A stretch of DNA of 64,000 bases from Pseudobdellovibrionaceae bacterium (lineage in GTDB: Bacteria > Bdellovibrionota > Bdellovibrionia > Bdellovibrionales > Bdellovibrionaceae), in NCBI GenBank assembly GCA_030158485.1, contig JAOASS010000016.1:1-64000 (forward strand), given 5' to 3'. The position numbers were made by a program, and so were the translations under genes. Below, in pieces: positions 1 through 64,000 of this stretch (the stretch's first letter is position 1; each line of letters begins with the position of its first letter). The notes under the pieces are model-generated. The model saw only the letters and a list, made by a program, of their open reading frames with translations, was not told the DNA's origin and searched no databases.

Positions 1-55
1 AAGCAGCCGGCTCATAACCGGCGGATCGGGGGTTCGAGTCCCTCGCCCCCTACCA
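1..55 (+). tRNA. tRNA-Met or tRNA-Ile2 (anticodon CAT), 3' part only
   Basis: The window opens inside a tRNA. A 5-bp anticodon stem (6-10 with 18-22) encloses the loop CTCATAA with anticodon CAT at 13-15. A TPsiC arm follows (28-32 with 40-44, loop TTCGAGT), then the 3' acceptor strand 45-51, discriminator A52 and an encoded CCA at 53-55. The anticodon stem lacks the three consecutive G:C pairs typical of initiator tRNA, so elongator Met or the lysidine-modified Ile tRNA is more likely. The 5' acceptor and most of the D arm lie outside the window, so the two cannot be separated here. Confidence 0.93.
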
Positions 56-59
56 ATTT
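48..59 (+). repeat. att-like direct repeat, copy 1 (tRNA 3' end)
   Basis: The 12-bp string CCCTACCAATTT covers the end of the tRNA acceptor strand, the CCA and the first bases after it. An exact copy occurs at 1077-1088. The two copies bracket the toxin-antitoxin pair and a short orphan frame. Regenerated tRNA 3' ends are the usual footprint of tRNA-targeting integration, but no integrase is present, so an attachment site is inference. Confidence 0.4.
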
Positions 60-142
60 TGAAAACACTACATAAGTATTTGAAATTGCTAGAGAATTTT
101 AAAAGTAAAAATCTCATATTGAAACACATTTTGTAGTCCGCG

Positions 143-171
143 TTGACATATCAAATTTGATATGTCATAAT
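143..171 (+). promoter_or_regulatory. Sigma-70 promoter with palindromic operator for the toxin-antitoxin pair
   Basis: A consensus -35 TTGACA (143-148) is followed by a 17-bp spacer and a -10 CATAAT (166-171). Nearly the whole element is a perfect 24-bp palindrome, 144-167, with half-site TGACATATCAAA. A dimeric HTH protein bound there would cover the -35, the spacer and part of the -10. The likely operator ligand is the XRE-type antitoxin encoded at 489. The toxin ATG lies only six bases after the -10, so the transcript is predicted to be leaderless. Confidence 0.75.
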
Positions 172-177
172 AGATAT

Positions 178-492
178 ATGTGGTCAGTTGAATTCGAAAG
201 CTCAGCAGTAGAAAAAGAAGTTACTGCATTAATTAAATCTAAAAAACTGACCGCTGAAGATCAGGCCATTATTCATGCTTGGATTCAGCAAATCTCTGCT
301 CATGGACCAGAATCTATTCGTGGAGATTTTAAGTGGGCCGATCATGCTTTGCACGGTGAATGGGTTGGTTACAGATCTTCAGCATTTTCTAATCGTGGTA
401 GAATTATATATAGAATCGTGGATAAAAAAGTAGTTATTAAAATTGCTCGGATTACGGATGAGCATGATTATAAGAAAGGTCGTAAGAAATGA
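178..492 (+). CDS. RelE/YafQ/HigB-like type II toxin
   Basis: 104 residues, of the size and pattern of RelE/ParE-superfamily mRNA-interferase toxins. The C-terminal half has the signature WADHALHGEWVGYR, then a basic beta-rich stretch (GRIIYRIVDKK) and a closing ARITDEHDY with a candidate catalytic His. YafQ-type proteins carry a similar DHxLxGEWxGYR block. ATG at 178 is preferred over an upstream in-frame TTG at 157, because 157 lies inside the promoter palindrome. The stop overlaps the antitoxin start by four bases (ATGA), so the two are translationally coupled. Toxin-first order is like higBA. The fold is well supported; the subfamily name is less certain. Confidence 0.82.
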   Translation: MWSVEFESSAVEKEVTALIKSKKLTAEDQAIIHAWIQQISAHGPESIRGDFKWADHALHGEWVGYRSSAFSNRGRIIYRIVDKKVVIKIARITDEHDYKKGRKK

Positions 493-812
493 AGAAACTA
501 ACTAAAAAACCGATCGATATTTTCAAGGCTGCAAAAACAACGGGCGACCTCATTAAGGCATTCCGCGCTAATTTTAATATTAAACAAGATGATATGGCTC
601 ATGCTTGTAAGATTTCACAAGCCAACTTTTCTGCAATAGAAAAAAATCGTCGTGAGGTTGGCCCTCGTATAGCTTTGAAGCTTGCTGCATTCATGGGATT
701 GAGTCCCGATGTCGTACTTTATCCAAATGGATATGAAGCAGAGCCTGAATACAAAGAAGTACGTGAGCGGTTTGCGTCCTTGATTCCTGTTGCGGCTAAG
801 AGTCGAGGTTAA
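489..812 (+). CDS. XRE-family HTH antitoxin
   Basis: 107 residues with a Cro/CI-type helix-turn-helix at about residues 20-75 (FRANFNIKQDDMAHACKISQANFSAIEKNRREVGPRIALKLAAFMGL). It follows the toxin with an ATGA overlap. The family is known to neutralise the partner toxin and to autorepress through a palindromic operator. A perfect 24-bp palindrome overlaps the promoter of this pair, which fits that role. The basic N terminus (MKKLTKKPIDIFKAAKTT) and the C-terminal tail probably wrap the toxin; that part is inference. Confidence 0.85.
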   Translation: MKKLTKKPIDIFKAAKTTGDLIKAFRANFNIKQDDMAHACKISQANFSAIEKNRREVGPRIALKLAAFMGLSPDVVLYPNGYEAEPEYKEVRERFASLIPVAAKSRG

Positions 813-818
813 ATCATC

Positions 819-998
819 ATGGATAATAAGACATCATCGGCATATTCGAGTAATGCTAAGTCTTATAGTGATGATTGGCTAACTCAGCCAGAGCCAGTCG
901 ATATGTATGCTGAAAGTGATATTTTACATTTTGAAGATAAAATAAGTGCAAGCTCCGGTAAGCGAGTTTGTCGGCTAATTTGGAAAACGCCGATTTAG
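819..998 (+). CDS. Short orphan frame, 59 aa, in the eroded region
   Basis: An ATG frame begins six bases after the antitoxin stop and encodes a Ser/Asp/Glu-rich peptide (starting MDNKTSSAYSSNAKSYSDDW). I recognise no family. The first two thirds look protein-like (LTQPEPVDMYAESDILHF). The last residues (KRVCRLIWKTPI) look like out-of-frame sequence, so this may be the truncated start of a larger gene. There is no clear Shine-Dalgarno. It could be co-transcribed with the toxin-antitoxin pair. Confidence 0.3.
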   Translation: MDNKTSSAYSSNAKSYSDDWLTQPEPVDMYAESDILHFEDKISASSGKRVCRLIWKTPI

Positions 999-1056
999 CA
1001 GTGTTTTAGGTCGTAATTTGTCGTTTACAAAAAGCCAACTGCCTGTAATTCTTTAA

Positions 1057-1317
1057 GAAGCGGTAAGGAAATATCTCCCTACCAATTTCATCCGGCTACA
1101 AACATCAAAAATTCCACGAGCGTATGCAAATTCTGAAAGTGATTTTGATTTCGTTGTAGTGGCTAAAGAAACAAACAAAACACGGATTGAAAATATGCGA
1201 CGAGCACTGTCCTTGGTTCGAGAAGTTGCGGGTGTTTGGGCAGACGTTTTTGTGTACGATTAAAATGAGTTTGATGCGTTTATGGAATTAAATCTATACT
1301 TTGGTCCTGAACATTAA
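1057..1317 (+). pseudogene. Nucleotidyltransferase-domain remnant
   Basis: One frame reads ...IPRAYANSESDFDFVVVAKE...RIENMRRALSLVREVAGVWADVFVYD, then an in-frame TAA at 1261 and a further NEFDAFMELNLYFGPEH before a second stop at 1315. RAYxxxSESDFDFVVV resembles the GSRAxGxxxxxSDxD core of DNA-polymerase-beta-like (MNT-type) nucleotidyltransferases. The glycine-serine motif is lost, there is no start codon, and an internal stop is present. I read it as a decayed 3' fragment. Such enzymes often occur in toxin-antitoxin or defence pairs. Confidence 0.55.
1077..1088 (+). repeat. att-like direct repeat, copy 2
   Basis: Exact 12-bp copy (CCCTACCAATTT) of the tRNA 3' end at 48-59, about 1.03 kb downstream and in the same orientation. 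It sits just inside the 5' edge of the recognisable nucleotidyltransferase remnant, as expected if an insertion or deletion had broken that gene. No integrase or terminal inverted repeats accompany it. Confidence 0.4.
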
Positions 1318-1420
1318 CAAGACTTCAGCTGACGTAAATGTTTGGTCTAGATGCGGTTTCAACTCTTGGACTTTATTTATTAAATTGAACATTCTAAAAT
1401 AAAGTTACAGGGAAGTGAAA

Positions 1421-2122
1421 ATGGCAGAAATAAGACAAACTGTTTTAATAGTAGATGATGAATCCTACATCCGGGAATTCATTGCCCAAATTCTATCAGA
1501 ATCTTTTCGTATTATTTTTGCCAGAAATGGAGATGAGGCTACAGAAATGGCTAGATCTGTTAAGCCAGGGATAATTGTTTTGGATATTTTGATGCCAGGC
1601 CAAGATGGGATTGAGACATGTAGAGCAATTCGGCAGCATCCTGAAACAAAAGACATACCTGTTTTAATGCTTACTGCGGTCAATGAGCCTGAACAAAGAG
1701 TAAGAGCATTTAAAGCGGGCGCGGACGACTACTTGGCTAAACCTTTCCTTCCAGAGGAATTATTTGCCCGAATTAATCGCAAGCTTGAAAGAGTATCAAC
1801 ACCTAAGGTTGCGAATGGCAATAGCTTGACCCTCGGAAATCTTAAACTTGAATTCGATAATCTTTCATTAGAAATTGATGGTGCCTGTCATGAGCTCGGG
1901 CCTGTCGAGTTTAAAATATTGAACCTCTTGATTAAAAGACGTGGTGACTTGGTTTCTAGGCAAGAGCTCAATGATTACATATGGGGTCAGGCTCTTCCCT
2001 CCGAAAGAGCCCTTGATCCTCACATTACTTCACTGCGAAAAAAGCTTCGAACTTCTCAAGGTGAACTCAAAACTGTGTACGGAAAAGGCTATAGTATTAT
2101 TCTAAAAGATATGGAGTTTTGA
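1421..2122 (+). CDS. OmpR/PhoB-family response regulator
   Basis: 233 residues. The receiver domain occupies about 1-120 with the acidic pocket VDDE, phospho-acceptor Asp55 in VLDILMPG, and the conserved Lys in YLAKPF. A winged-helix DNA-binding domain follows at about 135-230 (LGPVEFKILNLLIKRRGDLVSRQELNDYIWG...RALDPHITSLRKKLR...KTVYGKGYSI). ATG 1421 is chosen over GTG 1415 because AGGGAAG (1409-1415) is correctly spaced for the ATG and overlaps the GTG. The downstream PAS kinase is the probable partner. Its open frame overlaps the end of this gene in the +1 frame. Confidence 0.93.
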   Translation: MAEIRQTVLIVDDESYIREFIAQILSESFRIIFARNGDEATEMARSVKPGIIVLDILMPGQDGIETCRAIRQHPETKDIPVLMLTAVNEPEQRVRAFKAGADDYLAKPFLPEELFARINRKLERVSTPKVANGNSLTLGNLKLEFDNLSLEIDGACHELGPVEFKILNLLIKRRGDLVSRQELNDYIWGQALPSERALDPHITSLRKKLRTSQGELKTVYGKGYSIILKDMEF

Positions 2123-2189
2123 GATCGAATCTCAAAACTCAACCATTTTATTAGACACGCGGTTAAAAAATAGGGTCGCAGATGATTTT

Positions 2190-3734
2190 TTGTTCGCGGT
2201 AACATTTAATCAGGCGGCAGTTGGAATGTCGCACGTTTCGCTTAGCGGTGAATGGCTGTTAGTTAATCAGAAATTTTGCGATATCGTTGGTTATTCAAAA
2301 GAAGAACTTCTTAAATTAACTTGTCAGGAGATAACCCATCCAGACGACTTTAATATAGATCTTGAGTACATTGATCAAATAATGCGTGGTAAAATTCAGA
2401 CTTACTCAATAGAAAAACGATATCTCAAAAAAAGCGGATTGTATGTTTGGATTAATCTTACTGTTTCTCTTATTAAATCAACGGCAGATGAGCCACTCTT
2501 TTTTCTAGCTGTTATCGAAGATATTCACCAGAAAAAAAATATCGAAGAAAAACTTCTTCGCATTTCCAGCGAAATAAATCATGCTTTTGAGCAAAGAACG
2601 ATAGCACTTAAACAAGCCAGCCAGTCTCTTGAGTACGAAATAAAAGAGCGTCAGCGAGCAGAAAAAACACGGCATAGTTTTTTTGAAATTTCGAGTGAAC
2701 TCATGGCTATTTTCAGTAGCGACGGAGTCATTAAAGAAGCAAACCCAGCCTTCATCGCACATATGGGTTATTCTGAAGACGAATTAAAATCAAAACGTTT
2801 TATTGAGTTTATTCATCCTGATGATTTGCTTCGGACAAAAAGTACGGGTCTCGAATTTAGGCAAATCGGCCACATATCCAACTTCGAAAATCGTTATATT
2901 TGTAAAGATGGAAAAGTCATAGTGCTATCTTGGTGTGCAACTCTGGCGTCAGGTGATGACTTTATATATGCAACAGCCCGAGACAAAACAGAAATCAGGC
3001 AGCGCGAACTTGAGCTTGCTGAGCAAAAAATGAAAATTGCGGCAAATTCAAAAATGAATGCACTTGGGAAAATGGCCGCTGGAATTGCGCATGAAATTAA
3101 TAATCCACTGACTGTTGTATATGGTCAGGTCAACTACCTGAAGCGCAATCTAAAAAACGATAATCTCGATAAAGCTAAAGTAATTAGTATCTGTGATTCT
3201 ATAAGTGTCATGTGTAGTCGTATTGTTGAAATAATTAACGGACTTCGCACTTTCTCCAGAGATGGAAGTAGTGACCCATTAGAGTTTTGCTCTTTGAATA
3301 AAATCGTATTAGAGACTCTCGCCTTTTGCGAGGGTAAAATGAGATCTCAACAAATTGAACTTATAGTTGATAAAATTCCAAATGATTGTGAAGTCTATTG
3401 CAGGCCGACACAACTCTCCCAAGTTTTACTTAACCTGCTTAACAATGCAAAAGACGCTGTATCTGTTGTAGATAAAAAAATCATTCGGATCGAACTCGTG
3501 AACGAAAATAATATGATAGGCCTTGCCGTGATTGATAGCGGGGTTGGTATTCCATTAGAGCAAAGAGCTAATTTGTTCCAACCATTCTTTACCACCAAAG
3601 AAGTAGGGAAGGGAACGGGACTCGGGTTAAGCATTTCAAAGGGAATAATTGATTCTCAAGGGGGCATAATTTACTTAGATCAAACTTGTGCAGATACAAA
3701 ATTTGTTTTTACTTTGCCATGTGTGGAGAAATAA
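2190..3734 (+). CDS. PAS-PAS sensor histidine kinase
   Basis: 514 residues, no membrane segment, so a cytoplasmic sensor. PAS 1 is at about 5-115, a coiled linker at 115-160, PAS 2 at 163-275, and HisKA with His301 in AAGIAHEINNPL. The HATPase_c domain has the N box NLLNNAKDAV, the G1 box DSGVGIP and the G2 box GKGTGLGLSISKGI. It probably phosphorylates the regulator just upstream. The start is uncertain: TTG 2190 is the only ordinary start codon before the PAS domain, with no good ribosome site, and the frame stays open upstream into the regulator gene. The 3' end overlaps the convergent receiver gene by 26 bp. Confidence 0.88.
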   Translation: MFAVTFNQAAVGMSHVSLSGEWLLVNQKFCDIVGYSKEELLKLTCQEITHPDDFNIDLEYIDQIMRGKIQTYSIEKRYLKKSGLYVWINLTVSLIKSTADEPLFFLAVIEDIHQKKNIEEKLLRISSEINHAFEQRTIALKQASQSLEYEIKERQRAEKTRHSFFEISSELMAIFSSDGVIKEANPAFIAHMGYSEDELKSKRFIEFIHPDDLLRTKSTGLEFRQIGHISNFENRYICKDGKVIVLSWCATLASGDDFIYATARDKTEIRQRELELAEQKMKIAANSKMNALGKMAAGIAHEINNPLTVVYGQVNYLKRNLKNDNLDKAKVISICDSISVMCSRIVEIINGLRTFSRDGSSDPLEFCSLNKIVLETLAFCEGKMRSQQIELIVDKIPNDCEVYCRPTQLSQVLLNLLNNAKDAVSVVDKKIIRIELVNENNMIGLAVIDSGVGIPLEQRANLFQPFFTTKEVGKGTGLGLSISKGIIDSQGGIIYLDQTCADTKFVFTLPCVEK

Positions 3735-4104
3735 TTTTTTCATTTCTAGCAATAGCCATTTTGACTGCTTCAACAAGTTCGTCAGGTAAGAAGGGTTTTT
3801 GTATGACTTTAAAGACTCCTACCGAGCGCGCAGCAGATTCGGAAATATCACCAAATCCCGTCATAAATAGAATGGGCGGTTTATTTTCTTTTAAATTAAA
3901 AAGAGCATGAGCCAGCTCTATTCCGTTACCGCCAGGCATACAAACATCCGAAAGCACACAATCTAAACTTTGGCGCTTAATAATTTCTAAAGCCTCTTTT
4001 CCATTTCGAGCTTCAATAACCTTGAATTTTTCCATTTCAAAAAAATCTCGAATGATTTCTCGGATAGCGACTTCATCATCTACAACCAATATTATTTTTT
4101 CCAT
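3709..4104 (-). CDS. Single-domain response regulator (CheY-like receiver)
   Basis: 131 residues, receiver domain only: VVDDE acidic pair, phospho-acceptor Asp53 in LSDVCMPGG, the Thr/Ser position in LFMTGFG, and the Lys in IQKPFLPDEL. With no output domain it probably acts by protein interaction or in a phosphorelay. It follows the MASE1 kinase with nine bases between, so that kinase is the likely partner. ATG 4104 is preferred to GTG 4110, because AGGGGG lies five bases before the ATG and would overlap the GTG. Its 3' end overlaps the convergent PAS kinase. Confidence 0.9.
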   Translation of the reverse strand: MEKIILVVDDEVAIREIIRDFFEMEKFKVIEARNGKEALEIIKRQSLDCVLSDVCMPGGNGIELAHALFNLKENKPPILFMTGFGDISESAARSVGVFKVIQKPFLPDELVEAVKMAIARNEKIISPHMAK

Positions 4105-4113
4105 AGACACCCC

Positions 4114-7110
4114 CTAAGGCATTACCGTTTCAATGGGTTGTAGCCGCGGTAACTCGACTACAAATGTTGTTTGAACTTTTGACGTATCTAAGTAAAGTTG
4201 ACCGTTGTGCCGTTCAACAATTCCCTTAGAGATACTAAGACCCAGCCCTGTTCCTTTGCCAATCTCTTTTGTCGTGAAAAAGGGATCAAATATTTTAGAT
4301 TGTATCCCAGGCTCAATCCCGGGACCAGAATCTATAACAGAAATTTTTATTATATTTATATCATGTGAAACCTCAATTTTGACCCATCTATTCTGCAGTC
4401 CTGTCGTGATATCAAAAGAATTATTGAGTAGGTTTAGTAAAACTTGAGATATTTGTTCCGTTCGCCCCCAGAAGCAGAGGTCTGCTTTTATCTCTTCGTG
4501 TGTGATAAGTTTTATTTCATGATGAAAGAAGCGCTCACGGCAAAGTTCAAATGTATTTTCAAGAGTATTTTTGACAAGTGCTTTTTCAAAGGTATCAGAG
4601 GATGTTTCACGTGCATATGATCTGAGGCCTTGAACAATTTTTGCAATTCTTTGTATTGTTGAAGTCATCTGTTTAATGCTTATTTTTACTTTTGTGATAT
4701 CGAAATCTTTGTCGATTATTTTTTCTAGATAAAGGGCTCTGCCTTGAATAATCGCAAGTGGATTATTGATTTCGTGTGCCATTCCGGAGGCCATTTCCCC
4801 TAAGGAAGACATGCGAGAAGATGTTAAAAGAGCCATTTGATTTCGATGCAATTCAGTAATATCTTGCACGGTTCCAAAGTAACCTGATACCAAATTATTT
4901 TCGTCTTTGAGCGAAATTGCTTGTCCTGTCACATGGGTGACGGTTCCATCTGGTTTGACGAATCGATAATTGCAAGTGAATGTTTTGCCATTTAAAAGAT
5001 CTTGCCATTTAGAATTCACGATTGAGAGATCTTCGATATGTAAAGCTTTGTGCCAACCTTTATTAGTGGCCGCTTCCGGAGTCAGTCCTGTCATGCGGCA
5101 CCAAGTCGGATTGACATAGGTACAATTACCAATTTTATCAGTCAGAAAAATGCCGACTGGAGATGTTTCAGTTAGTGCCTGCCACATTCTTCGGCGCTCA
5201 TTTACTTCTTGAGTCATTTCATCAGCTATTTGCTGTGCTCGAATTGATAAGTTTTGAAGAGAGGAAAGAAGAATGGCTAAAAATAATGAAAAAAGGGTTC
5301 CAAAAAATCCAATCCAAGATGACACAAAACTTACCGAAGACTCAAATTCTTTTCCTCTCTTCCAAAAAAATTCAAGAGATTTTCCAACGAGTGAGACTTT
5401 GCTTACAGTTCCTGCGGGTCCTTCCGACCAACCAATGGATGTGTATAAACTTTCAGATTTTCTAAGGTGATATTTGGTAAAGGCTTTAAAAACTATCTCG
5501 TTGGCTGTAGATAATGTTGCCGATTCGATGAATTTTTCAAAAATCACAGGAGCATAGATAAATCCAATATGAGCTTTTCTGCGCCTTTCAACTGTATCAG
5601 TTAAGGCTCTACTTTTATAAAGTGGGACGTAGATAAGAAATCCATTTTCTGAAATTTGATTTTGCACAAGTTGAACTTCGTTTGTAACTGAAGGTTTTCC
5701 GCTATCTCGAGCATTAATTGCAGCTTCATAGCGATTTTTTTCAGACGAAACATTTAATCCTATCGCCAAATGATTTTTACTCAAGGGCTCGACGTAAGTA
5801 ACAATAAAATTGTCATCTGGTTTGATGACTTGTCTGCTTAATGCCAAATTAGGAACATCATGCCACGGCTTGACTGGCTGGTAGCTCAAAATGTGGTGGG
5901 TTTCATTTTGAAAGCGCTTTCGAATTGATGACGAAAAAATGACCCCAACACCCTCAATTCCTGGATATTGATTTGTTGATAGCAGCTGATTAGCAAAACG
6001 ATGCCATTCATCTTGTGACACATGCTCTGAAGCATTAAAGAAGCTAACGCCACTTTCTAGAGCCCGAACATAGTCGAGCATTCGGGCCTCTATGGCTTCT
6101 TTTGTCTGATTCACTTTTGTGAGAAAGCGAGTCTCGTCTTTTGATGCTGCTGATGTATAAGAAAAGTAAAAAGTCATACCAGCAAGTACCCAGCCGAAGA
6201 GCAGTGCCATTGTGGGCTTGAAGTGAAGCCCTTCTTGTTTAAGACTTCCTATGCCAACTGCAGTAAGTCCAAGACCGCCAAGAAAGATTTGGAGATGAAC
6301 AAGGCTTTCATTCAAGAGAACTTCCGCGAAAGGTCCTTGACCTTCAATTGTTTGCCAAACGGAGTAGATGCAGATCGCCAAAGAAGTCAGATAGACCCAG
6401 GCTGAATCAAACCAACGACCTGCGAGCAGAATGGATAAAAATAATAAAAATAAAAACGGTTTTCCTGGTTCAAAAGAGAAGATGAACTGGCCTAAAAAAA
6501 TTGTGGCAAGAAAAAGAATCAGAAGTTTTGGTAACTGTACAATTCTGACTTTAAAACAGTTAAATCCAAACAGCTTAATCTTAAGTGCGATTGGTAAGAT
6601 GAAAAGTGCTCCGAGAAGATCTCCAATCCACCATGTTATCCAACTGTTAATAATGAGTTTAGTTGAAATAGTCGAAGTAATCCAGAGAGCAGTCGTGCCA
6701 ATTGTGGCACTAATAGAAGTCGCAACTACTAGTGCCAGTATTCCAAAAATAGCCTTTGAGTGAATTCCGTATCGACTTTGTATGGGTGTCATTCGATTAA
6801 ATGCCAGTACAAAAAAAAGTGCTTCGAGACAATTTCCAAGAGCAATAGTCAGAGCGGCAGACCAGTACAGGCCAGTTTCAAAATTTGATAGGAAAGCTCC
6901 GACAAAAATTCCGATTGCCATCTTTGGACCGAATAAAAAAATGAGACTCATTGCAATGCCAGTTGCTGGCCAAACGGGAGAGGCTTGCTTATTGATAGTT
7001 GCAACTTCTAGTCCTAGACGAGCAGCAAAGTAGTAAATGGCAAAACCCATAAAAAGAGTAGTTAAGGTTTTAAAACTTTTTTTTAAGAAATTTGTATTGA
7101 GTTCGTTCAT
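4114..7110 (-). CDS. MASE1-CHASE-PAS sensor histidine kinase
   Basis: 998 residues. A multi-pass MASE1 module comes first (about residues 15-300; KQASPVWPATGIAMSLIF is typical), then a transmembrane segment. A CHASE-like periplasmic sensor lies at about 345-560 (YPGIEGVGVIF) and another membrane helix near 610-630. A PAS domain follows at about 650-765 (TSPVGIFLTDKIGNCTYVNPTW), then HisKA (EMASGMAHEINNPLAIIQG) and HATPase_c (NLLNNSFDI, DSGPGIEPG, GKGTGLGLSISKGI). MASE1 is an integral membrane sensory domain; CHASE domains bind small extracellular ligands. The ligand here is unknown. It forms an operon with the receiver gene downstream. Confidence 0.92.
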   Translation of the reverse strand: MNELNTNFLKKSFKTLTTLFMGFAIYYFAARLGLEVATINKQASPVWPATGIAMSLIFLFGPKMAIGIFVGAFLSNFETGLYWSAALTIALGNCLEALFFVLAFNRMTPIQSRYGIHSKAIFGILALVVATSISATIGTTALWITSTISTKLIINSWITWWIGDLLGALFILPIALKIKLFGFNCFKVRIVQLPKLLILFLATIFLGQFIFSFEPGKPFLFLLFLSILLAGRWFDSAWVYLTSLAICIYSVWQTIEGQGPFAEVLLNESLVHLQIFLGGLGLTAVGIGSLKQEGLHFKPTMALLFGWVLAGMTFYFSYTSAASKDETRFLTKVNQTKEAIEARMLDYVRALESGVSFFNASEHVSQDEWHRFANQLLSTNQYPGIEGVGVIFSSSIRKRFQNETHHILSYQPVKPWHDVPNLALSRQVIKPDDNFIVTYVEPLSKNHLAIGLNVSSEKNRYEAAINARDSGKPSVTNEVQLVQNQISENGFLIYVPLYKSRALTDTVERRRKAHIGFIYAPVIFEKFIESATLSTANEIVFKAFTKYHLRKSESLYTSIGWSEGPAGTVSKVSLVGKSLEFFWKRGKEFESSVSFVSSWIGFFGTLFSLFLAILLSSLQNLSIRAQQIADEMTQEVNERRRMWQALTETSPVGIFLTDKIGNCTYVNPTWCRMTGLTPEAATNKGWHKALHIEDLSIVNSKWQDLLNGKTFTCNYRFVKPDGTVTHVTGQAISLKDENNLVSGYFGTVQDITELHRNQMALLTSSRMSSLGEMASGMAHEINNPLAIIQGRALYLEKIIDKDFDITKVKISIKQMTSTIQRIAKIVQGLRSYARETSSDTFEKALVKNTLENTFELCRERFFHHEIKLITHEEIKADLCFWGRTEQISQVLLNLLNNSFDITTGLQNRWVKIEVSHDINIIKISVIDSGPGIEPGIQSKIFDPFFTTKEIGKGTGLGLSISKGIVERHNGQLYLDTSKVQTTFVVELPRLQPIETVMP

Positions 7111-7438
7111 ACTCGCTAGACCAATCCGATATTCTATTCCGTAAATTTGGATTTTCAGATCACATTTTAATGTTAGCTCAGATCTTTCGACACATACTAT
7201 TCAGACTCTGGGGTCTGGCCCTTTAAGCGACTTTGAGCCTGAAGAATCTAAAATAAAATTCTGATTTTTTTTCATAGTTTTCTTAATGTTTGGTTACTTT
7301 TCTAAACCTTGGGATAGATTGGCTTAAGATGTTCGTCCTGTTTTATATAAAGTAAGCTCTGTAAATTCTGAATTTTATTAATTAATCTAAATTTTTTTAA
7401 AGATTCTCCGAAAGGTTCTTCAGAAACGGAGAGTCTTC
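7111..7438. promoter_or_regulatory. Intergenic region between divergent kinase and TPR genes
   Basis: 328 bp, AT-rich, and presumed to carry both divergent promoters. A possible sigma-70 promoter for the rightward operon is TTGGCT (about 7319) followed some 18 bp later by TTATAT. This is weak evidence. A 5-bp inverted repeat CAGAC/GTCTG lies near 7203-7218, and AGAAT/ATTCT followed by a T run lies near 7245-7275. I see no RNA gene or short coding frame of merit. The last 35 bp hold the hairpin described separately. Confidence 0.3.
7405..7433 (+). promoter_or_regulatory. Hairpin overlapping the TPR-gene ribosome site
   Basis: TCTCCG (7405-7410) pairs with CGGAGA (7427-7432) around a 16-base loop. 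The 3' arm contains the Shine-Dalgarno GGAGAG, five bases before the ATG at 7439. If the stem forms in RNA it would hide the ribosome site and could control translation of the whole envelope operon. The stem is only 6 bp, so this is tentative. Confidence 0.35.
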
Positions 7439-8959
7439 ATGAAAATCTTGATCACGATTAATTTTCTTGTCACGATATTAACTGCGATTTCACGAGCGGA
7501 CGTCGGCATCAACGAAAAATTTCGAATGATGATGGACCAGGCGGTAAATGAACAAAAGCTTGGGAACTGCAAAGTTGCTTCAAAGCTTTTTAAAAAAGTT
7601 CATGCAAAATCACAAATATTTAAAGCAGAGGCCTTTACAAGATGGGTCACTTGTTTGCGCGACAGCAAACAGTGGGACGAAGCTATTCATGTTTTGTCAT
7701 CAGAGATACGTGAAATACCGTTTACAGGAGAGTATAGAGTTTGGTTGTCTGAAGTCTACTTTTCAACTGAAAATTATCAAGCATCACTAGATGAGATTCA
7801 ATATGCCGAGAAAATTCTTGGAACTGAAGAGTCTATACTGAATGTAAAATCTAAGGCACAACAAAAACTTGGAAAACATGAAGATGCCGTGTTGACGCTT
7901 AATCAATATATTCAGAAGTATCCAAAATCATATTCCGCCCTGGCAACTAGAAGTTATTCATATGCTCAACTTAATCAGCTTGATAAAGCTTTTGCTGATC
8001 TTTATGCAGCCTACGTCTTGAGACCTTTTAACGAAGAAATTATTACGTCTCTTACAAAAGTAGCGTTGTCTCTTGAAAGTCATGGCGATGTTAAAACTTA
8101 TGGTCAGAAATGTATCGAACAGTTTCCTCAGAATCTTTCTTGTCTCATATCTCTCGGAAAATCGGCATTTGAAACTCAGGATTATCTCAAAGCAATCAAG
8201 TTTCTTGAAGCTGTTCTAGCAATCGATTCTTCTGACATACAGACCCGTCTTCTTTATGCGGAATCTTTGTCTATGAGTGGAAAAAATTCTGAAGCTGACT
8301 TACAATACGCTCAAATTTTTCGGCAAAAGCCTGACTACGAACCTGCAATGAGAAGTTGGTCAAGCTTTCTTAGAAAACGTCAAGATATAGAGATTCTTGG
8401 CGAGCGTCTAAAAGAATTCAATTTGCGTGATCCCAAAAGCGTATGGGCAGCCATTGAGCTCGCAAACTTGCTTCGACTTGTTGGAAAAAATGATGAAGCA
8501 CTCGCTACGGTAAAAAAAGTTATCAATGCGAGCCGTAGTGATTTCGCTAGATTACACTATGCTTATTTACTAAGTACTGTTGAAAAGTTCGGCGATGCTG
8601 GAGATATCATTGAAGATATTGAGGACAAGACTTTAGAGAAGTCTTTTCATCTAGCACTGACCTACTTCAAAAGAAACAAGCTGTCTGATGCGACTCAGTA
8701 TTGGCATCAAGTTAAGCCAGTATCGCCGCTTTACTTTCAGTCGCAAGTCAATATTGCTTTAATTTATGAACAGCAAGGTCAGATTGAAAAAACTAAAGAA
8801 ATTTTATCTTCACTAACTGTACCTACTGAATACCGGTCTCTTGTTGATAAAAAGATCTTATCCTTATCTTCTAGTGAAGAACGAAAGCCTGCGACTTCGC
8901 AAACGGCATCAAAAAATGAAATATCTTACTTTCTTGAATGGAAACTACCTGCTTTATGA
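7439..8959 (+). CDS. Exported TPR-repeat protein
   Basis: 506 residues starting with a signal-peptide-like segment (MKILITINFLVTILTAISRA). The rest is an array of degenerate tetratricopeptide repeats from about residue 25 to 480. Recognisable turns include KYPKSYSALATRSYSYAQLNQLDKAFADLYAAYVLRP, ETQDYLKAIKFLEAVLAIDSS and RLVGKNDEALATVKKVINAS. TPR solenoids are protein-protein scaffolds, and this one probably acts in the periplasm. ATG 7439 has GGAGAG five bases upstream. It is the first gene of a tightly packed five-gene set, and its stop overlaps the next start by four bases. It may hold the barrels and lipoproteins together; that is inference. Confidence 0.82.
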   Translation: MKILITINFLVTILTAISRADVGINEKFRMMMDQAVNEQKLGNCKVASKLFKKVHAKSQIFKAEAFTRWVTCLRDSKQWDEAIHVLSSEIREIPFTGEYRVWLSEVYFSTENYQASLDEIQYAEKILGTEESILNVKSKAQQKLGKHEDAVLTLNQYIQKYPKSYSALATRSYSYAQLNQLDKAFADLYAAYVLRPFNEEIITSLTKVALSLESHGDVKTYGQKCIEQFPQNLSCLISLGKSAFETQDYLKAIKFLEAVLAIDSSDIQTRLLYAESLSMSGKNSEADLQYAQIFRQKPDYEPAMRSWSSFLRKRQDIEILGERLKEFNLRDPKSVWAAIELANLLRLVGKNDEALATVKKVINASRSDFARLHYAYLLSTVEKFGDAGDIIEDIEDKTLEKSFHLALTYFKRNKLSDATQYWHQVKPVSPLYFQSQVNIALIYEQQGQIEKTKEILSSLTVPTEYRSLVDKKILSLSSSEERKPATSQTASKNEISYFLEWKLPAL

Positions 8960-9708
8960 AAAAAATAAAAACCACAATCTTGTCGCTCATTATTTGCCAG
9001 ACATTAAATGCTCAGTCCGCTGAAGATGGCCGCTATGTTTCGATTTATTCAGGATATAGTCTACTGTCTTCAAATCTTTCAGGCACTGGTTTTAATGCAG
9101 ATTTACCTCAAAAAGGTGGACCACTTTATGGTTTTGATCTGGCCTATCAAAGCGCGGATACTTCAGCTCTGTATATTTTGAAGTATAGTTCAATTCATAC
9201 AGAACAAAGTTCTCCAACTGGAATTACTCCATCAAAGATGAGGATCGACCGCGAGGACTATTCGTTTATAGGATCATTTACCCCGTGGGATTCTGGCGCG
9301 CTCGAAAACTTACGGCTTGGAATTGGATACGGTTTTTTACAAAGTGCAGGAACAAACACTTCACCAAATAACGTTTTAACTAAGCAGCGTAGTCAAGGGG
9401 CCCTGTTCTTGTTGTCTTTTAATTCTAAGCTTCCTTCTGATTGGTCAGTCTTATCTGAGCTCCTCATTTATCTACCTCATCAAGTGAAAGAGTCGAATCA
9501 GGTGACGGGTTATAACCCTCAGTTCATTAGTACAGAATTGAAGCTAGTTGCTGAGTATATTTTTACTGATAATTCGATTTTATTTGGCGGTGTTGGTTAT
9601 CGATCGGATCAGGTTTCTTACAATGGTTCGGTCAGTCGCGGTGTCACTGATGGCAAAGACAAAAGGACATTATTGTCTTTTCCCGTTGGTATTAAGTTTG
9701 GTTATTAA
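8956..9708 (+). CDS. Outer-membrane beta-barrel protein
   Basis: 250 residues. ATG 8956 (MKKIKTTILSLIICQTLNAQS) gives a clean signal peptide and an ATGA overlap with the TPR gene, so it is preferred to the in-frame ATG 8938. The mature part alternates polar and hydrophobic residues in strand-length segments (ALYILKYSSIH, LRLGIGYGFLQ, STELKLVAEYIF, SILFGGVGYRSDQVSY). It ends in the aromatic SFPVGIKFGY, a typical BAM recognition end. No named family is recognised. Confidence 0.75.
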   Translation: MKKIKTTILSLIICQTLNAQSAEDGRYVSIYSGYSLLSSNLSGTGFNADLPQKGGPLYGFDLAYQSADTSALYILKYSSIHTEQSSPTGITPSKMRIDREDYSFIGSFTPWDSGALENLRLGIGYGFLQSAGTNTSPNNVLTKQRSQGALFLLSFNSKLPSDWSVLSELLIYLPHQVKESNQVTGYNPQFISTELKLVAEYIFTDNSILFGGVGYRSDQVSYNGSVSRGVTDGKDKRTLLSFPVGIKFGY

Positions 9709-9720
9709 AGTGAGGACTAT

Positions 9721-12285
9721 ATGAAAACATACAAATTGAGTTTATCGAAAATCGTATTCACGCTCGCAGTTATCACAGGATGTGATAAAGATGCGACTGT
9801 TGCCAATCTCTCGTCGGATTCGGATGTCAGTAGTGTTGGCTCAACTGCCAACACATGCTCTGCTCCGAGCACTTCGGTTATTTGGAGTGGTGAAAGATCG
9901 GCTGCTGCAACTGTGGCAGCGCGTGGCACCTGGTCAGATATCAAAATTATGCCAAGCTCTACTTATCCTGGATCTGTGTATGCAGACGTAGGTTGCTCTT
10001 GCATAAAATATACTTATTGGAATGGTACGGAATGGAAAACAGAAGTCATTTCGTCGGGAAGCTCAACATCTTTCACCTATATTCGCTTGGCCTACTTAAG
10101 TACTGGAATTCCAGTTGCCGTATGGTCAAACTCGACTACGACACTTCAATTAGCTATTCGTAATACAGAAAGTCTTTCGACCGAGGGAAGTTGGGCGATC
10201 ACAAATCTCGATACAGCTGGAACAGCTATTAGGTCTGTGGAGTTAAAAATCAACCCATCAGATCAAGTAGCCGTTCTGTATGCTCGAAATACAGCCGGCA
10301 CGGCTCACCTTATTTTATGTACATCAAATTGTAGTTCTGGTTCTAATTACTCGAGTCCTTCCACAACACTTGGTACTGTTGGAACTAATCCCAACTCATT
10401 CGGCCTGGGATGGTGCTATTCGGGAACAAGCTATTATCCTGTTATTGCATTAACAGGAGGAACAAACTCAAGCTTTGGAATTTGTCGTCAATCGACACTT
10501 TCGAATTGTTTAACAGGTATCGCGAGTTGGGCTGGTGGAGCGCTTCAGACACTTACTGGCACAGGTACAAATCGAGCTTCAGTTCAACTTGCCATTGATG
10601 ATTCGACAGCAGACGCTGCAGTCAGGTCAGTTGCCCAAAATGGGTCAGCTCTGGCTTATCATCAATCTTCTTTTGCAGGTGGTGGATGTTCTGCTGGTAC
10701 AATCGGAGCGATTGCTTCTGGTGGCACTATTTCGGGAACAACTGCTAACAGCGGAAATGCTTATCTTGAGCTTCAGCGTGTGACTGGTAATAACTATCAT
10801 ATTGTTGCTAACGAAGGTACGGCGAGCGTTAGGTACTACAACACGACGACAGGAAGTTTTACTACGTGGAATGCTTCGGGAACTGTTGCAACTACGACAT
10901 TAGCAGCAGCTGGGGCAATTCGAGGTGGTCTTGCGGTGGATGTAACTCTTGGCCAAGCCTACACAACTTTTGCGAGAACAGCAGCGGTGTCTCCATTTCC
11001 TGGGAACTTAATGTTTGGATGGGTTGAGAACACAACAGTGACATCAAATAACGCGACAGCCGCATTTTACGAAACTCCACTCACACTTGATGGACAAGTT
11101 CAGACATTAACAAATCAGGTACCAAATCTTTCTGTTGCTGCAACATCAGCAGGAATTCCGGCTACGGCATTCGTCGACTATTCATCTGGTTCCGCAACTG
11201 TTGGAAGTCTGAAGTATGCAATTCGAACTGGCTCCTTGTCCTCTGACAATTGGTCGGTAAGAACTTTACCAGCGGTTTCGCAACCACAAGCCGTTTCATT
11301 GGCTTTTGATAGCGACAACAAACCTTGGATCGGTTTTTTTGATCAACAAAGCCTGCGATTTTTATTGGCCACAAATACTGCTACCGATGGAACTGGAATT
11401 TGGTCTACTTATTATTTTCCATTCAGAACTGCTGTAACCGCAGCAACAGCTCCTGCCTACCACAGTGTTGCAATTGCAATGGATAATTCATCTTCATCAA
11501 TTCTTCCTGTGATGATTGTGGGAGTGGCAAATCACGGGACTGTGGCAAACACAGGAATTTGGTCTGCAAGGCTCAACCCTACAACTGGAGATTGGTCAAG
11601 CGTCACGCAGATTGATTCTACCAATTTGGCAAATTCAAATTCGAATTTAACGGCTGATTTTGATGGAAGTGGAAATATAGTCGCGGCTTATTTTGATCGT
11701 GGAGCAAACAACAGAATTGAATATGCACAAAGTACGAACGGTGGTGTCACCTGGTCGACCCCGACTCATGTGACTTTACTCACGGGAATTGGAATGGGGG
11801 CTAAAATAAAAATAAATCCGTCGAATACAAGGCCCGCAATTACTTATTTTGATCGGGCAAGCAATCGAGTTTATTACTCGTATTGTACCACTGCTCTTGC
11901 GAGTTGTACGACACTTTCCAATTGGTCTTATTCATATCCAGAAAATCTAACCGCAGGAGTCAGTGGTCTTGCAGCAACCTCTGATGGACTTCTTGGAACG
12001 GGATTATCTTTTACAAGTACGGGTACTGCTTATGCTGTTTACCCAATCGGTGCTGGTAATACGGGGCTCTTAGCCTTCAATGATAATAGTTCAGGAAGCT
12101 TTCCGTTGTCTTCAACTTTACTTGCTGGAAAAAACTCTAACTTAACTTTGAACACAGCTATTTCGGCAATTAACTTTGGGCAGCCGGGATGGAATGTTGA
12201 TTCGGTTCGAACCTCAACAGGCTCGCTACATTCCCTGTATATAGGTCCTGGCAATTGGCTATATGGGACTAGTTGTGGAGATTGA
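9721..12285 (+). CDS. Large lipoprotein with Asp-box/BNR-like repeats
   Basis: 854 residues. The lipoprotein signal ends in VITGC with the lipid Cys at about 21, then a Ser/Asp-rich linker. The body is rich in Ser, Thr, Gly and Asn and made of repeating units of the form xxFDxxxxPxIxxFDxxxxxLxxA (AFDSDNKPWIGFFDQQSLRFLLA, DFDGSGNIVAAYFDRGANNRIEYA). One unit carries STNGGVTW, an Asp-box-like motif. This suggests one or more beta-propellers, as in sialidases and surface lectins, but I see no catalytic set. The Cys-rich patches (LILCTSNCSS, YSYCTTALASCTTLSNW) may form disulphides. It starts 12 bp after the barrel gene behind GTGAGGA. Possible roles are adhesion or glycan binding; neither is shown. 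Confidence 0.7.
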   Translation: MKTYKLSLSKIVFTLAVITGCDKDATVANLSSDSDVSSVGSTANTCSAPSTSVIWSGERSAAATVAARGTWSDIKIMPSSTYPGSVYADVGCSCIKYTYWNGTEWKTEVISSGSSTSFTYIRLAYLSTGIPVAVWSNSTTTLQLAIRNTESLSTEGSWAITNLDTAGTAIRSVELKINPSDQVAVLYARNTAGTAHLILCTSNCSSGSNYSSPSTTLGTVGTNPNSFGLGWCYSGTSYYPVIALTGGTNSSFGICRQSTLSNCLTGIASWAGGALQTLTGTGTNRASVQLAIDDSTADAAVRSVAQNGSALAYHQSSFAGGGCSAGTIGAIASGGTISGTTANSGNAYLELQRVTGNNYHIVANEGTASVRYYNTTTGSFTTWNASGTVATTTLAAAGAIRGGLAVDVTLGQAYTTFARTAAVSPFPGNLMFGWVENTTVTSNNATAAFYETPLTLDGQVQTLTNQVPNLSVAATSAGIPATAFVDYSSGSATVGSLKYAIRTGSLSSDNWSVRTLPAVSQPQAVSLAFDSDNKPWIGFFDQQSLRFLLATNTATDGTGIWSTYYFPFRTAVTAATAPAYHSVAIAMDNSSSSILPVMIVGVANHGTVANTGIWSARLNPTTGDWSSVTQIDSTNLANSNSNLTADFDGSGNIVAAYFDRGANNRIEYAQSTNGGVTWSTPTHVTLLTGIGMGAKIKINPSNTRPAITYFDRASNRVYYSYCTTALASCTTLSNWSYSYPENLTAGVSGLAATSDGLLGTGLSFTSTGTAYAVYPIGAGNTGLLAFNDNSSGSFPLSSTLLAGKNSNLTLNTAISAINFGQPGWNVDSVRTSTGSLHSLYIGPGNWLYGTSCGD

Positions 12286-12322
12286 ATATTCGCGAACACA
12301 ATGCGCGAGCTCGAATCTGATT

Positions 12323-13312
12323 ATGAACAATAAACCAAATAGGTTTTTTCACAAGCTTGTCAGATCTTCAGTTGCGATATCAGTGTTCGTACTTCTTTTT
12401 TCCGGATGTTCTTCTGAAAAACCATTTGATGGGACAAACGAGTCGTTTTTATCCGCTTATTCTGGTTACACAGTTGTCACTTCAATATCAACTGACCCTG
12501 CAACCGGCCCAGGAATTGTGTCATTGTTTGATTCTAGCGGAAACTTTATTGAGACGCTGAGGGATTTATTTCCAAGTTCGGAGTGGTCTTCCGGATCTAC
12601 ATTTGTTTCACCGGATAAAGTCATTATTGGAATTGCCAATGGTGCAAGAATGGAGCAACTCAATTTAGCAACCCAATCGAGTACCAATTTTACAACGGCT
12701 CGTATGAATGGAGCACCGAATAGATCTCTCGTACAGGATACGATTGATGGTACAATCTATTTGGTTGAGCAAAATGGAGCGTCTAGTACAATTGAAAAGT
12801 ATGATTCCGATGGAAATCCAATTGGAGCACCCTTTATTGTCACATCAGTTGGAAGTTGCGTACTCAACAATCCAACGAGCATAGCCTTTATTAGCACAAA
12901 TCAAAACGTCGCTGTGATTCAAGTTAATCGACTAAATATTTATTCTAAAACAGGTAGTTGCGTGGCAACGGTAACGGCGGCGCCTTTTAGTAGTAATACA
13001 CCCTATGCTTTAGCTTATCATGCTTTGACTGATAAACTTATCGTCGCTTTTGCAGGAAACCATTCAATATATGCTTGCACAACGTTGGGAACAGGGTGCG
13101 TTTTAATTTATTTGAGCTCATCCATTATCAATACACCAAGAAGCTTGGCGGTGGACTCATCTGGATCTATTTACGTCGGAAGTAGTGGAACTGATACGGT
13201 CGAAAAGCTTTTATGGGAAGGCTCAGGTTCAGCAACCCGAGTTGGGACAAGTTCATTCATCGGTCCAGGAATTTACTCTCAGAATCCAACTTCAATTATG
13301 GTAATTCCTTAG
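12323..13312 (+). CDS. Lipoprotein with NHL/YncE-like beta-propeller
   Basis: 329 residues from ATG 12323. An upstream in-frame start at 12263 would put 20 charged residues before the signal and is rejected. The signal peptide ends VLLFSGCSS, a good lipobox. The body repeats propeller blades such as SIAFISTNQNVAVIQVNRLNIYSKTGSCVATV and SLAVDSSGSIYVGSSGTDTVEKL, close to NHL or SMP-30-like blades. Ribosome site is weak. The stop is followed immediately by the next start, so the genes are coupled. Function unknown; likely an outer-membrane-anchored binding or scaffold protein working with its neighbours. Confidence 0.7.
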   Translation: MNNKPNRFFHKLVRSSVAISVFVLLFSGCSSEKPFDGTNESFLSAYSGYTVVTSISTDPATGPGIVSLFDSSGNFIETLRDLFPSSEWSSGSTFVSPDKVIIGIANGARMEQLNLATQSSTNFTTARMNGAPNRSLVQDTIDGTIYLVEQNGASSTIEKYDSDGNPIGAPFIVTSVGSCVLNNPTSIAFISTNQNVAVIQVNRLNIYSKTGSCVATVTAAPFSSNTPYALAYHALTDKLIVAFAGNHSIYACTTLGTGCVLIYLSSSIINTPRSLAVDSSGSIYVGSSGTDTVEKLLWEGSGSATRVGTSSFIGPGIYSQNPTSIMVIP

Positions 13313-13927
13313 GTGAAGTCTCTTTTTCTTCTTCTTTTTTTATACATTTCTTCTGCTTCTGGAAGGCCGAAGCTTGAATATTCAGAATCAAGTGGTCCTA
13401 TTTCAATTGGCGTTGGTGTTGGTTACGCAGGCTTTCGAATTTTAAATTCTGATGGAAGTTGGGCTGCGTATAATGGCGTAACTTACTCAACTGCATTAGA
13501 AATCAAACTTTTCCGGTCACCCATGGGCTCTTCTTCATTTTCAGTTTTTGGTGATTATACTTTTGCCAAGGCAGATGAGGCCAAGACGTCTTCATCAAAA
13601 TTAGAACACAGTTCAACATCATTCGGAGCACGTTTTTATCCCTTTGATTTCATATTTGTTGGCCTTGGATATGGACAAGGTAACGAAAAAATATCTGATA
13701 CAGCTAAAATAAATTTGAAGCACAGTTTTACAAAAATGAGCCTGGGATTTGAGTTCGGTTTAGAAGACAGCTTGTCGCTTGGCCTGCAAGCACATTATCG
13801 TGTCGGTCCCATCACAAGAAAAGAAAATTCAAGTCTCAACTTTAATTCATCATTTGAATCAACAGAGGGCTTCATCTATCTGAATTGGTCCCCAAAGGTT
13901 CTGAACATAACTTCCCAAAGACGATAA
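13313..13927 (+). CDS. Small outer-membrane beta-barrel protein
   Basis: 204 residues starting at GTG 13313, directly after the previous stop. The signal peptide is MKSLFLLLFLYISSASG. The mature part looks like an eight-stranded barrel (SIGVGVGYAGFRILN, SFSVFGDYTFAKA, FIFVGLGYGQGNEKI, KMSLGFEFGLEDSLSLGLQAHYRVG, GFIYLNWSP). A short polar tail (KVLNITSQRR) follows the last strand, so it does not end in the classic C-terminal aromatic. It is the last gene of the envelope cluster. Confidence 0.7.
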   Translation: MKSLFLLLFLYISSASGRPKLEYSESSGPISIGVGVGYAGFRILNSDGSWAAYNGVTYSTALEIKLFRSPMGSSSFSVFGDYTFAKADEAKTSSSKLEHSSTSFGARFYPFDFIFVGLGYGQGNEKISDTAKINLKHSFTKMSLGFEFGLEDSLSLGLQAHYRVGPITRKENSSLNFNSSFESTEGFIYLNWSPKVLNITSQRR

Positions 13928-13978
13928 CTTTTAATGATGGGCATCATCAGATCAGAGTCTTTGCGTGTAGAGCTTACT

Positions 13979-14707
13979 TTAAAACTTAGCAACCAGTGCA
14001 GTAGAAAATGCTGTGTCTTCTTTTTTCTCTCCTGCTACGAGGGTTTCGTTATGGAATTTTACCAGGTAAGCCAACTTGAGTGAAAAATTTGAATTTAGCA
14101 TGACCGTCATCGAGGGTTCATAATTCACAAGATACGCTTTTGATTTTGTAAAATTAGGAAGATATTCAATCCAAAATTTTCCACTGACGGAATCGTTTAG
14201 CTTTCTTGAGTATTCAGTGTACAGACGGCCGTAGCTTTCATATTTTGTAGCGGCACCAACTGCCGAAAGAGTTTTTGTGTAACGTGAGCCGGCTTCAGAG
14301 AAAAGACTTTCAGTATCTGATTTGATGATAACGTACTTTCCACCTAAATCGGTGTTGTCCCTTTGCGTATACCCTGCATAGCGGTCACTTTCAGCGCCGT
14401 GTTGCGTGAACAAGGACCATAAGTCCGAAAGAATTCTTTCATATCGAAGAGCCGCTTCCCATTGTTTAGCAGATTCAACACCAGCAGTTTTTGTTTCTAA
14501 AAATCGAGCTGTTGAAGTAATGGCATTTTGGTCAAAATTATAAACTGTCTTTTCTTTTGCGTTATAGCTTTCTGAATCGGTATTACCACTGACGGTCACG
14601 ATGCCCAATTCAGATTCATGTGCCCACTTAGGCTTTTCTTGGGATTGGGCCGCGATTGAAAAAGTGATAAAAAACAAAACAGTCAAAAATTGAGTCATCA
14701 TTTTCAT
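13979..14707 (-). CDS. DUF481 (YdiY-like) outer-membrane protein
   Basis: 242 residues with a signal peptide (MKMMTQFLTVLFFITFSIAAQS). The DUF481 barrel pattern is clear: WAHESELGIVTVSGNTDSESYNAKEKTVYNF near the start, then ALRYERILSDLWSLFTQHGAESDRYAGYTQRDNTDLGGKY. It ends in strand FSTALVAKF. DUF481 proteins are predicted outer-membrane barrels of unknown function. AAGGAAAT lies about eight bases before ATG 14707. It is monocistronic and convergent with the envelope operon. Confidence 0.85.
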   Translation of the reverse strand: MKMMTQFLTVLFFITFSIAAQSQEKPKWAHESELGIVTVSGNTDSESYNAKEKTVYNFDQNAITSTARFLETKTAGVESAKQWEAALRYERILSDLWSLFTQHGAESDRYAGYTQRDNTDLGGKYVIIKSDTESLFSEAGSRYTKTLSAVGAATKYESYGRLYTEYSRKLNDSVSGKFWIEYLPNFTKSKAYLVNYEPSMTVMLNSNFSLKLAYLVKFHNETLVAGEKKEDTAFSTALVAKF

Positions 14708-14849
14708 TTAATATTTCCTTGTTTAGCATTTTGATTACAGCTTCAGTCTTTTAAAGTCCAATTTTAACGCATTCCGCGCATGTTTTAATTGATGTGCTTT
14801 TAGTTTTTGATTTCTAATCAGACTTTAAAAATTTAAAAGGAGATATCTT

Positions 14850-15224
14850 ATGAAAATTTTAGCAGAATTTAAGGAATTTGCAGTCAAAGGTAATGTTGTC
14901 GATTTAGCAGTGGGTTTAATTATCGGCGCTGAGTTCGGAAAAATCGTCAATTCGTTAGTGAATGACGTTATTATGCCCCCGATTGGATTATTAATCGGAA
15001 ACGTTGATTTTAAAAATCTTTTTTGGACTTTGAAAGAAGGTGCTGTGCAAGCGGGGCCTTACGCGACTCTCGTTGATGCTCAAAAAGCAGGAGCAGTTAC
15101 TGTCAACATGGGTCTGTTTGTAACGACTGTTATCAGTTTTGCGATTGTAGCATTTGCAGTTTTTTTACTTGTAAGGGCGATGAACAATCTAAAAAGTTCT
15201 CAACCCCAGCCTCAGCCAAAATAA
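14850..15224 (+). CDS. mscL: Large-conductance mechanosensitive channel MscL
   Basis: 124 residues, the usual MscL length. The N terminus [50 protein letters not shown] contains the amphipathic helix and the first pore-lining helix with its small-residue pattern. The second membrane helix is at about 88-110. It forms a homopentameric inner-membrane channel that opens under membrane tension to release solutes during hypo-osmotic shock. A strong AAGGAGAT site precedes the ATG. The gene stands alone and has its own terminator. Confidence 0.97.
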
Positions 15225-15232
15225 ATTTTGAA

Positions 15233-15270
15233 TAGGAATTAATTCTAATTAAATTAATTCCTACTTTTTT
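15233..15270 (+). terminator. Rho-independent terminator after mscL
   Basis: TAGGAATTAATT (15233-15244) pairs perfectly with AATTAATTCCTA (15252-15263) around a 7-base loop, then CTTTTTT follows. The 3' arm overlaps the stop codon of the convergent SWIM/J-domain gene. Confidence 0.85.
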
Positions 15271-16001
15271 GTAGATTCAATAAAATCGAGCAATATTTCA
15301 CAGTTTCTATTGAGCTCGACGATTTCCGAATGAGAACCGCCAATATCAGGATGAAAAACTCGAGAAAGTTTTTTCTTTGCGTGCTGGATGGCTTCCACTT
15401 TTGGAGGATTGTCTAAAGGGAATCCATTCGTTGAAAAATAAGTGAGTGCAATTTCAACTTTTCCAGGTAGTGCGGATATTACAATATTTTTGGATTGTTT
15501 TGATTTTTTTCGATCTTTTAACTGTTGTTTTTGCTTTTGATATTTTAGTTTTCGAAATTCAACTTGTTTTTCTTTATAAGCAGCTTTTGATACCAACTGA
15601 GATTCAGATAATTTTTGAATTTTTGGTTTTATTTTTGAATTCGAAATCTGACCAGTTGCGGATTGGTTTTCGGAATTTTCATTTTGAGTATTTTTTTTCT
15701 GAAGCTCATTTTTTTCATCCAAAAAATCAGAGAATTTTTTTTCTGTTGCTAAAAGAGTGGCCCAGATATGTTTACAGAATTGTCCTTTTCGGGAAGGGGG
15801 ACAGCTGCAATCTGCAGTCAAAATAGGGCTAGCAACTGAAGAGGACACAAGGCTGACTTTAAAGCCACTTGAAGCCTTAACATAACCAAGAACTTCTGTA
15901 TCAGAAGGTTGTTTGATTGAAACTTGACCAGTCATTAAAAAGCGGTGACCACTTGTCCGAACTTCTGGTTTAAAAAAATGCTCCCAATTTTTAATAGACA
16001 A
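15261..16001 (-). CDS. SWIM zinc-finger protein with C-terminal J domain
   Basis: 246 residues from TTG 16001, which has AAAGGA six bases upstream; a longer frame from 16052 lacks a ribosome site. A SWIM-type zinc finger is at about residues 65-78 (CSC...FCKH, the CxC...CxH pattern), with an N-terminal SWIM-associated region. A basic, Lys/Gln-rich coiled linker follows. The C terminus holds a short J-domain-like module with HPD at about 217-219 (KKKLSRVFHPDIGGSHSEIVELNRN). J domains stimulate DnaK ATPase through HPD; SWIM fingers bind DNA or proteins. The combination suggests a DnaK co-chaperone aimed at a nucleic-acid or protein target, which is inference. Confidence 0.8.
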   Translation of the reverse strand: MSIKNWEHFFKPEVRTSGHRFLMTGQVSIKQPSDTEVLGYVKASSGFKVSLVSSSVASPILTADCSCPPSRKGQFCKHIWATLLATEKKFSDFLDEKNELQKKNTQNENSENQSATGQISNSKIKPKIQKLSESQLVSKAAYKEKQVEFRKLKYQKQKQQLKDRKKSKQSKNIVISALPGKVEIALTYFSTNGFPLDNPPKVEAIQHAKKKLSRVFHPDIGGSHSEIVELNRNCEILLDFIESTKK

Positions 16002-16085
16002 GTAGGTTCCTTTATAGGGAAGCAGAATAAAAGAAAATTTGCAGTATAGCAATCATGCTAATACTTAATCTGCATTTCGAGGTTA

Positions 16086-17354
16086 TTAAATAATTCGATA
16101 ATCTTTTAAGCCACTAATTGTATTTTCGCTGACCACTTTTAATACGACAATGGCAGGAATTGCAAGCACAACACCTGCGGCACCAAAGAGCATAGAGCCT
16201 GCCAAGAGTCCTAAAATAATAACAAGTGGATGTAGATTAACAGCACTTCCTAAAACAACAGGCTGGAAAACCATATTATCTAGAAGATGAACAAAAATAT
16301 TCACCAAAATTACAGCAATCGCAGCATTATCGATATTAACAAATGGAATAAGGGGACTCAGATCTTCTGCAATGAGAACATAAATAATACTTGCAGCCAA
16401 GCCAACGACCGTTCCTAAAAATGGAATAACTGTGGCAACTCCGGTAAGAACCCCAATAATCAAGGAAACTTTAAATGAAATTCCAACTAACCAAAGCCCA
16501 ATCACCATTGAAATTGCAACAAGCGCGCATTCCATTGAAATGCCACGAAGATACTTTCCAATAGCTCCATCAACTTTTTCTTGTAGTGTTAAGGCGAGTT
16601 CGAAATATCGATTGGGTACAAGCTTGATAAAGTATTGAGCAATAGCGCCATCATCTAACAAGAAAAATATAAAAATGATCGGCATTAAGAGCCAAACAGA
16701 CAGAGTTCCTAATAAATAAATTAAAAGTGAGGGCTCGTTTGATTTGGCGGCGGCAGGGGCATCTGTATTGGCCGCTAAATTTTCTTTTTTATCATTTTTA
16801 TTGGGGATCTTTTTTGTATTCGCAAGATAGTATTGATAATAAACTTCAGATACCGGTTCGTAGCCTTCAACTCCATTCTTAAACTTCATAAAAGTTTCAC
16901 TTTGCTCTGGAGAAAGTTGCAAGTATTTGTTAATTCCACTTCGAATCGGGTCTACGTCATGGGCAATTAAGTTATAAATTGAATGACCTTTTCCTGTGAG
17001 GGGATCAATTCCCATAATTTTTTCAAATTTTTCATTAAATTTGTATTTGAGTCGAACTTGAAGCTCTAAGTTTTCTTTTTGATTTGGTATGTTGTCTTGA
17101 ACAAAGCTAATTCCAAGTAGAAGTGATCCTGTTAAGAGAGAAAAAATGAATGCTGCTCGAATAGGTTCTGGTAGCCAATGATATTTAAAAGCTGTTTTCA
17201 AAGGACGAAATAAGTAAGCCAACAAAATTCCTATTGTTGCGGGTAATATCATCGGCCTAAGTGACCAAATTAAGAATACCAAAATGCTCGTAACGGCTAC
17301 CGCGACAAGAGTATAAAAAAAGATGGCTCGAAAGCGTCTATTAGAATCTTTCAT
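16086..17354 (-). CDS. AI-2E/PerM-family membrane transporter
   Basis: 422 residues with about eight membrane segments and the family core in the C-terminal half (GVATVIPFLGTVVGLAASIIYVLI..., DNMVFQPVVLGSAVNLHPLVIILGLLAGSMLFGAAGVVLAIPAIVVLK). The family includes TqsA (autoinducer-2 export), PerM and YdiK, and some members are Na+/H+ antiporters, so the substrate cannot be named. The loop between the second and third segments is long and charged (about residues 80-200, containing an Ala/Asn/Lys-rich run), more than is usual. The start directly follows the stop of the cyclic-nucleotide-binding gene (TAAATG), so the two are translated together. Confidence 0.88.
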   Translation of the reverse strand: MKDSNRRFRAIFFYTLVAVAVTSILVFLIWSLRPMILPATIGILLAYLFRPLKTAFKYHWLPEPIRAAFIFSLLTGSLLLGISFVQDNIPNQKENLELQVRLKYKFNEKFEKIMGIDPLTGKGHSIYNLIAHDVDPIRSGINKYLQLSPEQSETFMKFKNGVEGYEPVSEVYYQYYLANTKKIPNKNDKKENLAANTDAPAAAKSNEPSLLIYLLGTLSVWLLMPIIFIFFLLDDGAIAQYFIKLVPNRYFELALTLQEKVDGAIGKYLRGISMECALVAISMVIGLWLVGISFKVSLIIGVLTGVATVIPFLGTVVGLAASIIYVLIAEDLSPLIPFVNIDNAAIAVILVNIFVHLLDNMVFQPVVLGSAVNLHPLVIILGLLAGSMLFGAAGVVLAIPAIVVLKVVSENTISGLKDYRII

Positions 17355-17876
17355 TTAGGCGACTTTCCGAGTTGTTTCAACCTGACGGTTAGTGGCTTTT
17401 AAGCGCTCTCCGATAACCCATGCTAAAGTTCGATAGATTTTACTAGCGATTTGAGGATCTTCTTTTTCTAAAGTGATCAGATCGCCTCTAAAAAGAGCGT
17501 ATGTTTCAGTTGGCTTTGTGGCTCGTGCTGATGCCGATCTTGGGGAGCTATCTAACAATGCAAGTTCGCCTAAGAACTCTCCGGATTTGATTGTTGCTAA
17601 TTGATTTGAATTTTCTTTGCCAGTAGAATTTTCAACTACGATTTCGCCTCGCCCGATAATAAAAAGAGCTGCTGCTGGATGGTTAACTTCAAAAAGATAT
17701 TCATCTTCTTCATAGCGTCGTTCATGTAAATAGAGTGCTAAAGTTTTGAGTTGTTTTTGAGTCAAGTCTTCAAAAAATGGAATTGTTTTCAAAAATTGAT
17801 TTCTTGATACTTCAGCGGGCTTTCGTTTTCTAAAAATCATTCCCCAAAAAACATTAATTGATTTTTTTTCCTGCAT
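17355..17876 (-). CDS. Cyclic-nucleotide-binding domain protein
   Basis: 173 residues with one CRP-like cNMP-binding domain at about 35-150. FFEDLTQKQLKTLALYLHERRYEEDEYLF begins it, and the phosphate-binding cassette is GEFLGELALLDSSPRSASARATKPTETYALFRGDLITL with the key Glu and Arg. There is no HTH, so it is not a CRP-type regulator by itself. It may gate or regulate the AI-2E-family membrane protein with which it shares a TAAATG junction. The ligand (cAMP, cGMP or other) is not determined. Confidence 0.88.
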   Translation of the reverse strand: MQEKKSINVFWGMIFRKRKPAEVSRNQFLKTIPFFEDLTQKQLKTLALYLHERRYEEDEYLFEVNHPAAALFIIGRGEIVVENSTGKENSNQLATIKSGEFLGELALLDSSPRSASARATKPTETYALFRGDLITLEKEDPQIASKIYRTLAWVIGERLKATNRQVETTRKVA

Positions 17877-17879
17877 AAC

Positions 17880-17914
17880 AACCTCTAATTTTTTATCGGT
17901 ATATAAAATTAGGT
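17880..17914 (-). promoter_or_regulatory. Hairpin over the ribosome site of the cNMP gene
   Basis: On the minus strand AACCTAATTTT can pair with AAAATTAGAGGTT, with one bulge and a loop of about 12 bases. The 3' arm contains the AGAGG ribosome site, just before the ATG at 17876. This would make translation of the cNMP-binding/transporter pair structure-dependent. It is AT-rich, so stability is moderate. Confidence 0.35.
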
Positions 17915-18052
17915 TTTAGACTGGCTTTAGGTCGTGTTCCGTTTTTTTTAAATTAAAAAATGATCAAAATCTTAAATCGAGATGGTTTTGACAAATAGCA
18001 TAGTTCTATTTCACCCCTTTGTTAAAAAAAAGTTGGGGAAATCTGCTACACG

Positions 18053-18078
18053 TTAATCATTCATATGTGGAAGATTAA
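18053..18078 (+). promoter_or_regulatory. Possible enhancer-binding inverted repeat
   Basis: TTAATC (18053-18058) and GATTAA (18073-18078) form an inverted repeat separated by 14 bp with CATATG near its centre. It sits about 25 bp upstream of the -24/-12 promoter. Sigma-54 activators usually bind 80-150 bp upstream, so the position is unusually close and the role is uncertain. Confidence 0.25.
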
Positions 18079-18100
18079 TGGTTTAGTCGAAAATTTTTTA

Positions 18101-18115
18101 TGGCACTTAAGTTGC
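18101..18115 (+). promoter_or_regulatory. Sigma-54 (-24/-12) promoter
   Basis: TGGCAC-N5-TTGC, followed by T, matches the RpoN consensus exactly, including the 10-bp gap between GG and GC. Transcription would start near 18127, giving a leader of about 33 bases with GGAGG before the ATG at 18160. Activation would need an AAA+ enhancer-binding protein; none is encoded in this window. Confidence 0.75.
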
Positions 18116-18159
18116 TTCATGACCATTCAAACATTTCATCCCATTGGAGGGTTCGGATT

Positions 18160-18765
18160 ATGAAAAGCGTAACTAGTCGATATGGTAAACTCATTTTAAC
18201 ATCAGCAGCATTTTTATTCACAGTGGCCTGTAGTAACAGTAGCGGTAGTGGAGGAAAAATTGCTTCAGCACCTGTGCAGCCTTCAGAAGTTGACCAGTCG
18301 GGGATGGATCAATCTGGTATGCCTTTAGCGCATTCCGATGTCAGTGGTGTAGAAGTCACTGCTGGCCAAGTTTCTCAAGGTGAAACAGCGCGAAGTCTTC
18401 CGGAAATTTATGCAGCATATCCAGTCTTAGCATCTCGCGCGATGTTTTTAGGCACAATTACTCGTGTTGTTGAAACTGATGCTGGAACTTTAGATATGTA
18501 CGCAGGTGATTCGCTTGTCATGACACTTGAGTGGAGTGGTGCTTTAAATCGCTACATGGTTAAAAATAGTATTAATGGATTTGAAGCAGATTCTATTTTA
18601 AGGACAATCGGTGACGGTGAACAAGATCAAGGAACAGCTATCGAAAAACTGAACTTTGTCACATCTGCTTGCCGCGATGGAGAACAAGAACAAGATCAGG
18701 ATAAAGAACAAGATCAGGATAAAGAACAAGATCAGGATAAAGAACAAGATCAAGATAAAAAATAG
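18160..18765 (+). CDS. Lipoprotein with C-terminal EQDQDK repeats
   Basis: 201 residues from ATG 18160, which has GGAGG upstream; an in-frame ATG at 18100 lies over the sigma-54 promoter and is rejected. The lipobox is FTVACS with the lipid Cys at about 25. A Ser/Gly linker with SGMDQSGM follows, then a compact domain of unknown family (about 75-180: SLPEIYAAYPVLASRAMFLGTITRVVETDAGTLDMYAGDSLVMTLEW). The protein ends in four six-residue EQDQDK repeats, a strongly charged tail. It is monocistronic with its own sigma-54-like promoter. Abundant envelope lipoprotein is my guess. Confidence 0.75.
   Translation: MKSVTSRYGKLILTSAAFLFTVACSNSSGSGGKIASAPVQPSEVDQSGMDQSGMPLAHSDVSGVEVTAGQVSQGETARSLPEIYAAYPVLASRAMFLGTITRVVETDAGTLDMYAGDSLVMTLEWSGALNRYMVKNSINGFEADSILRTIGDGEQDQGTAIEKLNFVTSACRDGEQEQDQDKEQDQDKEQDQDKEQDQDKK
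18688..18759 (+). repeat. In-frame 18-bp tandem repeat, four copies
   Basis: Unit GAACAAGATCAGGATAAA occurs at 18688, 18706, 18724 and 18742, the last with one substitution (CAAGAT for CAGGAT). It encodes EQDQDK. The unit length is a multiple of three, so copy-number change would alter tail length without shifting frame. Confidence 0.95.
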
Positions 18766-18797
18766 ACAGAAGTTTAAATATTCTACGCGGCTCTCAC

Positions 18798-18826
18798 AAG
18801 AGGCGATCTTAAAAGGGTCGCCTCTT
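18798..18826 (+). terminator. Strong hairpin after the EQDQDK lipoprotein gene
   Basis: AAGAGGCGA (18798-18806) pairs with TCGCCTCTT (18818-18826), extended by weaker pairs to a loop of about 6 bases. No T tract follows; the next bases are ATAATATAAAG. It may be a transcript-stabilising 3' stem or an imperfect terminator between two lipoprotein genes. Confidence 0.5.
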
Positions 18827-18847
18827 ATAATATAAAGAGTTTAAGTC

Positions 18848-19645
18848 ATGAAATATCATTTTTCGATTTTTTTTGCTTCAATGGTTTTAATTTTATTGTT
18901 TGGTTGTGATCACTCAAGTTCGTCTATTAAAAAACTTAATCCTGAGATGCCAGTTTTGAGTGAGCAAAATACAAACCGCCATGGTTGTTTAAATATCCAA
19001 GCATTTCAGTCTCTTTTTCATTCAAATTTTCCAAGTCTCGAAGTGACAACCGATTTTAAGCCCGATGTTCAAATGGCACAAAATAAAATACTTTTTCACA
19101 CCCATGCAGCCTTTGACGTCAAAAAGTCCGTTACCGCCAATATTGAATTATTAAATCGACCTATCCAAATAGACTGTCAATCAGTGAGGGCTTCCACTGC
19201 ATCAGGCGAAACGCTTGAATATAAAATTACTGAGGGCACTACAAGTTCAATTTTTTTAGAAATTGAAAACTTTAAAGATTTTCAAAAACAAAATTATCGA
19301 ATAAAAAATTTAGCTGAAAAATTACATCCCATTCAATATGAAATAAAAATTATAGATGAGAAGCATTTTCGCGTATCGATCACCTACAAATCATTTGATG
19401 CCCATTGCCGAGATCAAAATATTTTTACTTCAAAAATTCAAAAAGATTTTTACTGGGCGGCCTCAAAAGAAGAATGGCCTGATCTGATTGAAATATCCCG
19501 ATCTTTTTATAAAAATTATTTATCAACTATTGCTGTAGACGAAGTCGTCAATTCGGGGGATGATTATATTTCTATAAGCTTAATTAAGCTTATAGACCTT
19601 GAAAGTCGAGAATTAACAGAAGACTTATCAAAATGCGTTTTATAA
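18848..19645 (+). CDS. Lipoprotein of unknown family
   Basis: 265 residues with lipobox LILLFGCDHSSSS (lipid Cys about residue 20). The rest is a mixed alpha/beta sequence with four or five Cys (GCLNIQ, IDCQSV, AHCRDQ, SKCVL), perhaps disulphide-bonded in the periplasm. I recognise no domain. Its last 13 bases overlap the start of the subtilisin-like gene. That coupling makes a dedicated inhibitor, chaperone or propeptide-like partner for the protease a reasonable guess, not shown. Confidence 0.7.
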   Translation: MKYHFSIFFASMVLILLFGCDHSSSSIKKLNPEMPVLSEQNTNRHGCLNIQAFQSLFHSNFPSLEVTTDFKPDVQMAQNKILFHTHAAFDVKKSVTANIELLNRPIQIDCQSVRASTASGETLEYKITEGTTSSIFLEIENFKDFQKQNYRIKNLAEKLHPIQYEIKIIDEKHFRVSITYKSFDAHCRDQNIFTSKIQKDFYWAASKEEWPDLIEISRSFYKNYLSTIAVDEVVNSGDDYISISLIKLIDLESRELTEDLSKCVL

Positions 19646-20805
19646 ATTGGATCGGTACGTTCAGTTTTTTTATAATCAGTATGCAGTTAGCCGCTTGTGG
19701 GTCAAAATCAAATAAGTATAAAGAGTCAGCCATCAATGCTTGTAGAAGTCATAAAGTTGAAAATCAATTTATTGTGCATTGGTACGATGCTCAACCAAGT
19801 CTTGTTATTGCTCCAGATATTAAGAGTTTTATCGATCAACATGAAAGTAAAATTAATTATATCGAGCCTAACTATTATCTTAGAATTCAAGGTCAGTTTA
19901 AATCAGTTCGACTGGAAAGAGCTTTAAGTGCTTATAAAGTATTAAATGAAATTGGCGCGCTGAGCGCATGGAGAAAGGGGTATTTGGGACAAAATAAAGT
20001 CGTTGCGGTGATTGATTCGGGAATTGATATTAAGCATCCTAAGTTACGAAAAAATATTTTTAAAAATCCAATCGATTCAACCGAAAATAATTTTGATGAA
20101 GATCAAAATGGTTTGATTGATGATGTTACGGGTTGGAATTTTTCTTTAAATAGGAATAAAATTATTGATGAAATTGGCCACGGTACTTCAATAGCTGGAA
20201 TTATAACAGGCCAAGATATGTCCGGTGAATCACTTGGAATTGCCCCTCAAGCTAAAATTTTACCTCTTGATATTATGTCTGGATCAATAGGAAATGAATA
20301 TGATGCGAAGCTGGCAGTTGATTACTCAGTTGATATGAAAGTTAATATTATTAATAATAGTTGGACTATTACTTGTTCAGATTTTTTATCTTCAACTTTT
20401 AAACAATACGAAAATGAAAATATTATTTTTATCAATTCAGCAGGGAATGTGCCAATTGATATTTTCCAAAATCGTGTCATGCTTGCGTCTTTAGATTTGG
20501 CAAACTTTCTTAACGTAGGCTCAACTAATTTATATGGGCGGTTGTCTTCTTTTAGTGGATTTGGAAAAACAATCAATATTTGGGCTCCGGGCGAACAGGT
20601 CCCAGTTCTGTCAGTTGAAAATGGTATTCAGGCGGCAACAAAAGCTTCTGGCACAAGTGTTTCAGCTGCAATCATGTCTGGAGCTGCTGCTGTCATCTGG
20701 AGCGCGCACCCGAATGAAAGTGCGCTCCAGATCGTATCCCGAATTATTGACAGAGCAAATTTAATTCAAGGAAAAAATTTTATATCAATTGATCATTCTC
20801 TTTAA
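19633..20805 (+). CDS. Subtilisin-like (S8) serine protease lipoprotein
   Basis: 390 residues. Lipobox is MQLAACG (Cys22). A short inhibitor-I9-like propeptide lies at about 35-85 (NQFIVHW...INYIEPNYYL). The catalytic domain has Asp128 (VAVIDSGID), His183 (GHGTSIAG), oxyanion Asn272 (NSAGN) and Ser342 (SGTSVSAAIMSG), so all triad residues are present. The His motif reads GTSIAG rather than the usual GTHVAG. It is smaller than typical secreted subtilases and is anchored to a membrane. It overlaps the upstream lipoprotein gene by 13 bp and the convergent second subtilase by 4 bp. Confidence 0.9.
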   Translation: MRFINWIGTFSFFIISMQLAACGSKSNKYKESAINACRSHKVENQFIVHWYDAQPSLVIAPDIKSFIDQHESKINYIEPNYYLRIQGQFKSVRLERALSAYKVLNEIGALSAWRKGYLGQNKVVAVIDSGIDIKHPKLRKNIFKNPIDSTENNFDEDQNGLIDDVTGWNFSLNRNKIIDEIGHGTSIAGIITGQDMSGESLGIAPQAKILPLDIMSGSIGNEYDAKLAVDYSVDMKVNIINNSWTITCSDFLSSTFKQYENENIIFINSAGNVPIDIFQNRVMLASLDLANFLNVGSTNLYGRLSSFSGFGKTINIWAPGEQVPVLSVENGIQAATKASGTSVSAAIMSGAAAVIWSAHPNESALQIVSRIIDRANLIQGKNFISIDHSL

Positions 20806-22286
20806 TAACAACCAGTTAAATCCATGCTTATATTTGCTGCCATTGAGACTGCTTTCAGTGAATTTATTTTTCCTCCGGATAAAATCTTATTTTTTAATGA
20901 AATAATCGGGTCAACTGAACTTGAAATAATAGCTTTTACTTGCTGATAAGTCAGACTAGGATTTGCCGATTTCACTAAAACTGCAAGGCCTGTCACGAGC
21001 GGGGCAGCCATGGATGTCCCACTCATTTTCATATAACTATTACCAGTCACTGTTGATAAAATGGAAGAGCCAGGTGCTGCAACATCAACTAATTTTTTAC
21101 TGTAGTTAGAAAATTTTGTTAAATTGTTATCAGCTTTTGAGGCTGCAACTCTAATAATGTTAGTCTCAGTAAAAGCAGCTGGATAATAAGCTTTTTGTGC
21201 GATATCGAAGCCTGTTCCATTGATTCCATTTCCGGCGGCTACTATAAATAGAACTCCTGCTTTTTCTGCTCTTTTAATTGCAGATTCGAGTGCTTGAGAT
21301 CGACTTGTTGAGCCCCAGCTATTGTTTATTGCAAAGACTTTCTTTTTAACGGCATAATCAATTGCCTTAATCGCGTTGGAAGTGCTACCAGAACCATCGT
21401 TTCCAATAAACTTAAGTGCCATCAATTTTACTTTCTGTGCTCCGCCGTAGATGCCTTTTGTCGTACTTCCAGAAGCGCCAATAATTCCTGCGACATGCGT
21501 TCCATGATTAGAGCTTGTTGTTGTCATGGGATTTGAGTTGCCGCTGACAAAGTTCCAACCATAGATATCGTCTACAAATCCATTTTCATCATCATCGCGA
21601 TTATTCCCAGGAATCTCTTGCGAATTCATCCAAATATTTGATTGTAAATCTTTGTGTCTATAATCGATACCTGAGTCCACGACAGCGACAACTATTTCTT
21701 CAGATCCTAGAGTAAACTTCCAAGCAGATTGTGATTGAATATTGGAGTGGTGCCACTGAGGTGTGCTGAGGGTCTCATTCGAATCGTCTGTGGAATTTTG
21801 AAAATTTACTTCTTCATCGTTGGGAATTAAGAAAAGTGGATAATCAGGCTCTACGAATTTAAAATTTCTTTCTTGTGCTATTTTTTGAATGAGTTCTTTT
21901 TTTGTATTTTCATCGCCTTTTATATCAAAAGAAAATGTATTTCTCCCGACATTTTTCAAATGAACTCCTGATACAATATAATCATGGACTGGTTTTCCGC
22001 TAGGAGGCAGTCCTGATTCTATTAAATCGGTTTCATCTTCAAACTCAATAATGTAGGAATCAATTTGAGAATCAATTGTGATACTTTTAGATTCCTGCGG
22101 GAAAGCTTGTTCTGAAGAATGTGTTTGTAGATTTTGAATCGAATTGCATGCTAGCTCTTCGTTGCTTGTATTTTTATTTTCTGATCCAGGCGCACAAGCC
22201 ATAATTTGACTGATCAGAAGTAGTGAAGCAAGAGCTCCTATTTTTTTGAAATATTTTTTTTTATAGTTTTTAAAGATAGATTGCAT
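20802..22286 (-). CDS. Subtilisin-like (S8) serine protease lipoprotein
   Basis: 494 residues from ATG 22286, which has AAGGGGA upstream; the longer frame to 22367 is not needed. Lipobox QIMACAPG puts the lipid Cys at 31. An I9-like propeptide is at about 75-150 (SYIIEFEDETDLIESG...FVEPDYPLFL). The catalytic residues are Asp204 (AVVDSGIDYRH), His261 (NHGTHVAGIIGASG), Asn353 (VAAGNG) and Ser425 (MSGTSMAAPLVTG). An acidic DDDENGFVDD loop looks like a calcium site. It is a full-length, presumably active lipid-anchored subtilase, convergent with a shorter paralogue. Confidence 0.93.
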   Translation of the reverse strand: MQSIFKNYKKKYFKKIGALASLLLISQIMACAPGSENKNTSNEELACNSIQNLQTHSSEQAFPQESKSITIDSQIDSYIIEFEDETDLIESGLPPSGKPVHDYIVSGVHLKNVGRNTFSFDIKGDENTKKELIQKIAQERNFKFVEPDYPLFLIPNDEEVNFQNSTDDSNETLSTPQWHHSNIQSQSAWKFTLGSEEIVVAVVDSGIDYRHKDLQSNIWMNSQEIPGNNRDDDENGFVDDIYGWNFVSGNSNPMTTTSSNHGTHVAGIIGASGSTTKGIYGGAQKVKLMALKFIGNDGSGSTSNAIKAIDYAVKKKVFAINNSWGSTSRSQALESAIKRAEKAGVLFIVAAGNGINGTGFDIAQKAYYPAAFTETNIIRVAASKADNNLTKFSNYSKKLVDVAAPGSSILSTVTGNSYMKMSGTSMAAPLVTGLAVLVKSANPSLTYQQVKAIISSSVDPIISLKNKILSGGKINSLKAVSMAANISMDLTGCY

Positions 22287-22502
22287 TTGTTCCCCTTTCA
22301 AAAACGCTAACAGCATTTGTGAAACGGCAACAAAGTTATTTGTTATTTTGCAAAGAAAACCGGACAATAAAATGCGAATAATCCAAAAATGCCCCGTGAT
22401 TTTTGAATGTGACTCATGATTATTGAGCAGATGCTAAAAATAAATTAAGAGTATTCATCGATTTTAAAAAATATTTTACGTCTCAGTCACAGCTCATGAT
22501 TG

Positions 22503-23975
22503 TTATTGAATTGCTGTTTCATTAGTTTCAATTTCTTCTTCGTCAGCCATGCCATCTTCTGTCGGAGGCTTGCTGGCCAATGCGCTGGCATTCAGTAGCG
22601 CATTGGTAATAGTTGCTAAAACAAAGCCACGTGCAGAAGCGGATCGCGCTTGTTGAGCGATTTCGGATGTCATCATTCCATCCTGGGCTTTCCAAATTAT
22701 TTCTTGTGATCTTAGCTTCGCATCTTCGCGAGAAAAAGCTTGTGCGCCATCTTGAAAGCTCCAAATAAAATCAGGAGTCTTTTTTGCGTACCATTCCCCG
22801 CCGACAACGTTATAATTTTCGTCCAGTTCGAGATCATAAACAAAAGTCATTTTTTTTGTTCTGATAAAGCTTGTAATGCCGATTGTGGGCTCCGTAAGAG
22901 CTGGATGAAAAGTATCCATAGTAATTCCGACAATATATTGAGCCCTTGGACTTCTGAAAGATTTAAAAGGATCTGATTTTAAATCAGACAGGGATCTGAT
23001 TGCTGAATTTAAATTATGTGTTGGGATAAAAGTTTTTGGATCAAAATAATGGTAGTCGTACCCCGTGATTGGGTAGTTCCAAACTTCAGTACCGTTTGAG
23101 GAATCCATCACGAAGCTTCTGTTATTTAAGCCGACTTTGTTAACAATAGCTAAATGCCAGCTCATAGGATTTGAGTCTAAGCAGGAAGGCTCAAGGGGTC
23201 TCAAGTACGAATCTCGATCTACTATATCTTGGCGGCAGCGGTCACCTGCTCGATGGGATCTGGGGGATGAAGTCGCCCAAAGCCAAGACATGAGGCCTTT
23301 GATATCATGTGCATGAAAAGTGATAGAGTGCTGACCTGAAACATCTTTTAATGTGACTGGTGAGTGAGGTGAAGTTGGAATCATGTGAGTGACGGCGGCC
23401 CATCCGTGACAAATTCCCGTCCAAGTAGCAACGCTGCCCTCAGTTTGGTAATCACGTAATCCTTTTTCCCACATGAAATGAGATAAAGTCCAATTAGAAT
23501 CTCCAATCAGAAGATCATACTTCTCAGCCGGAGAGAGTTCATTTATTCGACCAGTGTTAATAAATGTTAAAGCAGGATTGAGGCTGTAATTTTGATAGTT
23601 TTCTATAAAGTTTTTCGACTTCGTGCTATTTGGGCTTGCGTAGCGAAAACTTAAAATACCTTTATGGATTGGCCAATAGGAACCTGACCAGGGTTCAAAA
23701 CCAGATTGACCTTTTGTTAAGCCTTGGGCCTGCATCCAACTGATATTGACTGTGTAATTCAAATTTTGAAGAAATACTTTGAAATCATCGTGAGCGGAGG
23801 GTTCTGAGTTAGGGTAAATTTTTTCAGCTTTTGTGTTAAGGGTCAAAAGCAGCGTGGCGATCAAAATAAATTGACTTAAAAAAAATTCTTTAGAAGTTTT
23901 TTTTTGTGCGTTGAATAGAGTGAATTTTAATTTTAAATAAAACGGTGATTTTCGCAAGATTCCCCCAAGAGTCAC
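22503..23975 (-). CDS. Transglutaminase-elicitor (GP42-like) secreted protein
   Basis: 490 residues. An N-terminal export signal (FILIATLLLTLNTKA) ends near residue 50. A papain-like transglutaminase core follows with Cys189 (TGICHGWAAV), His274 (MSWHLAIVNKVG) and Asp291 (VMDSSNGTEVW). It matches what I know of the TGase_elicitor family, named for Phytophthora cell-wall transglutaminase GP42, which cross-links proteins through Gln-Lys bonds. Residues 298-310 (VWNYPITGYDYHY) align with the plant-recognised Pep-13 motif. The C-terminal tail is acidic (about 470-490). GTG 23975 and TTG 23957 are both possible starts; the second has GGGGGA close upstream. Monocistronic. Confidence 0.82.
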   Translation of the reverse strand: MTLGGILRKSPFYLKLKFTLFNAQKKTSKEFFLSQFILIATLLLTLNTKAEKIYPNSEPSAHDDFKVFLQNLNYTVNISWMQAQGLTKGQSGFEPWSGSYWPIHKGILSFRYASPNSTKSKNFIENYQNYSLNPALTFINTGRINELSPAEKYDLLIGDSNWTLSHFMWEKGLRDYQTEGSVATWTGICHGWAAVTHMIPTSPHSPVTLKDVSGQHSITFHAHDIKGLMSWLWATSSPRSHRAGDRCRQDIVDRDSYLRPLEPSCLDSNPMSWHLAIVNKVGLNNRSFVMDSSNGTEVWNYPITGYDYHYFDPKTFIPTHNLNSAIRSLSDLKSDPFKSFRSPRAQYIVGITMDTFHPALTEPTIGITSFIRTKKMTFVYDLELDENYNVVGGEWYAKKTPDFIWSFQDGAQAFSREDAKLRSQEIIWKAQDGMMTSEIAQQARSASARGFVLATITNALLNASALASKPPTEDGMADEEEIETNETAIQ

Positions 23976-24093
23976 CCGAATAATCGATGACGGCTCTGCT
24001 TGGGTGCAAAGTTTGTTCCTTAGCCTGAGCTACAAAATATGAACTTGTGAAGTCGTGAAGTCCCTTTTCGCCGTTTGAAGTTATCTCAAAAAG

Positions 24094-24480
24094 TTATTCT
24101 TCGTCCTCTTCTTCCTCGTCGTCCTCATTTTCATCATCATCTTCTTCGTCCTCGTCTTCTTCAGAAGCAACTTCAGCTTCAATTTTAACGAGCCAACCTT
24201 CTTCGTAAGGATCTTCCATAATAATCGTAGGATCTTCGACTACTTGGGCATTAATTTCTAAAATTTCACCATCGACTGGAGAGTAAATATCGAGTGGACC
24301 GTCGCTTGTTTCGATAGTTCCAATAACAGCTTCAGCTTCTACTTTTTCACCTTCAGGAGAAAGATCAACCGAAGATATTTCATCGAAGTCTTCAAGGGCT
24401 TCTTCGTTTATGCCAATTGTGATAACGCCGTCTTCATTTTGCATCCACATTGAGCCCATATAGTTTCTTCGTTCACTCAT
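24094..24480 (-). CDS. GcvH-like lipoyl-domain protein lacking the lipoyl lysine
   Basis: 128 residues. Residues 12-103 follow glycine cleavage H protein: GVITIGINEEALEDFDEISSVDLSPEG, then IGTIETSDGPLDIYSPVDGEILEIN and DPYEEGWLVKIE. In true GcvH the swinging arm is on Lys in ESVKAA; here the aligned segment is ETSDGP, with Asp60 in place of Lys. The protein therefore cannot carry lipoate there. The last 22 residues are almost all Glu/Asp. No gcvT or gcvP genes are nearby. It may have a structural or binding role. AGGTGGAAT precedes the ATG. Confidence 0.85.
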   Translation of the reverse strand: MSERRNYMGSMWMQNEDGVITIGINEEALEDFDEISSVDLSPEGEKVEAEAVIGTIETSDGPLDIYSPVDGEILEINAQVVEDPTIIMEDPYEEGWLVKIEAEVASEEDEDEEDDDENEDDEEEEDEE

Positions 24481-24662
24481 AATTCCACCTTCGTTTGAAT
24501 ATTTTTAGTAAACCAATTAGAACAAAAAAGGGACGACTTTTGAAAAGCATCTAACGCGCAGCATGTTGGGCTTTACGAATCACTGTTGTTTCTGGTACAC
24601 ACTCGGTCGAACGTTCATATTGCAAAAACGAAATCTTTATCAATTTTCAGAGGGGGGAATTG

Positions 24663-25268
24663 ATGACGAAACGGGTTTTTGTCTACGGTTCTTTATCAAA
24701 AGGCATGGTCCATTTTGATAAAATCGCAGGCGCAGTCCAAAACAGTGAAAAAGCATGGGTAAATGGCGCGGCGTACCAGTTGCGTGTTGGTTATCCTGTG
24801 CTTCTTAAAGGAATATCAAATCAAATTGTCGGCACCGTAGTTGAACTTAATTCTTTCGATCTCATGTTACCTTTATTAGATCTATTTTATGGGTACTCTG
24901 GTCTGGATTCTTCTAAAAGCCTTCATTTTCGAGAGCTCACTCAGGCGAAGTTATCAACTGGTGAAAATGTTGATTGTTGGGTTTACTATTTGAATCCGCG
25001 AAAGTTACCTTCCAGTGCTCGTTTTATAGGTGACGGTGACTGGGAGTCTGGAATTCAAGGCCCTAAATTCACAGATCAGTTAACTGAAAAGCAAAAGCAT
25101 TATATCCGTAGGTTGGGATCTGCTACTGGCCGAGAGGTTGTTCCCATTGATCTGCCACTTTATCGGGAATTGATGAATTTGGAATTGATAGTGGACAAGG
25201 GGCGTCGACTTGCTTTATCTAAGTTCGGACAAGAGGTTTGCCGTTATCTTGGAGAATCAAAAGCCTAA
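24663..25268 (+). CDS. Gamma-glutamylcyclotransferase-like (GGCT/AIG2 fold) protein
   Basis: 201 residues from ATG 24663, which has AGGGGGG upstream. The first 110 residues carry the GGCT-like fold: RVFVYGSLSKGMVHFDKIAG is the usual YGSLxxG nucleotide-loop-like start, and WVYYLNP a later strand. Such enzymes release 5-oxoproline from gamma-glutamyl amines. The expected catalytic Glu near LLDLFYGYSGLD is not clearly aligned, so activity is uncertain. The C-terminal 80 residues (KQKHYIRRLGSATGREVVPIDLPLYRELMNLELIVDKG) are an added helical region. It overlaps the TrmL gene by 20 bases. Confidence 0.78.
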   Translation: MTKRVFVYGSLSKGMVHFDKIAGAVQNSEKAWVNGAAYQLRVGYPVLLKGISNQIVGTVVELNSFDLMLPLLDLFYGYSGLDSSKSLHFRELTQAKLSTGENVDCWVYYLNPRKLPSSARFIGDGDWESGIQGPKFTDQLTEKQKHYIRRLGSATGREVVPIDLPLYRELMNLELIVDKGRRLALSKFGQEVCRYLGESKA

Positions 25269-25734
25269 TTTTAGAATTGTTTTAGTAGAGCCGGAAATCC
25301 CACAAAATACGGGGAATATCGGAAGAACCTGCGTTGCCACTGCTTCAGAACTTCATCTCGTTGGAAAATTAGGTTTTGAAATCAATGACAAGAATTTAAA
25401 AAGAGCAGGTCTTGATTACTGGCAACATCTGACTTGGCATCACCACGAAACATTTCAAGATTGGCTTCTTTATGTCGAAGATCAGTCTCGAGTTTTTTAT
25501 TACTCGGCATTTGCTACAAAGAATTATACGAACGTTGAATATCAAAAAGGTGACTGGCTTGTTTTTGGTAAAGAAACAAAAGGCTTAGATCCTGAAATTT
25601 TAAATCGAAATCAAGAAAAGTCACTTGTTATTCCTTTATTAGGCCCAGCTCGCGGTCTCAATTTGGCGACAGCGGTTGCCGTTGTTGCCTATGAAGGTGT
25701 CAGGCAATTACATACAACAGAAAGTGAAATATAA
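25249..25734 (+). CDS. trmL: tRNA (cytidine/uridine-34-2'-O)-methyltransferase TrmL
   Basis: 161 residues, SPOUT-fold RNA methyltransferase of the TrmL/CspR type. Motifs: FRIVLVEPEIPQNTGNIGRTCVAT (motif 1), DWLVFGKETKGLDPEIL (motif 2, SAM knot) and LVIPLLGPARGLNLATAVAVVAYEGVRQ (motif 3). It methylates the 2'-OH of the wobble base in leucine tRNAs using SAM. TTG 25249 gives the expected length; AGAGG upstream is 12 bases away, so the start is not firm. Translation is probably coupled to the overlapping upstream gene. Confidence 0.88.
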   Translation: MENQKPNFRIVLVEPEIPQNTGNIGRTCVATASELHLVGKLGFEINDKNLKRAGLDYWQHLTWHHHETFQDWLLYVEDQSRVFYYSAFATKNYTNVEYQKGDWLVFGKETKGLDPEILNRNQEKSLVIPLLGPARGLNLATAVAVVAYEGVRQLHTTESEI

Positions 25735-25736
25735 AA

Positions 25737-26291
25737 ATGGAAAGAAAACGACAGTTATGGGCTCTTATTTTTTTTGGATTGCTAGCTGTGGCTCCCTTTA
25801 TTCCTGTTGCCACTAGTTTTTTCGAGCTTCGGTCGGCCATTTTATTTGATGAACAAGTTTTTTGGGCTGATGGTCAGGAGTTTAAATACTCAGTTCCCCA
25901 ATTGAATAAAGGATTTTACGAACTCCGTCTTGATTCTTCGGTTTCGGATTGGCAGCCGATAGTGAAATTGACATGGAGTTTGATGGAAAAGAAAACGTCT
26001 CGTGAAATTATATCAGTTTCCGAGCCGCAAGAAATCATTCTAACAAAGCCAATTGCTAAAATTCTGATTTCTGAAAATACCCAGGGCGAAAATGAACTTT
26101 TAATTCGCTTTTCCAATTCAAATCCGACTCAACATGTTTTAAGAATTAAATTGGGCCAAGATCGAGACTCGATGCTGGCCAAGGGTTCCCGTGAATTCGG
26201 GATTGTTCTCGCCGTCAGTCTAGCTTTGATGTTGTTGCTATGGAAACCCCTGATGAAGCCACTCAAATTGGCTCCGCCAATAACGAAATAG
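25737..26291 (+). CDS. Membrane protein with a periplasmic domain, unknown family
   Basis: 184 residues. One helix is near the start (LWALIFFGLLAVAPFIPVATSFF) and one near the end (FGIVLAVSLALMLLLWKPL). Between them lies a soluble beta-rich domain of about 125 residues (VFWADGQEFKYSVPQLNKGFYELRLD...). I recognise no family. The ATG follows the trmL stop by two bases, so it is in that operon. Confidence 0.65.
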   Translation: MERKRQLWALIFFGLLAVAPFIPVATSFFELRSAILFDEQVFWADGQEFKYSVPQLNKGFYELRLDSSVSDWQPIVKLTWSLMEKKTSREIISVSEPQEIILTKPIAKILISENTQGENELLIRFSNSNPTQHVLRIKLGQDRDSMLAKGSREFGIVLAVSLALMLLLWKPLMKPLKLAPPITK

Positions 26292-26390
26292 AGCAGCTGA
26301 TCATATCTTGGAACCTCACCTGTAGCAGTCTATCGATGACGCTCTAAGGTGTTGCCGTTCTGATGCCCTAGAGATATTCTAGCACAACTT

Positions 26391-29090
26391 ATGACGGCAA
26401 ATTTTTTAGCAAAAATATTCGGTACCAAGCATGATCGTGAAATGAAAAAGTTGAAACCTTTGGTTGATCAAATCAACCAACTGGAATCTTCTCTGCAATC
26501 CCTTTCAGATGATCAGCTCAAAGCAAAGACACCTTTTTTTAAAGAGCGACTGGCGAAAGGCGAATCTGTTGATTCCATTCTTCCAGAAGCTTTTGCAGTT
26601 TGTCGCGAAGCTTCGAAGCGTGTGCTCGGCATGCGACATTACGATGTCCAGCTCATTGGTGGGATTATTCTTCACAAAGGAACCATCGCTGAAATGAGAA
26701 CCGGAGAAGGTAAAACCTTAGTGGCCACATTGCCGGTTTATTTAAATGCACTTACAGGTCGTGGAGTTCACGTTGTGACAGTCAATGACTACCTGGCCAA
26801 GCGAGATGCCGAGTGGATGGGTCGTCTTTATAATTGGTTAGGCTTAACCTCTGGTATTATCGTGCATGGATTAAATGATGAAGAGCGAAAAGTTTCATAT
26901 AAATCGGACATAACATATGCCACAAACAATGAATTAGGCTTTGATTATCTTCGAGATAACATGAAGTATGATTTAAATGATTATGTTCAGCGCGAACATC
27001 ATTTTGCGATTGTTGATGAATGTGATTCAATTCTGATCGATGAAGCCAGAACTCCTCTGATTATTTCGGGTCCAGCGGAAGCTTCGACGGATAAGTATTA
27101 CTCAATTAATAAAGTGATTCCATCTCTTGAAAAAGACAAACATTTCACGATTGAAGAAAAATCTAAAACTGCTGCATTGACGGAAGAAGGCATTACAAAA
27201 CTTGAACAACTTCTTAAAGTTGGAAATTTATACGATCCAGAGCATATTGAAACTCTTCATCACGTTTACCAAGCACTGAAAGCGCATCAGCTTTATCGTA
27301 AAGATGTTGAATACATGGTGATGAACAATGAAGTGGTTATTGTGGACGAATTTACAGGTCGTCTGATGCCCGGTCGTCGCTGGAGTGATGGCCTCCATCA
27401 GGCTATCGAAGCCAAAGAAGGTGTTGACGTCAAAAACGAAAATCAAACTTTAGCTTCAATTACATTTCAAAATTATTTTAAAATGTATACGAAGATGTCG
27501 GGAATGACTGGAACTGCGGATACAGAAGCTGTTGAATTCAAAAAAATCTATAATTTAGATGTCAGCGTTATTCCGACGAATAAGTCGATTCAAAGAAAAG
27601 ACGAAGAAGACGTTGTTTATAAAGACCAAAATGCGAAATATAAAGCAATTGTCCAGGACGTTAAGTCAAGAGTTGATCGTGGACAGCCAATTTTGATCGG
27701 AACAGTCAGTATTGAAAAATCAGAAACTTTGAGCTCTTTCTTGAAAAAAGAAGGTATTCGCCATGATGTTTTAAATGCGAAAGCACACGAACGTGAAGCA
27801 GAAATAGTTGCTCAAGCCGGAAGAAAAGGTGCGATTACAATTGCAACCAATATGGCCGGTCGCGGAACAGATATCGTTTTGGGTGGTAATGCTGAAATTA
27901 TGGCGAAGAAATCAACAGGTCTTGAAGAAGGGCTTGAGTTTGAAGAAGCAGTTAAAAAATTTAAAGCACAATGTGATGCAGAACGCCCTCTGGTCGTAGA
28001 AGCGGGTGGACTTTATATTATCGGAACTGAACGACATGAATCTCGACGTATCGACAATCAGCTTCGCGGTCGTTCAGGTCGTCAAGGTGATCCCGGAGAA
28101 TCAAAATTTTACTTAGCTCTTGATGACGATCTCATGCGGATTTTTAATGGTGAACGAATTCAAAAAATTATGGGAATGCTCAATATCCCTGACGATGAGC
28201 CCATCACCGCTAAAATGGTGACTCGATCAATTGAAGGTGCACAAAGAAAAGTAGAAGGACATCACTTCGATGTGCGTAAGAATTTACTTGATTATGACAA
28301 TGTCATGAATTTGCAGCGCCAAGCAATTTACATGATGAGACGTCAAATTTTAGAAGGTCAAAATATCGAACGCACTGTACTTGATATGCTAGGTGATGTT
28401 ACTTCTGTGACACTCGATACGCATGTGCCGCAAGAAAGTAAAAAAGAAAATTGGAGCTTAGAAGGTCTTAACAACACACTTCAACAGCAATTCGGTCTGC
28501 GCATTGAGCTTAACGAAAGTATGACTCATGAGTCGATTACGACAGCTGTCAGTCAAGCTGTGAAAGCTGTTTATGATCATCAAAAATCAACCATGGGAAC
28601 TTTCTTTGAGCAGATTTTAAAAATGGTTTTGTTGCAAGCCATTGACCAAAGATGGAAAGAACACTTACTCATTATTGATAAGCTAAAAGAAGGAATTAAT
28701 CTTCGGGGCTATGCTCAAAAAGACCCCATTATTGAATATAAAAAAGAAGCGTTTAATGCGTTTGTTAAGTTAAATGATGTCATTAAATCTGATGTTATTG
28801 AAAAAATGATGAAAGTTCAAATTGTGGCTCAGCAGGCAGAACAAGCACTTGCGAGTTTTCAACCTGAAGAAGCTGATCTAAGTAACTTAGACTATCAGCA
28901 TCCTGATGCGCGATCTTCTTCACGTCCGCCAGCCACTAGGTCTTCAGAACAACTTGAACCCGATAGCCAGGGTTTGAATGCAAGCGGCCAGACTCGTCGG
29001 ATGACGATGTCCCGTCAATCTGCTTATTCTGATGATTCTAAAATGAACCGCGCTGACAGAAGAAAACTTGAAAAGCACAAGAGGAAATAA
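26391..29090 (+). CDS. secA: Preprotein translocase ATPase SecA
   Basis: 899 residues. Walker A is [14 protein letters not shown], the DEAD-type Walker B is [21 protein letters not shown], and the second motor domain has [14 protein letters not shown] and [24 protein letters not shown]. The preprotein cross-linking and scaffold domains are intact. SecA drives export of unfolded preproteins through SecYEG. The C terminus ends in a basic tail ([17 protein letters not shown]) with no Cys/His, so the zinc-binding SecB-interaction module is missing. The gene is followed after two bases by a zinc-ribbon protein. Confidence 0.98.
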
Positions 29091-29092
29091 AG

Positions 29093-29680
29093 TTGGCAAT
29101 TTGTCCCAGTTGTCAGGCTCAAATTAAAATTGGCTCTGAATTTTTCGGTGGCTTGTTCACTTGTCCAGAATGTCTTGCTATCTATTTTATTGGTTTTGAT
29201 GGTAGCCCAGAGTCTAGACAACAACAGGAGTCTCAGCCATTCAGCGAAAGCATAATCTTACCTGATGATTCCAATTTACCTGAAACAGCTTTCGAGACTC
29301 AGCCTGATCCACAAATAGATTCAGTGCCCTATTCTAATCCAATTCAGGATTATGTCGCTCGTGATCAGCTCGAAGAAACCTCAAGCTCTCCGATTTTCAG
29401 TCCTTTGCAAGATGTAATCGATTTCGCTCATAATGAAGAGTCAACGTCACTAGCATCGTTTAATGTTCAAATTCGAGGTCTTGACGTAAATGAAAATTTG
29501 CAAGCTTTGAAAGATATTTTATCAGATTCAAAACTTCAGCTCAATTTCGATCAGCTTAAAAAGAAAATAAAAAATGGAATTTTAAAATTAGAGAAACTGA
29601 GCCCGGCGCAAGCGGCCGTTCTTTCATTTCGCTTGCGCCCATTGCCTATCGAAATGAAATGGGAGCAAAGTCTTTTATGA
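29093..29680 (+). CDS. N-terminal zinc-ribbon protein, unknown function
   Basis: 195 residues starting at TTG 29093, two bases after secA, using AGAGGAAA at the secA 3' end. Two CxxC knuckles (CPSCQAQIKIG...FTCPECLAIYFIG, residues 4-28) form an MJ0042-like zinc ribbon. Then comes a low-complexity acidic region to about 110, and a compact C-terminal domain (FNVQIRGLDVNENLQALKDILSDSKLQL...PAQAAVLSFRLRPLPIEMKWEQ). This layout is known in delta-proteobacterial cytoplasmic adaptors. Its stop overlaps the next ATG by four bases. Confidence 0.7.
   Translation: MAICPSCQAQIKIGSEFFGGLFTCPECLAIYFIGFDGSPESRQQQESQPFSESIILPDDSNLPETAFETQPDPQIDSVPYSNPIQDYVARDQLEETSSSPIFSPLQDVIDFAHNEESTSLASFNVQIRGLDVNENLQALKDILSDSKLQLNFDQLKKKIKNGILKLEKLSPAQAAVLSFRLRPLPIEMKWEQSLL
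29605..29639 (+). repeat. Perfect 10-bp inverted repeat near the end of the zinc-ribbon gene
   Basis: GGCGCAAGCG (29605-29614) pairs with CGCTTGCGCC (29630-29639) around a 15-base loop. It is GC-rich in an AT-rich region, inside coding sequence and about 40 bases before the next start. It could modulate coupling between the two genes or stabilise the upstream message. Confidence 0.6.
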
Positions 29681-30246
29681 TTAAAGTCGTCATACTTGTC
29701 TTATTCTTGATATTAAATGCTAACGCGGAAGAAGTACCAGAAGGGACACAGAAGCCCAGTGAAGCAGCGGCACCAGAGGCCGTAACACCAGATCAAAAAG
29801 CAAGTAAAGAGCTAACTGAAGTTGAAAAGCAGGTCTCAACATTAGGGGCAAAAGTTAAAGCTAAAAATGATTCAATTGAAAATCTATTAAAGCAAAAATC
29901 AGTTGAACAAGATCCAGATAAACTTTCTGAAATTGTAAAGCTTGTCCAGCAAGAGCATCGTGATTTAGAAAAATTAACTCAAGAATACAATATCCAACTG
30001 AGCATCCTTCAATACCGATTTCCAGAAAGGGGTCTTAAGGCAGGAAGGCGTTATCAAAGATTAAATACAAAATCTTTAGATGAAATGGAAAAGACGATGG
30101 GGCTTGAATCGCACCTTAAGAAATCCCGCGAAAAAATTAAAAAAGTTTATGGAATTCAGGAAAAAAAACCGACTTTTTCAAAAGACAAAAAAAAGATTTT
30201 AATCGAAGAAGAAAGTCTTTTACAGCCCGCGACACTATCAAAGTAA
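29677..30246 (+). CDS. Exported coiled-coil protein
   Basis: 189 residues from ATG 29677, which overlaps the previous stop (ATGA); a longer in-frame start at 29659 is rejected. The signal peptide is MIKVVILVLFLILNANA. An Ala/Pro/Glu-rich linker leads to a long helical coiled coil at about 50-115 (ASKELTEVEKQVSTLGAKVKAKNDSIENLLKQKS). A basic region follows (RFPERGLKAGRRYQRLNTKSL). No family recognised. Third gene of the secA transcription unit. Confidence 0.72.
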   Translation: MIKVVILVLFLILNANAEEVPEGTQKPSEAAAPEAVTPDQKASKELTEVEKQVSTLGAKVKAKNDSIENLLKQKSVEQDPDKLSEIVKLVQQEHRDLEKLTQEYNIQLSILQYRFPERGLKAGRRYQRLNTKSLDEMEKTMGLESHLKKSREKIKKVYGIQEKKPTFSKDKKKILIEEESLLQPATLSK

Positions 30247-30256
30247 TTAAAGCCAA

Positions 30257-30595
30257 TTAGTTTAAAAGATCACGTTTTTTATTAATTAAAATAATTTCTG
30301 CGTAAATTTTAATAATTTCATTTGTTACGGGTCTGTTTTCTAAACCATACTTTGTCTTTAAAAAATCGACAGATTCTGCCATTACAATATCTCGCGTGAA
30401 ATGTTTTTTAAGATTAGGGCCGAGCTCACTTTCAAGAGCTTTGCTTTGAGTGCCTTGTATAACTAAGTAATCTTTCATATTAATTAGCAAAATGTCACCA
30501 CCCAGAGTTTGTTCATTTATGCTGACAGTTGGCAACTTGATTTCGGCACGAGCCACGCAAACTAAAAACATCACTAATAATAAGATAAATTTCAT
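30257..30595 (-). CDS. Small exported protein, unknown family
   Basis: 112 residues with a signal peptide (MKFILLLVMFLVCVARA) and a soluble domain of about 95 residues (IKLPTVSINEQTLGGDILLINMKDYLVIQGTQSK). No motif recognised. It lies 21 bp downstream of the BamE-like lipoprotein gene on the same strand, so the two are probably co-transcribed. Confidence 0.65.
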   Translation of the reverse strand: MKFILLLVMFLVCVARAEIKLPTVSINEQTLGGDILLINMKDYLVIQGTQSKALESELGPNLKKHFTRDIVMAESVDFLKTKYGLENRPVTNEIIKIYAEIILINKKRDLLN

Positions 30596-30616
30596 ATCCA
30601 GACCTCTTTCCAGAAG

Positions 30617-31057
30617 TTATCTAATCGATTCAAACTCAGGAACGTAGCGAACTTTATCTGTTCCTTTGATTCTTTTTTCATATTCTTCAGCGCCTTGGCC
30701 AAATTGACTGCGTGATTCGACGAGTTCTTTGTAGGCGACTGCATTTGACTCCTCATTTTTTTTATCAACAGTAGCTGCCTGCTTTTCTTCTGGAGCTTTA
30801 TAGGATTCTCCAACATAATCTGCGATGCCGTTTGAAAAATGGATTTCTCGTTCATAGCGAATTCCATCTTGGTAAAATATAATAAACCAGCGATCTTTTC
30901 CGTGAAAACGAGTGACGGCCCTTGGCCCACCAATCATTTCAAGAACTTGGTCTTTATCCATACCAGGTTTAATTTCATCGAAAGCTGTTTTTAAATTTGT
31001 TTGGCAGCCAGAAAGACATGCCAAAATAAAGACTAATAAAATGAAATTATTCCCCAT
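30617..31057 (-). CDS. BamE/SmpA-OmlA-like lipoprotein
   Basis: 146 residues. The lipobox LACLSGCQ gives the lipid Cys at 18. The SmpA/OmlA fold follows (IKPGMDKDQVLEMIGGPR...DRWFIIFYQDGIRYEREIHFSNG), the pattern of BamE and related outer-membrane lipoproteins. BamE is an accessory subunit of the barrel-assembly machine. The charged tail (about 85-146) is an addition. Because many SmpA-fold lipoproteins are not BamE, I leave the symbol blank. Confidence 0.78.
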   Translation of the reverse strand: MGNNFILLVFILACLSGCQTNLKTAFDEIKPGMDKDQVLEMIGGPRAVTRFHGKDRWFIIFYQDGIRYEREIHFSNGIADYVGESYKAPEEKQAATVDKKNEESNAVAYKELVESRSQFGQGAEEYEKRIKGTDKVRYVPEFESIR

Positions 31058-31145
31058 GTTTAATAGCTTATTAGAGTTAAGCTATGTTGACGAGAGGTTT
31101 GCGAAAAGCATATCAAAATGAGACAGCTATATGCGCAGTTTATAA

Positions 31146-32132
31146 TCACCATTCAAGCGCGACAGCGGCCATTGAAAGCCCGCCACCAGAGCCAACAAGC
31201 ATGACTTTGTCGCCTTTTTTTAGTTTCTTATCTTGGACGGCATCTGACAGGCACATACCAATTGAAGCACTTCCCGTATAGCCATAATTTTGCATAATCA
31301 AATGAGCTCGATCCCGTGGAAGTTCTAATTTATCCATCGTTTCATTGATACTTTGGATATTAAACTGGGTGATAAAAAAGTGATTAATATCGCGATAGTT
31401 CCAACCTGCTTTTTCTGCTGTCTGTGTCACTAATGAAGGCCAATGAAGTCCATTTGTTTCTGGTGGAATTCGTTTAGGAAATGTTAAAAGATGTTCTTTT
31501 TTATCCAAAACATCTTGGTTAAAAGGCTTGTACGAGCCCCCAGCATAAATTCCCATATAGTCATGGTATTCACCAATCGACTTGTAAGTTGCCGAGATAA
31601 TTCCTGCGAACTTATCGGTAGATTTTAAAACAACAGCCCCAGCTCCATCCGCAAAAAGAGTCGCTATTTTATAATCTTCTAAATTAAGCCAGCGGCTCAT
31701 GGCGTAGGCGCCCACAACAAGAACGTTTTGAATTGATTTATCAGTTTGGATATAGCGGCGACCCGTATCAAGTGCAGTTACAAACCCCGCGCACGCGGCG
31801 TTGATGTCAAATGTTCCAGCTTTTGTTGCCTTCATTTTATGTTGAACTACAGCTGCAGTAGAAGGCGATAGGTAATCAGGAGTATCGGTCGCGATTAGAA
31901 TAAGATCCAGATCTTGAGCAGTCAGGCCTGCATTTTTTAAAGCCATTTCTGCTGCTGGAACCACTAAGTCTGAAGTAGATTGGTTGGAGTTCATCCAACG
32001 GCGCTCAAAAATATTTCTTTGTTCACGCAGAAACGTATCGATGTCTTTTTTGTAAAGATCGTTGAAAAACTGATTTTTAACTATTTTTTCCGGTGCGTAA
32101 TGACCTGTTCCCGCGATAAAAGCTTGAGCCAT
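31146..32132 (-). CDS. KAS III (FabH)-like ketoacyl synthase with altered triad
   Basis: 328 residues with a complete thiolase fold. The nucleophile is Cys114 (DINAACAGF) and the C-terminal GSGGGLSMAAVALEW is typical. The usual His in the PHQAN motif aligns with Thr255 (FFITQFN), and the usual Asn in GNTSAA aligns with Tyr285 (NYGYTGSAS). This departs from the Cys-His-Asn triad of FabH. The enzyme may use different acyl chemistry, as some KAS III relatives in secondary metabolism do. It is divergent from a fabG-like gene, so both may serve a specialised acyl pathway. Confidence 0.85.
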   Translation of the reverse strand: MAQAFIAGTGHYAPEKIVKNQFFNDLYKKDIDTFLREQRNIFERRWMNSNQSTSDLVVPAAEMALKNAGLTAQDLDLILIATDTPDYLSPSTAAVVQHKMKATKAGTFDINAACAGFVTALDTGRRYIQTDKSIQNVLVVGAYAMSRWLNLEDYKIATLFADGAGAVVLKSTDKFAGIISATYKSIGEYHDYMGIYAGGSYKPFNQDVLDKKEHLLTFPKRIPPETNGLHWPSLVTQTAEKAGWNYRDINHFFITQFNIQSINETMDKLELPRDRAHLIMQNYGYTGSASIGMCLSDAVQDKKLKKGDKVMLVGSGGGLSMAAVALEW

Positions 32133-32275
32133 ATTGATCTCCCAATTTTTCTAACTAATATTGACTTTTCTCCTCTCAAAAGTGAATAGAACTGTCACGC
32201 TTTAAAAATAGAGTACAGACACTAGTTGACCCTTTTCCTATGCTATGGGAGACACAGGCTTAACGAAGAGGATTT

Positions 32276-33019
32276 ATGACAAAATTACAGTTTCAATTTG
32301 AAAATAAAAATGTGGTCGTAACGGGCGGAGCATCAGGTATTGGCTTTGATATCGCAAGGCACTTTCTCCAATCAGGGGCCCAAGTAACCATTTGGGATTA
32401 TTCTCAAGAAGCTCTCGATCAAGCGCAAGCGGAATTGGGTCAATGGAAATCCCAGTTAAAAGTGGCAGTGGTTAATGTGACAAATCGTGACCAAGTGGCT
32501 CAAGCGGCTGCCGCATTACCTAAAGTTGATATCTTGATAAATAACGCTGGAATCACAAAAGATAAGAGCTTCGCGAAAATGACAGGCGAAGATTTTGATG
32601 CAGTAATTCAAGTGAATTTGACTGGTTTGTTTAACGTGACGAAAGCTTTGCTCGAAAAATTCACTGAAACTAGCGGCAAAAGAATTATTAATATTTCTTC
32701 AGTTGTGGCTCTTTATGGAAACTTTGGTCAAACAAATTACGTTGCTGCAAAAGCGGGAGTGATTGGTATGACAAAAACGTGGGCCCGTGAACTAGGTAAA
32801 AAAGGATTTTGCGTTAATGCAATTGCGCCGGGGTTTATTAAAACAGCGATGACAAATGCGATGCCTCCGGAAGTTCTTCAGGGTATGGCGGCGAAAGTGC
32901 CAGTTGCTCGCTTAGGTGAAACTGCGGACATCGCAAATGCAGTACTCTTTCTTTCTTCAGATCAAGCAGCTTATATTAACGGAACAGTTATCAGCGTTGA
33001 TGGCGGGTTAGTATTATAG
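32276..33019 (+). CDS. FabG-like short-chain dehydrogenase (3-oxoacyl-ACP reductase)
   Basis: 247 residues. The Rossmann motif VTGGASGIG is near residue 16, NNAG is the structural motif, and the catalytic Ser-Tyr-Lys appears as NISSV...TNYVAAKAG. The C terminus INGTVISVDGGLVL is typical of FabG. It reduces a 3-oxoacyl thioester with NADPH. Pairing with the divergent KAS III-like gene suggests a shared acyl substrate. GAGGA precedes the ATG. Whether it is the housekeeping FabG is not decided here. Confidence 0.9.
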   Translation: MTKLQFQFENKNVVVTGGASGIGFDIARHFLQSGAQVTIWDYSQEALDQAQAELGQWKSQLKVAVVNVTNRDQVAQAAAALPKVDILINNAGITKDKSFAKMTGEDFDAVIQVNLTGLFNVTKALLEKFTETSGKRIINISSVVALYGNFGQTNYVAAKAGVIGMTKTWARELGKKGFCVNAIAPGFIKTAMTNAMPPEVLQGMAAKVPVARLGETADIANAVLFLSSDQAAYINGTVISVDGGLVL

Positions 33020-33079
33020 TTTTTTTGTCTAATTTGTTGATGTATAGAAGTTTATCGTTCTAAAAATCATTCCCATTAA

Positions 33080-33110
33080 GAATCGGCTCGCAAGAGTCGA
33101 TTTTTCTTTT
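33080..33110 (+). terminator. Rho-independent terminator after the fabG-like gene
   Basis: AATCGGCTC pairs with GAGTCGATT (one mismatched pair) around GCAA, followed by TTTCTTTT. It separates the fabG-like gene from the kinase gene. Confidence 0.75.
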
Positions 33111-33141
33111 TAGCATTAAGTCTTGTATACTCAAGAGCAAG

Positions 33142-34173
33142 ATGTCTCTAGAATCAATAGGTGGTTACACCCTTATCGACTTACTGGCCCGAGGTGGTAT
33201 GGCTGAAGTGTATCTCGCAACCACTGCGGGTGAAGCTTCGTTGCGAAAACAAGTTGCGATAAAAAGAGTTTTAAGGAAGTTGAGCCAATCCCAAGATTTT
33301 ATTAAAATGTTTCATGATGAAGCCAAAGTGGCTATTCAGCTACGACACAAAAACATTGTAACAGTTTACGATTTTGGAATCGACCGAGGTTACCCTTATC
33401 TTGTTATGGAATATGTACCTGGTCATAGTTTACAAGATGTCAGAAATAAGTTATTGGAAAAAAAACAATTTTTGTCTCTAGATCATGTTTTGTATTTAGT
33501 AAAAGAAATCGCAAGTGGCTTGGCTTATGCTCACAACTTTAAAGACTTGGAAAGTGGTGCAAAGTTAAATTTAATTCATCGTGATATTACTCCGCAAAAT
33601 ATCATGTTTGGTATTAACGGAGATGTTAAAATTATTGATTTTGGAGTCGCAAGATCTGACTTTAATACTTCAGTTACACAAGTAGGAATGATCAAAGGTA
33701 AGTACGGATATTTAAGCCCAGAGCAGCTTGAGCTGATGCCGCTTGATGCGCGTAGTGATTTATTTAGTTTGGGTATTTTATTTTTTGAGCTTCTTTTCAA
33801 TAAAAAATTATTTTCATTTAATTCTGAAATCGAATACTTTGCTCAACTCAGAAATTTCAAATGTACTCCTGATCTGATTTCAACAAGAGATCTGCCCGTG
33901 CCTGTATCTGAAATTCTACTCAGATTACTTCAGCCTAACCGTGAAGAGCGCTATTCAACGGCTTTATCTGCTCTTGAAGAATTGACAATGGTTCTGCATT
34001 CACTTTTTCCAAGATACACTGAAGTTGAATTCGCAAAATTTATCCAAGATTGGATGCCATCAAGCCAATTGAGTTTTAATCAAATGCCAAAACAATTTCT
34101 ATCAGGTGACAGGGTTTCTGTTGTCAAAGTGAAGAAGAGTTATACTTTCAGACTGCCAAAAGGATTAGCATGA
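33142..34173 (+). CDS. Hanks-type Ser/Thr protein kinase
   Basis: 343 residues. Gly-rich loop LLARGGMAEVYLA, Lys41 in VAIKRV, Glu60 in the C helix, catalytic HRDITPQN (Asp148), DFGVA (166-170) and the activation/APE region GKYGYLSPEQL. All catalytic residues are present. No membrane helix, so cytoplasmic. The C-terminal 60 residues are a non-kinase tail. It overlaps the FeeM-like/PilZ gene by four bases (ATGA), making that protein the first candidate substrate or partner. Such kinases are common in predatory delta-proteobacteria and relatives. Confidence 0.94.
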   Translation: MSLESIGGYTLIDLLARGGMAEVYLATTAGEASLRKQVAIKRVLRKLSQSQDFIKMFHDEAKVAIQLRHKNIVTVYDFGIDRGYPYLVMEYVPGHSLQDVRNKLLEKKQFLSLDHVLYLVKEIASGLAYAHNFKDLESGAKLNLIHRDITPQNIMFGINGDVKIIDFGVARSDFNTSVTQVGMIKGKYGYLSPEQLELMPLDARSDLFSLGILFFELLFNKKLFSFNSEIEYFAQLRNFKCTPDLISTRDLPVPVSEILLRLLQPNREERYSTALSALEELTMVLHSLFPRYTEVEFAKFIQDWMPSSQLSFNQMPKQFLSGDRVSVVKVKKSYTFRLPKGLA

Positions 34174-35453
34174 TGATTGGTTTTACTTATCTTTTTAGGG
34201 CAGACATCAGAGATTTGGTTAAAATTCTCTGGGCTCGATTTCTTTATTGGTTTGATGTAAACAAGCCTCAATTGCCGGTTATTACAAACGATCATCAATT
34301 CACAGTCTTGTTAGCCGCAAAATCAGATGATTTTTCAGGAGCCTTTAGATTATTGCACGATGACTTGGTCGCTAAAAAATTATGTCGCTCTAATTCTTAT
34401 GGTTTAAAATTAAACATACATTCTGTCATGCCGCAAAACTCTACTTTAATTATTCGATACCGGGACATGGTGGTTGCTGCTGCAACGTTGATTCAGGATT
34501 CGCAATTGGGATTTCCAGGGGAAAAATTTTATCCAGGAGAAATTCAAGAGTTACGGCAAAGATATCGCTACGGAGTCGTTGAGTTGTCGAATGTTGTAAT
34601 TGATCAAGCTTTTAAAGCGCATCAACTGGGCTTTTTTCATTTATTTATTAAATATACGATGAATATTTGTCGCCGAAATTTAAAGTCTCAAGCGCTTTTT
34701 ATAACGATTAATCCTGTACTACAGGATTATTTTAAAAAGAATTGGGGATTCGTGAATATGGGACCTAACCTAAAATATAATTCAAATCCAAATTCACAAA
34801 TTTCTATGGCAGTATGTGATTTAAGAACTTTTCAGCGGCGAGTTCAGCTTCATAAGATACCTTCGAAGGACTATAATAAAAATATTTCACTTTTTATTCG
34901 TAAGCGCGACAATCGGTTTCGATATCCTGTTAAGTCTGAAGGTCAGCGAATTAATGCTGTTATGACAGCTGACATGATCGAAGATTTTTGTCTTAAAAAA
35001 ACCGAGCTTTATGAAGAAATGGATTCCCATTCCAGACAAATATTTCTTGAAATGTTTTTGCAGTTTTTTGGACCTGAAAGTCTTAAGAATTTTATTCAAA
35101 CCGAAGTTACTTTGAATTTAAAAGAGTTTCGGTTGCCGGTAGATACTCAAGTTGCAATTAAATGTGGTGAACAGTTTTACGTTGGAGCCATTCGAGATAT
35201 TTCGCAGAGTGGGTGCTACGTTGAATTGCCGAATGAGTTGCTAGATGTAAAGGGTACGATTACTTTAACATTTCATTTGGGTCAGAGTGAATTGCGAATG
35301 GATGCTAAGCCTATTTGGCGAAATCTAGATCGCAACTCAAAGTATCGTTTGGGTTACGGAATTCTTTTTGATAGACCGCTGATGGATTTACAAGAACAGA
35401 TAAATGATTGGCAGTCGACAACCTGCAAGACAAAAGTTCTGAGGGCTTCTTAG
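34170..35453 (+). CDS. FeeM-like acyltransferase domain fused to PilZ
   Basis: 427 residues. About 40-225 resembles the GNAT-fold N-acyl amino acid synthase (FeeM) group (FRLLHDDLV...VVELSNVVIDQAFKAHQLGFFHLFIKYTMNICRR...INPVLQDYFKKNWGFVNMGP). About 325-415 is a PilZ domain, with the DISQSGCYVELP motif and a weak RxxxR-like entry (FRLPVD). PilZ domains bind cyclic di-GMP, but the arginine motif here is degenerate, so binding is uncertain. FeeM enzymes join acyl-ACP chains to amino acids. Together this suggests a signal-controlled acyltransferase. It is coupled to the kinase gene upstream. Confidence 0.78.
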   Translation: MMIGFTYLFRADIRDLVKILWARFLYWFDVNKPQLPVITNDHQFTVLLAAKSDDFSGAFRLLHDDLVAKKLCRSNSYGLKLNIHSVMPQNSTLIIRYRDMVVAAATLIQDSQLGFPGEKFYPGEIQELRQRYRYGVVELSNVVIDQAFKAHQLGFFHLFIKYTMNICRRNLKSQALFITINPVLQDYFKKNWGFVNMGPNLKYNSNPNSQISMAVCDLRTFQRRVQLHKIPSKDYNKNISLFIRKRDNRFRYPVKSEGQRINAVMTADMIEDFCLKKTELYEEMDSHSRQIFLEMFLQFFGPESLKNFIQTEVTLNLKEFRLPVDTQVAIKCGEQFYVGAIRDISQSGCYVELPNELLDVKGTITLTFHLGQSELRMDAKPIWRNLDRNSKYRLGYGILFDRPLMDLQEQINDWQSTTCKTKVLRAS

Positions 35454-35459
35454 TGGTAT

Positions 35460-36269
35460 TTAACTTAATCTAGCTTTGATAAATTCAGCCATCTGAATAG
35501 GATTTTCGACGTTTAAACAGTGTCCAGCCCCTGGCACTTCAATAAATTCTGAGTTTGAAATGAGTTGTGTTAGTTTCAAGGCATCTACTTTGGGTAAAAG
35601 AATGTCTTTTTCCCCGAACAGGACAGTTGTTGGAGTTTTAATATTTTTAATTTTGTTTTCAAAATTAACTCCGCGAAGGGCTAATATCATTTTTGAGCCT
35701 ACGTTTTTGACTGATTTAAGTGTATCTTCGACAATTACATTCTGGAAGTAGGCTGATTCGGTATCACAATTATGAATTGTATAGGCGATGATAAATGCAG
35801 TCAGGGCTCGGTCCGTTTTCATTTCTTGATATTTTCCTAAGACGGAATCATCAAAGTTAATTCCATTAGCGCCGACGGGGTCCAGTAAAAGTGAACTTTT
35901 AAAAAGAGTCGTGTTCTGGGCCATCATGAGACAAGCAATGAGTCCACCAGTCGAATGACCAATGATTCCAGCTTGTTTTACATCAAGAATTTTTAAAATT
36001 TTAAGATAATCTGAAGCAATTCTTTCAGCATCAAGATCGCCAGTAATTTCAGAGCTATCGCCGCATCCTGGAAGTTCAAGAAAAATGAATCTTCCCTTCT
36101 TAGAATGATTCATGGTCAGGGGTTTTAGGGCTTCCGTTGTGGGGATCCACCAGCGTCTAGTTGCCAAGTTCCCATTTAAAAAGACAAGGTCATGTGACCA
36201 AGAATTTTCTAACACAGAATAAGTTATAGAATAATTCTGTGATGGGTAACTTGAAACTATTAAGCTCAC
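35460..36269 (-). CDS. Alpha/beta hydrolase
   Basis: 269 residues, cytoplasmic. Nucleophile elbow GHSTGG, acid FGEKDILLP and His in GAGHCLNVENP give a complete Ser-Asp-His triad. It starts at GTG 36269, which overlaps the stop of the upstream hydrolase (GTGA). Substrate unknown; an esterase, thioesterase or haloperoxidase-like role is possible. It is convergent with the PilZ-protein gene six bases away. Confidence 0.85.
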   Translation of the reverse strand: MSLIVSSYPSQNYSITYSVLENSWSHDLVFLNGNLATRRWWIPTTEALKPLTMNHSKKGRFIFLELPGCGDSSEITGDLDAERIASDYLKILKILDVKQAGIIGHSTGGLIACLMMAQNTTLFKSSLLLDPVGANGINFDDSVLGKYQEMKTDRALTAFIIAYTIHNCDTESAYFQNVIVEDTLKSVKNVGSKMILALRGVNFENKIKNIKTPTTVLFGEKDILLPKVDALKLTQLISNSEFIEVPGAGHCLNVENPIQMAEFIKARLS

Positions 36270-37231
36270 TTTTTCTTGATTTCCATTGTCAATGGATTCG
36301 CGATGAGAGTGTCCCCTTTGAACAGAAGAGGCTGTCCATCTAAAACACCTTTGATGTACTGGAAAGCAAAGCGTGGAAAAGATTCGGGGATTTTGTGTTC
36401 TGCAAATTTCACGTAAGTTAAGTTCGCACGACTTTTCAAGGGAACTGCTTTCCAGTAATTGGAATAGATGTCTTGAGGAATATATTGATCCCGTTCAGAA
36501 ATGAGTAAATGGAGGCTTCGTTCAGGTAAGAATCGAGCTTCTTCAATTGGCTGGTAAGTTCGAATTCCTTGCACCATTCGAGTGATGCCTTCAAGTTTAA
36601 AGGGGTTTTCAAGACTTGATATTTCTGCCAGAGGATAAGTGGTGTAAGCTAATTGACGAATAAAATAATCTGTTAATTCGTCGTCAGTTGCGGGATTTTG
36701 AGGAAACATTTTGCGAGTTGCTTTAATCTGATCCTGAATCCACTTCTGTTGCGTTTGAAGAAATTCAGTATAGGGATTCATCAAAATCAAGTTGCCAGCA
36801 TCTTGTGGGTAACGAGTCGCGAATGCCGCAATAATTCCACCACCATAAGAAAGACCAACAAGATTGTAGGGTGCTTTTATGCGTAGAGATTTAAGAAGTG
36901 ACTTCAAATCGTCTGCTTGATCAGTGTAGAGAATTGGTTTTTGAGGAAGCGGATTTGACAATAAAGTCGTTCCCATGCCTGCCATATCGTAAGTTACGAC
37001 ACCAAAACCAGCGGTCGTTAAATTCTTTTTAAGTCCAACCCAATTTTTTGTACCGTAAGTAAGGCCGTTAACTAAAATCACAGTAGGTGAGTTATTCAAA
37101 GGCTTCGTGTATTCGACATAAAGTTTTTTTTGATTGATTTCAACCAAGCCTGCAAGGCTTTCAGGGCGAGCCCAAGATGTTTGACTGATCAATTGAAAAG
37201 CTATTAAGAATGCTAAATAAGAAACTTTCAC
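36266..37231 (-). CDS. Exported alpha/beta hydrolase
   Basis: 321 residues with a signal peptide (MKVSYLAFLIAFQLISQTSWA). The nucleophile motif is GLSYGGGI and the acid is in LISERDQYIP. The His region is FAEHKIPESFP. The fold starts with VILVNGLTYGTKNWVGL, the oxyanion loop. It is predicted to act in the periplasm on an ester or amide. It forms an operon with the next hydrolase through a four-base overlap. Confidence 0.82.
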   Translation of the reverse strand: MKVSYLAFLIAFQLISQTSWARPESLAGLVEINQKKLYVEYTKPLNNSPTVILVNGLTYGTKNWVGLKKNLTTAGFGVVTYDMAGMGTTLLSNPLPQKPILYTDQADDLKSLLKSLRIKAPYNLVGLSYGGGIIAAFATRYPQDAGNLILMNPYTEFLQTQQKWIQDQIKATRKMFPQNPATDDELTDYFIRQLAYTTYPLAEISSLENPFKLEGITRMVQGIRTYQPIEEARFLPERSLHLLISERDQYIPQDIYSNYWKAVPLKSRANLTYVKFAEHKIPESFPRFAFQYIKGVLDGQPLLFKGDTLIANPLTMEIKKK

Positions 37232-37416
37232 TAGTGGATCCCCCTGTTTTGAACAAAAGCTCCATGGATTTCTCTCGCGAGTCTTGTTTAGTCAATGAAT
37301 TGCTGGTGATGGGTATCTTTTGCATCGCACAACATACAATAACGTAGAGTTGATGCTCTATTTCAAACGGGTGTATTTATTTCAAAATTAAATAAATTGA
37401 AGATGAGGCTTTTGAA
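37232..37416. other. Divergent intergenic region, no clear feature
   Basis: 185 bp between the exported hydrolase and the acyl-CoA synthetase. It should hold two divergent promoters. TTGATG near 37352 and an AT-rich stretch at 37375-37395 are compatible with a rightward promoter but are weak. No hairpin, RNA gene or short frame stands out. Confidence 0.3.
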
Positions 37417-38928
37417 GTGAAAATAAGTCAAGATTGGTTAAAATACTGGAGCACGCATTCGCCGCACAATGTTGCTTTACTCGATGGCGAAACCGGCGAA
37501 GCATGGAACTATTTAGAGCTTTGGAAAAGAGCTCAAGCTGGAAGTGCCTACTTAGAAAAAGTTTTTGAAATTAAAAAAGGTGATCGAATTGTTTACATTG
37601 GTCAAAATGACCTGTCAGTTCTCAATCTCTACTTTTCAGCTATTCGCTTGGGGGCTATTTTAGTTCCGATTAATTACAGACTGACGGCCTCTGAAGTGTC
37701 TTATATTGTTAAAAATTCTCGACCAGCATTAGTTGTTCACGACGAAACATTTGAAAGTTTAGCTAGCGAATCAATTCGATTGGCCGAAGTAAATTCCGTA
37801 AAAAAGTTAAATCTACGTGGAGAAAACAGTTTCGAATTGGAAACTCGAAAGGATATTCCATTTCCAGAATTTCGAGCTCAGGAAGCTGATCCGGCGATGA
37901 TCATTTATACTTCTGGCACGACTGGATTTCCAAAAGGTGCAATGGTTTCCCACGGGGGACTTTTTTGGAATGCTGTAAGCACATCTATGCGTTTGAATAT
38001 TACTCAAACAGATTGTGCCGTGACTTTCCTTCCCCTTTTCCACACGGGTGGTTGGAATGTTTTAACGACTCCATTTTTACAACGGGGTGCCAAAATCGTT
38101 TTGATTCGGAAGTTTGATCCGAGTTTAGTTTTAAAGCTCAGCCAAGATCACAAAGCGACTTTACTATTTGGTGTCCCGACAACCATGGGGCTTATGGCCC
38201 GTGCTGATAATTTTCAGAATTATAAGCTCGAGACCATCCGTTATGCGATTGTCGGTGGTGAGCCTATGCCTGTTGAGCTTATTAAAACATGGCATGATCG
38301 AAATATTTTTATTCGCCAAGGTTATGGCCTGACTGAATTTGGACCCAATGTTTTTTCTTTAAATGAACAAGATGCGATCAGTAAAATTGGATCAATTGGA
38401 TTTGCAAACGCTTATATCTCAACGCAAGTTGTGAAAGAAAACGGTACTTTGGCGCAAGCACATGAAGTCGGAGAGCTTTGGCTTAGTGGGCCTGCTTGCA
38501 TGATGGGTTACTGGGATAATTTAAAGGCGACTAAAGAAGCTTTGTCTGACGACTGGTTTAAAACAGGTGATCTTGTTTACTTTGATGAAGACGGATACTT
38601 CTATGTGGTGGGCCGAAAGAAAGACATGTACAAGTCTGGCGGAGAAAATGTTTATCCCGCCGAAATTGAACAAGTCATCAGTCAAATGAAATGGGTACAG
38701 GAAGTCGCAGTTATCGGAGTTCCCGACGAGCGTTGGGGCGAAGTTGGTAAAGCATTCGTGGTTTGTGGCTCAGATCAGTTTAGTGAAGTTGAGTTACGCG
38801 AGCATTGTTCGAAATACTTAGCAAAATTCAAAGTTCCAAAATTATTTGCTCGTATCGATGAACTTCCCAAAGCAGGTTCCGGAAAAATCGTCAAAAAAGA
38901 TCTCATTAAACTCTCTGCAAACCTTTGA
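37417..38928 (+). CDS. Acyl-CoA synthetase (AMP-forming)
   Basis: 503 residues, ANL superfamily. P-loop-like A3 motif IIYTSGTTGFPKGAM, A5 QGYGLTEFGPN, A7 TGDLVYFDEDG, A8 GRKKDMYKSGGENVYPAEIE and the A10 lysine in PKAGSGKIVKKDL. The reaction makes an acyl-adenylate and then acyl-CoA. Length and motifs fit FadD-like medium- or long-chain enzymes; the chain preference is not visible. Start is GTG 37417. Monocistronic. It could feed fatty acids released from prey or host lipids into beta-oxidation. Confidence 0.93.
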   Translation: MKISQDWLKYWSTHSPHNVALLDGETGEAWNYLELWKRAQAGSAYLEKVFEIKKGDRIVYIGQNDLSVLNLYFSAIRLGAILVPINYRLTASEVSYIVKNSRPALVVHDETFESLASESIRLAEVNSVKKLNLRGENSFELETRKDIPFPEFRAQEADPAMIIYTSGTTGFPKGAMVSHGGLFWNAVSTSMRLNITQTDCAVTFLPLFHTGGWNVLTTPFLQRGAKIVLIRKFDPSLVLKLSQDHKATLLFGVPTTMGLMARADNFQNYKLETIRYAIVGGEPMPVELIKTWHDRNIFIRQGYGLTEFGPNVFSLNEQDAISKIGSIGFANAYISTQVVKENGTLAQAHEVGELWLSGPACMMGYWDNLKATKEALSDDWFKTGDLVYFDEDGYFYVVGRKKDMYKSGGENVYPAEIEQVISQMKWVQEVAVIGVPDERWGEVGKAFVVCGSDQFSEVELREHCSKYLAKFKVPKLFARIDELPKAGSGKIVKKDLIKLSANL

Positions 38929-39124
38929 TAAACAAAGTGTCTGGATGATTTTCTTGAGTATGTGCTGAAAAAAATCGCACTGATGCTTGAAGGACACACC
39001 AGATTTAGATCTTATCGACATGTCGCTGAACATTAGAAATGATCACAAGTTGTTGTTTCCAAAGACTATTTACGCTACATATCATTGAAGGACATAAAGC
39101 TTAAATATTTTCTGGGAGATCATC

Positions 39125-39670
39125 ATGTCTGATCAACACGATCACTCTGACCACCATAACCGTGGAGGCCTCTTCGCTTTCATGTTTTCAATGGTTTTCG
39201 TCTTTGCCTTCTTTTTTTACTTAGTTGCTATTCATAAGGGTGTTGATCTCGATGAAAAAGTTGTTGATCCGCGCGCCCCAGTTGCTGAAGGTGCTAAATT
39301 AGCTTTCAATGTGGACCAGATTCAGGAACCTTGGGTTGTTTCGGAAGAAATGATTGCTCATGGGCAAAAAGTTTATGCTTCTAACTGTGCTCTCTGCCAT
39401 GGCGCAGAGGGAAAAGGTGATGGTTCCGCGGGACAAGGCCTCAATCCAAAACCAAGGAATTTAATTGAAGGCAGCTGGACTCAAGGTGCAGGCCTGATTG
39501 CACGTTTTAAAGTTCTACAAAATGGAATAGCCGGAACATCAATGGCTTCTTTTTCCCACCTTAAGTCAGGAGACCGTTGGGCTATGGTTCACTTTATTGA
39601 ATCAATCACACAAAATAAAGGTAAAGACGATCCAGCGGCAATTGCTGAGTTCGCTAAAACAGCAAAATAA
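39125..39670 (+). CDS. Membrane-anchored cytochrome c
   Basis: 181 residues. A His-rich N terminus (MSDQHDHSDHHNRGG) is followed by one transmembrane anchor (about 15-38) and a c-type haem domain. The haem site is CALCH near 89-93, with a Met ligand candidate in GTSMASFSHL. It heads the oxidase operon two bases before the Sco gene, so it is probably the electron donor to the caa3 oxidase, or an assembly-linked cytochrome. GGGAG precedes the ATG. Confidence 0.88.
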   Translation: MSDQHDHSDHHNRGGLFAFMFSMVFVFAFFFYLVAIHKGVDLDEKVVDPRAPVAEGAKLAFNVDQIQEPWVVSEEMIAHGQKVYASNCALCHGAEGKGDGSAGQGLNPKPRNLIEGSWTQGAGLIARFKVLQNGIAGTSMASFSHLKSGDRWAMVHFIESITQNKGKDDPAAIAEFAKTAK

Positions 39671-39672
39671 AT

Positions 39673-40512
39673 ATGATCAGTCTTTTGGTTTTCACTCTTA
39701 GTTTAGCATCTTGGTCCGCGCAAAACGCGATCAAAGGCTATTCACAAGAAGCTGAACCTTTAGTCTCTTCAGCGCAGCCAACGGAACTTAAAAATGTTGG
39801 AATCAAAGAGCAATTGGGACATCAAATTGATCTCAACATGACTTTTAAAGATGAAAACGGGCAAACTGTTAAATTGTCTCATTACATTAATGGTTCAAAA
39901 CCTGTTATTATCAGTCCTGTTTATTACAATTGTCCCAGGCTTTGTAATTTTCATTTAAACGGGCTTACGGAAGCCCTTCAAAAACTTGACTGGAGTCCAG
40001 GGCAAAAATTCGAAGTTCTAGCCTTATCTTTTGATTCAAAAGAAACACCTGAATTAGCTTCTGCGAAAAAAGACAGCTACATGAAGTTGTACAATCGGCC
40101 TGGAACAGAACAAGGTTGGCACTTTTTAACGACTGATGAAAAAACTGTTCAGCAGTTTACAAAAGAAGTCGGTTTTGATTTTAAGTGGAATGAAGAAGCG
40201 AAAGAATGGGCTCATGCTTCAGCGGCGATTATTATTTCTCCAAATGGTAAGATTACTCGTTATTTGCCTGGTATCGTTTTTGAGCCACAAAATATTAAAC
40301 TTGCGTTGACTGAATCCGGCGAAGGCAAAGTTGGAAATTTTATTGATAGTTTAGTGCTTTATTGTTTTCAGTATAATCCCCATAAAAGCGAATACACTTT
40401 GGCCGCATTTCAAATGATGAAATTGGCAGGGTTGGCGATGGTTATTGTTTTAGCAATATGGCTTTTGCCTATTTGGATTCGCACGTGGAAAGCGGAAAAC
40501 CCAAGGAGTTGA
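39673..40512 (+). CDS. SCO1/SenC copper chaperone for oxidase
   Basis: 279 residues. Signal/anchor at the N terminus, then a thioredoxin-like Sco domain with the copper-binding CPRLC (CxxxC) and the distal His in WAHASAAI. A second membrane helix lies near the C terminus (LAGLAMVIVLAIWLLPIWI). Sco delivers copper to the CuA site of subunit II, which is encoded next. Five bases separate the two genes. Confidence 0.92.
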   Translation: MISLLVFTLSLASWSAQNAIKGYSQEAEPLVSSAQPTELKNVGIKEQLGHQIDLNMTFKDENGQTVKLSHYINGSKPVIISPVYYNCPRLCNFHLNGLTEALQKLDWSPGQKFEVLALSFDSKETPELASAKKDSYMKLYNRPGTEQGWHFLTTDEKTVQQFTKEVGFDFKWNEEAKEWAHASAAIIISPNGKITRYLPGIVFEPQNIKLALTESGEGKVGNFIDSLVLYCFQYNPHKSEYTLAAFQMMKLAGLAMVIVLAIWLLPIWIRTWKAENPRS

Positions 40513-40516
40513 TAAA

Positions 40517-41470
40517 ATGTTTTGGTTAAGTCCAGCTCATGCACAGACGTTTATGCCAACAGCTGCAAGTGATATTGCCGGAGATGTGGATAATCTTTAT
40601 TCCTTCCTTCTTATATCAAGCTTTATTTCTTGCGTGATTTTGATTGGTGGAATGATTTATTTTGTTTACAAATATCGTCGAAAAAGTCCGAACGATAAAA
40701 CACCACGAATTACTCATAATAATTTTCTTGAATTTTTGTGGTCTTTTATTCCGCTTGTGATTTTTATGGTGATATTTGCTTGGGGCTGGAAAGTTTACCA
40801 CGACATGCGTTCTATGCCTGAAAATGGTCTTGAAATACATGTAACGGGTAAGCAATGGGCTTGGGAAATTCAGTATAAATCAGGAGTCACAACCTCGAAT
40901 GAAGTTGTTGTGCCAATTGATACTGACGTCAAATTGATTATGACATCTCGAGATGTTTTACATAGTTTTTACGTTCCAAGTTTTCGCATCAAGCAAGACG
41001 TAATTCCAGGTCGCTATACGACTTTGTGGTTCAATTCAAATAAGCTGGGCGAATTCCATATTTTCTGCACAGAATATTGCGGAACTTCGCACTCTGGAAT
41101 GATTGGAAAGTTAAGAGTCGTAACGCGCGAAGATTATGATAAGTGGCTTGAGCAAGAGTCAAAGTTTAGCACGCTGCCAATCGCAGAAAGAGGCGCCAAA
41201 CTTTTTCAGAATAAAGCCTGTGCATCTTGTCACTCGGTTGTGGATAGTTCTGTCAGAGTTGGACCTGCGCTTTATCAGAAATTTGGTAAGCAGCAAATAA
41301 CATCTGCCGGCGAAGTTACTGTCGATGAAGAATACCTTCGTGAATCCATTCTGAATCCAAATGCTAAAATCGTTAAAGGTTTTAATCCGAATATCATGCC
41401 TTCATTTCAAGGGCAGCTTAATGAAGCCGAATTATTGGCCATCATTGAGTACATTAAAGGTCTTAAATAG
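40517..41470 (+). CDS. coxB: Cytochrome c oxidase subunit II with fused cytochrome c (caa3)
   Basis: 317 residues. Two membrane helices at about 25-50 and 70-95, then the cupredoxin domain with the CuA ligands in FCTEYCGTSHSGM. A C-terminal cytochrome c domain has CASCH near residue 237 and an axial Met in PNIMPSF. This fusion defines a caa3-type oxidase, which can take electrons directly from membrane cytochrome. AAGGAGT precedes the ATG. Confidence 0.97.
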   Translation: MFWLSPAHAQTFMPTAASDIAGDVDNLYSFLLISSFISCVILIGGMIYFVYKYRRKSPNDKTPRITHNNFLEFLWSFIPLVIFMVIFAWGWKVYHDMRSMPENGLEIHVTGKQWAWEIQYKSGVTTSNEVVVPIDTDVKLIMTSRDVLHSFYVPSFRIKQDVIPGRYTTLWFNSNKLGEFHIFCTEYCGTSHSGMIGKLRVVTREDYDKWLEQESKFSTLPIAERGAKLFQNKACASCHSVVDSSVRVGPALYQKFGKQQITSAGEVTVDEEYLRESILNPNAKIVKGFNPNIMPSFQGQLNEAELLAIIEYIKGLK

Positions 41471-41482
41471 GAGAGGTGAGTT

Positions 41483-43078
41483 ATGGGTACAGCTGCTCAC
41501 GGTTCGAATTCAAATGTAAATTATTTAAATGAGTTTAAAGGCATTAAATCGTGGCTTTTATCATTAGATCATAAACGAATTGGTCTTATGTACATGATCT
41601 CAATCCTGACTTTTTTCTTTGTCGGTGGGATTATGGCTCTTCTTATCCGTTACGAACTTTTTGCGCCGGGTAAGCAACTTTTGAGCCCCGACCAGTATAA
41701 CCAAGTGATGACATATCACGGGGCCATGATGGTTTTCATGGTGATTGTTCCAGGAATTCCAGCGATTCTTGGAAACTTTTTTCTGCCGCTTCAAATTGGA
41801 GCAGCTGACGTGGCTTTTCCGAAATTGAATTTGGCAAGTTGGTACGTTTTTATGTTTGGTGCTGCCATTGCGATTTCTACTTTTTTCTCAACTAAAGTAG
41901 ATACCGGTTGGACGTTTTATACACCTTACTCAATTAAAACCGGAACAGCTGTTGTGGCGATGGTTTTAGCCGCGTTTGTTATGGGTATGAGCTCTATTTT
42001 GACGGGGCTTAACTTTATTGTCACGGTTCACAAGTTACGTGCACCTGGAATGACCATGTTTAAAGTCCCTCTGTTTGTTTGGGCTATTTATTCAACTGCT
42101 ATTTTGCAAGTAATCGCAACACCAGTTCTTGCGATTACTTTGCTTTTGCTTGCGGCGGAAAGATTATTCGGAGTAGGTGTTTTTGATCCAGCACTTGGCG
42201 GAGATCCAGTTCTTTTTCAACACTTTTTCTGGTTTTATTCTCACCCCGCGGTTTATATTATGATCTTGCCAGCTATGGGGATTGTTTCTGAATTAATATC
42301 GGCCTTTTCTCATAAAGTGATTTTTGGCTACAAAGCCATTGCTTATTCTTCTTTAGGAATTGCGGCTGTTTCGTTTATTGTTTGGGGACATCACATGTTT
42401 GTTTCTGGCCAATCAGAAATTGCAGGTGTTTTATTTTCATTTCTAACAATGCTTGTAGGTGTTCCGACGGCAATTAAAATGTTTAATTGGCTAGCAACAT
42501 TGTATCGCGGTTCGGTTACTTTTTATTCTCCAATGCTTTATGCTTTAGGATTTCTGTTTTTATTCGCGATCGGTGGAGTAACGGGAATTATGTTAGCATC
42601 AATGGGCGTGGACGTTCACTTTCATGACACATACTTTGTTGTGGCACACTTTCACTACGTGATGGTGGGGGGAACGTTAATGGCTTTGATGGGCGGTTTT
42701 TACTACTGGTTTCCTAAAATGTTTGGAAAAATGGTAGATGATCGGTTAGCTCGTATGACATTTGTTCTTATCTTTATTGGTTTTAATGTGACATTTTTCC
42801 CTCAATTTATTTTAGGTGCGATGGGAATGCCACGTCGGTACTTCGACTATATTGCTCCTTATGAATCATTAAATAAGATTTCAACAATGGGTTCTTGGTT
42901 GATTGCATCGGGCTTCTTATTGTCCTTGTACGCAATGATTAAAGCCCTTAAGTCGGGGGAAAAAGCTCCAAGCAATCCTTGGGGTGCTAAAACTTTAGAG
43001 TGGCAGACCTCATCGCCCCCTCCGCATTTCAATTTTGATAAAAAACCGACAGTTACAGGTGGGCCTTATGACTACTAA
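41483..43078 (+). CDS. coxA: Cytochrome c oxidase subunit I, A2-type
   Basis: 531 residues with 12 predicted membrane helices. Low-spin haem ligand His79 (TYHGAMM), CuB ligands in the YSHPAVY block (252-258) and in WGHHMFVSG, and haem ligands in HDTYFVVAHFHYVM. The motif around His254 is YSHPAV rather than GHPEV. By the accepted classification, this places the enzyme in the A2 group, where a Tyr-Ser pair replaces the D-channel glutamate. It reduces O2 to water and pumps protons. AGGAGAGG lies upstream of ATG 41483. Confidence 0.97.
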   Translation: MGTAAHGSNSNVNYLNEFKGIKSWLLSLDHKRIGLMYMISILTFFFVGGIMALLIRYELFAPGKQLLSPDQYNQVMTYHGAMMVFMVIVPGIPAILGNFFLPLQIGAADVAFPKLNLASWYVFMFGAAIAISTFFSTKVDTGWTFYTPYSIKTGTAVVAMVLAAFVMGMSSILTGLNFIVTVHKLRAPGMTMFKVPLFVWAIYSTAILQVIATPVLAITLLLLAAERLFGVGVFDPALGGDPVLFQHFFWFYSHPAVYIMILPAMGIVSELISAFSHKVIFGYKAIAYSSLGIAAVSFIVWGHHMFVSGQSEIAGVLFSFLTMLVGVPTAIKMFNWLATLYRGSVTFYSPMLYALGFLFLFAIGGVTGIMLASMGVDVHFHDTYFVVAHFHYVMVGGTLMALMGGFYYWFPKMFGKMVDDRLARMTFVLIFIGFNVTFFPQFILGAMGMPRRYFDYIAPYESLNKISTMGSWLIASGFLLSLYAMIKALKSGEKAPSNPWGAKTLEWQTSSPPPHFNFDKKPTVTGGPYDY

Positions 43079-43724
43079 CGTTTCACACGGAGAACATCAT
43101 CACTCTCATCACTTTGATAGTGCTGAGCACGAATACTCAAGCGACAAAGAAGGCCTCTGGCTATTTATGGTCACCGAGATCCTGATGTTTGGTGGCCTTT
43201 TCGTTGCGTATGCCATTTTTCATAGTATCTATCCTGAAATGTTTTCTGAAGGAGCTAGTCACTTGGACTGGAGAATGGGGTTTATCAATACTTTAGTTTT
43301 GATTACATCATCTCTAACTATGGCTTTGGGTATTTTCTATAATCAACAGAATCAACCGAAAAAAGCTTTTTGGAACTTGATTGCAACGATTTTGTTAGGT
43401 TGCTGCTTTTTAGTTATTAAGTATTTAGAATACTCTGGAAAGTTTCATCACGGCATTTATCCGGGACGTTTTTTGGACATGGCGGTCGTCAATCCGGTTC
43501 ATCAAAATTTAGGACTTTATTTTGGTCTTTATTTTTGTATGACAGGTCTTCACGGTATTCACGTTGTTATTGGAATGAGCCTTATTGGTTGGGTCGCAGT
43601 CAGAACCTACAAAGGTCATTTCAATTCTCATTACTACACTCCTGTCGAAGGGGTTGGTATTTTTTGGCATATCGTTGATTTGATTTGGATTTTCTTATTT
43701 CCATTACTTTATTTAGTGGGCTAG
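43068..43724 (+). CDS. coxC: Cytochrome c oxidase subunit III
   Basis: 218 residues from ATG 43068, which overlaps the coxA stop by 11 bases and has AGGTGGG upstream. It starts with a His-rich segment (HGEHHHSHHFDSAEHEYSSDKE), then five membrane helices. Family motifs include KEGLWLFMVTEILMFGGLF and FGLYFCMTGLHGIHVVIGM and the closing YWHIVDLIWIFLFPLLYL-like end (here FWHIVDLIWIFLFPLLYLVG). Structural subunit of the caa3 complex. Confidence 0.95.
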   Translation: MTTNVSHGEHHHSHHFDSAEHEYSSDKEGLWLFMVTEILMFGGLFVAYAIFHSIYPEMFSEGASHLDWRMGFINTLVLITSSLTMALGIFYNQQNQPKKAFWNLIATILLGCCFLVIKYLEYSGKFHHGIYPGRFLDMAVVNPVHQNLGLYFGLYFCMTGLHGIHVVIGMSLIGWVAVRTYKGHFNSHYYTPVEGVGIFWHIVDLIWIFLFPLLYLVG

Positions 43725-43736
43725 AGGGGTTATTGA

Positions 43737-44036
43737 ATGAGTCAACATCACGTTATTCCTTTTAAGACATACATGAAAGTTGCCGCTGCGTTGGTGGCAT
43801 TAACTTTTTTAACAGTCATTTGCCATGAACTGCATTTAGGGCCTTTAGCGGGGCCTGTTGCTTTTTTAATTGCAGCAGTCAAAGCGGCGTTAGTTCTTTT
43901 ATACTTCATGCACTTAAAATACGATAATATGCAGAATCGAGTTATTTTTGGATCGGGACTTATTTTTCTTCTGCTTTTAATTGGTTTTTCGGCTCTTGAT
44001 ATTTGGACTCGCGTTCAATCCATGAGCACTTTGTAA
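43737..44036 (+). CDS. ctaF: Cytochrome c oxidase subunit IV (CtaF/COX4-prokaryotic)
   Basis: 99 residues with three membrane helices (about 12-32, 38-60, 70-90). LIAAVKAALVLLYFMHLKYD is the signature of the prokaryotic COX4 family. GAGGGG precedes the ATG, and the gene lies 12 bases after coxC. Confidence 0.92.
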   Translation: MSQHHVIPFKTYMKVAAALVALTFLTVICHELHLGPLAGPVAFLIAAVKAALVLLYFMHLKYDNMQNRVIFGSGLIFLLLLIGFSALDIWTRVQSMSTL

Positions 44037-44043
44037 TATTGAT

Positions 44044-44922
44044 GTGTTAAAACTATTAAACCAACTGACCAAGCTAGGAATTGTGATTTTCGTCGTACTG
44101 ACGGCAATCGCAGGATATATGGTTGGATTTCAAATCGAAAATACTTTTGACTGGCAACACTTCGTTAAATTTATTTTGGGAACATATTTTTTAAGCTCAG
44201 GATCTCTTGCTCTGAACCAAGCTCAAGAATACAAACTTGACCAAAAAATGAAAAGAACTGCGCTTAGACCAATAGCTTCTGGTCGATTGACACCACTTGC
44301 GGGTGTGATTTTAGCTGTTAGCTTTATTCTAGTAGGCAGTCATTTTTTAATTGAAGTTTCCATGCTTTCAGCTGGACTTGGATGGCTCACAATTATTCTC
44401 TATAACGGAATTTATACTTATATCTGGAAGCCTCGATGGATTTATGCGGCAGTTCCGGGAGCGGTTCCGGGTGCTCTGCCTGTTTCGATGGGCTATGCAG
44501 CTGTGAATCCAGATATATTCAATTCTGAATCGATTTATCTTTTTATGATTTTGTTCTTATGGCAGATGCCGCACTTTTGGGCTTTGGCTTTAAGATTCAA
44601 GGATGATTATCAAGCTGGCGATGTTCCCACTTTGCCAGCGGCTCTCGGGGTCGATAAGACTCTGTACCAAATGGTGCTTTATACTTTTGTTTATGTAGGG
44701 CTTGCAATAGCCTCGCCTTGGTTTCTTCGAACAAGTTGGTTTTATATTTGCCTTGTCATACCCATTTCATTTTTTGTGCTAGCAGAAACTTGGAAGTTTT
44801 ATCGCGCAAAAGGTGAAAAAGGCTGGTTGAAGTATTTTTTACTCGTGAACATCAGCGTTTTGATTTACGTCTTTGTTCCCGTTATTGATAAATGGAATTT
44901 TCTTTTTACTCGAACAAATTAA
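44044..44922 (+). CDS. ctaB: Haem o synthase (protohaem IX farnesyltransferase)
   Basis: 292 residues, UbiA prenyltransferase fold with about nine helices. First Asp-rich motif: LNQAQEYKLDQKMKRTALRPIASG. Second region: HFWALALRFKDDYQAGDVPTLP. It transfers a farnesyl group to haem b to make haem o, the precursor of haem a for this oxidase. Start GTG 44044, seven bases after ctaF, with no clear ribosome site. CtaA (haem a synthase) is not in the window. Confidence 0.94.
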   Translation: MLKLLNQLTKLGIVIFVVLTAIAGYMVGFQIENTFDWQHFVKFILGTYFLSSGSLALNQAQEYKLDQKMKRTALRPIASGRLTPLAGVILAVSFILVGSHFLIEVSMLSAGLGWLTIILYNGIYTYIWKPRWIYAAVPGAVPGALPVSMGYAAVNPDIFNSESIYLFMILFLWQMPHFWALALRFKDDYQAGDVPTLPAALGVDKTLYQMVLYTFVYVGLAIASPWFLRTSWFYICLVIPISFFVLAETWKFYRAKGEKGWLKYFLLVNISVLIYVFVPVIDKWNFLFTRTN

Positions 44923-44939
44923 AAACGACCATGCCTTTA

Positions 44940-45611
44940 TTAGCTGGAACTCTTCTTTTCGCTTTCGGGTGTGTCAGGTTGCTGACCAGGATGAGCCTTT
45001 GCAAAAGCACTATGTTTCAAACACTCATCATTCACTTTTCGGCAAAGCGGAAATGGATCAAGATTAACTTGAAATCTTTTGGCTGTGAAAACGCATGGCA
45101 CAAGTAGCACGTCAGCTGCTGTGATCTGGTCACCAAAGCAATATTTTCCAGAAAATTGTATGAGCATTTCTTCTAGGGCCTGAAAGCCTTTTCCGTACCA
45201 GTATTGAACCCAAGCATTTTTTTGTTCGCTTGTGTACTGCAGATCAGATTCTAGTTTTTGTAAAACTTTGAGGTTACTTAAAGGATGGAGAAAAGAATTT
45301 ATATTTTCGCAGAACTGTCTGATCTTCGCTTTCGAGTAGGCATTATTTGGAAAAAGTGTGGGTTGGGGTTGGATTTCTTCAAGATACTCTATAACAGCAA
45401 GGCTTTGTGCAATTGATTTTCCATTGTGAACAAGTGTCGGTACTTCTTCCAGGGGGTTTAGTTTTTTATAATCAAGAAAATGCTGCTCGCCTCCATTTTT
45501 TAATAAATGCACAGATTTATAATCGAAGGGAATATTTTTCAGATTCAGAGCAATTCGGACTCGGTATGATGTGGAGCTTCTATAGTAGTTATACAAAATG
45601 AAATTTGACAT
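44940..45611 (-). CDS. maiA: Maleylacetoacetate isomerase (zeta-class GST)
   Basis: 223 residues. The N-terminal thioredoxin-like domain starts LYNYYRSSTSYRVRIALNLK, the SSxxxRVRIAL signature with the glutathione-activating Ser of this family. VPTLVHNGKSIAQSLAVIEYLEE is the glutathione-binding cis-Pro/SxA region. The helical domain has YCFGDQITAADVLLVPCV. It isomerises maleylacetoacetate to fumarylacetoacetate in tyrosine breakdown. A fumarylacetoacetase-family gene lies 660 bp away on the other strand. The 3' end is 17 bp from ctaB, convergent. Confidence 0.92.
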   Translation of the reverse strand: MSNFILYNYYRSSTSYRVRIALNLKNIPFDYKSVHLLKNGGEQHFLDYKKLNPLEEVPTLVHNGKSIAQSLAVIEYLEEIQPQPTLFPNNAYSKAKIRQFCENINSFLHPLSNLKVLQKLESDLQYTSEQKNAWVQYWYGKGFQALEEMLIQFSGKYCFGDQITAADVLLVPCVFTAKRFQVNLDPFPLCRKVNDECLKHSAFAKAHPGQQPDTPESEKKSSS

Positions 45612-45724
45612 ATGAATATTCTAAGAAAGTGCTTGGTCCCTGGCAAGTGGCCCAAGGCGTCAGATGCGGAGACAGAACATTTTAAATGTATTAGAAGTAA
45701 GATTAAGAAAAAGGAGAATCCTAA

Positions 45725-46267
45725 ATGAAAAATATTTTATCATTATTTGCTGTTTTATTTACGCTGACAGCTTCCGCTGCAAACTACACTGATATGGCAT
45801 TGGAGGTAGGGTTCCGTCATCAGAACGGTGACGTAGCGGGCGCAGAAACGAATGCCAAGTTAGGTTATCAATTCGGTTTGACAGCGACATTTCCCATGGC
45901 TGAAAAAATGAGCTTTCGATCAGGGCTTTTATACACTCAGAAAAATATTGAGGTCGAAACAACAGTGATCACACAAGACTATAAATTTACTTATGTTGAA
46001 ATCCCATTAACAGCACTTTTCAAATTCGCGGATTATGGTGCTGTTTACGGTGGACTTAATCTTTCCTTAAATTTAGATGATGATTGCGGGACAGCCACTT
46101 GTTCGGATGTTGAATCTTTGACAACTCCGATTGTTGTGGGTGCGACATTTAAATTTGCACCCCAAATGGGTGGAAACCTTTATATTGAAAAGCTTTCGGG
46201 TGATATTGCAAATAATGTAAAAGATTTCACAGCTGTCGGCGCAAACCTGATGATTACTTTTGATTAA
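45725..46267 (+). CDS. Small outer-membrane beta-barrel protein
   Basis: 180 residues with a signal peptide (MKNILSLFAVLFTLTASA). Mature part is a porin-like small barrel (MALEVGFRHQNG, YQFGLTATFPM, MSFRSGLLYTQKN, FTYVEIPLTALFKF, AVGANLMITFD), like PorT or OmpA-type eight-strand barrels. One Cys pair (DDCGTATCSD). AAGGAG upstream. Two bases separate its stop from the fumarylacetoacetase-like gene, so they may share a transcript by chance of position. Confidence 0.75.
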   Translation: MKNILSLFAVLFTLTASAANYTDMALEVGFRHQNGDVAGAETNAKLGYQFGLTATFPMAEKMSFRSGLLYTQKNIEVETTVITQDYKFTYVEIPLTALFKFADYGAVYGGLNLSLNLDDDCGTATCSDVESLTTPIVVGATFKFAPQMGGNLYIEKLSGDIANNVKDFTAVGANLMITFD

Positions 46268-46269
46268 TT

Positions 46270-47247
46270 ATGAAATTAGGCTCTCTTAAAACAATACATG
46301 CGGATGGTGAACTTGTTGTTGTCAGTCGAGATTTATCTCGGGTAACAACGGCGTCTGATATTTGTCCTACTTTCAGGCAAGCAATTGAAAGCTGGAAAGA
46401 ATTCAGTCCTCGCCTTCAGGCAAGGGCCGACGAATTGGAAAAAGGCACCGCTCATTATCAAGCCTACGATGAAACTAAAATGATGTCTGCTTTGCCAAGA
46501 ACTTGGTTATTTGCGGATGGCTCATCCTTTATTTATCATGTGAAACTTGTTCGTCAGGCTCGGAAAGCGCCACTGCCAGAAACGCTGACAACTGTTCCCT
46601 TGATGTACCAAGGGGAATGCAGTCGCTTTCTTGATCCGTTAGAAAATATTCCCCAAAGAGATTTTGCTTTCGGTACCGATTTTGAGGGCGAAGTGGGTGT
46701 GATCACAGATTTTGTTCCAATGGGGACAACTCCTGAAGACGCTTTAAAAAAAATTCGGCTTGTCGTTTTAATTAATGATGTTTCATTGCGCGGTCTTATT
46801 CCTGAAGAACTGGCTCAAGGTTTTGGTTTTTTTCAAAGTAAACCAGCCAGTAGTTTAAGTCCTCTTGCTTTAACTTTGGATGAATTCGGTACAGCTTGGA
46901 AAAATGGACGTCTACATTTACCTTTGGAAGTTAAATACAATGGAAATCTATTTGGAAATGCAGATGCAGGTGCCATGCATTTTCATTTTGGTCAGTTGAT
47001 TGCACATGCTTCTCGAACAAGAGATCTAGCTGCAGGTTCGCTGATAGGGAGTGGGACAGTTAGTAATGAAGATCACTCGAAAGGATCAAGTTGTTTAGCT
47101 GAAAAAAGAATGATTGAAACAATTGAACAAGGTTCCCCCAAAACTCCTTTTATGAAAGAAGGAGACTCAATCGAAATTACAATGAAAAGTGAGAAGGGCG
47201 AAAATCTTTTTGGTCGTATTTTTCAAAAAGTTGTTAAGGTTCCATGA
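46270..47247 (+). CDS. Fumarylacetoacetate hydrolase family protein
   Basis: 325 residues. The FAH fold is seen in FGTDFEGEVGVITDF (Asp/Glu metal ligands), VVLINDVSLRGL, FFQSKPASSLSPLALTLDEFG and GSLIGSGTVSNED. The family cleaves carbon-carbon bonds in beta-diketo acids or hydrates related acids with Mg2+ or Ca2+. With maiA nearby, fumarylacetoacetase is the natural reading, but homogentisate dioxygenase is not seen here, so I leave the symbol blank. Four-base overlap with the next gene. Confidence 0.85.
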   Translation: MKLGSLKTIHADGELVVVSRDLSRVTTASDICPTFRQAIESWKEFSPRLQARADELEKGTAHYQAYDETKMMSALPRTWLFADGSSFIYHVKLVRQARKAPLPETLTTVPLMYQGECSRFLDPLENIPQRDFAFGTDFEGEVGVITDFVPMGTTPEDALKKIRLVVLINDVSLRGLIPEELAQGFGFFQSKPASSLSPLALTLDEFGTAWKNGRLHLPLEVKYNGNLFGNADAGAMHFHFGQLIAHASRTRDLAAGSLIGSGTVSNEDHSKGSSCLAEKRMIETIEQGSPKTPFMKEGDSIEITMKSEKGENLFGRIFQKVVKVP

Positions 47248-48140
47248 AGCCAATCATTATTAAAAATAAATTTTCCGCACAGGGCCCTGCACTTCGAAAA
47301 CAATTTGAAAATAACTTTGGTGTTCATAAAGATATTCGTAATGAGAGATTTGTTTGGGATTATTGGTATGTTAAAAACCAGTATCAGTTTCTTAGAACGC
47401 CGGCGTATCACTATTTTTCACCGGCTATTTATCAAAAATTTCATTCTCAAATAGTACAGTGGGGAAGAGAAGTCTTGGGTTGTCATGATGTTTCTCCTCC
47501 GTGGCTATCTTATTACGTTGAAGGTATGGAACAAAAAATGCACTCCGATGTTCCCCATGGACCGTGGGCTTGGGTTTACTCGTTGAGCCCTCAAAAAAGA
47601 AAATTTACAGGCGGAGATACTTTTATTTTGAAGCCTGAAACTTTGAATTATTGGCAAAATTTTGTAGATGAAAAAGATCGAGAACAAAGTTCTTATATTG
47701 AACATATTGAGCCTGATTTTAATAAACTGATTGTATTTGATCCCCGCCTTCCACACGGTGTAACTCCTGTCAAAGGAACGTCCGATCCGCTCGAAGGACG
47801 AGTCGTGATTCACGGATGGTTTGTTGAGCCTCGACCTTATGTTGTTGGGGGTTTGTCAACTTCTCAGGTGCAGAAAACATTGCAACCAGTCCTTCTTGAG
47901 ATGTCTGAAATTTTAAACCAATTAAATCACTTTCACGGTACGATGAGTTTAAGAATAGTTATCTCTGCCAAAGGGGAAGTGACTCAGTTTAAATGGCTTA
48001 CAGATACAATTGTGTCGTTGTCTCATAGTGAAATAGAAAAAAAGCAGCTTCAAAAATGGATTCAAAGTCGTTTTTCTAACATTCAGTTTCAAAAAACGGC
48101 CACAGCGTCTAAAATTACGGTTCCTTTGCTTTTTAGATAA
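47244..48140 (+). CDS. 2OG-Fe(II) oxygenase with a TonB/AgmX-like C-terminal tail
   Basis: 298 residues. Residues about 60-215 form a 2-oxoglutarate/Fe(II) dioxygenase jelly roll. The iron ligands are HSD in MHSDVPHGPW and a distal His in LPHGVTPV, with the 2OG-binding Arg in RVVIHGWF. Residues about 225-298 are a separate module (TMSLRIVISAKGEVTQFKWLTD...LQKWIQSRFSNIQF...TVPLLF). It resembles the C-terminal domain of AgmX/PglI and TonB-like proteins. The fusion is unusual. No signal peptide is seen. It is coupled to the FAH-family gene through ATGA. Confidence 0.78.
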   Translation: MKPIIIKNKFSAQGPALRKQFENNFGVHKDIRNERFVWDYWYVKNQYQFLRTPAYHYFSPAIYQKFHSQIVQWGREVLGCHDVSPPWLSYYVEGMEQKMHSDVPHGPWAWVYSLSPQKRKFTGGDTFILKPETLNYWQNFVDEKDREQSSYIEHIEPDFNKLIVFDPRLPHGVTPVKGTSDPLEGRVVIHGWFVEPRPYVVGGLSTSQVQKTLQPVLLEMSEILNQLNHFHGTMSLRIVISAKGEVTQFKWLTDTIVSLSHSEIEKKQLQKWIQSRFSNIQFQKTATASKITVPLLFR

Positions 48141-48180
48141 ATTATATTAATTTTTTTTCGAAGAGCTTCAAAGAACTTTT

Positions 48181-48217
48181 AAAAAGAGAGAAGCCCGTAA
48201 GACTTCTCTCTTTTTAA
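48181..48217 (+). terminator. Bidirectional rho-independent terminator
   Basis: AAAAAGAGAGAAG (48181-48193) pairs perfectly over 13 bp with CTTCTCTCTTTTT (48203-48215), with a 9-base loop. A and T runs on both sides let it work for the oxygenase gene on the plus strand and the csbD gene on the minus strand. Confidence 0.92.
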
Positions 48218-48246
48218 AATGGTGCTATAAATTCAAAAATTAACTA

Positions 48247-48504
48247 TCAATGACCGGGCTTGGTTTCGCTACTTTTAGGATTCATAGTTTCCGATCCAAA
48301 CAAAGTTGAATTCGAATTTTTAAACTTTTCATATTCCTTTCGAGCTTCGTCTTTGCTGTATCCATAGGCTTTTTGAATGCGACCGATCGCTTCTTCCATA
48401 TTGCCTTTGAAAAAATCCATGTCACTATCACTTAGCTTTGCCCATTGTTGGCGGATTTTGCCTTTTAGCATATTCCAATTAGCTTCAGGTATTGTATTTT
48501 CCAT
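48247..48504 (-). CDS. CsbD-family stress protein
   Basis: 85 residues. The CsbD-like core NWNMLKGKIRQQWAKLSDSDMDFFKGNMEEAIGRIQKAYGYSKDEARKEYEKF spans most of it, followed by a short Ser/Asn tail. These small soluble proteins are induced by general stress in many bacteria; their activity is unknown. A strong GAGGAGGT ribosome site precedes the ATG and a sigma-54-like promoter lies about 50 bp upstream. Monocistronic. Confidence 0.92.
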   Translation of the reverse strand: MENTIPEANWNMLKGKIRQQWAKLSDSDMDFFKGNMEEAIGRIQKAYGYSKDEARKEYEKFKNSNSTLFGSETMNPKSSETKPGH

Positions 48505-48554
48505 GATGACCTCCTCGAAAATGTTTTGTGGTTCGCGCTAATAGCATAAGATAA

Positions 48555-48569
48555 GCAAAATGAAGGCCA
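48555..48569 (-). promoter_or_regulatory. Sigma-54-like promoter for csbD
   Basis: On the minus strand the element reads TGGCCT-N5-TTGC, with GG and GC at the required 10-bp separation and the -12 half perfect. The start would be near 48543, leaving a leader of about 39 bases. Two bases in the -24 half differ from TGGCAC. Confidence 0.55.
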
Positions 48570-48605
48570 CTTATTTAGAAAAATAAAAAATTAGGTTTTT
48601 TAAAA

Positions 48606-49010
48606 TTAAGTGTAAGAAAATTTGATATCTAACAATATATCTGAACTTAAACTGCACTTAACAGGACAGTTTATAGCAGCGCTTTCCAAATTATTTCGTG
48701 CGATCTCATTTAAGTGCTTTGGCATTTCAATAGAAGCTGTAAGCTTTCCAATTCTTCGTGGATTTGCAGCCATTTCTTTAATGATGCGTACTTTTGAGCC
48801 CGAGATGTCCCAACCATTTTGGTCAGATTGGATGCCCATAACTGTTAACATACAGGCTCCTAATGAACTAGCCATCAAGTCTGTCGGAGAAAATGTTTGG
48901 CCTCGGCCATTATTATCTTTTGGGGCATCTGTTGAGATGACAGATTGAGAAGGAGCATGAATTATTTCACAATGTTTTTCACCATTATAAACAATTGTCA
49001 TTTCGACCAA
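48606..49010 (-). CDS. OsmC/Ohr-family peroxide-reductase-like protein
   Basis: 134 residues from TTG 49010, with AGGGGG about six bases upstream and one base after the preceding stop. Both conserved Cys are present: SLGACMLTVMGI and INCPVKCSLS. FSPTDLMASSLGACM is the usual helix start. OsmC and Ohr proteins reduce organic hydroperoxides through these thiols. It is downstream of the PlsC-like acyltransferase, so defence of unsaturated or aminolipid acyl chains is plausible. Confidence 0.88.
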   Translation of the reverse strand: MVEMTIVYNGEKHCEIIHAPSQSVISTDAPKDNNGRGQTFSPTDLMASSLGACMLTVMGIQSDQNGWDISGSKVRIIKEMAANPRRIGKLTASIEMPKHLNEIARNNLESAAINCPVKCSLSSDILLDIKFSYT

Positions 49011-49011
49011 C

Positions 49012-49839
49012 TTAAACCCCCTCTGCTTGAGGACAAAGAACACTTTCAGTTGTCATTTTAACGGGAACAAACTTTTCACTGATCATTTGATGAAGTTTAT
49101 TTGCAACTTCAGCGCGTTCCATTTCAAGAGTTGTATGAACGGGTTCTAAAAATTTTATTTCAACATCAACATACTTTAACGAAAGGGCTTTGACCATAGC
49201 AACAACAAAGGGGATGTCGCCGTACCAACAAACATGATCTCGATTTTTTAAAGTGAAATCTTCACCTTCAATAGATTTAAAATTAAAAACATACGGTAAA
49301 ATGGGCACTCCGGCATAGGCGGCAGCTGTCATTAATGTCCGCTTAAAAGGTAGTACGTGCTCGCCATTATGAGATGTAGCTTCTGGATACAAGCAAACGT
49401 TGAAGCCTTCTTTAAGGGAATTAATAATTTGCTGAAGCTCTTGTTGAATTCCCATGCGACTTCGTCTTTCAACATAAATACATCCAGCCATTTCAGTCAA
49501 AAGACCTAAGACTGGAGTTTGTCTCATTTCTAGAGAAGTGACGAATAATAAAGGTCTGAGAGAGCCACTTGCGAGAATATCAATAAATCCTAAGTGATTA
49601 CCAACAATCAGCCCTGGAGCGCCTTGGGGTGGTGGATTTATAACAAAAACACGAATACCTAAAGTCTTGCAACAAAGGCTGGTGATTTGGTGAATCGAGC
49701 GAGAAAACTGCCTTTTTCTTTCGATAGGGTCTTTCACAAAAGCATTAATTTTAAAGCCACGAATTGTGTGAATGGCCGCATAAGATGAAAAAAGAAGAAA
49801 ACGAAAAATAATTCTGAGGGGTCTTAATATAATTTCCAC
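49012..49839 (-). CDS. PlsC/OlsA-like 1-acylglycerol-phosphate acyltransferase
   Basis: 275 residues from GTG 49839. Acyltransferase motif I is NHLGFIDIL (HxxxxD), motif II covers CIYVERRSR, motif III is LYPEATSHNGEHVLPFKR and motif IV PILPYVFNF. It transfers an acyl chain to lysophosphatidate, or, if OlsA-like, to lyso-ornithine lipid. The OlsB-like gene directly upstream favours the second option. A 7-bp palindrome (49840-49856) lies between the ribosome site and the start. Confidence 0.88.
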   Translation of the reverse strand: MEIILRPLRIIFRFLLFSSYAAIHTIRGFKINAFVKDPIERKRQFSRSIHQITSLCCKTLGIRVFVINPPPQGAPGLIVGNHLGFIDILASGSLRPLLFVTSLEMRQTPVLGLLTEMAGCIYVERRSRMGIQQELQQIINSLKEGFNVCLYPEATSHNGEHVLPFKRTLMTAAAYAGVPILPYVFNFKSIEGEDFTLKNRDHVCWYGDIPFVVAMVKALSLKYVDVEIKFLEPVHTTLEMERAEVANKLHQMISEKFVPVKMTTESVLCPQAEGV

Positions 49840-49870
49840 GATTCTAAATTAGAATCCCTCGGACTCAAGG

Positions 49871-50713
49871 TCAAGAATCTGTCTTATGGCGCTGCCCAAG
49901 AGACCGATTTAAGTCCTCTCTTTGTAGTATCGTCAAAAAATCGAGACAATTGAAGTCTTCATCCCAAGCGGGCTCGCCTCCGAAAAAAGAGCCTAATTTT
50001 AAATAATCTTTGCAGATATTTGGAATAAGACTCTCAGCTTCAATTCGTTCTTCAAGAGTGAGCGATCTTTTAAAATGAGATTCCCAAGCTTCAAAATCTG
50101 GCATTTTATAGGCTAATTGAGGTGGCGAAAAATATTCAGGTGCATATTTTCTTTCCTCAAAAAAATAGCGGTGCAAGAGTGCCGCTTGTCTTGCTGTTTT
50201 GACTTGAAAACTGGCGCAACCAAATAGTAATTGAGCATGAATTTTGCTCATATAGTCTGCGATTCCTTTCCAAAGAAGAGATATCACGACACCCCGTCGG
50301 TATTCTTTTTTTATACAGGCTCTTCCGAGCTCAACTTTGACTCCTGCTGTTGCAAAAATTCGTTCGATATTAAATTCTCGTGCTGAATAGGATTTGTCGC
50401 AAGATTGTGATGAATTAAGTCGATAGGTTCCTGCAACTGTATTTGATTTTTCATCAATAATGAGCAAGTGATCGCAGTGGAAATCGTACTGATCGATATC
50501 ACAGCCCGCTACTTTTTTTGAGCCTTTTAGTTCTTTGTAGTAAACTTCGTAACGAAGTTGAAATGATTGTTTCAATTCGTTAATTGAGTCTGCAGTTTTA
50601 ATCCTGAATGAGCCAATTTTATAGTTGAGATAAATTTTAGGTTCAAATTGATGGATATTATGAAGCCTTAAGTAATAGTATTCTTGAAATGCATCCGTTA
50701 CTTTTTGAAACAT
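49871..50713 (-). CDS. OlsB-like GNAT N-acyltransferase
   Basis: 280 residues from ATG 50713, which has AAGGGGGC upstream. It matches the acetyltransf_5 group used by OlsB and related acyl-homoserine-like synthases: SFQLRYEVYYKELKGSKKVAGCDIDQYDFHCDHLLIIDEKSNTVAGTYRL, and EFNIERIFATAGVKVELGRACIKKEYRRGVVISLLWKGIADYM. OlsB puts a 3-hydroxyacyl chain on ornithine. Together with the PlsC-like gene it may make ornithine lipids. An additional C-terminal segment (about 225-280) is present. Confidence 0.82.
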   Translation of the reverse strand: MFQKVTDAFQEYYYLRLHNIHQFEPKIYLNYKIGSFRIKTADSINELKQSFQLRYEVYYKELKGSKKVAGCDIDQYDFHCDHLLIIDEKSNTVAGTYRLNSSQSCDKSYSAREFNIERIFATAGVKVELGRACIKKEYRRGVVISLLWKGIADYMSKIHAQLLFGCASFQVKTARQAALLHRYFFEERKYAPEYFSPPQLAYKMPDFEAWESHFKRSLTLEERIEAESLIPNICKDYLKLGSFFGGEPAWDEDFNCLDFLTILQREDLNRSLGQRHKTDS

Positions 50714-50795
50714 AAATGCCCCCTTGATGAAAATATTGTGGCACTTCAATGTCGAGAATTAGTTAGGGGAATATTGTCATTAAGTTGAGATATGA

Positions 50796-51785
50796 TTAGT
50801 TCTTGATATGAGCCGAGCTAGCTTTGCGAAGCCTTTCAAGGACGGGCTCCCATTCAGAGGAATTCATATACTCTTGATATTGAAAGACGATGCAATCAGA
50901 ATTATTTTCGCTCATTCTTCTTAATTCAGCGTAAAGAATTCGAGCGGCTTCTCTGGCTAGCGGAGGAAGAATCAGTTCTTCAATTTGAGTTAATTGGGAG
51001 GGCTTAATAATTGTAACGCCTTCGACTTCTGATGGCAGTTCTTTCAATTTTTGATTTAATTTAATAATCAGATCGGAAGCGATAGACCCTTCAATCCAAA
51101 ATAAAGGTTTTGCCGGCATATAGTGATATTTCATGTGCCCAGGCGATTCATTTTTTGATATTTTATTCTTCCAAGTAAATGGAATGGACTTATTTCGTAA
51201 ATGATTCTGAATATCCTCAGCCAAGATTTGGCCAGGTCTTAAGATCGCAAGTTCATTTCCATCGATTAATAAAACTGTTGATTCGATACCAATCTGTGAA
51301 GACCCACCATCAATAATCGGAACTAATCCTGAGAATTCAACTTCGACATGGTGGGCGCAAGTGGGACTTGTGCGCCCGAATAGATTAGCGCTTGGCGCTG
51401 CAAATGGGTTTTTAAATTTTCTTAAAATTTCAAGTGCTATTGGATGCTGTGGACACCTGAGGCCCACTCTTTCAAGACCTGCCGTAATAAGATTAGAAAT
51501 AAGTTCATTTTTTTTAAGTACTAATGTTAAAGGTCCAGGCCAAAAATTTTCAGATAAAGATTCTGCGATCTGAGGCCATTCGGAAGTTAAAGTTTGGGCT
51601 TGTTTTGAGTTTTCAACATGAACAATGAGTGGATCAAAAAAAGGTCTTTTTTTAACTTCAAAAATTTTCTTTAAAGCAACTTCCGACGTAATTGATGCCG
51701 CAAGACCGTAGACGGTTTCTGTTGGAATCGCAACAATTTCATTTTTTCTTAGTAAGGCAACAGCCTGGTCAGTTGTTACAAGCAT
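50796..51785 (-). CDS. L-threonylcarbamoyladenylate synthase, Sua5 type
   Basis: 329 residues. The YrdC domain (1-200) has TETVYGLAAS, KKRPFFDPLIVHV, FWPGPLTLVL, GLRCPQHPIA and FAAPSANLFGRTSPT. The Sua5-specific C-terminal domain begins after PGHMKYHYMPAKPLFWI. The enzyme makes threonylcarbamoyl-AMP for the t6A37 modification of ANN-decoding tRNAs. Stand-alone position 10 bp after the ABC permease gene's start side; same strand. Confidence 0.93.
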   Translation of the reverse strand: MLVTTDQAVALLRKNEIVAIPTETVYGLAASITSEVALKKIFEVKKRPFFDPLIVHVENSKQAQTLTSEWPQIAESLSENFWPGPLTLVLKKNELISNLITAGLERVGLRCPQHPIALEILRKFKNPFAAPSANLFGRTSPTCAHHVEVEFSGLVPIIDGGSSQIGIESTVLLIDGNELAILRPGQILAEDIQNHLRNKSIPFTWKNKISKNESPGHMKYHYMPAKPLFWIEGSIASDLIIKLNQKLKELPSEVEGVTIIKPSQLTQIEELILPPLAREAARILYAELRRMSENNSDCIVFQYQEYMNSSEWEPVLERLRKASSAHIKN

Positions 51786-51794
51786 TTGTCTAAG

Positions 51795-54308
51795 TTACTC
51801 TTCTTTTTTTAGAAAGACGAAAGAATTTTTTTTGTAAGAAGAAGTTGTCATGACTTTTACAATGAACAAACCTATAAACAGGACAATCCCTGTAATTTGG
51901 ACAGCTGTCGAAAAGACGGGGCTGTACCCAACCTTAAAGATTTGATCAACTATAAAGTAAGAAATAATGTAACTAGCTCCCAAGCCAATAATCAAAGAAA
52001 TTGAAGACAAGAGAAAAACTTCAGCGATTCTTGTTTTTAAAATTTGATTGATTTGCGAACCTAATATTTTAAGAAGATGAACTTCTTGGGCTCTTCTCAA
52101 GCTTTCAGATGATAATAAAAAAATTAACGCTAAAAGTCCTGTTATAAAAGAAAGACTTGTCATGAGTTTGAGGGCGCCGCTGACACGATTTAAGTTTTGA
52201 ACAATATCACGAATAAGTCTTTCAACATCAATCAAGGAAACATTAGCAAATTTTTGGGATATTGATTTCATCAGTTCAGATTTTTGTTTTGAATCAAGAG
52301 CTGGCAGTGCCGCTAAATGTGTCTGCGGAGCCTCATTTAGAATACCATCTTGAAATAAAATGAAGAAGTTAGGTTCAAAACGACTCCAGCGAACTTCTCT
52401 GATGTTTTTTATCTGACCTTGAACTTCAATTCCTTGAACGTCGAATGTGAGAACATCGTCAATTGATAGCTCAAGTCTTTCGGCATAACTTTTTTCTATC
52501 GATATATAAGGATACTTTTGTGATTTATCGTAGGTAAGAGAAAAAGTTTCGCCTTCGACGATCTTATCTCCTGATTGAAATTTATTTCTGTAAGTAAGGT
52601 TAATTGATCTATTTTTAATTTGCGCTTCATTTTCCTCTTCTCTTGTCACAAAAGTTCCTGTTTTTTCTTCACGCTCGAACGGTAAATTGTTAATTTTCAG
52701 AATTCGACCTCTAATCAGAGGAGAAGTCGCTTGAGGTTCAATTTTTCTGTCTTTTAAAAAAGAAAGAACGTTTTCGTATTGTTCTTGTTGAATATCGAAC
52801 ATAAAAATGGAAGGCGTGGATTTATTTTGATCCAAACTCATCATAGATTGTAGGCTCGATTGAATTTGTGGCATCAGATTCAAAAGTGCAGAGCAAACGC
52901 CAACAGTGACAATAAAAGCCCAACTAGCAGTTGTTTGTCTTGATAGGGATTTTGTTGCGTATGACATCATCCAATTCTTCCAATGATAAGCTTTTAAAAT
53001 TTTAAGTAAAAGCCATCCAATTAAAATCAATGCCGAGCATATTGATAAAATCGCAAGGAAAAAGAAAGATCCATTTTTCCAAGATCGACTTGCAAAAATG
53101 GCAAAGGGCCAGATGAGCAAAAGCAGCGGTAAGAAAAATTTGATTCCTTTCTGATTAGAAATCATTTCGTCTTTGATTAGTCTAGAGAGTGGCGAATTGG
53201 ATCTTTCGTAAGGAAAAGTGAGTACTCCGAGTAAAATAAACTGACATACAAGAATAATTGAAACTTCTTTGAATGTGACAACAAATGTAAAGTCAGTTGC
53301 AAACCATTCGCGAATCGAGCTTTCCACAACTGGAGTGCTTATGATGACAAGTAATGTGGATAAAGCCGTGGAAAGTATGGCAATCAGGATGGACTGAATG
53401 AATTCGATCAGTTGAATATGGTAAGTAGGCATGCCAAATACTGCAAGTGCGGCTTTTTCTTTTTGTTGTTCCGAAGACCAAATTTGTAAAAGATAAAAAA
53501 GGCTTAAACTACAGAAAAGTAAAGAAACTAAACTAGTCAGCCCTAAAAAATCTGAAAGTCTTTGGGTCGGACCAGATAAATCATCGGGTAAACTTTTGTA
53601 TGTTGTGACATCAATACCAGGATCTTTAAGAACTTTTTTGAGTTGATCTGAAAGCTGTATAACATCAATATCAGGATTTAATTTAACGAGTTGAATCGAG
53701 CTAAAAGTACTTCCGAATTGAATTAATTCTGTTTTTTTAAGATTATCGATGTGTATAAAAATTCGGGGAGCTAGGCTAGCCAGTCGAAAAGTTTGAGTTT
53801 GATCTTCTGTTATGAAGTCACTTACGTTCAGTTCTGCAGAGCCGAGCTTTACTTTTTCATTTATCTTAAGATTCATGAGATCTTTGAATTCGGAGTAAGC
53901 CCAAATTTCAGGTCCTTTAAGCTGTTGGATTGATTGACCCTGTTCAAGCTTAATTGTCCCGTAAAATGGGTAGAGATCATCTATGACTCGAACTTGCACC
54001 AGGCGGCTTTCTGTGGAAGTCGTCATCATGGCAAAAAATTCATAGGATTCAGAAATAACACCTTTATCTTGAACTTCTTGCTTAAAAAGAATCAGTTCTT
54101 CATTTGTGAATTCTCTGCGGACATCAATTGTCAGGTCGGCCGATAGAATTTTTCGAGCATTATTTTCTAAGCGTTGTTTAATACTTGTTTGAGTACTTTC
54201 GCTTAAAAGCCAGCCCCAGAAGCCTAAGCAAAGAAAAAATGAAGTCGTTAAGATTTGGATTTTCTTACGCCAAAATTTTTTGAGGCTATAAGACAAAATA
54301 AATTTCAT
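51795..54308 (-). CDS. ABC transporter permease, YbbP/FtsX-like
   Basis: 837 residues. N-terminal helix (about 10-30), a large periplasmic domain, then clusters of membrane helices near 255-400 and a terminal FtsX core (LRRAQEVHLLKILGSQINQILKTRIAEVFLLSSISLIIGLGASYIISYFIV). This is the layout of MacB/YbbP-type permeases that move substrates or transmit force rather than import solutes. It overlaps the ATPase gene by four bases. With TesA upstream it fits the E. coli ybbA-ybbP-tesA neighbourhood. Confidence 0.88.
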   Translation of the reverse strand: MKFILSYSLKKFWRKKIQILTTSFFLCLGFWGWLLSESTQTSIKQRLENNARKILSADLTIDVRREFTNEELILFKQEVQDKGVISESYEFFAMMTTSTESRLVQVRVIDDLYPFYGTIKLEQGQSIQQLKGPEIWAYSEFKDLMNLKINEKVKLGSAELNVSDFITEDQTQTFRLASLAPRIFIHIDNLKKTELIQFGSTFSSIQLVKLNPDIDVIQLSDQLKKVLKDPGIDVTTYKSLPDDLSGPTQRLSDFLGLTSLVSLLFCSLSLFYLLQIWSSEQQKEKAALAVFGMPTYHIQLIEFIQSILIAILSTALSTLLVIISTPVVESSIREWFATDFTFVVTFKEVSIILVCQFILLGVLTFPYERSNSPLSRLIKDEMISNQKGIKFFLPLLLLIWPFAIFASRSWKNGSFFFLAILSICSALILIGWLLLKILKAYHWKNWMMSYATKSLSRQTTASWAFIVTVGVCSALLNLMPQIQSSLQSMMSLDQNKSTPSIFMFDIQQEQYENVLSFLKDRKIEPQATSPLIRGRILKINNLPFEREEKTGTFVTREEENEAQIKNRSINLTYRNKFQSGDKIVEGETFSLTYDKSQKYPYISIEKSYAERLELSIDDVLTFDVQGIEVQGQIKNIREVRWSRFEPNFFILFQDGILNEAPQTHLAALPALDSKQKSELMKSISQKFANVSLIDVERLIRDIVQNLNRVSGALKLMTSLSFITGLLALIFLLSSESLRRAQEVHLLKILGSQINQILKTRIAEVFLLSSISLIIGLGASYIISYFIVDQIFKVGYSPVFSTAVQITGIVLFIGLFIVKVMTTSSYKKNSFVFLKKEE

Positions 54309-54964
54309 GAATGAATAATACCTTGATGTAATTTAAGCTCATGATCACATTTTGCAGCTAGTTCTTCATTATGAGTTACAATCACAGAAGTGAGGTTGTG
54401 TTTTCGAACTAATTGAAAATAAAGGCTCATGACTTTTTCACCAGTTTCAGAATCAAGACTGCCCGTGGGTTCATCGGCCAAAAGAACAAGTGGCTTAGTA
54501 ACAAGTCCTCTTGCGATAGCAACCCGTTGGCATTCTCCACCGCTTAGTTCACCCGGGTAGTGATCAAGCCTGTGGGATAATCCGACTTCATCAAGTAAAA
54601 ATCTGGCTTCTTTTTCAGCATTTTTTAATTTTAAAATTTGCAAAGGAAGCATGACATTTTCAACGGCCGTGAGATGAGGAATTAAATAATAATTTTGAAA
54701 TATCAGTGAAACATTTTGAGCTCGAAAAATATTTTGTTCTTTGAATGGCATAGAGAAAATATCTTTTTGATTATATAGAACTTGGCCTGAGCTGGGTTTA
54801 TCTAGGCCCGACAAAAGTCCTAGCAGAGTACTTTTACCGCTTCCTGAGTGTCCTGTAATCGCAATAATTTGACCTTTTTCGACTTTGAAGCTTAATCCTT
54901 TTAGAATTTCAAGAGAGCTTTGTTTCGTTTTAAAAGACTTATGTAGATTTATGACTTCAATCAT
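54305..54964 (-). CDS. ABC transporter ATP-binding protein, YbbA/LolD-like
   Basis: 219 residues. Walker A GHSGSGKST, Q-loop LIFQNYYLIPHL, signature ELSGGECQRVAIARG, Walker B LLADEPTGSLD and the switch His in VIVTHNEELA. It overlaps the permease and TesA genes by four bases each (ATGA). The likely complex is two copies of this ATPase with the YbbP-like permease. Confidence 0.95.
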   Translation of the reverse strand: MIEVINLHKSFKTKQSSLEILKGLSFKVEKGQIIAITGHSGSGKSTLLGLLSGLDKPSSGQVLYNQKDIFSMPFKEQNIFRAQNVSLIFQNYYLIPHLTAVENVMLPLQILKLKNAEKEARFLLDEVGLSHRLDHYPGELSGGECQRVAIARGLVTKPLVLLADEPTGSLDSETGEKVMSLYFQLVRKHNLTSVIVTHNEELAAKCDHELKLHQGIIHS

Positions 54965-55566
54965 AATTCACTCTTGATAGTATTGTAGACGGTATCTGCG
55001 ATCATGGCATGTCCCTTAGGGTTGGGATGAATTCCATCCCGTTGGTTTAAATCAGTATTTCCAGCAACACCTTCTAGTAAAAACGGAATTAATTTGATTT
55101 TGTGCTTCACTGCTAAATGGGCAAAAACTTTTTCAAATTGATCTCGATTTTTACCTTTATAATTTGGTGGCATTTTCATTCCTGCCAATATGACTTTAAC
55201 TTGTGCTTTTCTCAAAAGTAGAATGGCTTGGTCTAGGTTTTTTTCAGTGGCCTCTGTTGCGAGACCCCGCAAGCCATCATTAGCTCCAAGTGCTAAGATT
55301 ACAATTTCAGGAGGATTTTTTAAAACCCACCGGACTCTTGATGGAGCAGATGCGGAAGTCGATCCGCTGATTCCGTGATTCAAAATCTGCCAATTTTTCC
55401 CATCTTTCTGGACTTTTATCTGGAGAAGATGGGGAAAAGCATCGTCAGCTTTTACGCCCAGACCTTCCGTCAGAGAATCTCCTATGATTACAAGTGTTTG
55501 TATTGGCTTTGGGGAAGCGTGAGCGATTGCCATAAAAGAAAATAATAGTAAAACGAGTGTATTCAT
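54961..55566 (-). CDS. tesA: SGNH-family thioesterase/arylesterase TesA
   Basis: 201 residues with a signal peptide (MNTLVLLLFSFMAIAHA). Block I GDSLTEGLGV carries the nucleophile Ser, block II Gly in HGISGST, block III GAND, and block V DGIHP with the catalytic Asp and His. TesA is a periplasmic thioesterase, lysophospholipase and arylesterase. First gene of a three-gene operon with the YbbA/YbbP-like transporter. Confidence 0.93.
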   Translation of the reverse strand: MNTLVLLLFSFMAIAHASPKPIQTLVIIGDSLTEGLGVKADDAFPHLLQIKVQKDGKNWQILNHGISGSTSASAPSRVRWVLKNPPEIVILALGANDGLRGLATEATEKNLDQAILLLRKAQVKVILAGMKMPPNYKGKNRDQFEKVFAHLAVKHKIKLIPFLLEGVAGNTDLNQRDGIHPNPKGHAMIADTVYNTIKSEL

Positions 55567-55598
55567 TATTGTGGTTATCGTAACTTAAAATTTTAAAA

Positions 55599-55628
55599 TT
55601 GAAAACATGCAGTGAGACTTCTTATAAT
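55599..55628 (+). promoter_or_regulatory. Sigma-70 promoter for the HNH gene
   Basis: TTGAAA (55599-55604) and TATAAT (55623-55628) are separated by 18 bp. The start would be near 55635, about 18 bases before the ATG at 55653, with GGAGGG between. Confidence 0.6.
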
Positions 55629-55652
55629 GAAATAAGAGTATGCTGGAGGGAT

Positions 55653-56186
55653 ATGTCTCATTCGCTATCGTCCATCAGGTCGTTGCTTTTAAATGCGAGC
55701 TACGAACCGATGCGAATCGTCAGCTGGCAAAAAGCACTCATTTTATGGTTCCAAGGCAAAGTTGAAGTCTTGGAATACCATACTGTATTTGCTCGCTCAG
55801 TTTCATCAAGTTTTAAACTGCCAAGTGTTTTAAGGCTTAAAAGTTATGTTCGAAATCGAACAACAACGCATGTCAGGTTTTGTCGAGAAAATGTTTATAT
55901 TCGTGATAACTATACATGTCAGTACTGTGGAAATCGATTTGGTACAAAACACCTGACTTTAGATCATGTGATGCCAGTTTCTCGAGAAGGAAAAAAAGAT
56001 TGGTACAATGTTGTATCGGCTTGTCGATCGTGTAATCAAAAAAAGGCAAACAAAACCCCGATTGAAGCACGAATGCCACTTTTGAAAGAGCCTAAGATTC
56101 CAGCTTGGCTACCGATTACAGATTTTACTTTCGGTGGCGACGAAATTCCAATTGTTTGGAAACAATATTTAAGGTTATCGGGATAG
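55653..56186 (+). CDS. HNH endonuclease
   Basis: 177 residues from ATG 55653, which has GGAGGG upstream; a longer in-frame start at 55599 lies over the promoter. The zinc-finger HNH domain is CQYCGNRFGTKHLTLDHVMPVSREGKKDWYNVVSACRSCNQKKANKTP, with two CxxC pairs and the DHV/N/N-type active site. The N terminus (LLLNASYEPMRIVSWQKALILWFQGKVEVLEY) is the standard companion region of a widespread bacterial HNH family. The biological target is not known. Confidence 0.9.
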   Translation: MSHSLSSIRSLLLNASYEPMRIVSWQKALILWFQGKVEVLEYHTVFARSVSSSFKLPSVLRLKSYVRNRTTTHVRFCRENVYIRDNYTCQYCGNRFGTKHLTLDHVMPVSREGKKDWYNVVSACRSCNQKKANKTPIEARMPLLKEPKIPAWLPITDFTFGGDEIPIVWKQYLRLSG

Positions 56187-56243
56187 GTCTCGATAAAGTC
56201 ATGTACAAGAGATTTAATCCCCGATAACATTTTCAATTAATAC

Positions 56244-57875
56244 ATGAAAAAAGAAAAAGCACTGCTAAATGCAGTAACAGAAATTATTAGTGAGACCAAC
56301 GGCATTGGTCTTTTGGATACTTTAGATCTCTTGATTTCATCTGATTTGCCTGAAAAATCATTAGAAGCATTTGAATCTGTTTTAGAGTTCCGACAAATGG
56401 TGGATCAATTTCGAATCAATAAGCTTTCGATCAGTTCACTTCTTGCGCATTCAGTATCTCAATCCTTGTTTGAATTTTTTCGACAAGTTCCATTGAAATA
56501 CAGGGAAGAGCACACCCATTTAACAGGCGCTGTCACGGCGGACTTTGTTTATCCTCGGCTTATGAAACTTTTAGAAGGTCCACATAAGGCCTTGTACGAA
56601 AAAAAAATCACTGATGTTTACGGCCCTGATGCTTTACCTATTAAGACCGTAGATGATGTTGATCGATTGATGCGACTAAAAGAAAACGAAGGTTTTTCAG
56701 CTTACCTTAACATACTCTATATTCCACAACTCGTTTTTATCAGCCGTGAAGCACATGTGGCTGCAGCAGAACATATTGCTCATGAATTGTATCATAAATA
56801 TAATGTGGGATTCATTCGGCTCAAGTTTTCATTGTCTCGAGCAACATCTTCAAGCTCTGAACAAATTCCAGGTATCGATGAAGTCACACCTGAAGATGTA
56901 GTACTAGGTCTTTACGAAGGATTTGAAAATTTTAAGAAAAAATGTCCTGACTTTGATTATGTTTTATCTCCCTCTTTTCGCAAAGAAGCTCACAGATTTA
57001 ATTCAGCGAAATATAAGAATCGTAAAGAAGATTTTTTAGCTCAAGTTAACGAAATTTTAAGAATTATTGATAAGCATCCTTTCTTGGAAAAATATTTATG
57101 TGATGTCGATACGGTAGGTGACGAAAAAGAGCTTTATCGAAAAGAACATTTCAATGAACTTCAAGTCGGCTTTAGAAAGCTGCAATATCGTGGATTTAAT
57201 TTGCGGTCTCACCATGGTGAAACTTTTCATACTTTAAAAAAAGGAATTCAAGCAGTAGATAATGCGATGAATATTTGGCACATCGATACGCTTGAACATG
57301 GCGTGAGTTTAGGTATTAATCCGAATTTTTATTTTCACAGGCTTTATCAAGAAGTAATTAAAAAGAATCAACATGGCGATAAGATTGTGCCACAGGATAG
57401 TTACTATCGTGAAATCGTCGAACTTGACTGGGGAATTTATAAGCCAATTCTAGATAAATTATTATCAGGCGAAAAGCTTTCAGAAGAAGAGCATATTAAC
57501 CTAGTTAAAGCGAAATTTCATACTGCACGAGAAGTAGAACATTATCAGCACGATGTTCTGAATAGACTCATTGATAAAGGTGTAACTCTTGTTTCCCTTC
57601 CATCTTCAAATAACAAACTTACAGGCCAATTTGAAGATTACAAAGATCATCCTTTCTCTTGGTGGGAAAAAAAGGGCGTCAGCCTTGGGATTGGCACTGA
57701 TAATTATGTGACCTTAAATACAAATTTTATCCAAGAACTTTTAATTCTTCTTTTAACTGATCCTGAAGATTTGAAAATTACTAAACTCATAATGGTTGCA
57801 ACTGGTGAATCTCGTCGACCGTACATTAGCCACCATCTTTGGAAGATGAGAAAAACAATTCTTTATGGGTCTTGA
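56244..57875 (+). CDS. Adenosine-deaminase-like metal-dependent hydrolase
   Basis: 543 residues, much longer than the roughly 340 of bacterial Add. Family motifs in order: HxH in EEHTHLTGAV, SHHGET (for HAGE), LEHGVSLG (for the GHG site), LPSSNNKLTG (for CPTSN) and IGTDNYV (for GTDDP). The second Asp of the usual DD pair is Asn. A long insertion of about 150 residues separates the first and second motifs. Substrate could be adenosine or another aminopurine. The gene overlaps the AmpG-like permease by 11 bases, suggesting uptake of a related compound. Confidence 0.85.
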   Translation: MKKEKALLNAVTEIISETNGIGLLDTLDLLISSDLPEKSLEAFESVLEFRQMVDQFRINKLSISSLLAHSVSQSLFEFFRQVPLKYREEHTHLTGAVTADFVYPRLMKLLEGPHKALYEKKITDVYGPDALPIKTVDDVDRLMRLKENEGFSAYLNILYIPQLVFISREAHVAAAEHIAHELYHKYNVGFIRLKFSLSRATSSSSEQIPGIDEVTPEDVVLGLYEGFENFKKKCPDFDYVLSPSFRKEAHRFNSAKYKNRKEDFLAQVNEILRIIDKHPFLEKYLCDVDTVGDEKELYRKEHFNELQVGFRKLQYRGFNLRSHHGETFHTLKKGIQAVDNAMNIWHIDTLEHGVSLGINPNFYFHRLYQEVIKKNQHGDKIVPQDSYYREIVELDWGIYKPILDKLLSGEKLSEEEHINLVKAKFHTAREVEHYQHDVLNRLIDKGVTLVSLPSSNNKLTGQFEDYKDHPFSWWEKKGVSLGIGTDNYVTLNTNFIQELLILLLTDPEDLKITKLIMVATGESRRPYISHHLWKMRKTILYGS

Positions 57876-59127
57876 TAACTTAAAAAAATTCCTTCTCAGC
57901 AGAAGAATGTGGGTTGTATTATTAATGGGTTTTTCAAGTGGATTGCCACTTTTGCTGACGGGTGGAACGCTCAAGACTTGGCTTGCCAGAGAACAAGTTG
58001 ATATCAGCACAATTGGTTATTTTAGTTGGGTAGGTATGGCCTATTCGCTTAAGTTTTTCTGGGCACCATTTCTAGATCGTTATCGCTTATTCTTTTTTGG
58101 AAGAAGAAGGTCTTGGATTTTAGTCACACAAATATTAATAGGCCTTTGTTTATTTCAGTTGAGCTCACTCAATCCGACAAGTGCTTTAACAATGATGGCT
58201 ATTTTATCTGTTGTTATCGCCTTTCTAAGTGCGACCCAAGATATCGCGATTGATGCTTACCGCAGAGAAATTCTTGAAGACGAAGAAATGGGATTGGGAT
58301 CCACACTAACTCAGTATGGTTATAGGCTTTCGATGCTTTTAACTGGTGGACTTGGAATTGGACTTGTTGGAACAGAAGGAATTAATTTAACATGGAATCA
58401 ACTTTATATCTTAATGGCAGTTATCATGCTGGCCTGCACAGTTGTGACATGGATTGCACCGGAACCGAAAGAAGTTGATAATCAACCCCAAAGTTTAAAG
58501 TCTGCAGTCTTAGATCCATTTCGCGAGTTTTTCACAAGAGAAAAAGCGGGCCTTATTTTATGTTTTGTTTTTCTTTTTAAATTAGGCGATGCGCTTTCTG
58601 CATCTATGTTGAATCCTTATTATGTCGAAATGGGCTATACAAATTTAGATATCGGATTTATCGCGAAAACAGTAGGGCTTATTTCAGTATTATCAGGTCT
58701 TTTAATCGGTGGCTTGATTATTTTTCGACTTGGTATTTTAAAGTCACTTTGGATTTTTGGAATTTTACAAGCATTGTCGACAGCTGGATTTTCAATCATT
58801 GCTTTTACGGGTCCGGAAAAATGGGCATTAGCATTAGCCGTTGTCTTTGAAGATATATCAGCAGGAATGGGTAGCGCAGCATTCATTGCTTATCTTTCAA
58901 CTATTACAAATAAAAAATTTACCGGGACTCAGTTTGCTCTTTTATCCGCATTAGCTACTTTGGGAAGAAATTTCTTTTCAGGTTTTTCAGGAGATATGGT
59001 GAAATTTTTAGGTTGGGCGCCGTTTTTTTGGACATGTGCACTGATTGCAATTCCCGGTCTTATTATGCTGTGGTTTATTCAGAAAGATATGAGTTCAATT
59101 AGCAAATCATCAGAAGCTGGGCTTTAA
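57865..59127 (+). CDS. MFS permease, AmpG-like
   Basis: 420 residues, 12 predicted helices. AmpG-type signatures: GFSSGLPLLLTGGTLKTWLAREQVDISTIGYF at the N terminus, LKFFWAPFLDRY, SATQDIAIDAYRREIL and GSAAFIAYLSTITNKKFTGTQFALLSAL. AmpG imports GlcNAc-anhydro-muropeptides during wall recycling. It overlaps the deaminase-like gene by 11 bases, which is unexpected for muropeptide uptake, so a different substrate is possible. Its stop overlaps the convergent lipoprotein stop by four bases. Confidence 0.88.
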   Translation: MGLDNLKKFLLSRRMWVVLLMGFSSGLPLLLTGGTLKTWLAREQVDISTIGYFSWVGMAYSLKFFWAPFLDRYRLFFFGRRRSWILVTQILIGLCLFQLSSLNPTSALTMMAILSVVIAFLSATQDIAIDAYRREILEDEEMGLGSTLTQYGYRLSMLLTGGLGIGLVGTEGINLTWNQLYILMAVIMLACTVVTWIAPEPKEVDNQPQSLKSAVLDPFREFFTREKAGLILCFVFLFKLGDALSASMLNPYYVEMGYTNLDIGFIAKTVGLISVLSGLLIGGLIIFRLGILKSLWIFGILQALSTAGFSIIAFTGPEKWALALAVVFEDISAGMGSAAFIAYLSTITNKKFTGTQFALLSALATLGRNFFSGFSGDMVKFLGWAPFFWTCALIAIPGLIMLWFIQKDMSSISKSSEAGL

Positions 59128-60170
59128 GGATTTTTAGTACGGCAAATATGGCCTGGATGAAGAAAAGAATCTGCTTGAGTTGAAAACTCAGTTCTTATAC
59201 TAGCAAGTCCACGTTTATAACGTGATGATAATTCTTGTAAGCAATCGTTTAATTGATTCATTGAAGTGTAAGTGTATTTTCCATCTTGAGATTTATAACC
59301 TAAAAATGGAAATGGTAACCCATGGGAATTCTCTAACGTACTCATTCCATAGTTTAGACTTTTACTTGGAAGAAGAGCCATCACTTTTAAATAAGAACCA
59401 GCATGGCTGCGTTGAGTAATTTCATTCATCCAATATTCGAAATAAGTGAATTTATTCTTACGAATAAATTCAGCTTGTTCGTTAAGAAATTGAGTAAAAA
59501 AGAACTTTCCTTCTGCAGACTTTTCGAATCCAAGATCAGATGAAAATCTTAAGATTGTTTGCTTTTCTGCTAAATACTTTATGAAATCTGTTTTAAAATT
59601 CCAACGCTCAGGATTTGATCTGATCGGTAAGTCTTGTATGGCTTGAGCTACTAAGCTGGATTTTGGAAGGTTGAATGTTACAGTTAATAGTTTTTGGCTT
59701 TCTAGTGGCATTGATCTTTTTTCACAGGGGATTTGTGAAAAACTATTTGCAATCGTTTCAGCTTCTAAAATGGAATAGCTTAAGATTAAATAAGTAATTC
59801 CATCTAAATCTTTCGTTATCTCGGCTTTGGGGTAATCGCCACGTTTGACTTCAATAATGTGTATTTTATTTTGTAATGACACATTAGATCTTAATTTTTC
59901 CAAAGTTGAAAAGACAGCTTCTGACCAAACAGGTTCTTTTAAAATTTTACAACTTTCCTGAGCTTGAATGTAAGAAACATCATGGAATGTTGAATCTGGA
60001 AATTGAAACATAATTCTATTTTGAGCAGCCCATTTCAATAATTGTACTTTAGATGTATTGAATTCAAATAATGTACTATTGGGTTGGCGTGAGGTTTTCG
60101 TAGACTGACAAGCTAATAAAAAAAATGCACACACTAAAAGAAAAATTCGCAAAGTATTTTGTTTCAACAT
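59124..60170 (-). CDS. Lipoprotein of unknown family
   Basis: 348 residues. Lipobox FFLLACQS gives the lipid Cys near 21. No domain is recognised. The C-terminal part (HGLPFPFLGYKSQDGKYTYTSMNQLNDCLQELSSRYKRGLASIRTEF) is the most ordered-looking region, and the final residues contain HPGHICR. Monocistronic and convergent with the AmpG-like gene. Confidence 0.7.
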   Translation of the reverse strand: MLKQNTLRIFLLVCAFFLLACQSTKTSRQPNSTLFEFNTSKVQLLKWAAQNRIMFQFPDSTFHDVSYIQAQESCKILKEPVWSEAVFSTLEKLRSNVSLQNKIHIIEVKRGDYPKAEITKDLDGITYLILSYSILEAETIANSFSQIPCEKRSMPLESQKLLTVTFNLPKSSLVAQAIQDLPIRSNPERWNFKTDFIKYLAEKQTILRFSSDLGFEKSAEGKFFFTQFLNEQAEFIRKNKFTYFEYWMNEITQRSHAGSYLKVMALLPSKSLNYGMSTLENSHGLPFPFLGYKSQDGKYTYTSMNQLNDCLQELSSRYKRGLASIRTEFSTQADSFLHPGHICRTKNP

Positions 60171-60283
60171 TTATTCACCTAGATATCAGCATATGACAAG
60201 TTTTGCCAAAGACTGATTTTCTTCGGAATAATAGTACAAATTCTAGAAGGAAGACCTGGATTTGCTTGTCAGAATCAATAGGA

Positions 60284-61360
60284 TTATATTTTAGGTGTTT
60301 GTGCTGACTCTAGGTGAATTGTTTGTGTTGGGAAAGCAAAACCTATGTCTAGCTTTTCAGCTATTTTGAGAATCTCCAATAAAACATTTTGTTGGATTTC
60401 AAGTTCTTCCTGGAGCGTATTTTTTGGAATAAAAAACTGTACTAAAATTTGAAGATTAAAATCTCCCAGGTTATTAAAATAAACTCGAATATCATTTTTC
60501 AGAATCAAGGGATGTTGATGAAGACTGTATTTTATTGAATCGATAAATCCTACAAGATCTTCAGTTGAAGTGTCATATGTGACACCCAAAGTGTGTTTGA
60601 TTCTAATAGACGAGCGCACCCCGAGGTTATCAATTTTTTCTTTGGCCATAGTGGAGTTAGGAATCGTTACAAGAGAGTTGTATAAAGTTCTGATTCGAGT
60701 CGAGCGAAAGCCAATTTCTTCGACAACACCTTCTGTGTCAGCAATTCGAATATGGTCCCCTACTTGAAATGGTTGATCCAAGAATATTGTAATCGAGCCG
60801 AAAACGTTAGCTGCGGTGTCTTGTGCAGCAAGAGCTAATGCTAAGCCGCCAAGTCCAAGACCTGCTAAAAGTGAAACAACGTTAAATCCAAGGCTTTGAA
60901 GCGCTATTAATGACCCTAAAACAATCACTAAAATTTTGATAAATTTTCGAGCCAGAGGCACAAGCTGGTCATCAAGAGTCGTTTCTGTTTTATTTGCCGC
61001 ACGCTGAAGGTAGAGCCCTGCCGCATCGGCTAGTTTATAAGCAATACAAAATAGCAAGTAAGTCTGAAAAACTTGAACAGCAATATAAAAATATTTATTA
61101 GTTTTTAAGGGAAAATCTAAAATATCTAAAATTGCATGCCAAATAAATGTCAGAAGAACCCAGCTCAAAACTTGACCCAAGTTTAAGCTATGAAGATCTT
61201 GTAAAAATTCATTTTGTGTTCTGTTTTTAAGGGACTTGAGCAACTTATCTAAAAGACTTTTAAAAAGCTTCGCAACTGCAATACTTAAGAAGATTGTCGC
61301 TAAAATAAGGACCCATTTCCAATTAGCTATCCATAAATCAGTTTCTTTTAAAAGTTCCAT
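60284..61360 (-). CDS. MscS-family mechanosensitive channel
   Basis: 358 residues. Four or five membrane helices fill the first 180 residues. The pore helix is rich in Gly/Ala/Leu (SLLAGLGLGGLALALAAQDTAANVFGSI). The MscS beta domain follows (FQVGDHIRIADTEGVVEEIGFRSTRIRTLYNSLVTIPNSTMAKEKI), then the alpha/beta C-terminal domain. It opens under membrane tension. Together with MscL the window encodes two osmotic release channels, probably relevant to changes in host or prey osmolarity. Single-gene unit. Confidence 0.95.
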   Translation of the reverse strand: MELLKETDLWIANWKWVLILATIFLSIAVAKLFKSLLDKLLKSLKNRTQNEFLQDLHSLNLGQVLSWVLLTFIWHAILDILDFPLKTNKYFYIAVQVFQTYLLFCIAYKLADAAGLYLQRAANKTETTLDDQLVPLARKFIKILVIVLGSLIALQSLGFNVVSLLAGLGLGGLALALAAQDTAANVFGSITIFLDQPFQVGDHIRIADTEGVVEEIGFRSTRIRTLYNSLVTIPNSTMAKEKIDNLGVRSSIRIKHTLGVTYDTSTEDLVGFIDSIKYSLHQHPLILKNDIRVYFNNLGDFNLQILVQFFIPKNTLQEELEIQQNVLLEILKIAEKLDIGFAFPTQTIHLESAQTPKI

Positions 61361-61615
61361 GAATCAAAGGTCCTGGGTTTTAGTGCGCTTGAACAGCTAT
61401 AACATGCATTGTCGAAAGATTTGTTAACAAAAAGTCATCACATCACCTAGGTCACACGCATGAGTGTTCCAATCGCTTAACTTTTTAAAAGAAGAATGAG
61501 CGAAACTCTTGTCTAACATTTGGTCAGAATTAAAGAGACTACAAGCTTTTACATTTATATTAGACAATTTCTATAAATTATCATTTTTTGAAATGAGTTA
61601 TGCTAAAAATTAAAA
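61361..61615. other. Intergenic region between mscS-like and trypsin-like genes
   Basis: 255 bp, very AT-rich toward the right. TTTACA followed 17 bp later by CTATAA in the last 70 bp is a possible sigma-70 promoter for the protease gene. No small gene or stable hairpin was found. Confidence 0.3.
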
Positions 61616-62437
61616 ATGTTTTCAAAAATAATCAGCTTACTTTGTATACAATTTATAATTGCTTGTGCACCTAGCAATCAAAAATTATCTGTCCTTGAAT
61701 CAAATGAAAATACCGGTACAGCTATTATTGGTGGTAAATCAGTAGAATTCGGCGACTATAAGTTGAGTTCTGTGGTCGGCATCAAAATAATGGAATCATT
61801 TTCAAATCAATTGATAGCAGTTTGCACTGGCACTTTGATTGCTCAAGATATTGTGGTGACGGCTGCTCATTGCGTAGCGGAAATGCCAGCAAGTGTTACT
61901 TTTTTAATTTATTTCGGAACTAGCTTAACAGATCAGAAAAAAATTTCGGCAGTTAGAACTGCAATAAAAAAACAGATTCATCCAAAGTATTCAGTTAATA
62001 AGGAAGAAAATGGTTATGATATTGCCCTGTTAAAAATTTCGGAACCAGCACCTGTTTATATTAAGCCAGCGGCTTTAATGAAAGATTCTTCAAAAATAAA
62101 ATGGGGCCAAAAATTAACTGTAGCGGGATATGGTTACACTTCGATTGTTGACTCGCGAAATCAGGGAATTATTAGAAATTTAAAGCAAGCTCAAGTAAAA
62201 ATTGGAAAAAGTTGGTTTTCTGAAACAGAATTTCAGGTTTTTCAATTCATGAATGGTATTTGTTCTGGTGATTCGGGTGGTCCTGCTTTTTTAGAAGAAA
62301 ATGGTGAATTAAAATTAGCCGGCATTACCAACCGAGCAATGAGCAACGGCCTTATCAGCTGTATTATTTCAAGTTATTTCTTAAGAGTCGATAAAATGAA
62401 TGATTGGATTCAGCAAACCTCGAAACAGCTTCACTGA
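61616..62437 (+). CDS. Trypsin-like (S1) serine protease lipoprotein
   Basis: 273 residues. Lipobox FIIACAPS (Cys17), then an IIGG sequence at 37-40 that matches the activation N terminus of chymotrypsin-type zymogens. His85 (VTAAHC), Asp135 (DIALLK) and Ser220 (GDSGGPA) complete the triad. The Cys pairs of the family (VCTGT...AAHC, GICSGDS...LISC) are mostly present. Full S1 domain, so a membrane-anchored trypsin-like protease that would need cleavage after residue 36 for activity. It may act on prey or host protein; inference only. Confidence 0.92.
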   Translation: MFSKIISLLCIQFIIACAPSNQKLSVLESNENTGTAIIGGKSVEFGDYKLSSVVGIKIMESFSNQLIAVCTGTLIAQDIVVTAAHCVAEMPASVTFLIYFGTSLTDQKKISAVRTAIKKQIHPKYSVNKEENGYDIALLKISEPAPVYIKPAALMKDSSKIKWGQKLTVAGYGYTSIVDSRNQGIIRNLKQAQVKIGKSWFSETEFQVFQFMNGICSGDSGGPAFLEENGELKLAGITNRAMSNGLISCIISSYFLRVDKMNDWIQQTSKQLH

Positions 62438-62487
62438 ATGGAGTTTTGTTCTATCAATCGTTCTGCTTGATATATTGAATGAGAATC

Positions 62488-62527
62488 GACAAGACCAAGA
62501 TTGAATTTTTTTCTTGTCTATTTTTTT
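62488..62527 (+). terminator. Rho-independent terminator after the S1 protease gene
   Basis: GACAAGA (62488-62494) pairs with TCTTGTC (62512-62518) around a 17-base loop, followed by TATTTTTTT. The long loop makes it less stable than others in the window. Confidence 0.6.
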
Positions 62528-62588
62528 GATACATCCAGTAAGGAGTTCAAGCCAGGTGTTTTGAGAAAGCTTATATTGGTAGAAGAGT

Positions 62589-62603
62589 CGGCACAGGGGT
62601 TGC
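62589..62603 (+). promoter_or_regulatory. Sigma-54-like promoter for the S41 protease
   Basis: CGGCAC-N5-TTGC followed by T runs matches the -24/-12 consensus at all but the first base, with correct GG/GC spacing. The start would fall near 62615, leaving a short leader containing GGGGTAGG before ATG 62630. Confidence 0.6.
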
Positions 62604-62629
62604 TTTTGTTATTTGTGGGGTAGGTGTTC

Positions 62630-64000
62630 ATGGGGACTTGGATCAAAGGGTTGATCCTTTTTACGTTTATTTTGGGGATTTTAATTGGCAGTGCAGTTGA
62701 GCATTCCGATGACGCTCCATCAGCCGAATCGTACTGGTTTCAAACAGGTCTGTCGAATCAGGATCTATTTCAATTTGTTCAAGATTCAACTTGTCACAGT
62801 TCAGATCGGTATTTACTCGCATGTTTAAACGCAATTCAACAAGTTGCAATCAGGCATGGCATTATTTTAGTTCCCGAAAAAGGCTTTCAAAAAGTTTCAT
62901 TAGAAAGAAATTTCGAGTTTAATGAAAAAGATCTTTTGAGTCCTTGGCAAGAAACTATCAAGTTGCGCAATGAGCGACAAATTATTTTAGATTTCCAAAG
63001 TCTTTGGAGAGAGCTTGAAAGTAAGTATATTAATTCTTCCAAAAAACCGATGATGGTTGGCCTTGCTTTAAATGGATTTCTATCCGTTTTTCGAGACCCT
63101 CACACTTATTTAATACCACTGGATTATTACAAGCAGATTGTCGCGAGTTCAGATTACAAAACTTCATCTTATGGTTTCGTTATAACAAAGTTGCAAAATA
63201 AATTTATTATCAAAAAAGTGATACCCGGGTCTCCATCAGATTTTGTCGGTTTGAAGCGCGGTCAGGTTGTGATCCGAATTAACGACTGGAATCTGGAAGG
63301 CATGTCACTTAATATATTGAATGAAAAAATAAGAAGTGAAAAGTCTTCTGACATTCAAATTTCTGTCTTAACTAGGCGTGGAAAAGTATCCACACTTTCA
63401 ATTAAGAAATCGAACCAAGCGTTATCAACCGTTCATTTAAAATTTTTAGATACTAGCACGCCCACTGCGCTATTAACATTGGATCGTTTTTCTAGAAAAT
63501 CATGTGATAAAGTCAAAGTGGCTTTATCTGCAGTGAAAAAAATGGCAGTTCAAAATTTGATTCTTGATTTGCGTGACAATCCTGGTGGGCAAATGGATGA
63601 AGCTGGATGTATCGCAGGTTTATTTACGGGACCCGATAAAAAGATTTTCTCTGTTCGTTACTTACAAAATAAAGAAAAAAACGAATCTTATATATCTGAC
63701 GAAGAAAAAGTTTATGCAGGTCGTATCGTTGTTCTAGTCAATAGAGGGACAGCAAGTGCGTCTGAAATTCTGGCAGGGGCCTTGAGGGAGTACAATCAAG
63801 CCATTCTAGTCGGAGAAAAAACTTTTGGTAAAGGGTCTTTTCAAGAGGGTGATTTATGGAGTCTCAACCCAAGAGTGGCTCTTTTTGAGACAAAAGGTTT
63901 TTACTACTTAGCTTCTGGTTTTTCGCCTCAAAAAATTGGTTTGAGCCCAGATTTGTCAGTGGAGTCACCCAATGGCGGCAGTCGCGAAGCAGGTCAGTAT
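62630..64000 (+). CDS. S41-family C-terminal processing protease, 3' end outside the window
   Basis: 457 residues are visible and the frame runs off the right edge. An N-terminal hydrophobic segment (WIKGLILFTFILGILIGSAVE) is a signal or anchor. A PDZ domain is at about residues 180-270 (GFVITKLQNKFIIKKVIPGSPSDFVGLKRGQVVIRINDW). The S41 core has LILDLRDNPGGQMDEAGC, NRGTASASEILAGAL with the catalytic Ser, and GEKTFGKGSFQEGD with the catalytic Lys. CtpA-like enzymes trim or degrade periplasmic proteins. It follows the trypsin-like gene after a terminator and has its own sigma-54-like promoter. Confidence 0.9.
   Translation, partial: MGTWIKGLILFTFILGILIGSAVEHSDDAPSAESYWFQTGLSNQDLFQFVQDSTCHSSDRYLLACLNAIQQVAIRHGIILVPEKGFQKVSLERNFEFNEKDLLSPWQETIKLRNERQIILDFQSLWRELESKYINSSKKPMMVGLALNGFLSVFRDPHTYLIPLDYYKQIVASSDYKTSSYGFVITKLQNKFIIKKVIPGSPSDFVGLKRGQVVIRINDWNLEGMSLNILNEKIRSEKSSDIQISVLTRRGKVSTLSIKKSNQALSTVHLKFLDTSTPTALLTLDRFSRKSCDKVKVALSAVKKMAVQNLILDLRDNPGGQMDEAGCIAGLFTGPDKKIFSVRYLQNKEKNESYISDEEKVYAGRIVVLVNRGTASASEILAGALREYNQAILVGEKTFGKGSFQEGDLWSLNPRVALFETKGFYYLASGFSPQKIGLSPDLSVESPNGGSREAGQY

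Follow-up and report, generated by a model that had tools for sequence, protein, structure and literature searches.

Among the outer-membrane barrels closest in fold to the one described here are OpcA, an adhesin, and the omptins, proteases whose active site needs Asp/His residues. A periplasmic TPR part combined with an outer-membrane barrel is also found in the polysaccharide exporters PgaA, BcsC and AlgK-AlgE, and the barrel of AlgE has 18 strands. Slam, the exporter of type XI secretion (DUF560, SlipAM), is a TPR-barrel protein that is encoded beside its own surface lipoproteins; its barrel has 14 strands, and that of PgaA has 16 (PMC8406197). The window, which is the whole 64,000-nt stretch of DNA that was analysed, contains a gene set that resembles each of these systems in part. 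A description of the set P1-P5 was not found in the papers or family libraries searched, in agreement with the first-pass annotation, which knew of no described system with this combination, and PDB sequence searches gave no significant match.

Five co-directional ORFs were confirmed at 7439-13927, as had been claimed, and the same holds for the TPR repeats in P1. P3 and P4, which had been called lipoproteins, contain lipoboxes. Tight stop-start junctions had been proposed at three of the four borders. Two of them were borne out, the ATGA overlap of P1 and P2 and the direct TAG-GTG junction of P4 and P5, while P2/P3 and P3/P4 are separated by gaps of 12 nt and 37 nt. The latter value applies to the P4 start at 12323, the ATG from which a signal peptide of lipoprotein type results; in its longest version the P4 ORF begins at 12263 and overlaps P3. 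No terminator-like site was found in the P3/P4 gap by a promoter and terminator scan that was at chance level as a whole.

Table 1. Position, strand and supporting evidence of the features in and beside the P1-P5 gene set.
Feature	Position	Strand	Evidence
Two-component cluster, candidate regulator of module A	1415..7110	mixed	Pfam; synteny in L023, L024
OmpR-type regulator	1415-2122	+	Pfam
PAS kinase	2190-3734	+	Pfam
Receiver	3709-4110	-	Pfam
MASE1-CHASE-PAS kinase	4114-7110	-	Pfam
P1: exported TPR-repeat protein, 506 aa, putative module A scaffold	7439..8959	+	Pfam TPR E 1.4e-15
ATGA overlap, P1 stop / P2 start	8956..8959	+	kept in relatives
P2: predicted outer-membrane beta-barrel, 10 strands, 250 aa, OpcA/OmpT-like fold	8956..9708	+	AF2 model, OpcA match, conservation mapping
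P3: lipoprotein, 854 aa, predicted BNR-like multi-blade propeller	9721..12285	+	lipobox, Asp-box, internal repeats, BNR_2/BNR_4 in family members
Single strict Asp-box STNGGVTW in P3 (residues 671-678)	11731..11754	+	
P4: lipoprotein, 329 aa, putative NHL-like small propeller, module B	12323..13312	+	lipobox C29, internal repeats, orthologue NHL/Lactonase-type matches
P5: 204 aa, small outer-membrane barrel-like, GTG start, module B	13313..13927	+	pairing with P4 in other genomes

The five genes are two modules, A (P1-P2-P3) and B (P4-P5), rather than a single fixed operon. The order P1-P2-P3 recurred in 11 other loci (L023-L026, L031-L036 and L040); L038 has it too, with an additional gene. 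The ATGA overlap was present in 10 of the 12 two-gene P1-P2 junctions, window included, and a search with the P2 profile revealed that TPR and barrel are fused into one gene in L093/L094, beside a 909-aa lipoprotein of the P3 family. P3 was found in 17 of the 369 genomes of the phylum and a sister branch of it in 8; the homology of the two was supported by profile comparison with 99.3% probability over 709 columns, with negative reversed controls. P3 lacked an adjoining P1/P2 in four genomes (L027, L028, L029, L037), and no P3 or P4 match was present in either of the two same-genus genomes, one of which is 67% complete. The order of module A is thus kept phylum-wide, but patchily. P4-P5 downstream of P3 was not seen in any relative examined, so that the exact five-gene order was seen in the window only; P4-P5 formed a pair of their own in at least 7 other genomes and were located elsewhere in most relatives. 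The single five-gene operon of the first-pass annotation was therefore too strong a claim: gene neighbourhoods in relatives keep P1-P2-P3 together and place P4-P5 apart, which for these two genes is the outcome that the annotation itself had named as refuting. The dedicated, undescribed surface machine that it proposed was supported for the first three genes, with their order, ATGA overlap, TPR-barrel fusion and LysM in relatives, and not for all five as a unit. L031 (1495-7630) contains a tandem of P3-family genes of which the second is broken into two ORFs; a P5-like gene lies between the two and runs in the other direction.

Alignment of the P1 proteins revealed a C-terminal LysM in L032-L036, L039, L040 and L096, and Pfam LysM scored above the cut-off in all five orthologues tested (L033, L035, L036, L040 and L096; E 5e-14 to 1e-4). 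Several of these LysM-type proteins also contained lipoboxes. Three loci, L095, L097 and L038, have a separate gene between TPR and barrel whose product contains a LysM-like stretch; Pfam support for it was weak in L095 (E 0.044) and absent in the other two. The P1 of the window had no Pfam LysM match and the LysM region was missing from it in the alignment. Its clade appears to have lost this part of P1.

Two small barrels had been proposed. For P2 this agreed with an AF2 model of moderate confidence (pLDDT 65.5, pTM 0.66) that contained 10 strands and was built, like the other structure models, from a shallow alignment of three sequences, the window and two related loci. The best fold match of the model was OpcA, over the whole barrel (Z 21.9, rmsd 2.6, 211 residues aligned in a chain of 225), followed by a Legionella Dot/Icm porin and the omptins (Z 17-18). 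Sequence identity was 15-17% with OpcA and about 10% with the omptins. P2 differs from both in that its gene is coupled to TPR and lipoprotein genes. The invariant residues of P2 were G45, E179, G185, G224, R228 and P243; there was no conserved Asp-His set among them, nor any invariant Asp or His, and an omptin protease was dropped from consideration on this ground. The outward loops of outer-membrane proteins are usually their most variable part. With both ends taken as periplasmic, as they are in other outer-membrane barrels with an even number of strands, P2 was most conserved in its outward loops (2.44 bits vs 1.38 in the periplasmic turns; p 2.5e-5 for outward vs periplasmic ends). The simple reading of this mapping is that the loops dock a constant partner outside the cell. 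P5, the other proposed barrel, was judged from sequence character only and is barrel-like. Beside groESL, a P2-like barrel also forms the C-terminus of proteins of about 530-560 aa (L101 6042-7637, L103 5544-7157, L104 4919-6523), and weak P2-profile matches of this size were present in many genomes of the phylum. They were left out of the P1-P2 fusions because their N-termini are non-TPR.

P3 contains a lipobox with GC at residue 21, and the residue following the Cys is Asp. In E. coli an Asp at this position leads to inner-membrane retention, a rule that is unproven for this bacterium. Where Asp-box-like repeats had been claimed we found internal repeats and one strict Asp-box, which was present at the equivalent position in several homologues. 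BNR matches were detected in a few members of the family (BNR_2 E 4.2e-5, BNR_4 E 0.00096), a feature of BNR/sialidase-type propellers, whereas P3 itself had no Pfam match, BNR included. The AF2 model of P3 from the three sequences reached a pLDDT of 33, and the BNR-like fold thus rests on weak profiles and repeats; P3 probably forms one or two propellers. It was the slowest-evolving protein of module A, with a dN of 0.16-0.23 compared to 0.32-0.55 for P2 and 0.48-0.72 for P1 (dS was saturated or not computable).

P4 showed strong internal repeats, and its orthologues gave weak NHL- and Lactonase-type Pfam matches. P4-like lipoproteins were encoded near module A in L024, L026, L033, L095 and L100, and also near a second locus of G038. 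Among the 23 P4-like genes in the 14 genomes with a P3-family gene, seven were within 10 kb of the latter, against 0.23 expected; the P value of 5e-9 overstates the enrichment, because the profile includes some neighbours and related genomes were counted, and with only the four genes from a profile not built from neighbours it was 9e-5. From this recurrence a functional link of P4 with module A is likely. P5-like genes, some of them weaker matches, adjoin module A or P3 in four loci (L028, L031, L033 and L096). L024 (16458-17800) and L026 (16369-17576) encode two more small exported proteins (192-256 aa), common to two genera, in the stretch that separates module A from a divergent P4-like lipoprotein. 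One had a weak OMP_b-brl match, and profile comparison revealed no relation of them to P2 or P5. In the window, the gene of a DUF481 outer-membrane protein (13979-14707, minus strand) converges on P5.

We give about an even chance to module A being a complex of the outer membrane, anchored to peptidoglycan in its ancestral state, that keeps a propeller lipoprotein at the cell surface for ligand binding or adhesion. P2 would be a narrow 10-strand barrel in the outer membrane whose conserved outward loops hold P3 on the cell surface, and P1 would be the periplasmic TPR scaffold beneath it. In what may be the ancestral form, the LysM of P1, or a separate LysM-like protein, would tie the complex to peptidoglycan and make it load bearing; in other lineages TPR and barrel are fused. 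P3 might bind a conserved ligand, a glycan or surface polymer, leading to adhesion or substrate capture. P4-P5 would be a second pair of propeller lipoprotein and barrel that was recruited to the side of module A and probably acts together with it. In favour of this complex we counted the trio in 11 loci, the fusion, LysM, the ATGA overlap, the likeness of the barrel to the adhesin OpcA, the loop conservation, the slow evolution of P3 and the proximity of P4; against it, the Asp after the P3 Cys, P3 alone in four genomes, the three-sequence model of P2, the LysM-less P1 of the window and the patchy distribution.

The main rival is a split Slam-like exporter, in which P1 and P2 would carry P3 through the outer membrane and present it on the outside. 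The layout is alike, a TPR protein and a barrel beside a lipoprotein gene, and the fused TPR-barrel gene that adjoins a lipoprotein gene in L093 has the very arrangement of Slam. Weak TPR_Slam matches were obtained for P1 (E 0.0036) and for the fused protein (E 0.01), but these scores do not reach the curated cut-off, and cross-matches among TPRs are common. No domain corresponding to the C-terminal 8-strand barrel of Slam-type cargo was recognised in P3 by Pfam. Neither P2, searched up to E 0.1, nor the fused protein, searched up to E 0.5, gave a match to SlipAM (PF04575), and membership of Slam by sequence was rejected for this reason. Moreover P2 was modelled with 10 strands instead of 14, the LysM of the relatives is foreign to Slam, and the conservation of P2 lies at the outer rim of a barrel that would be narrow for a polypeptide. 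Taken together we consider a Slam-like exporter unlikely. That P1 and P2 form a two-piece exporter of a new class, anchored to peptidoglycan, which both moves and holds surface lipoproteins with a barrel unrelated to Slam, seems rather improbable to us. Export of a polysaccharide through TPR and barrel, as in PgaA, BcsC and AlgK-AlgE, would explain the TPR-barrel pairing and the weak TPR matches to the BcsC and PgaA models; the barrel is however too small with 10 strands and no glycosyltransferase or synthase gene was recognised beside the trio, so this explanation was dropped as hardly credible.

A further alternative is a device for sensing or uptake, where P3 and P4 would bind a substrate outside, P2 and P5 would pass small molecules or a signal inwards and the two-component cluster would be in control. 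This cluster has MASE1/CHASE sensing domains in the window. L023 has counterparts of all four genes next to module A (53-76% identity). L024 has a smaller kinase-regulator part there, with the first regulator at 72% and the kinase at 58% identity, and a receiver at 39%, so that the synteny extends over three genera. The cluster was however absent beside module A in L025, L026 and the distant loci, and genes for transport, TonB receptors or catabolism were not recognised beside the trio of the window. Ten-strand barrels of the OpcA/OmpT type are also not known to serve as general pores. A role in sensing or uptake is in our opinion quite improbable.

With P3 in 17 of the 369 genomes and its sister branch in 8, module A is no general requirement for predation. 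How lipoproteins reach the cell surface and are retained there outside Proteobacteria and Bacteroidota is largely an open question. Surface contacts are essential to predatory bacteria, and the conserved set of TPR(-LysM) protein, barrel and propeller lipoprotein, which we propose to be a surface-holding complex, bears on how lipoproteins are displayed.
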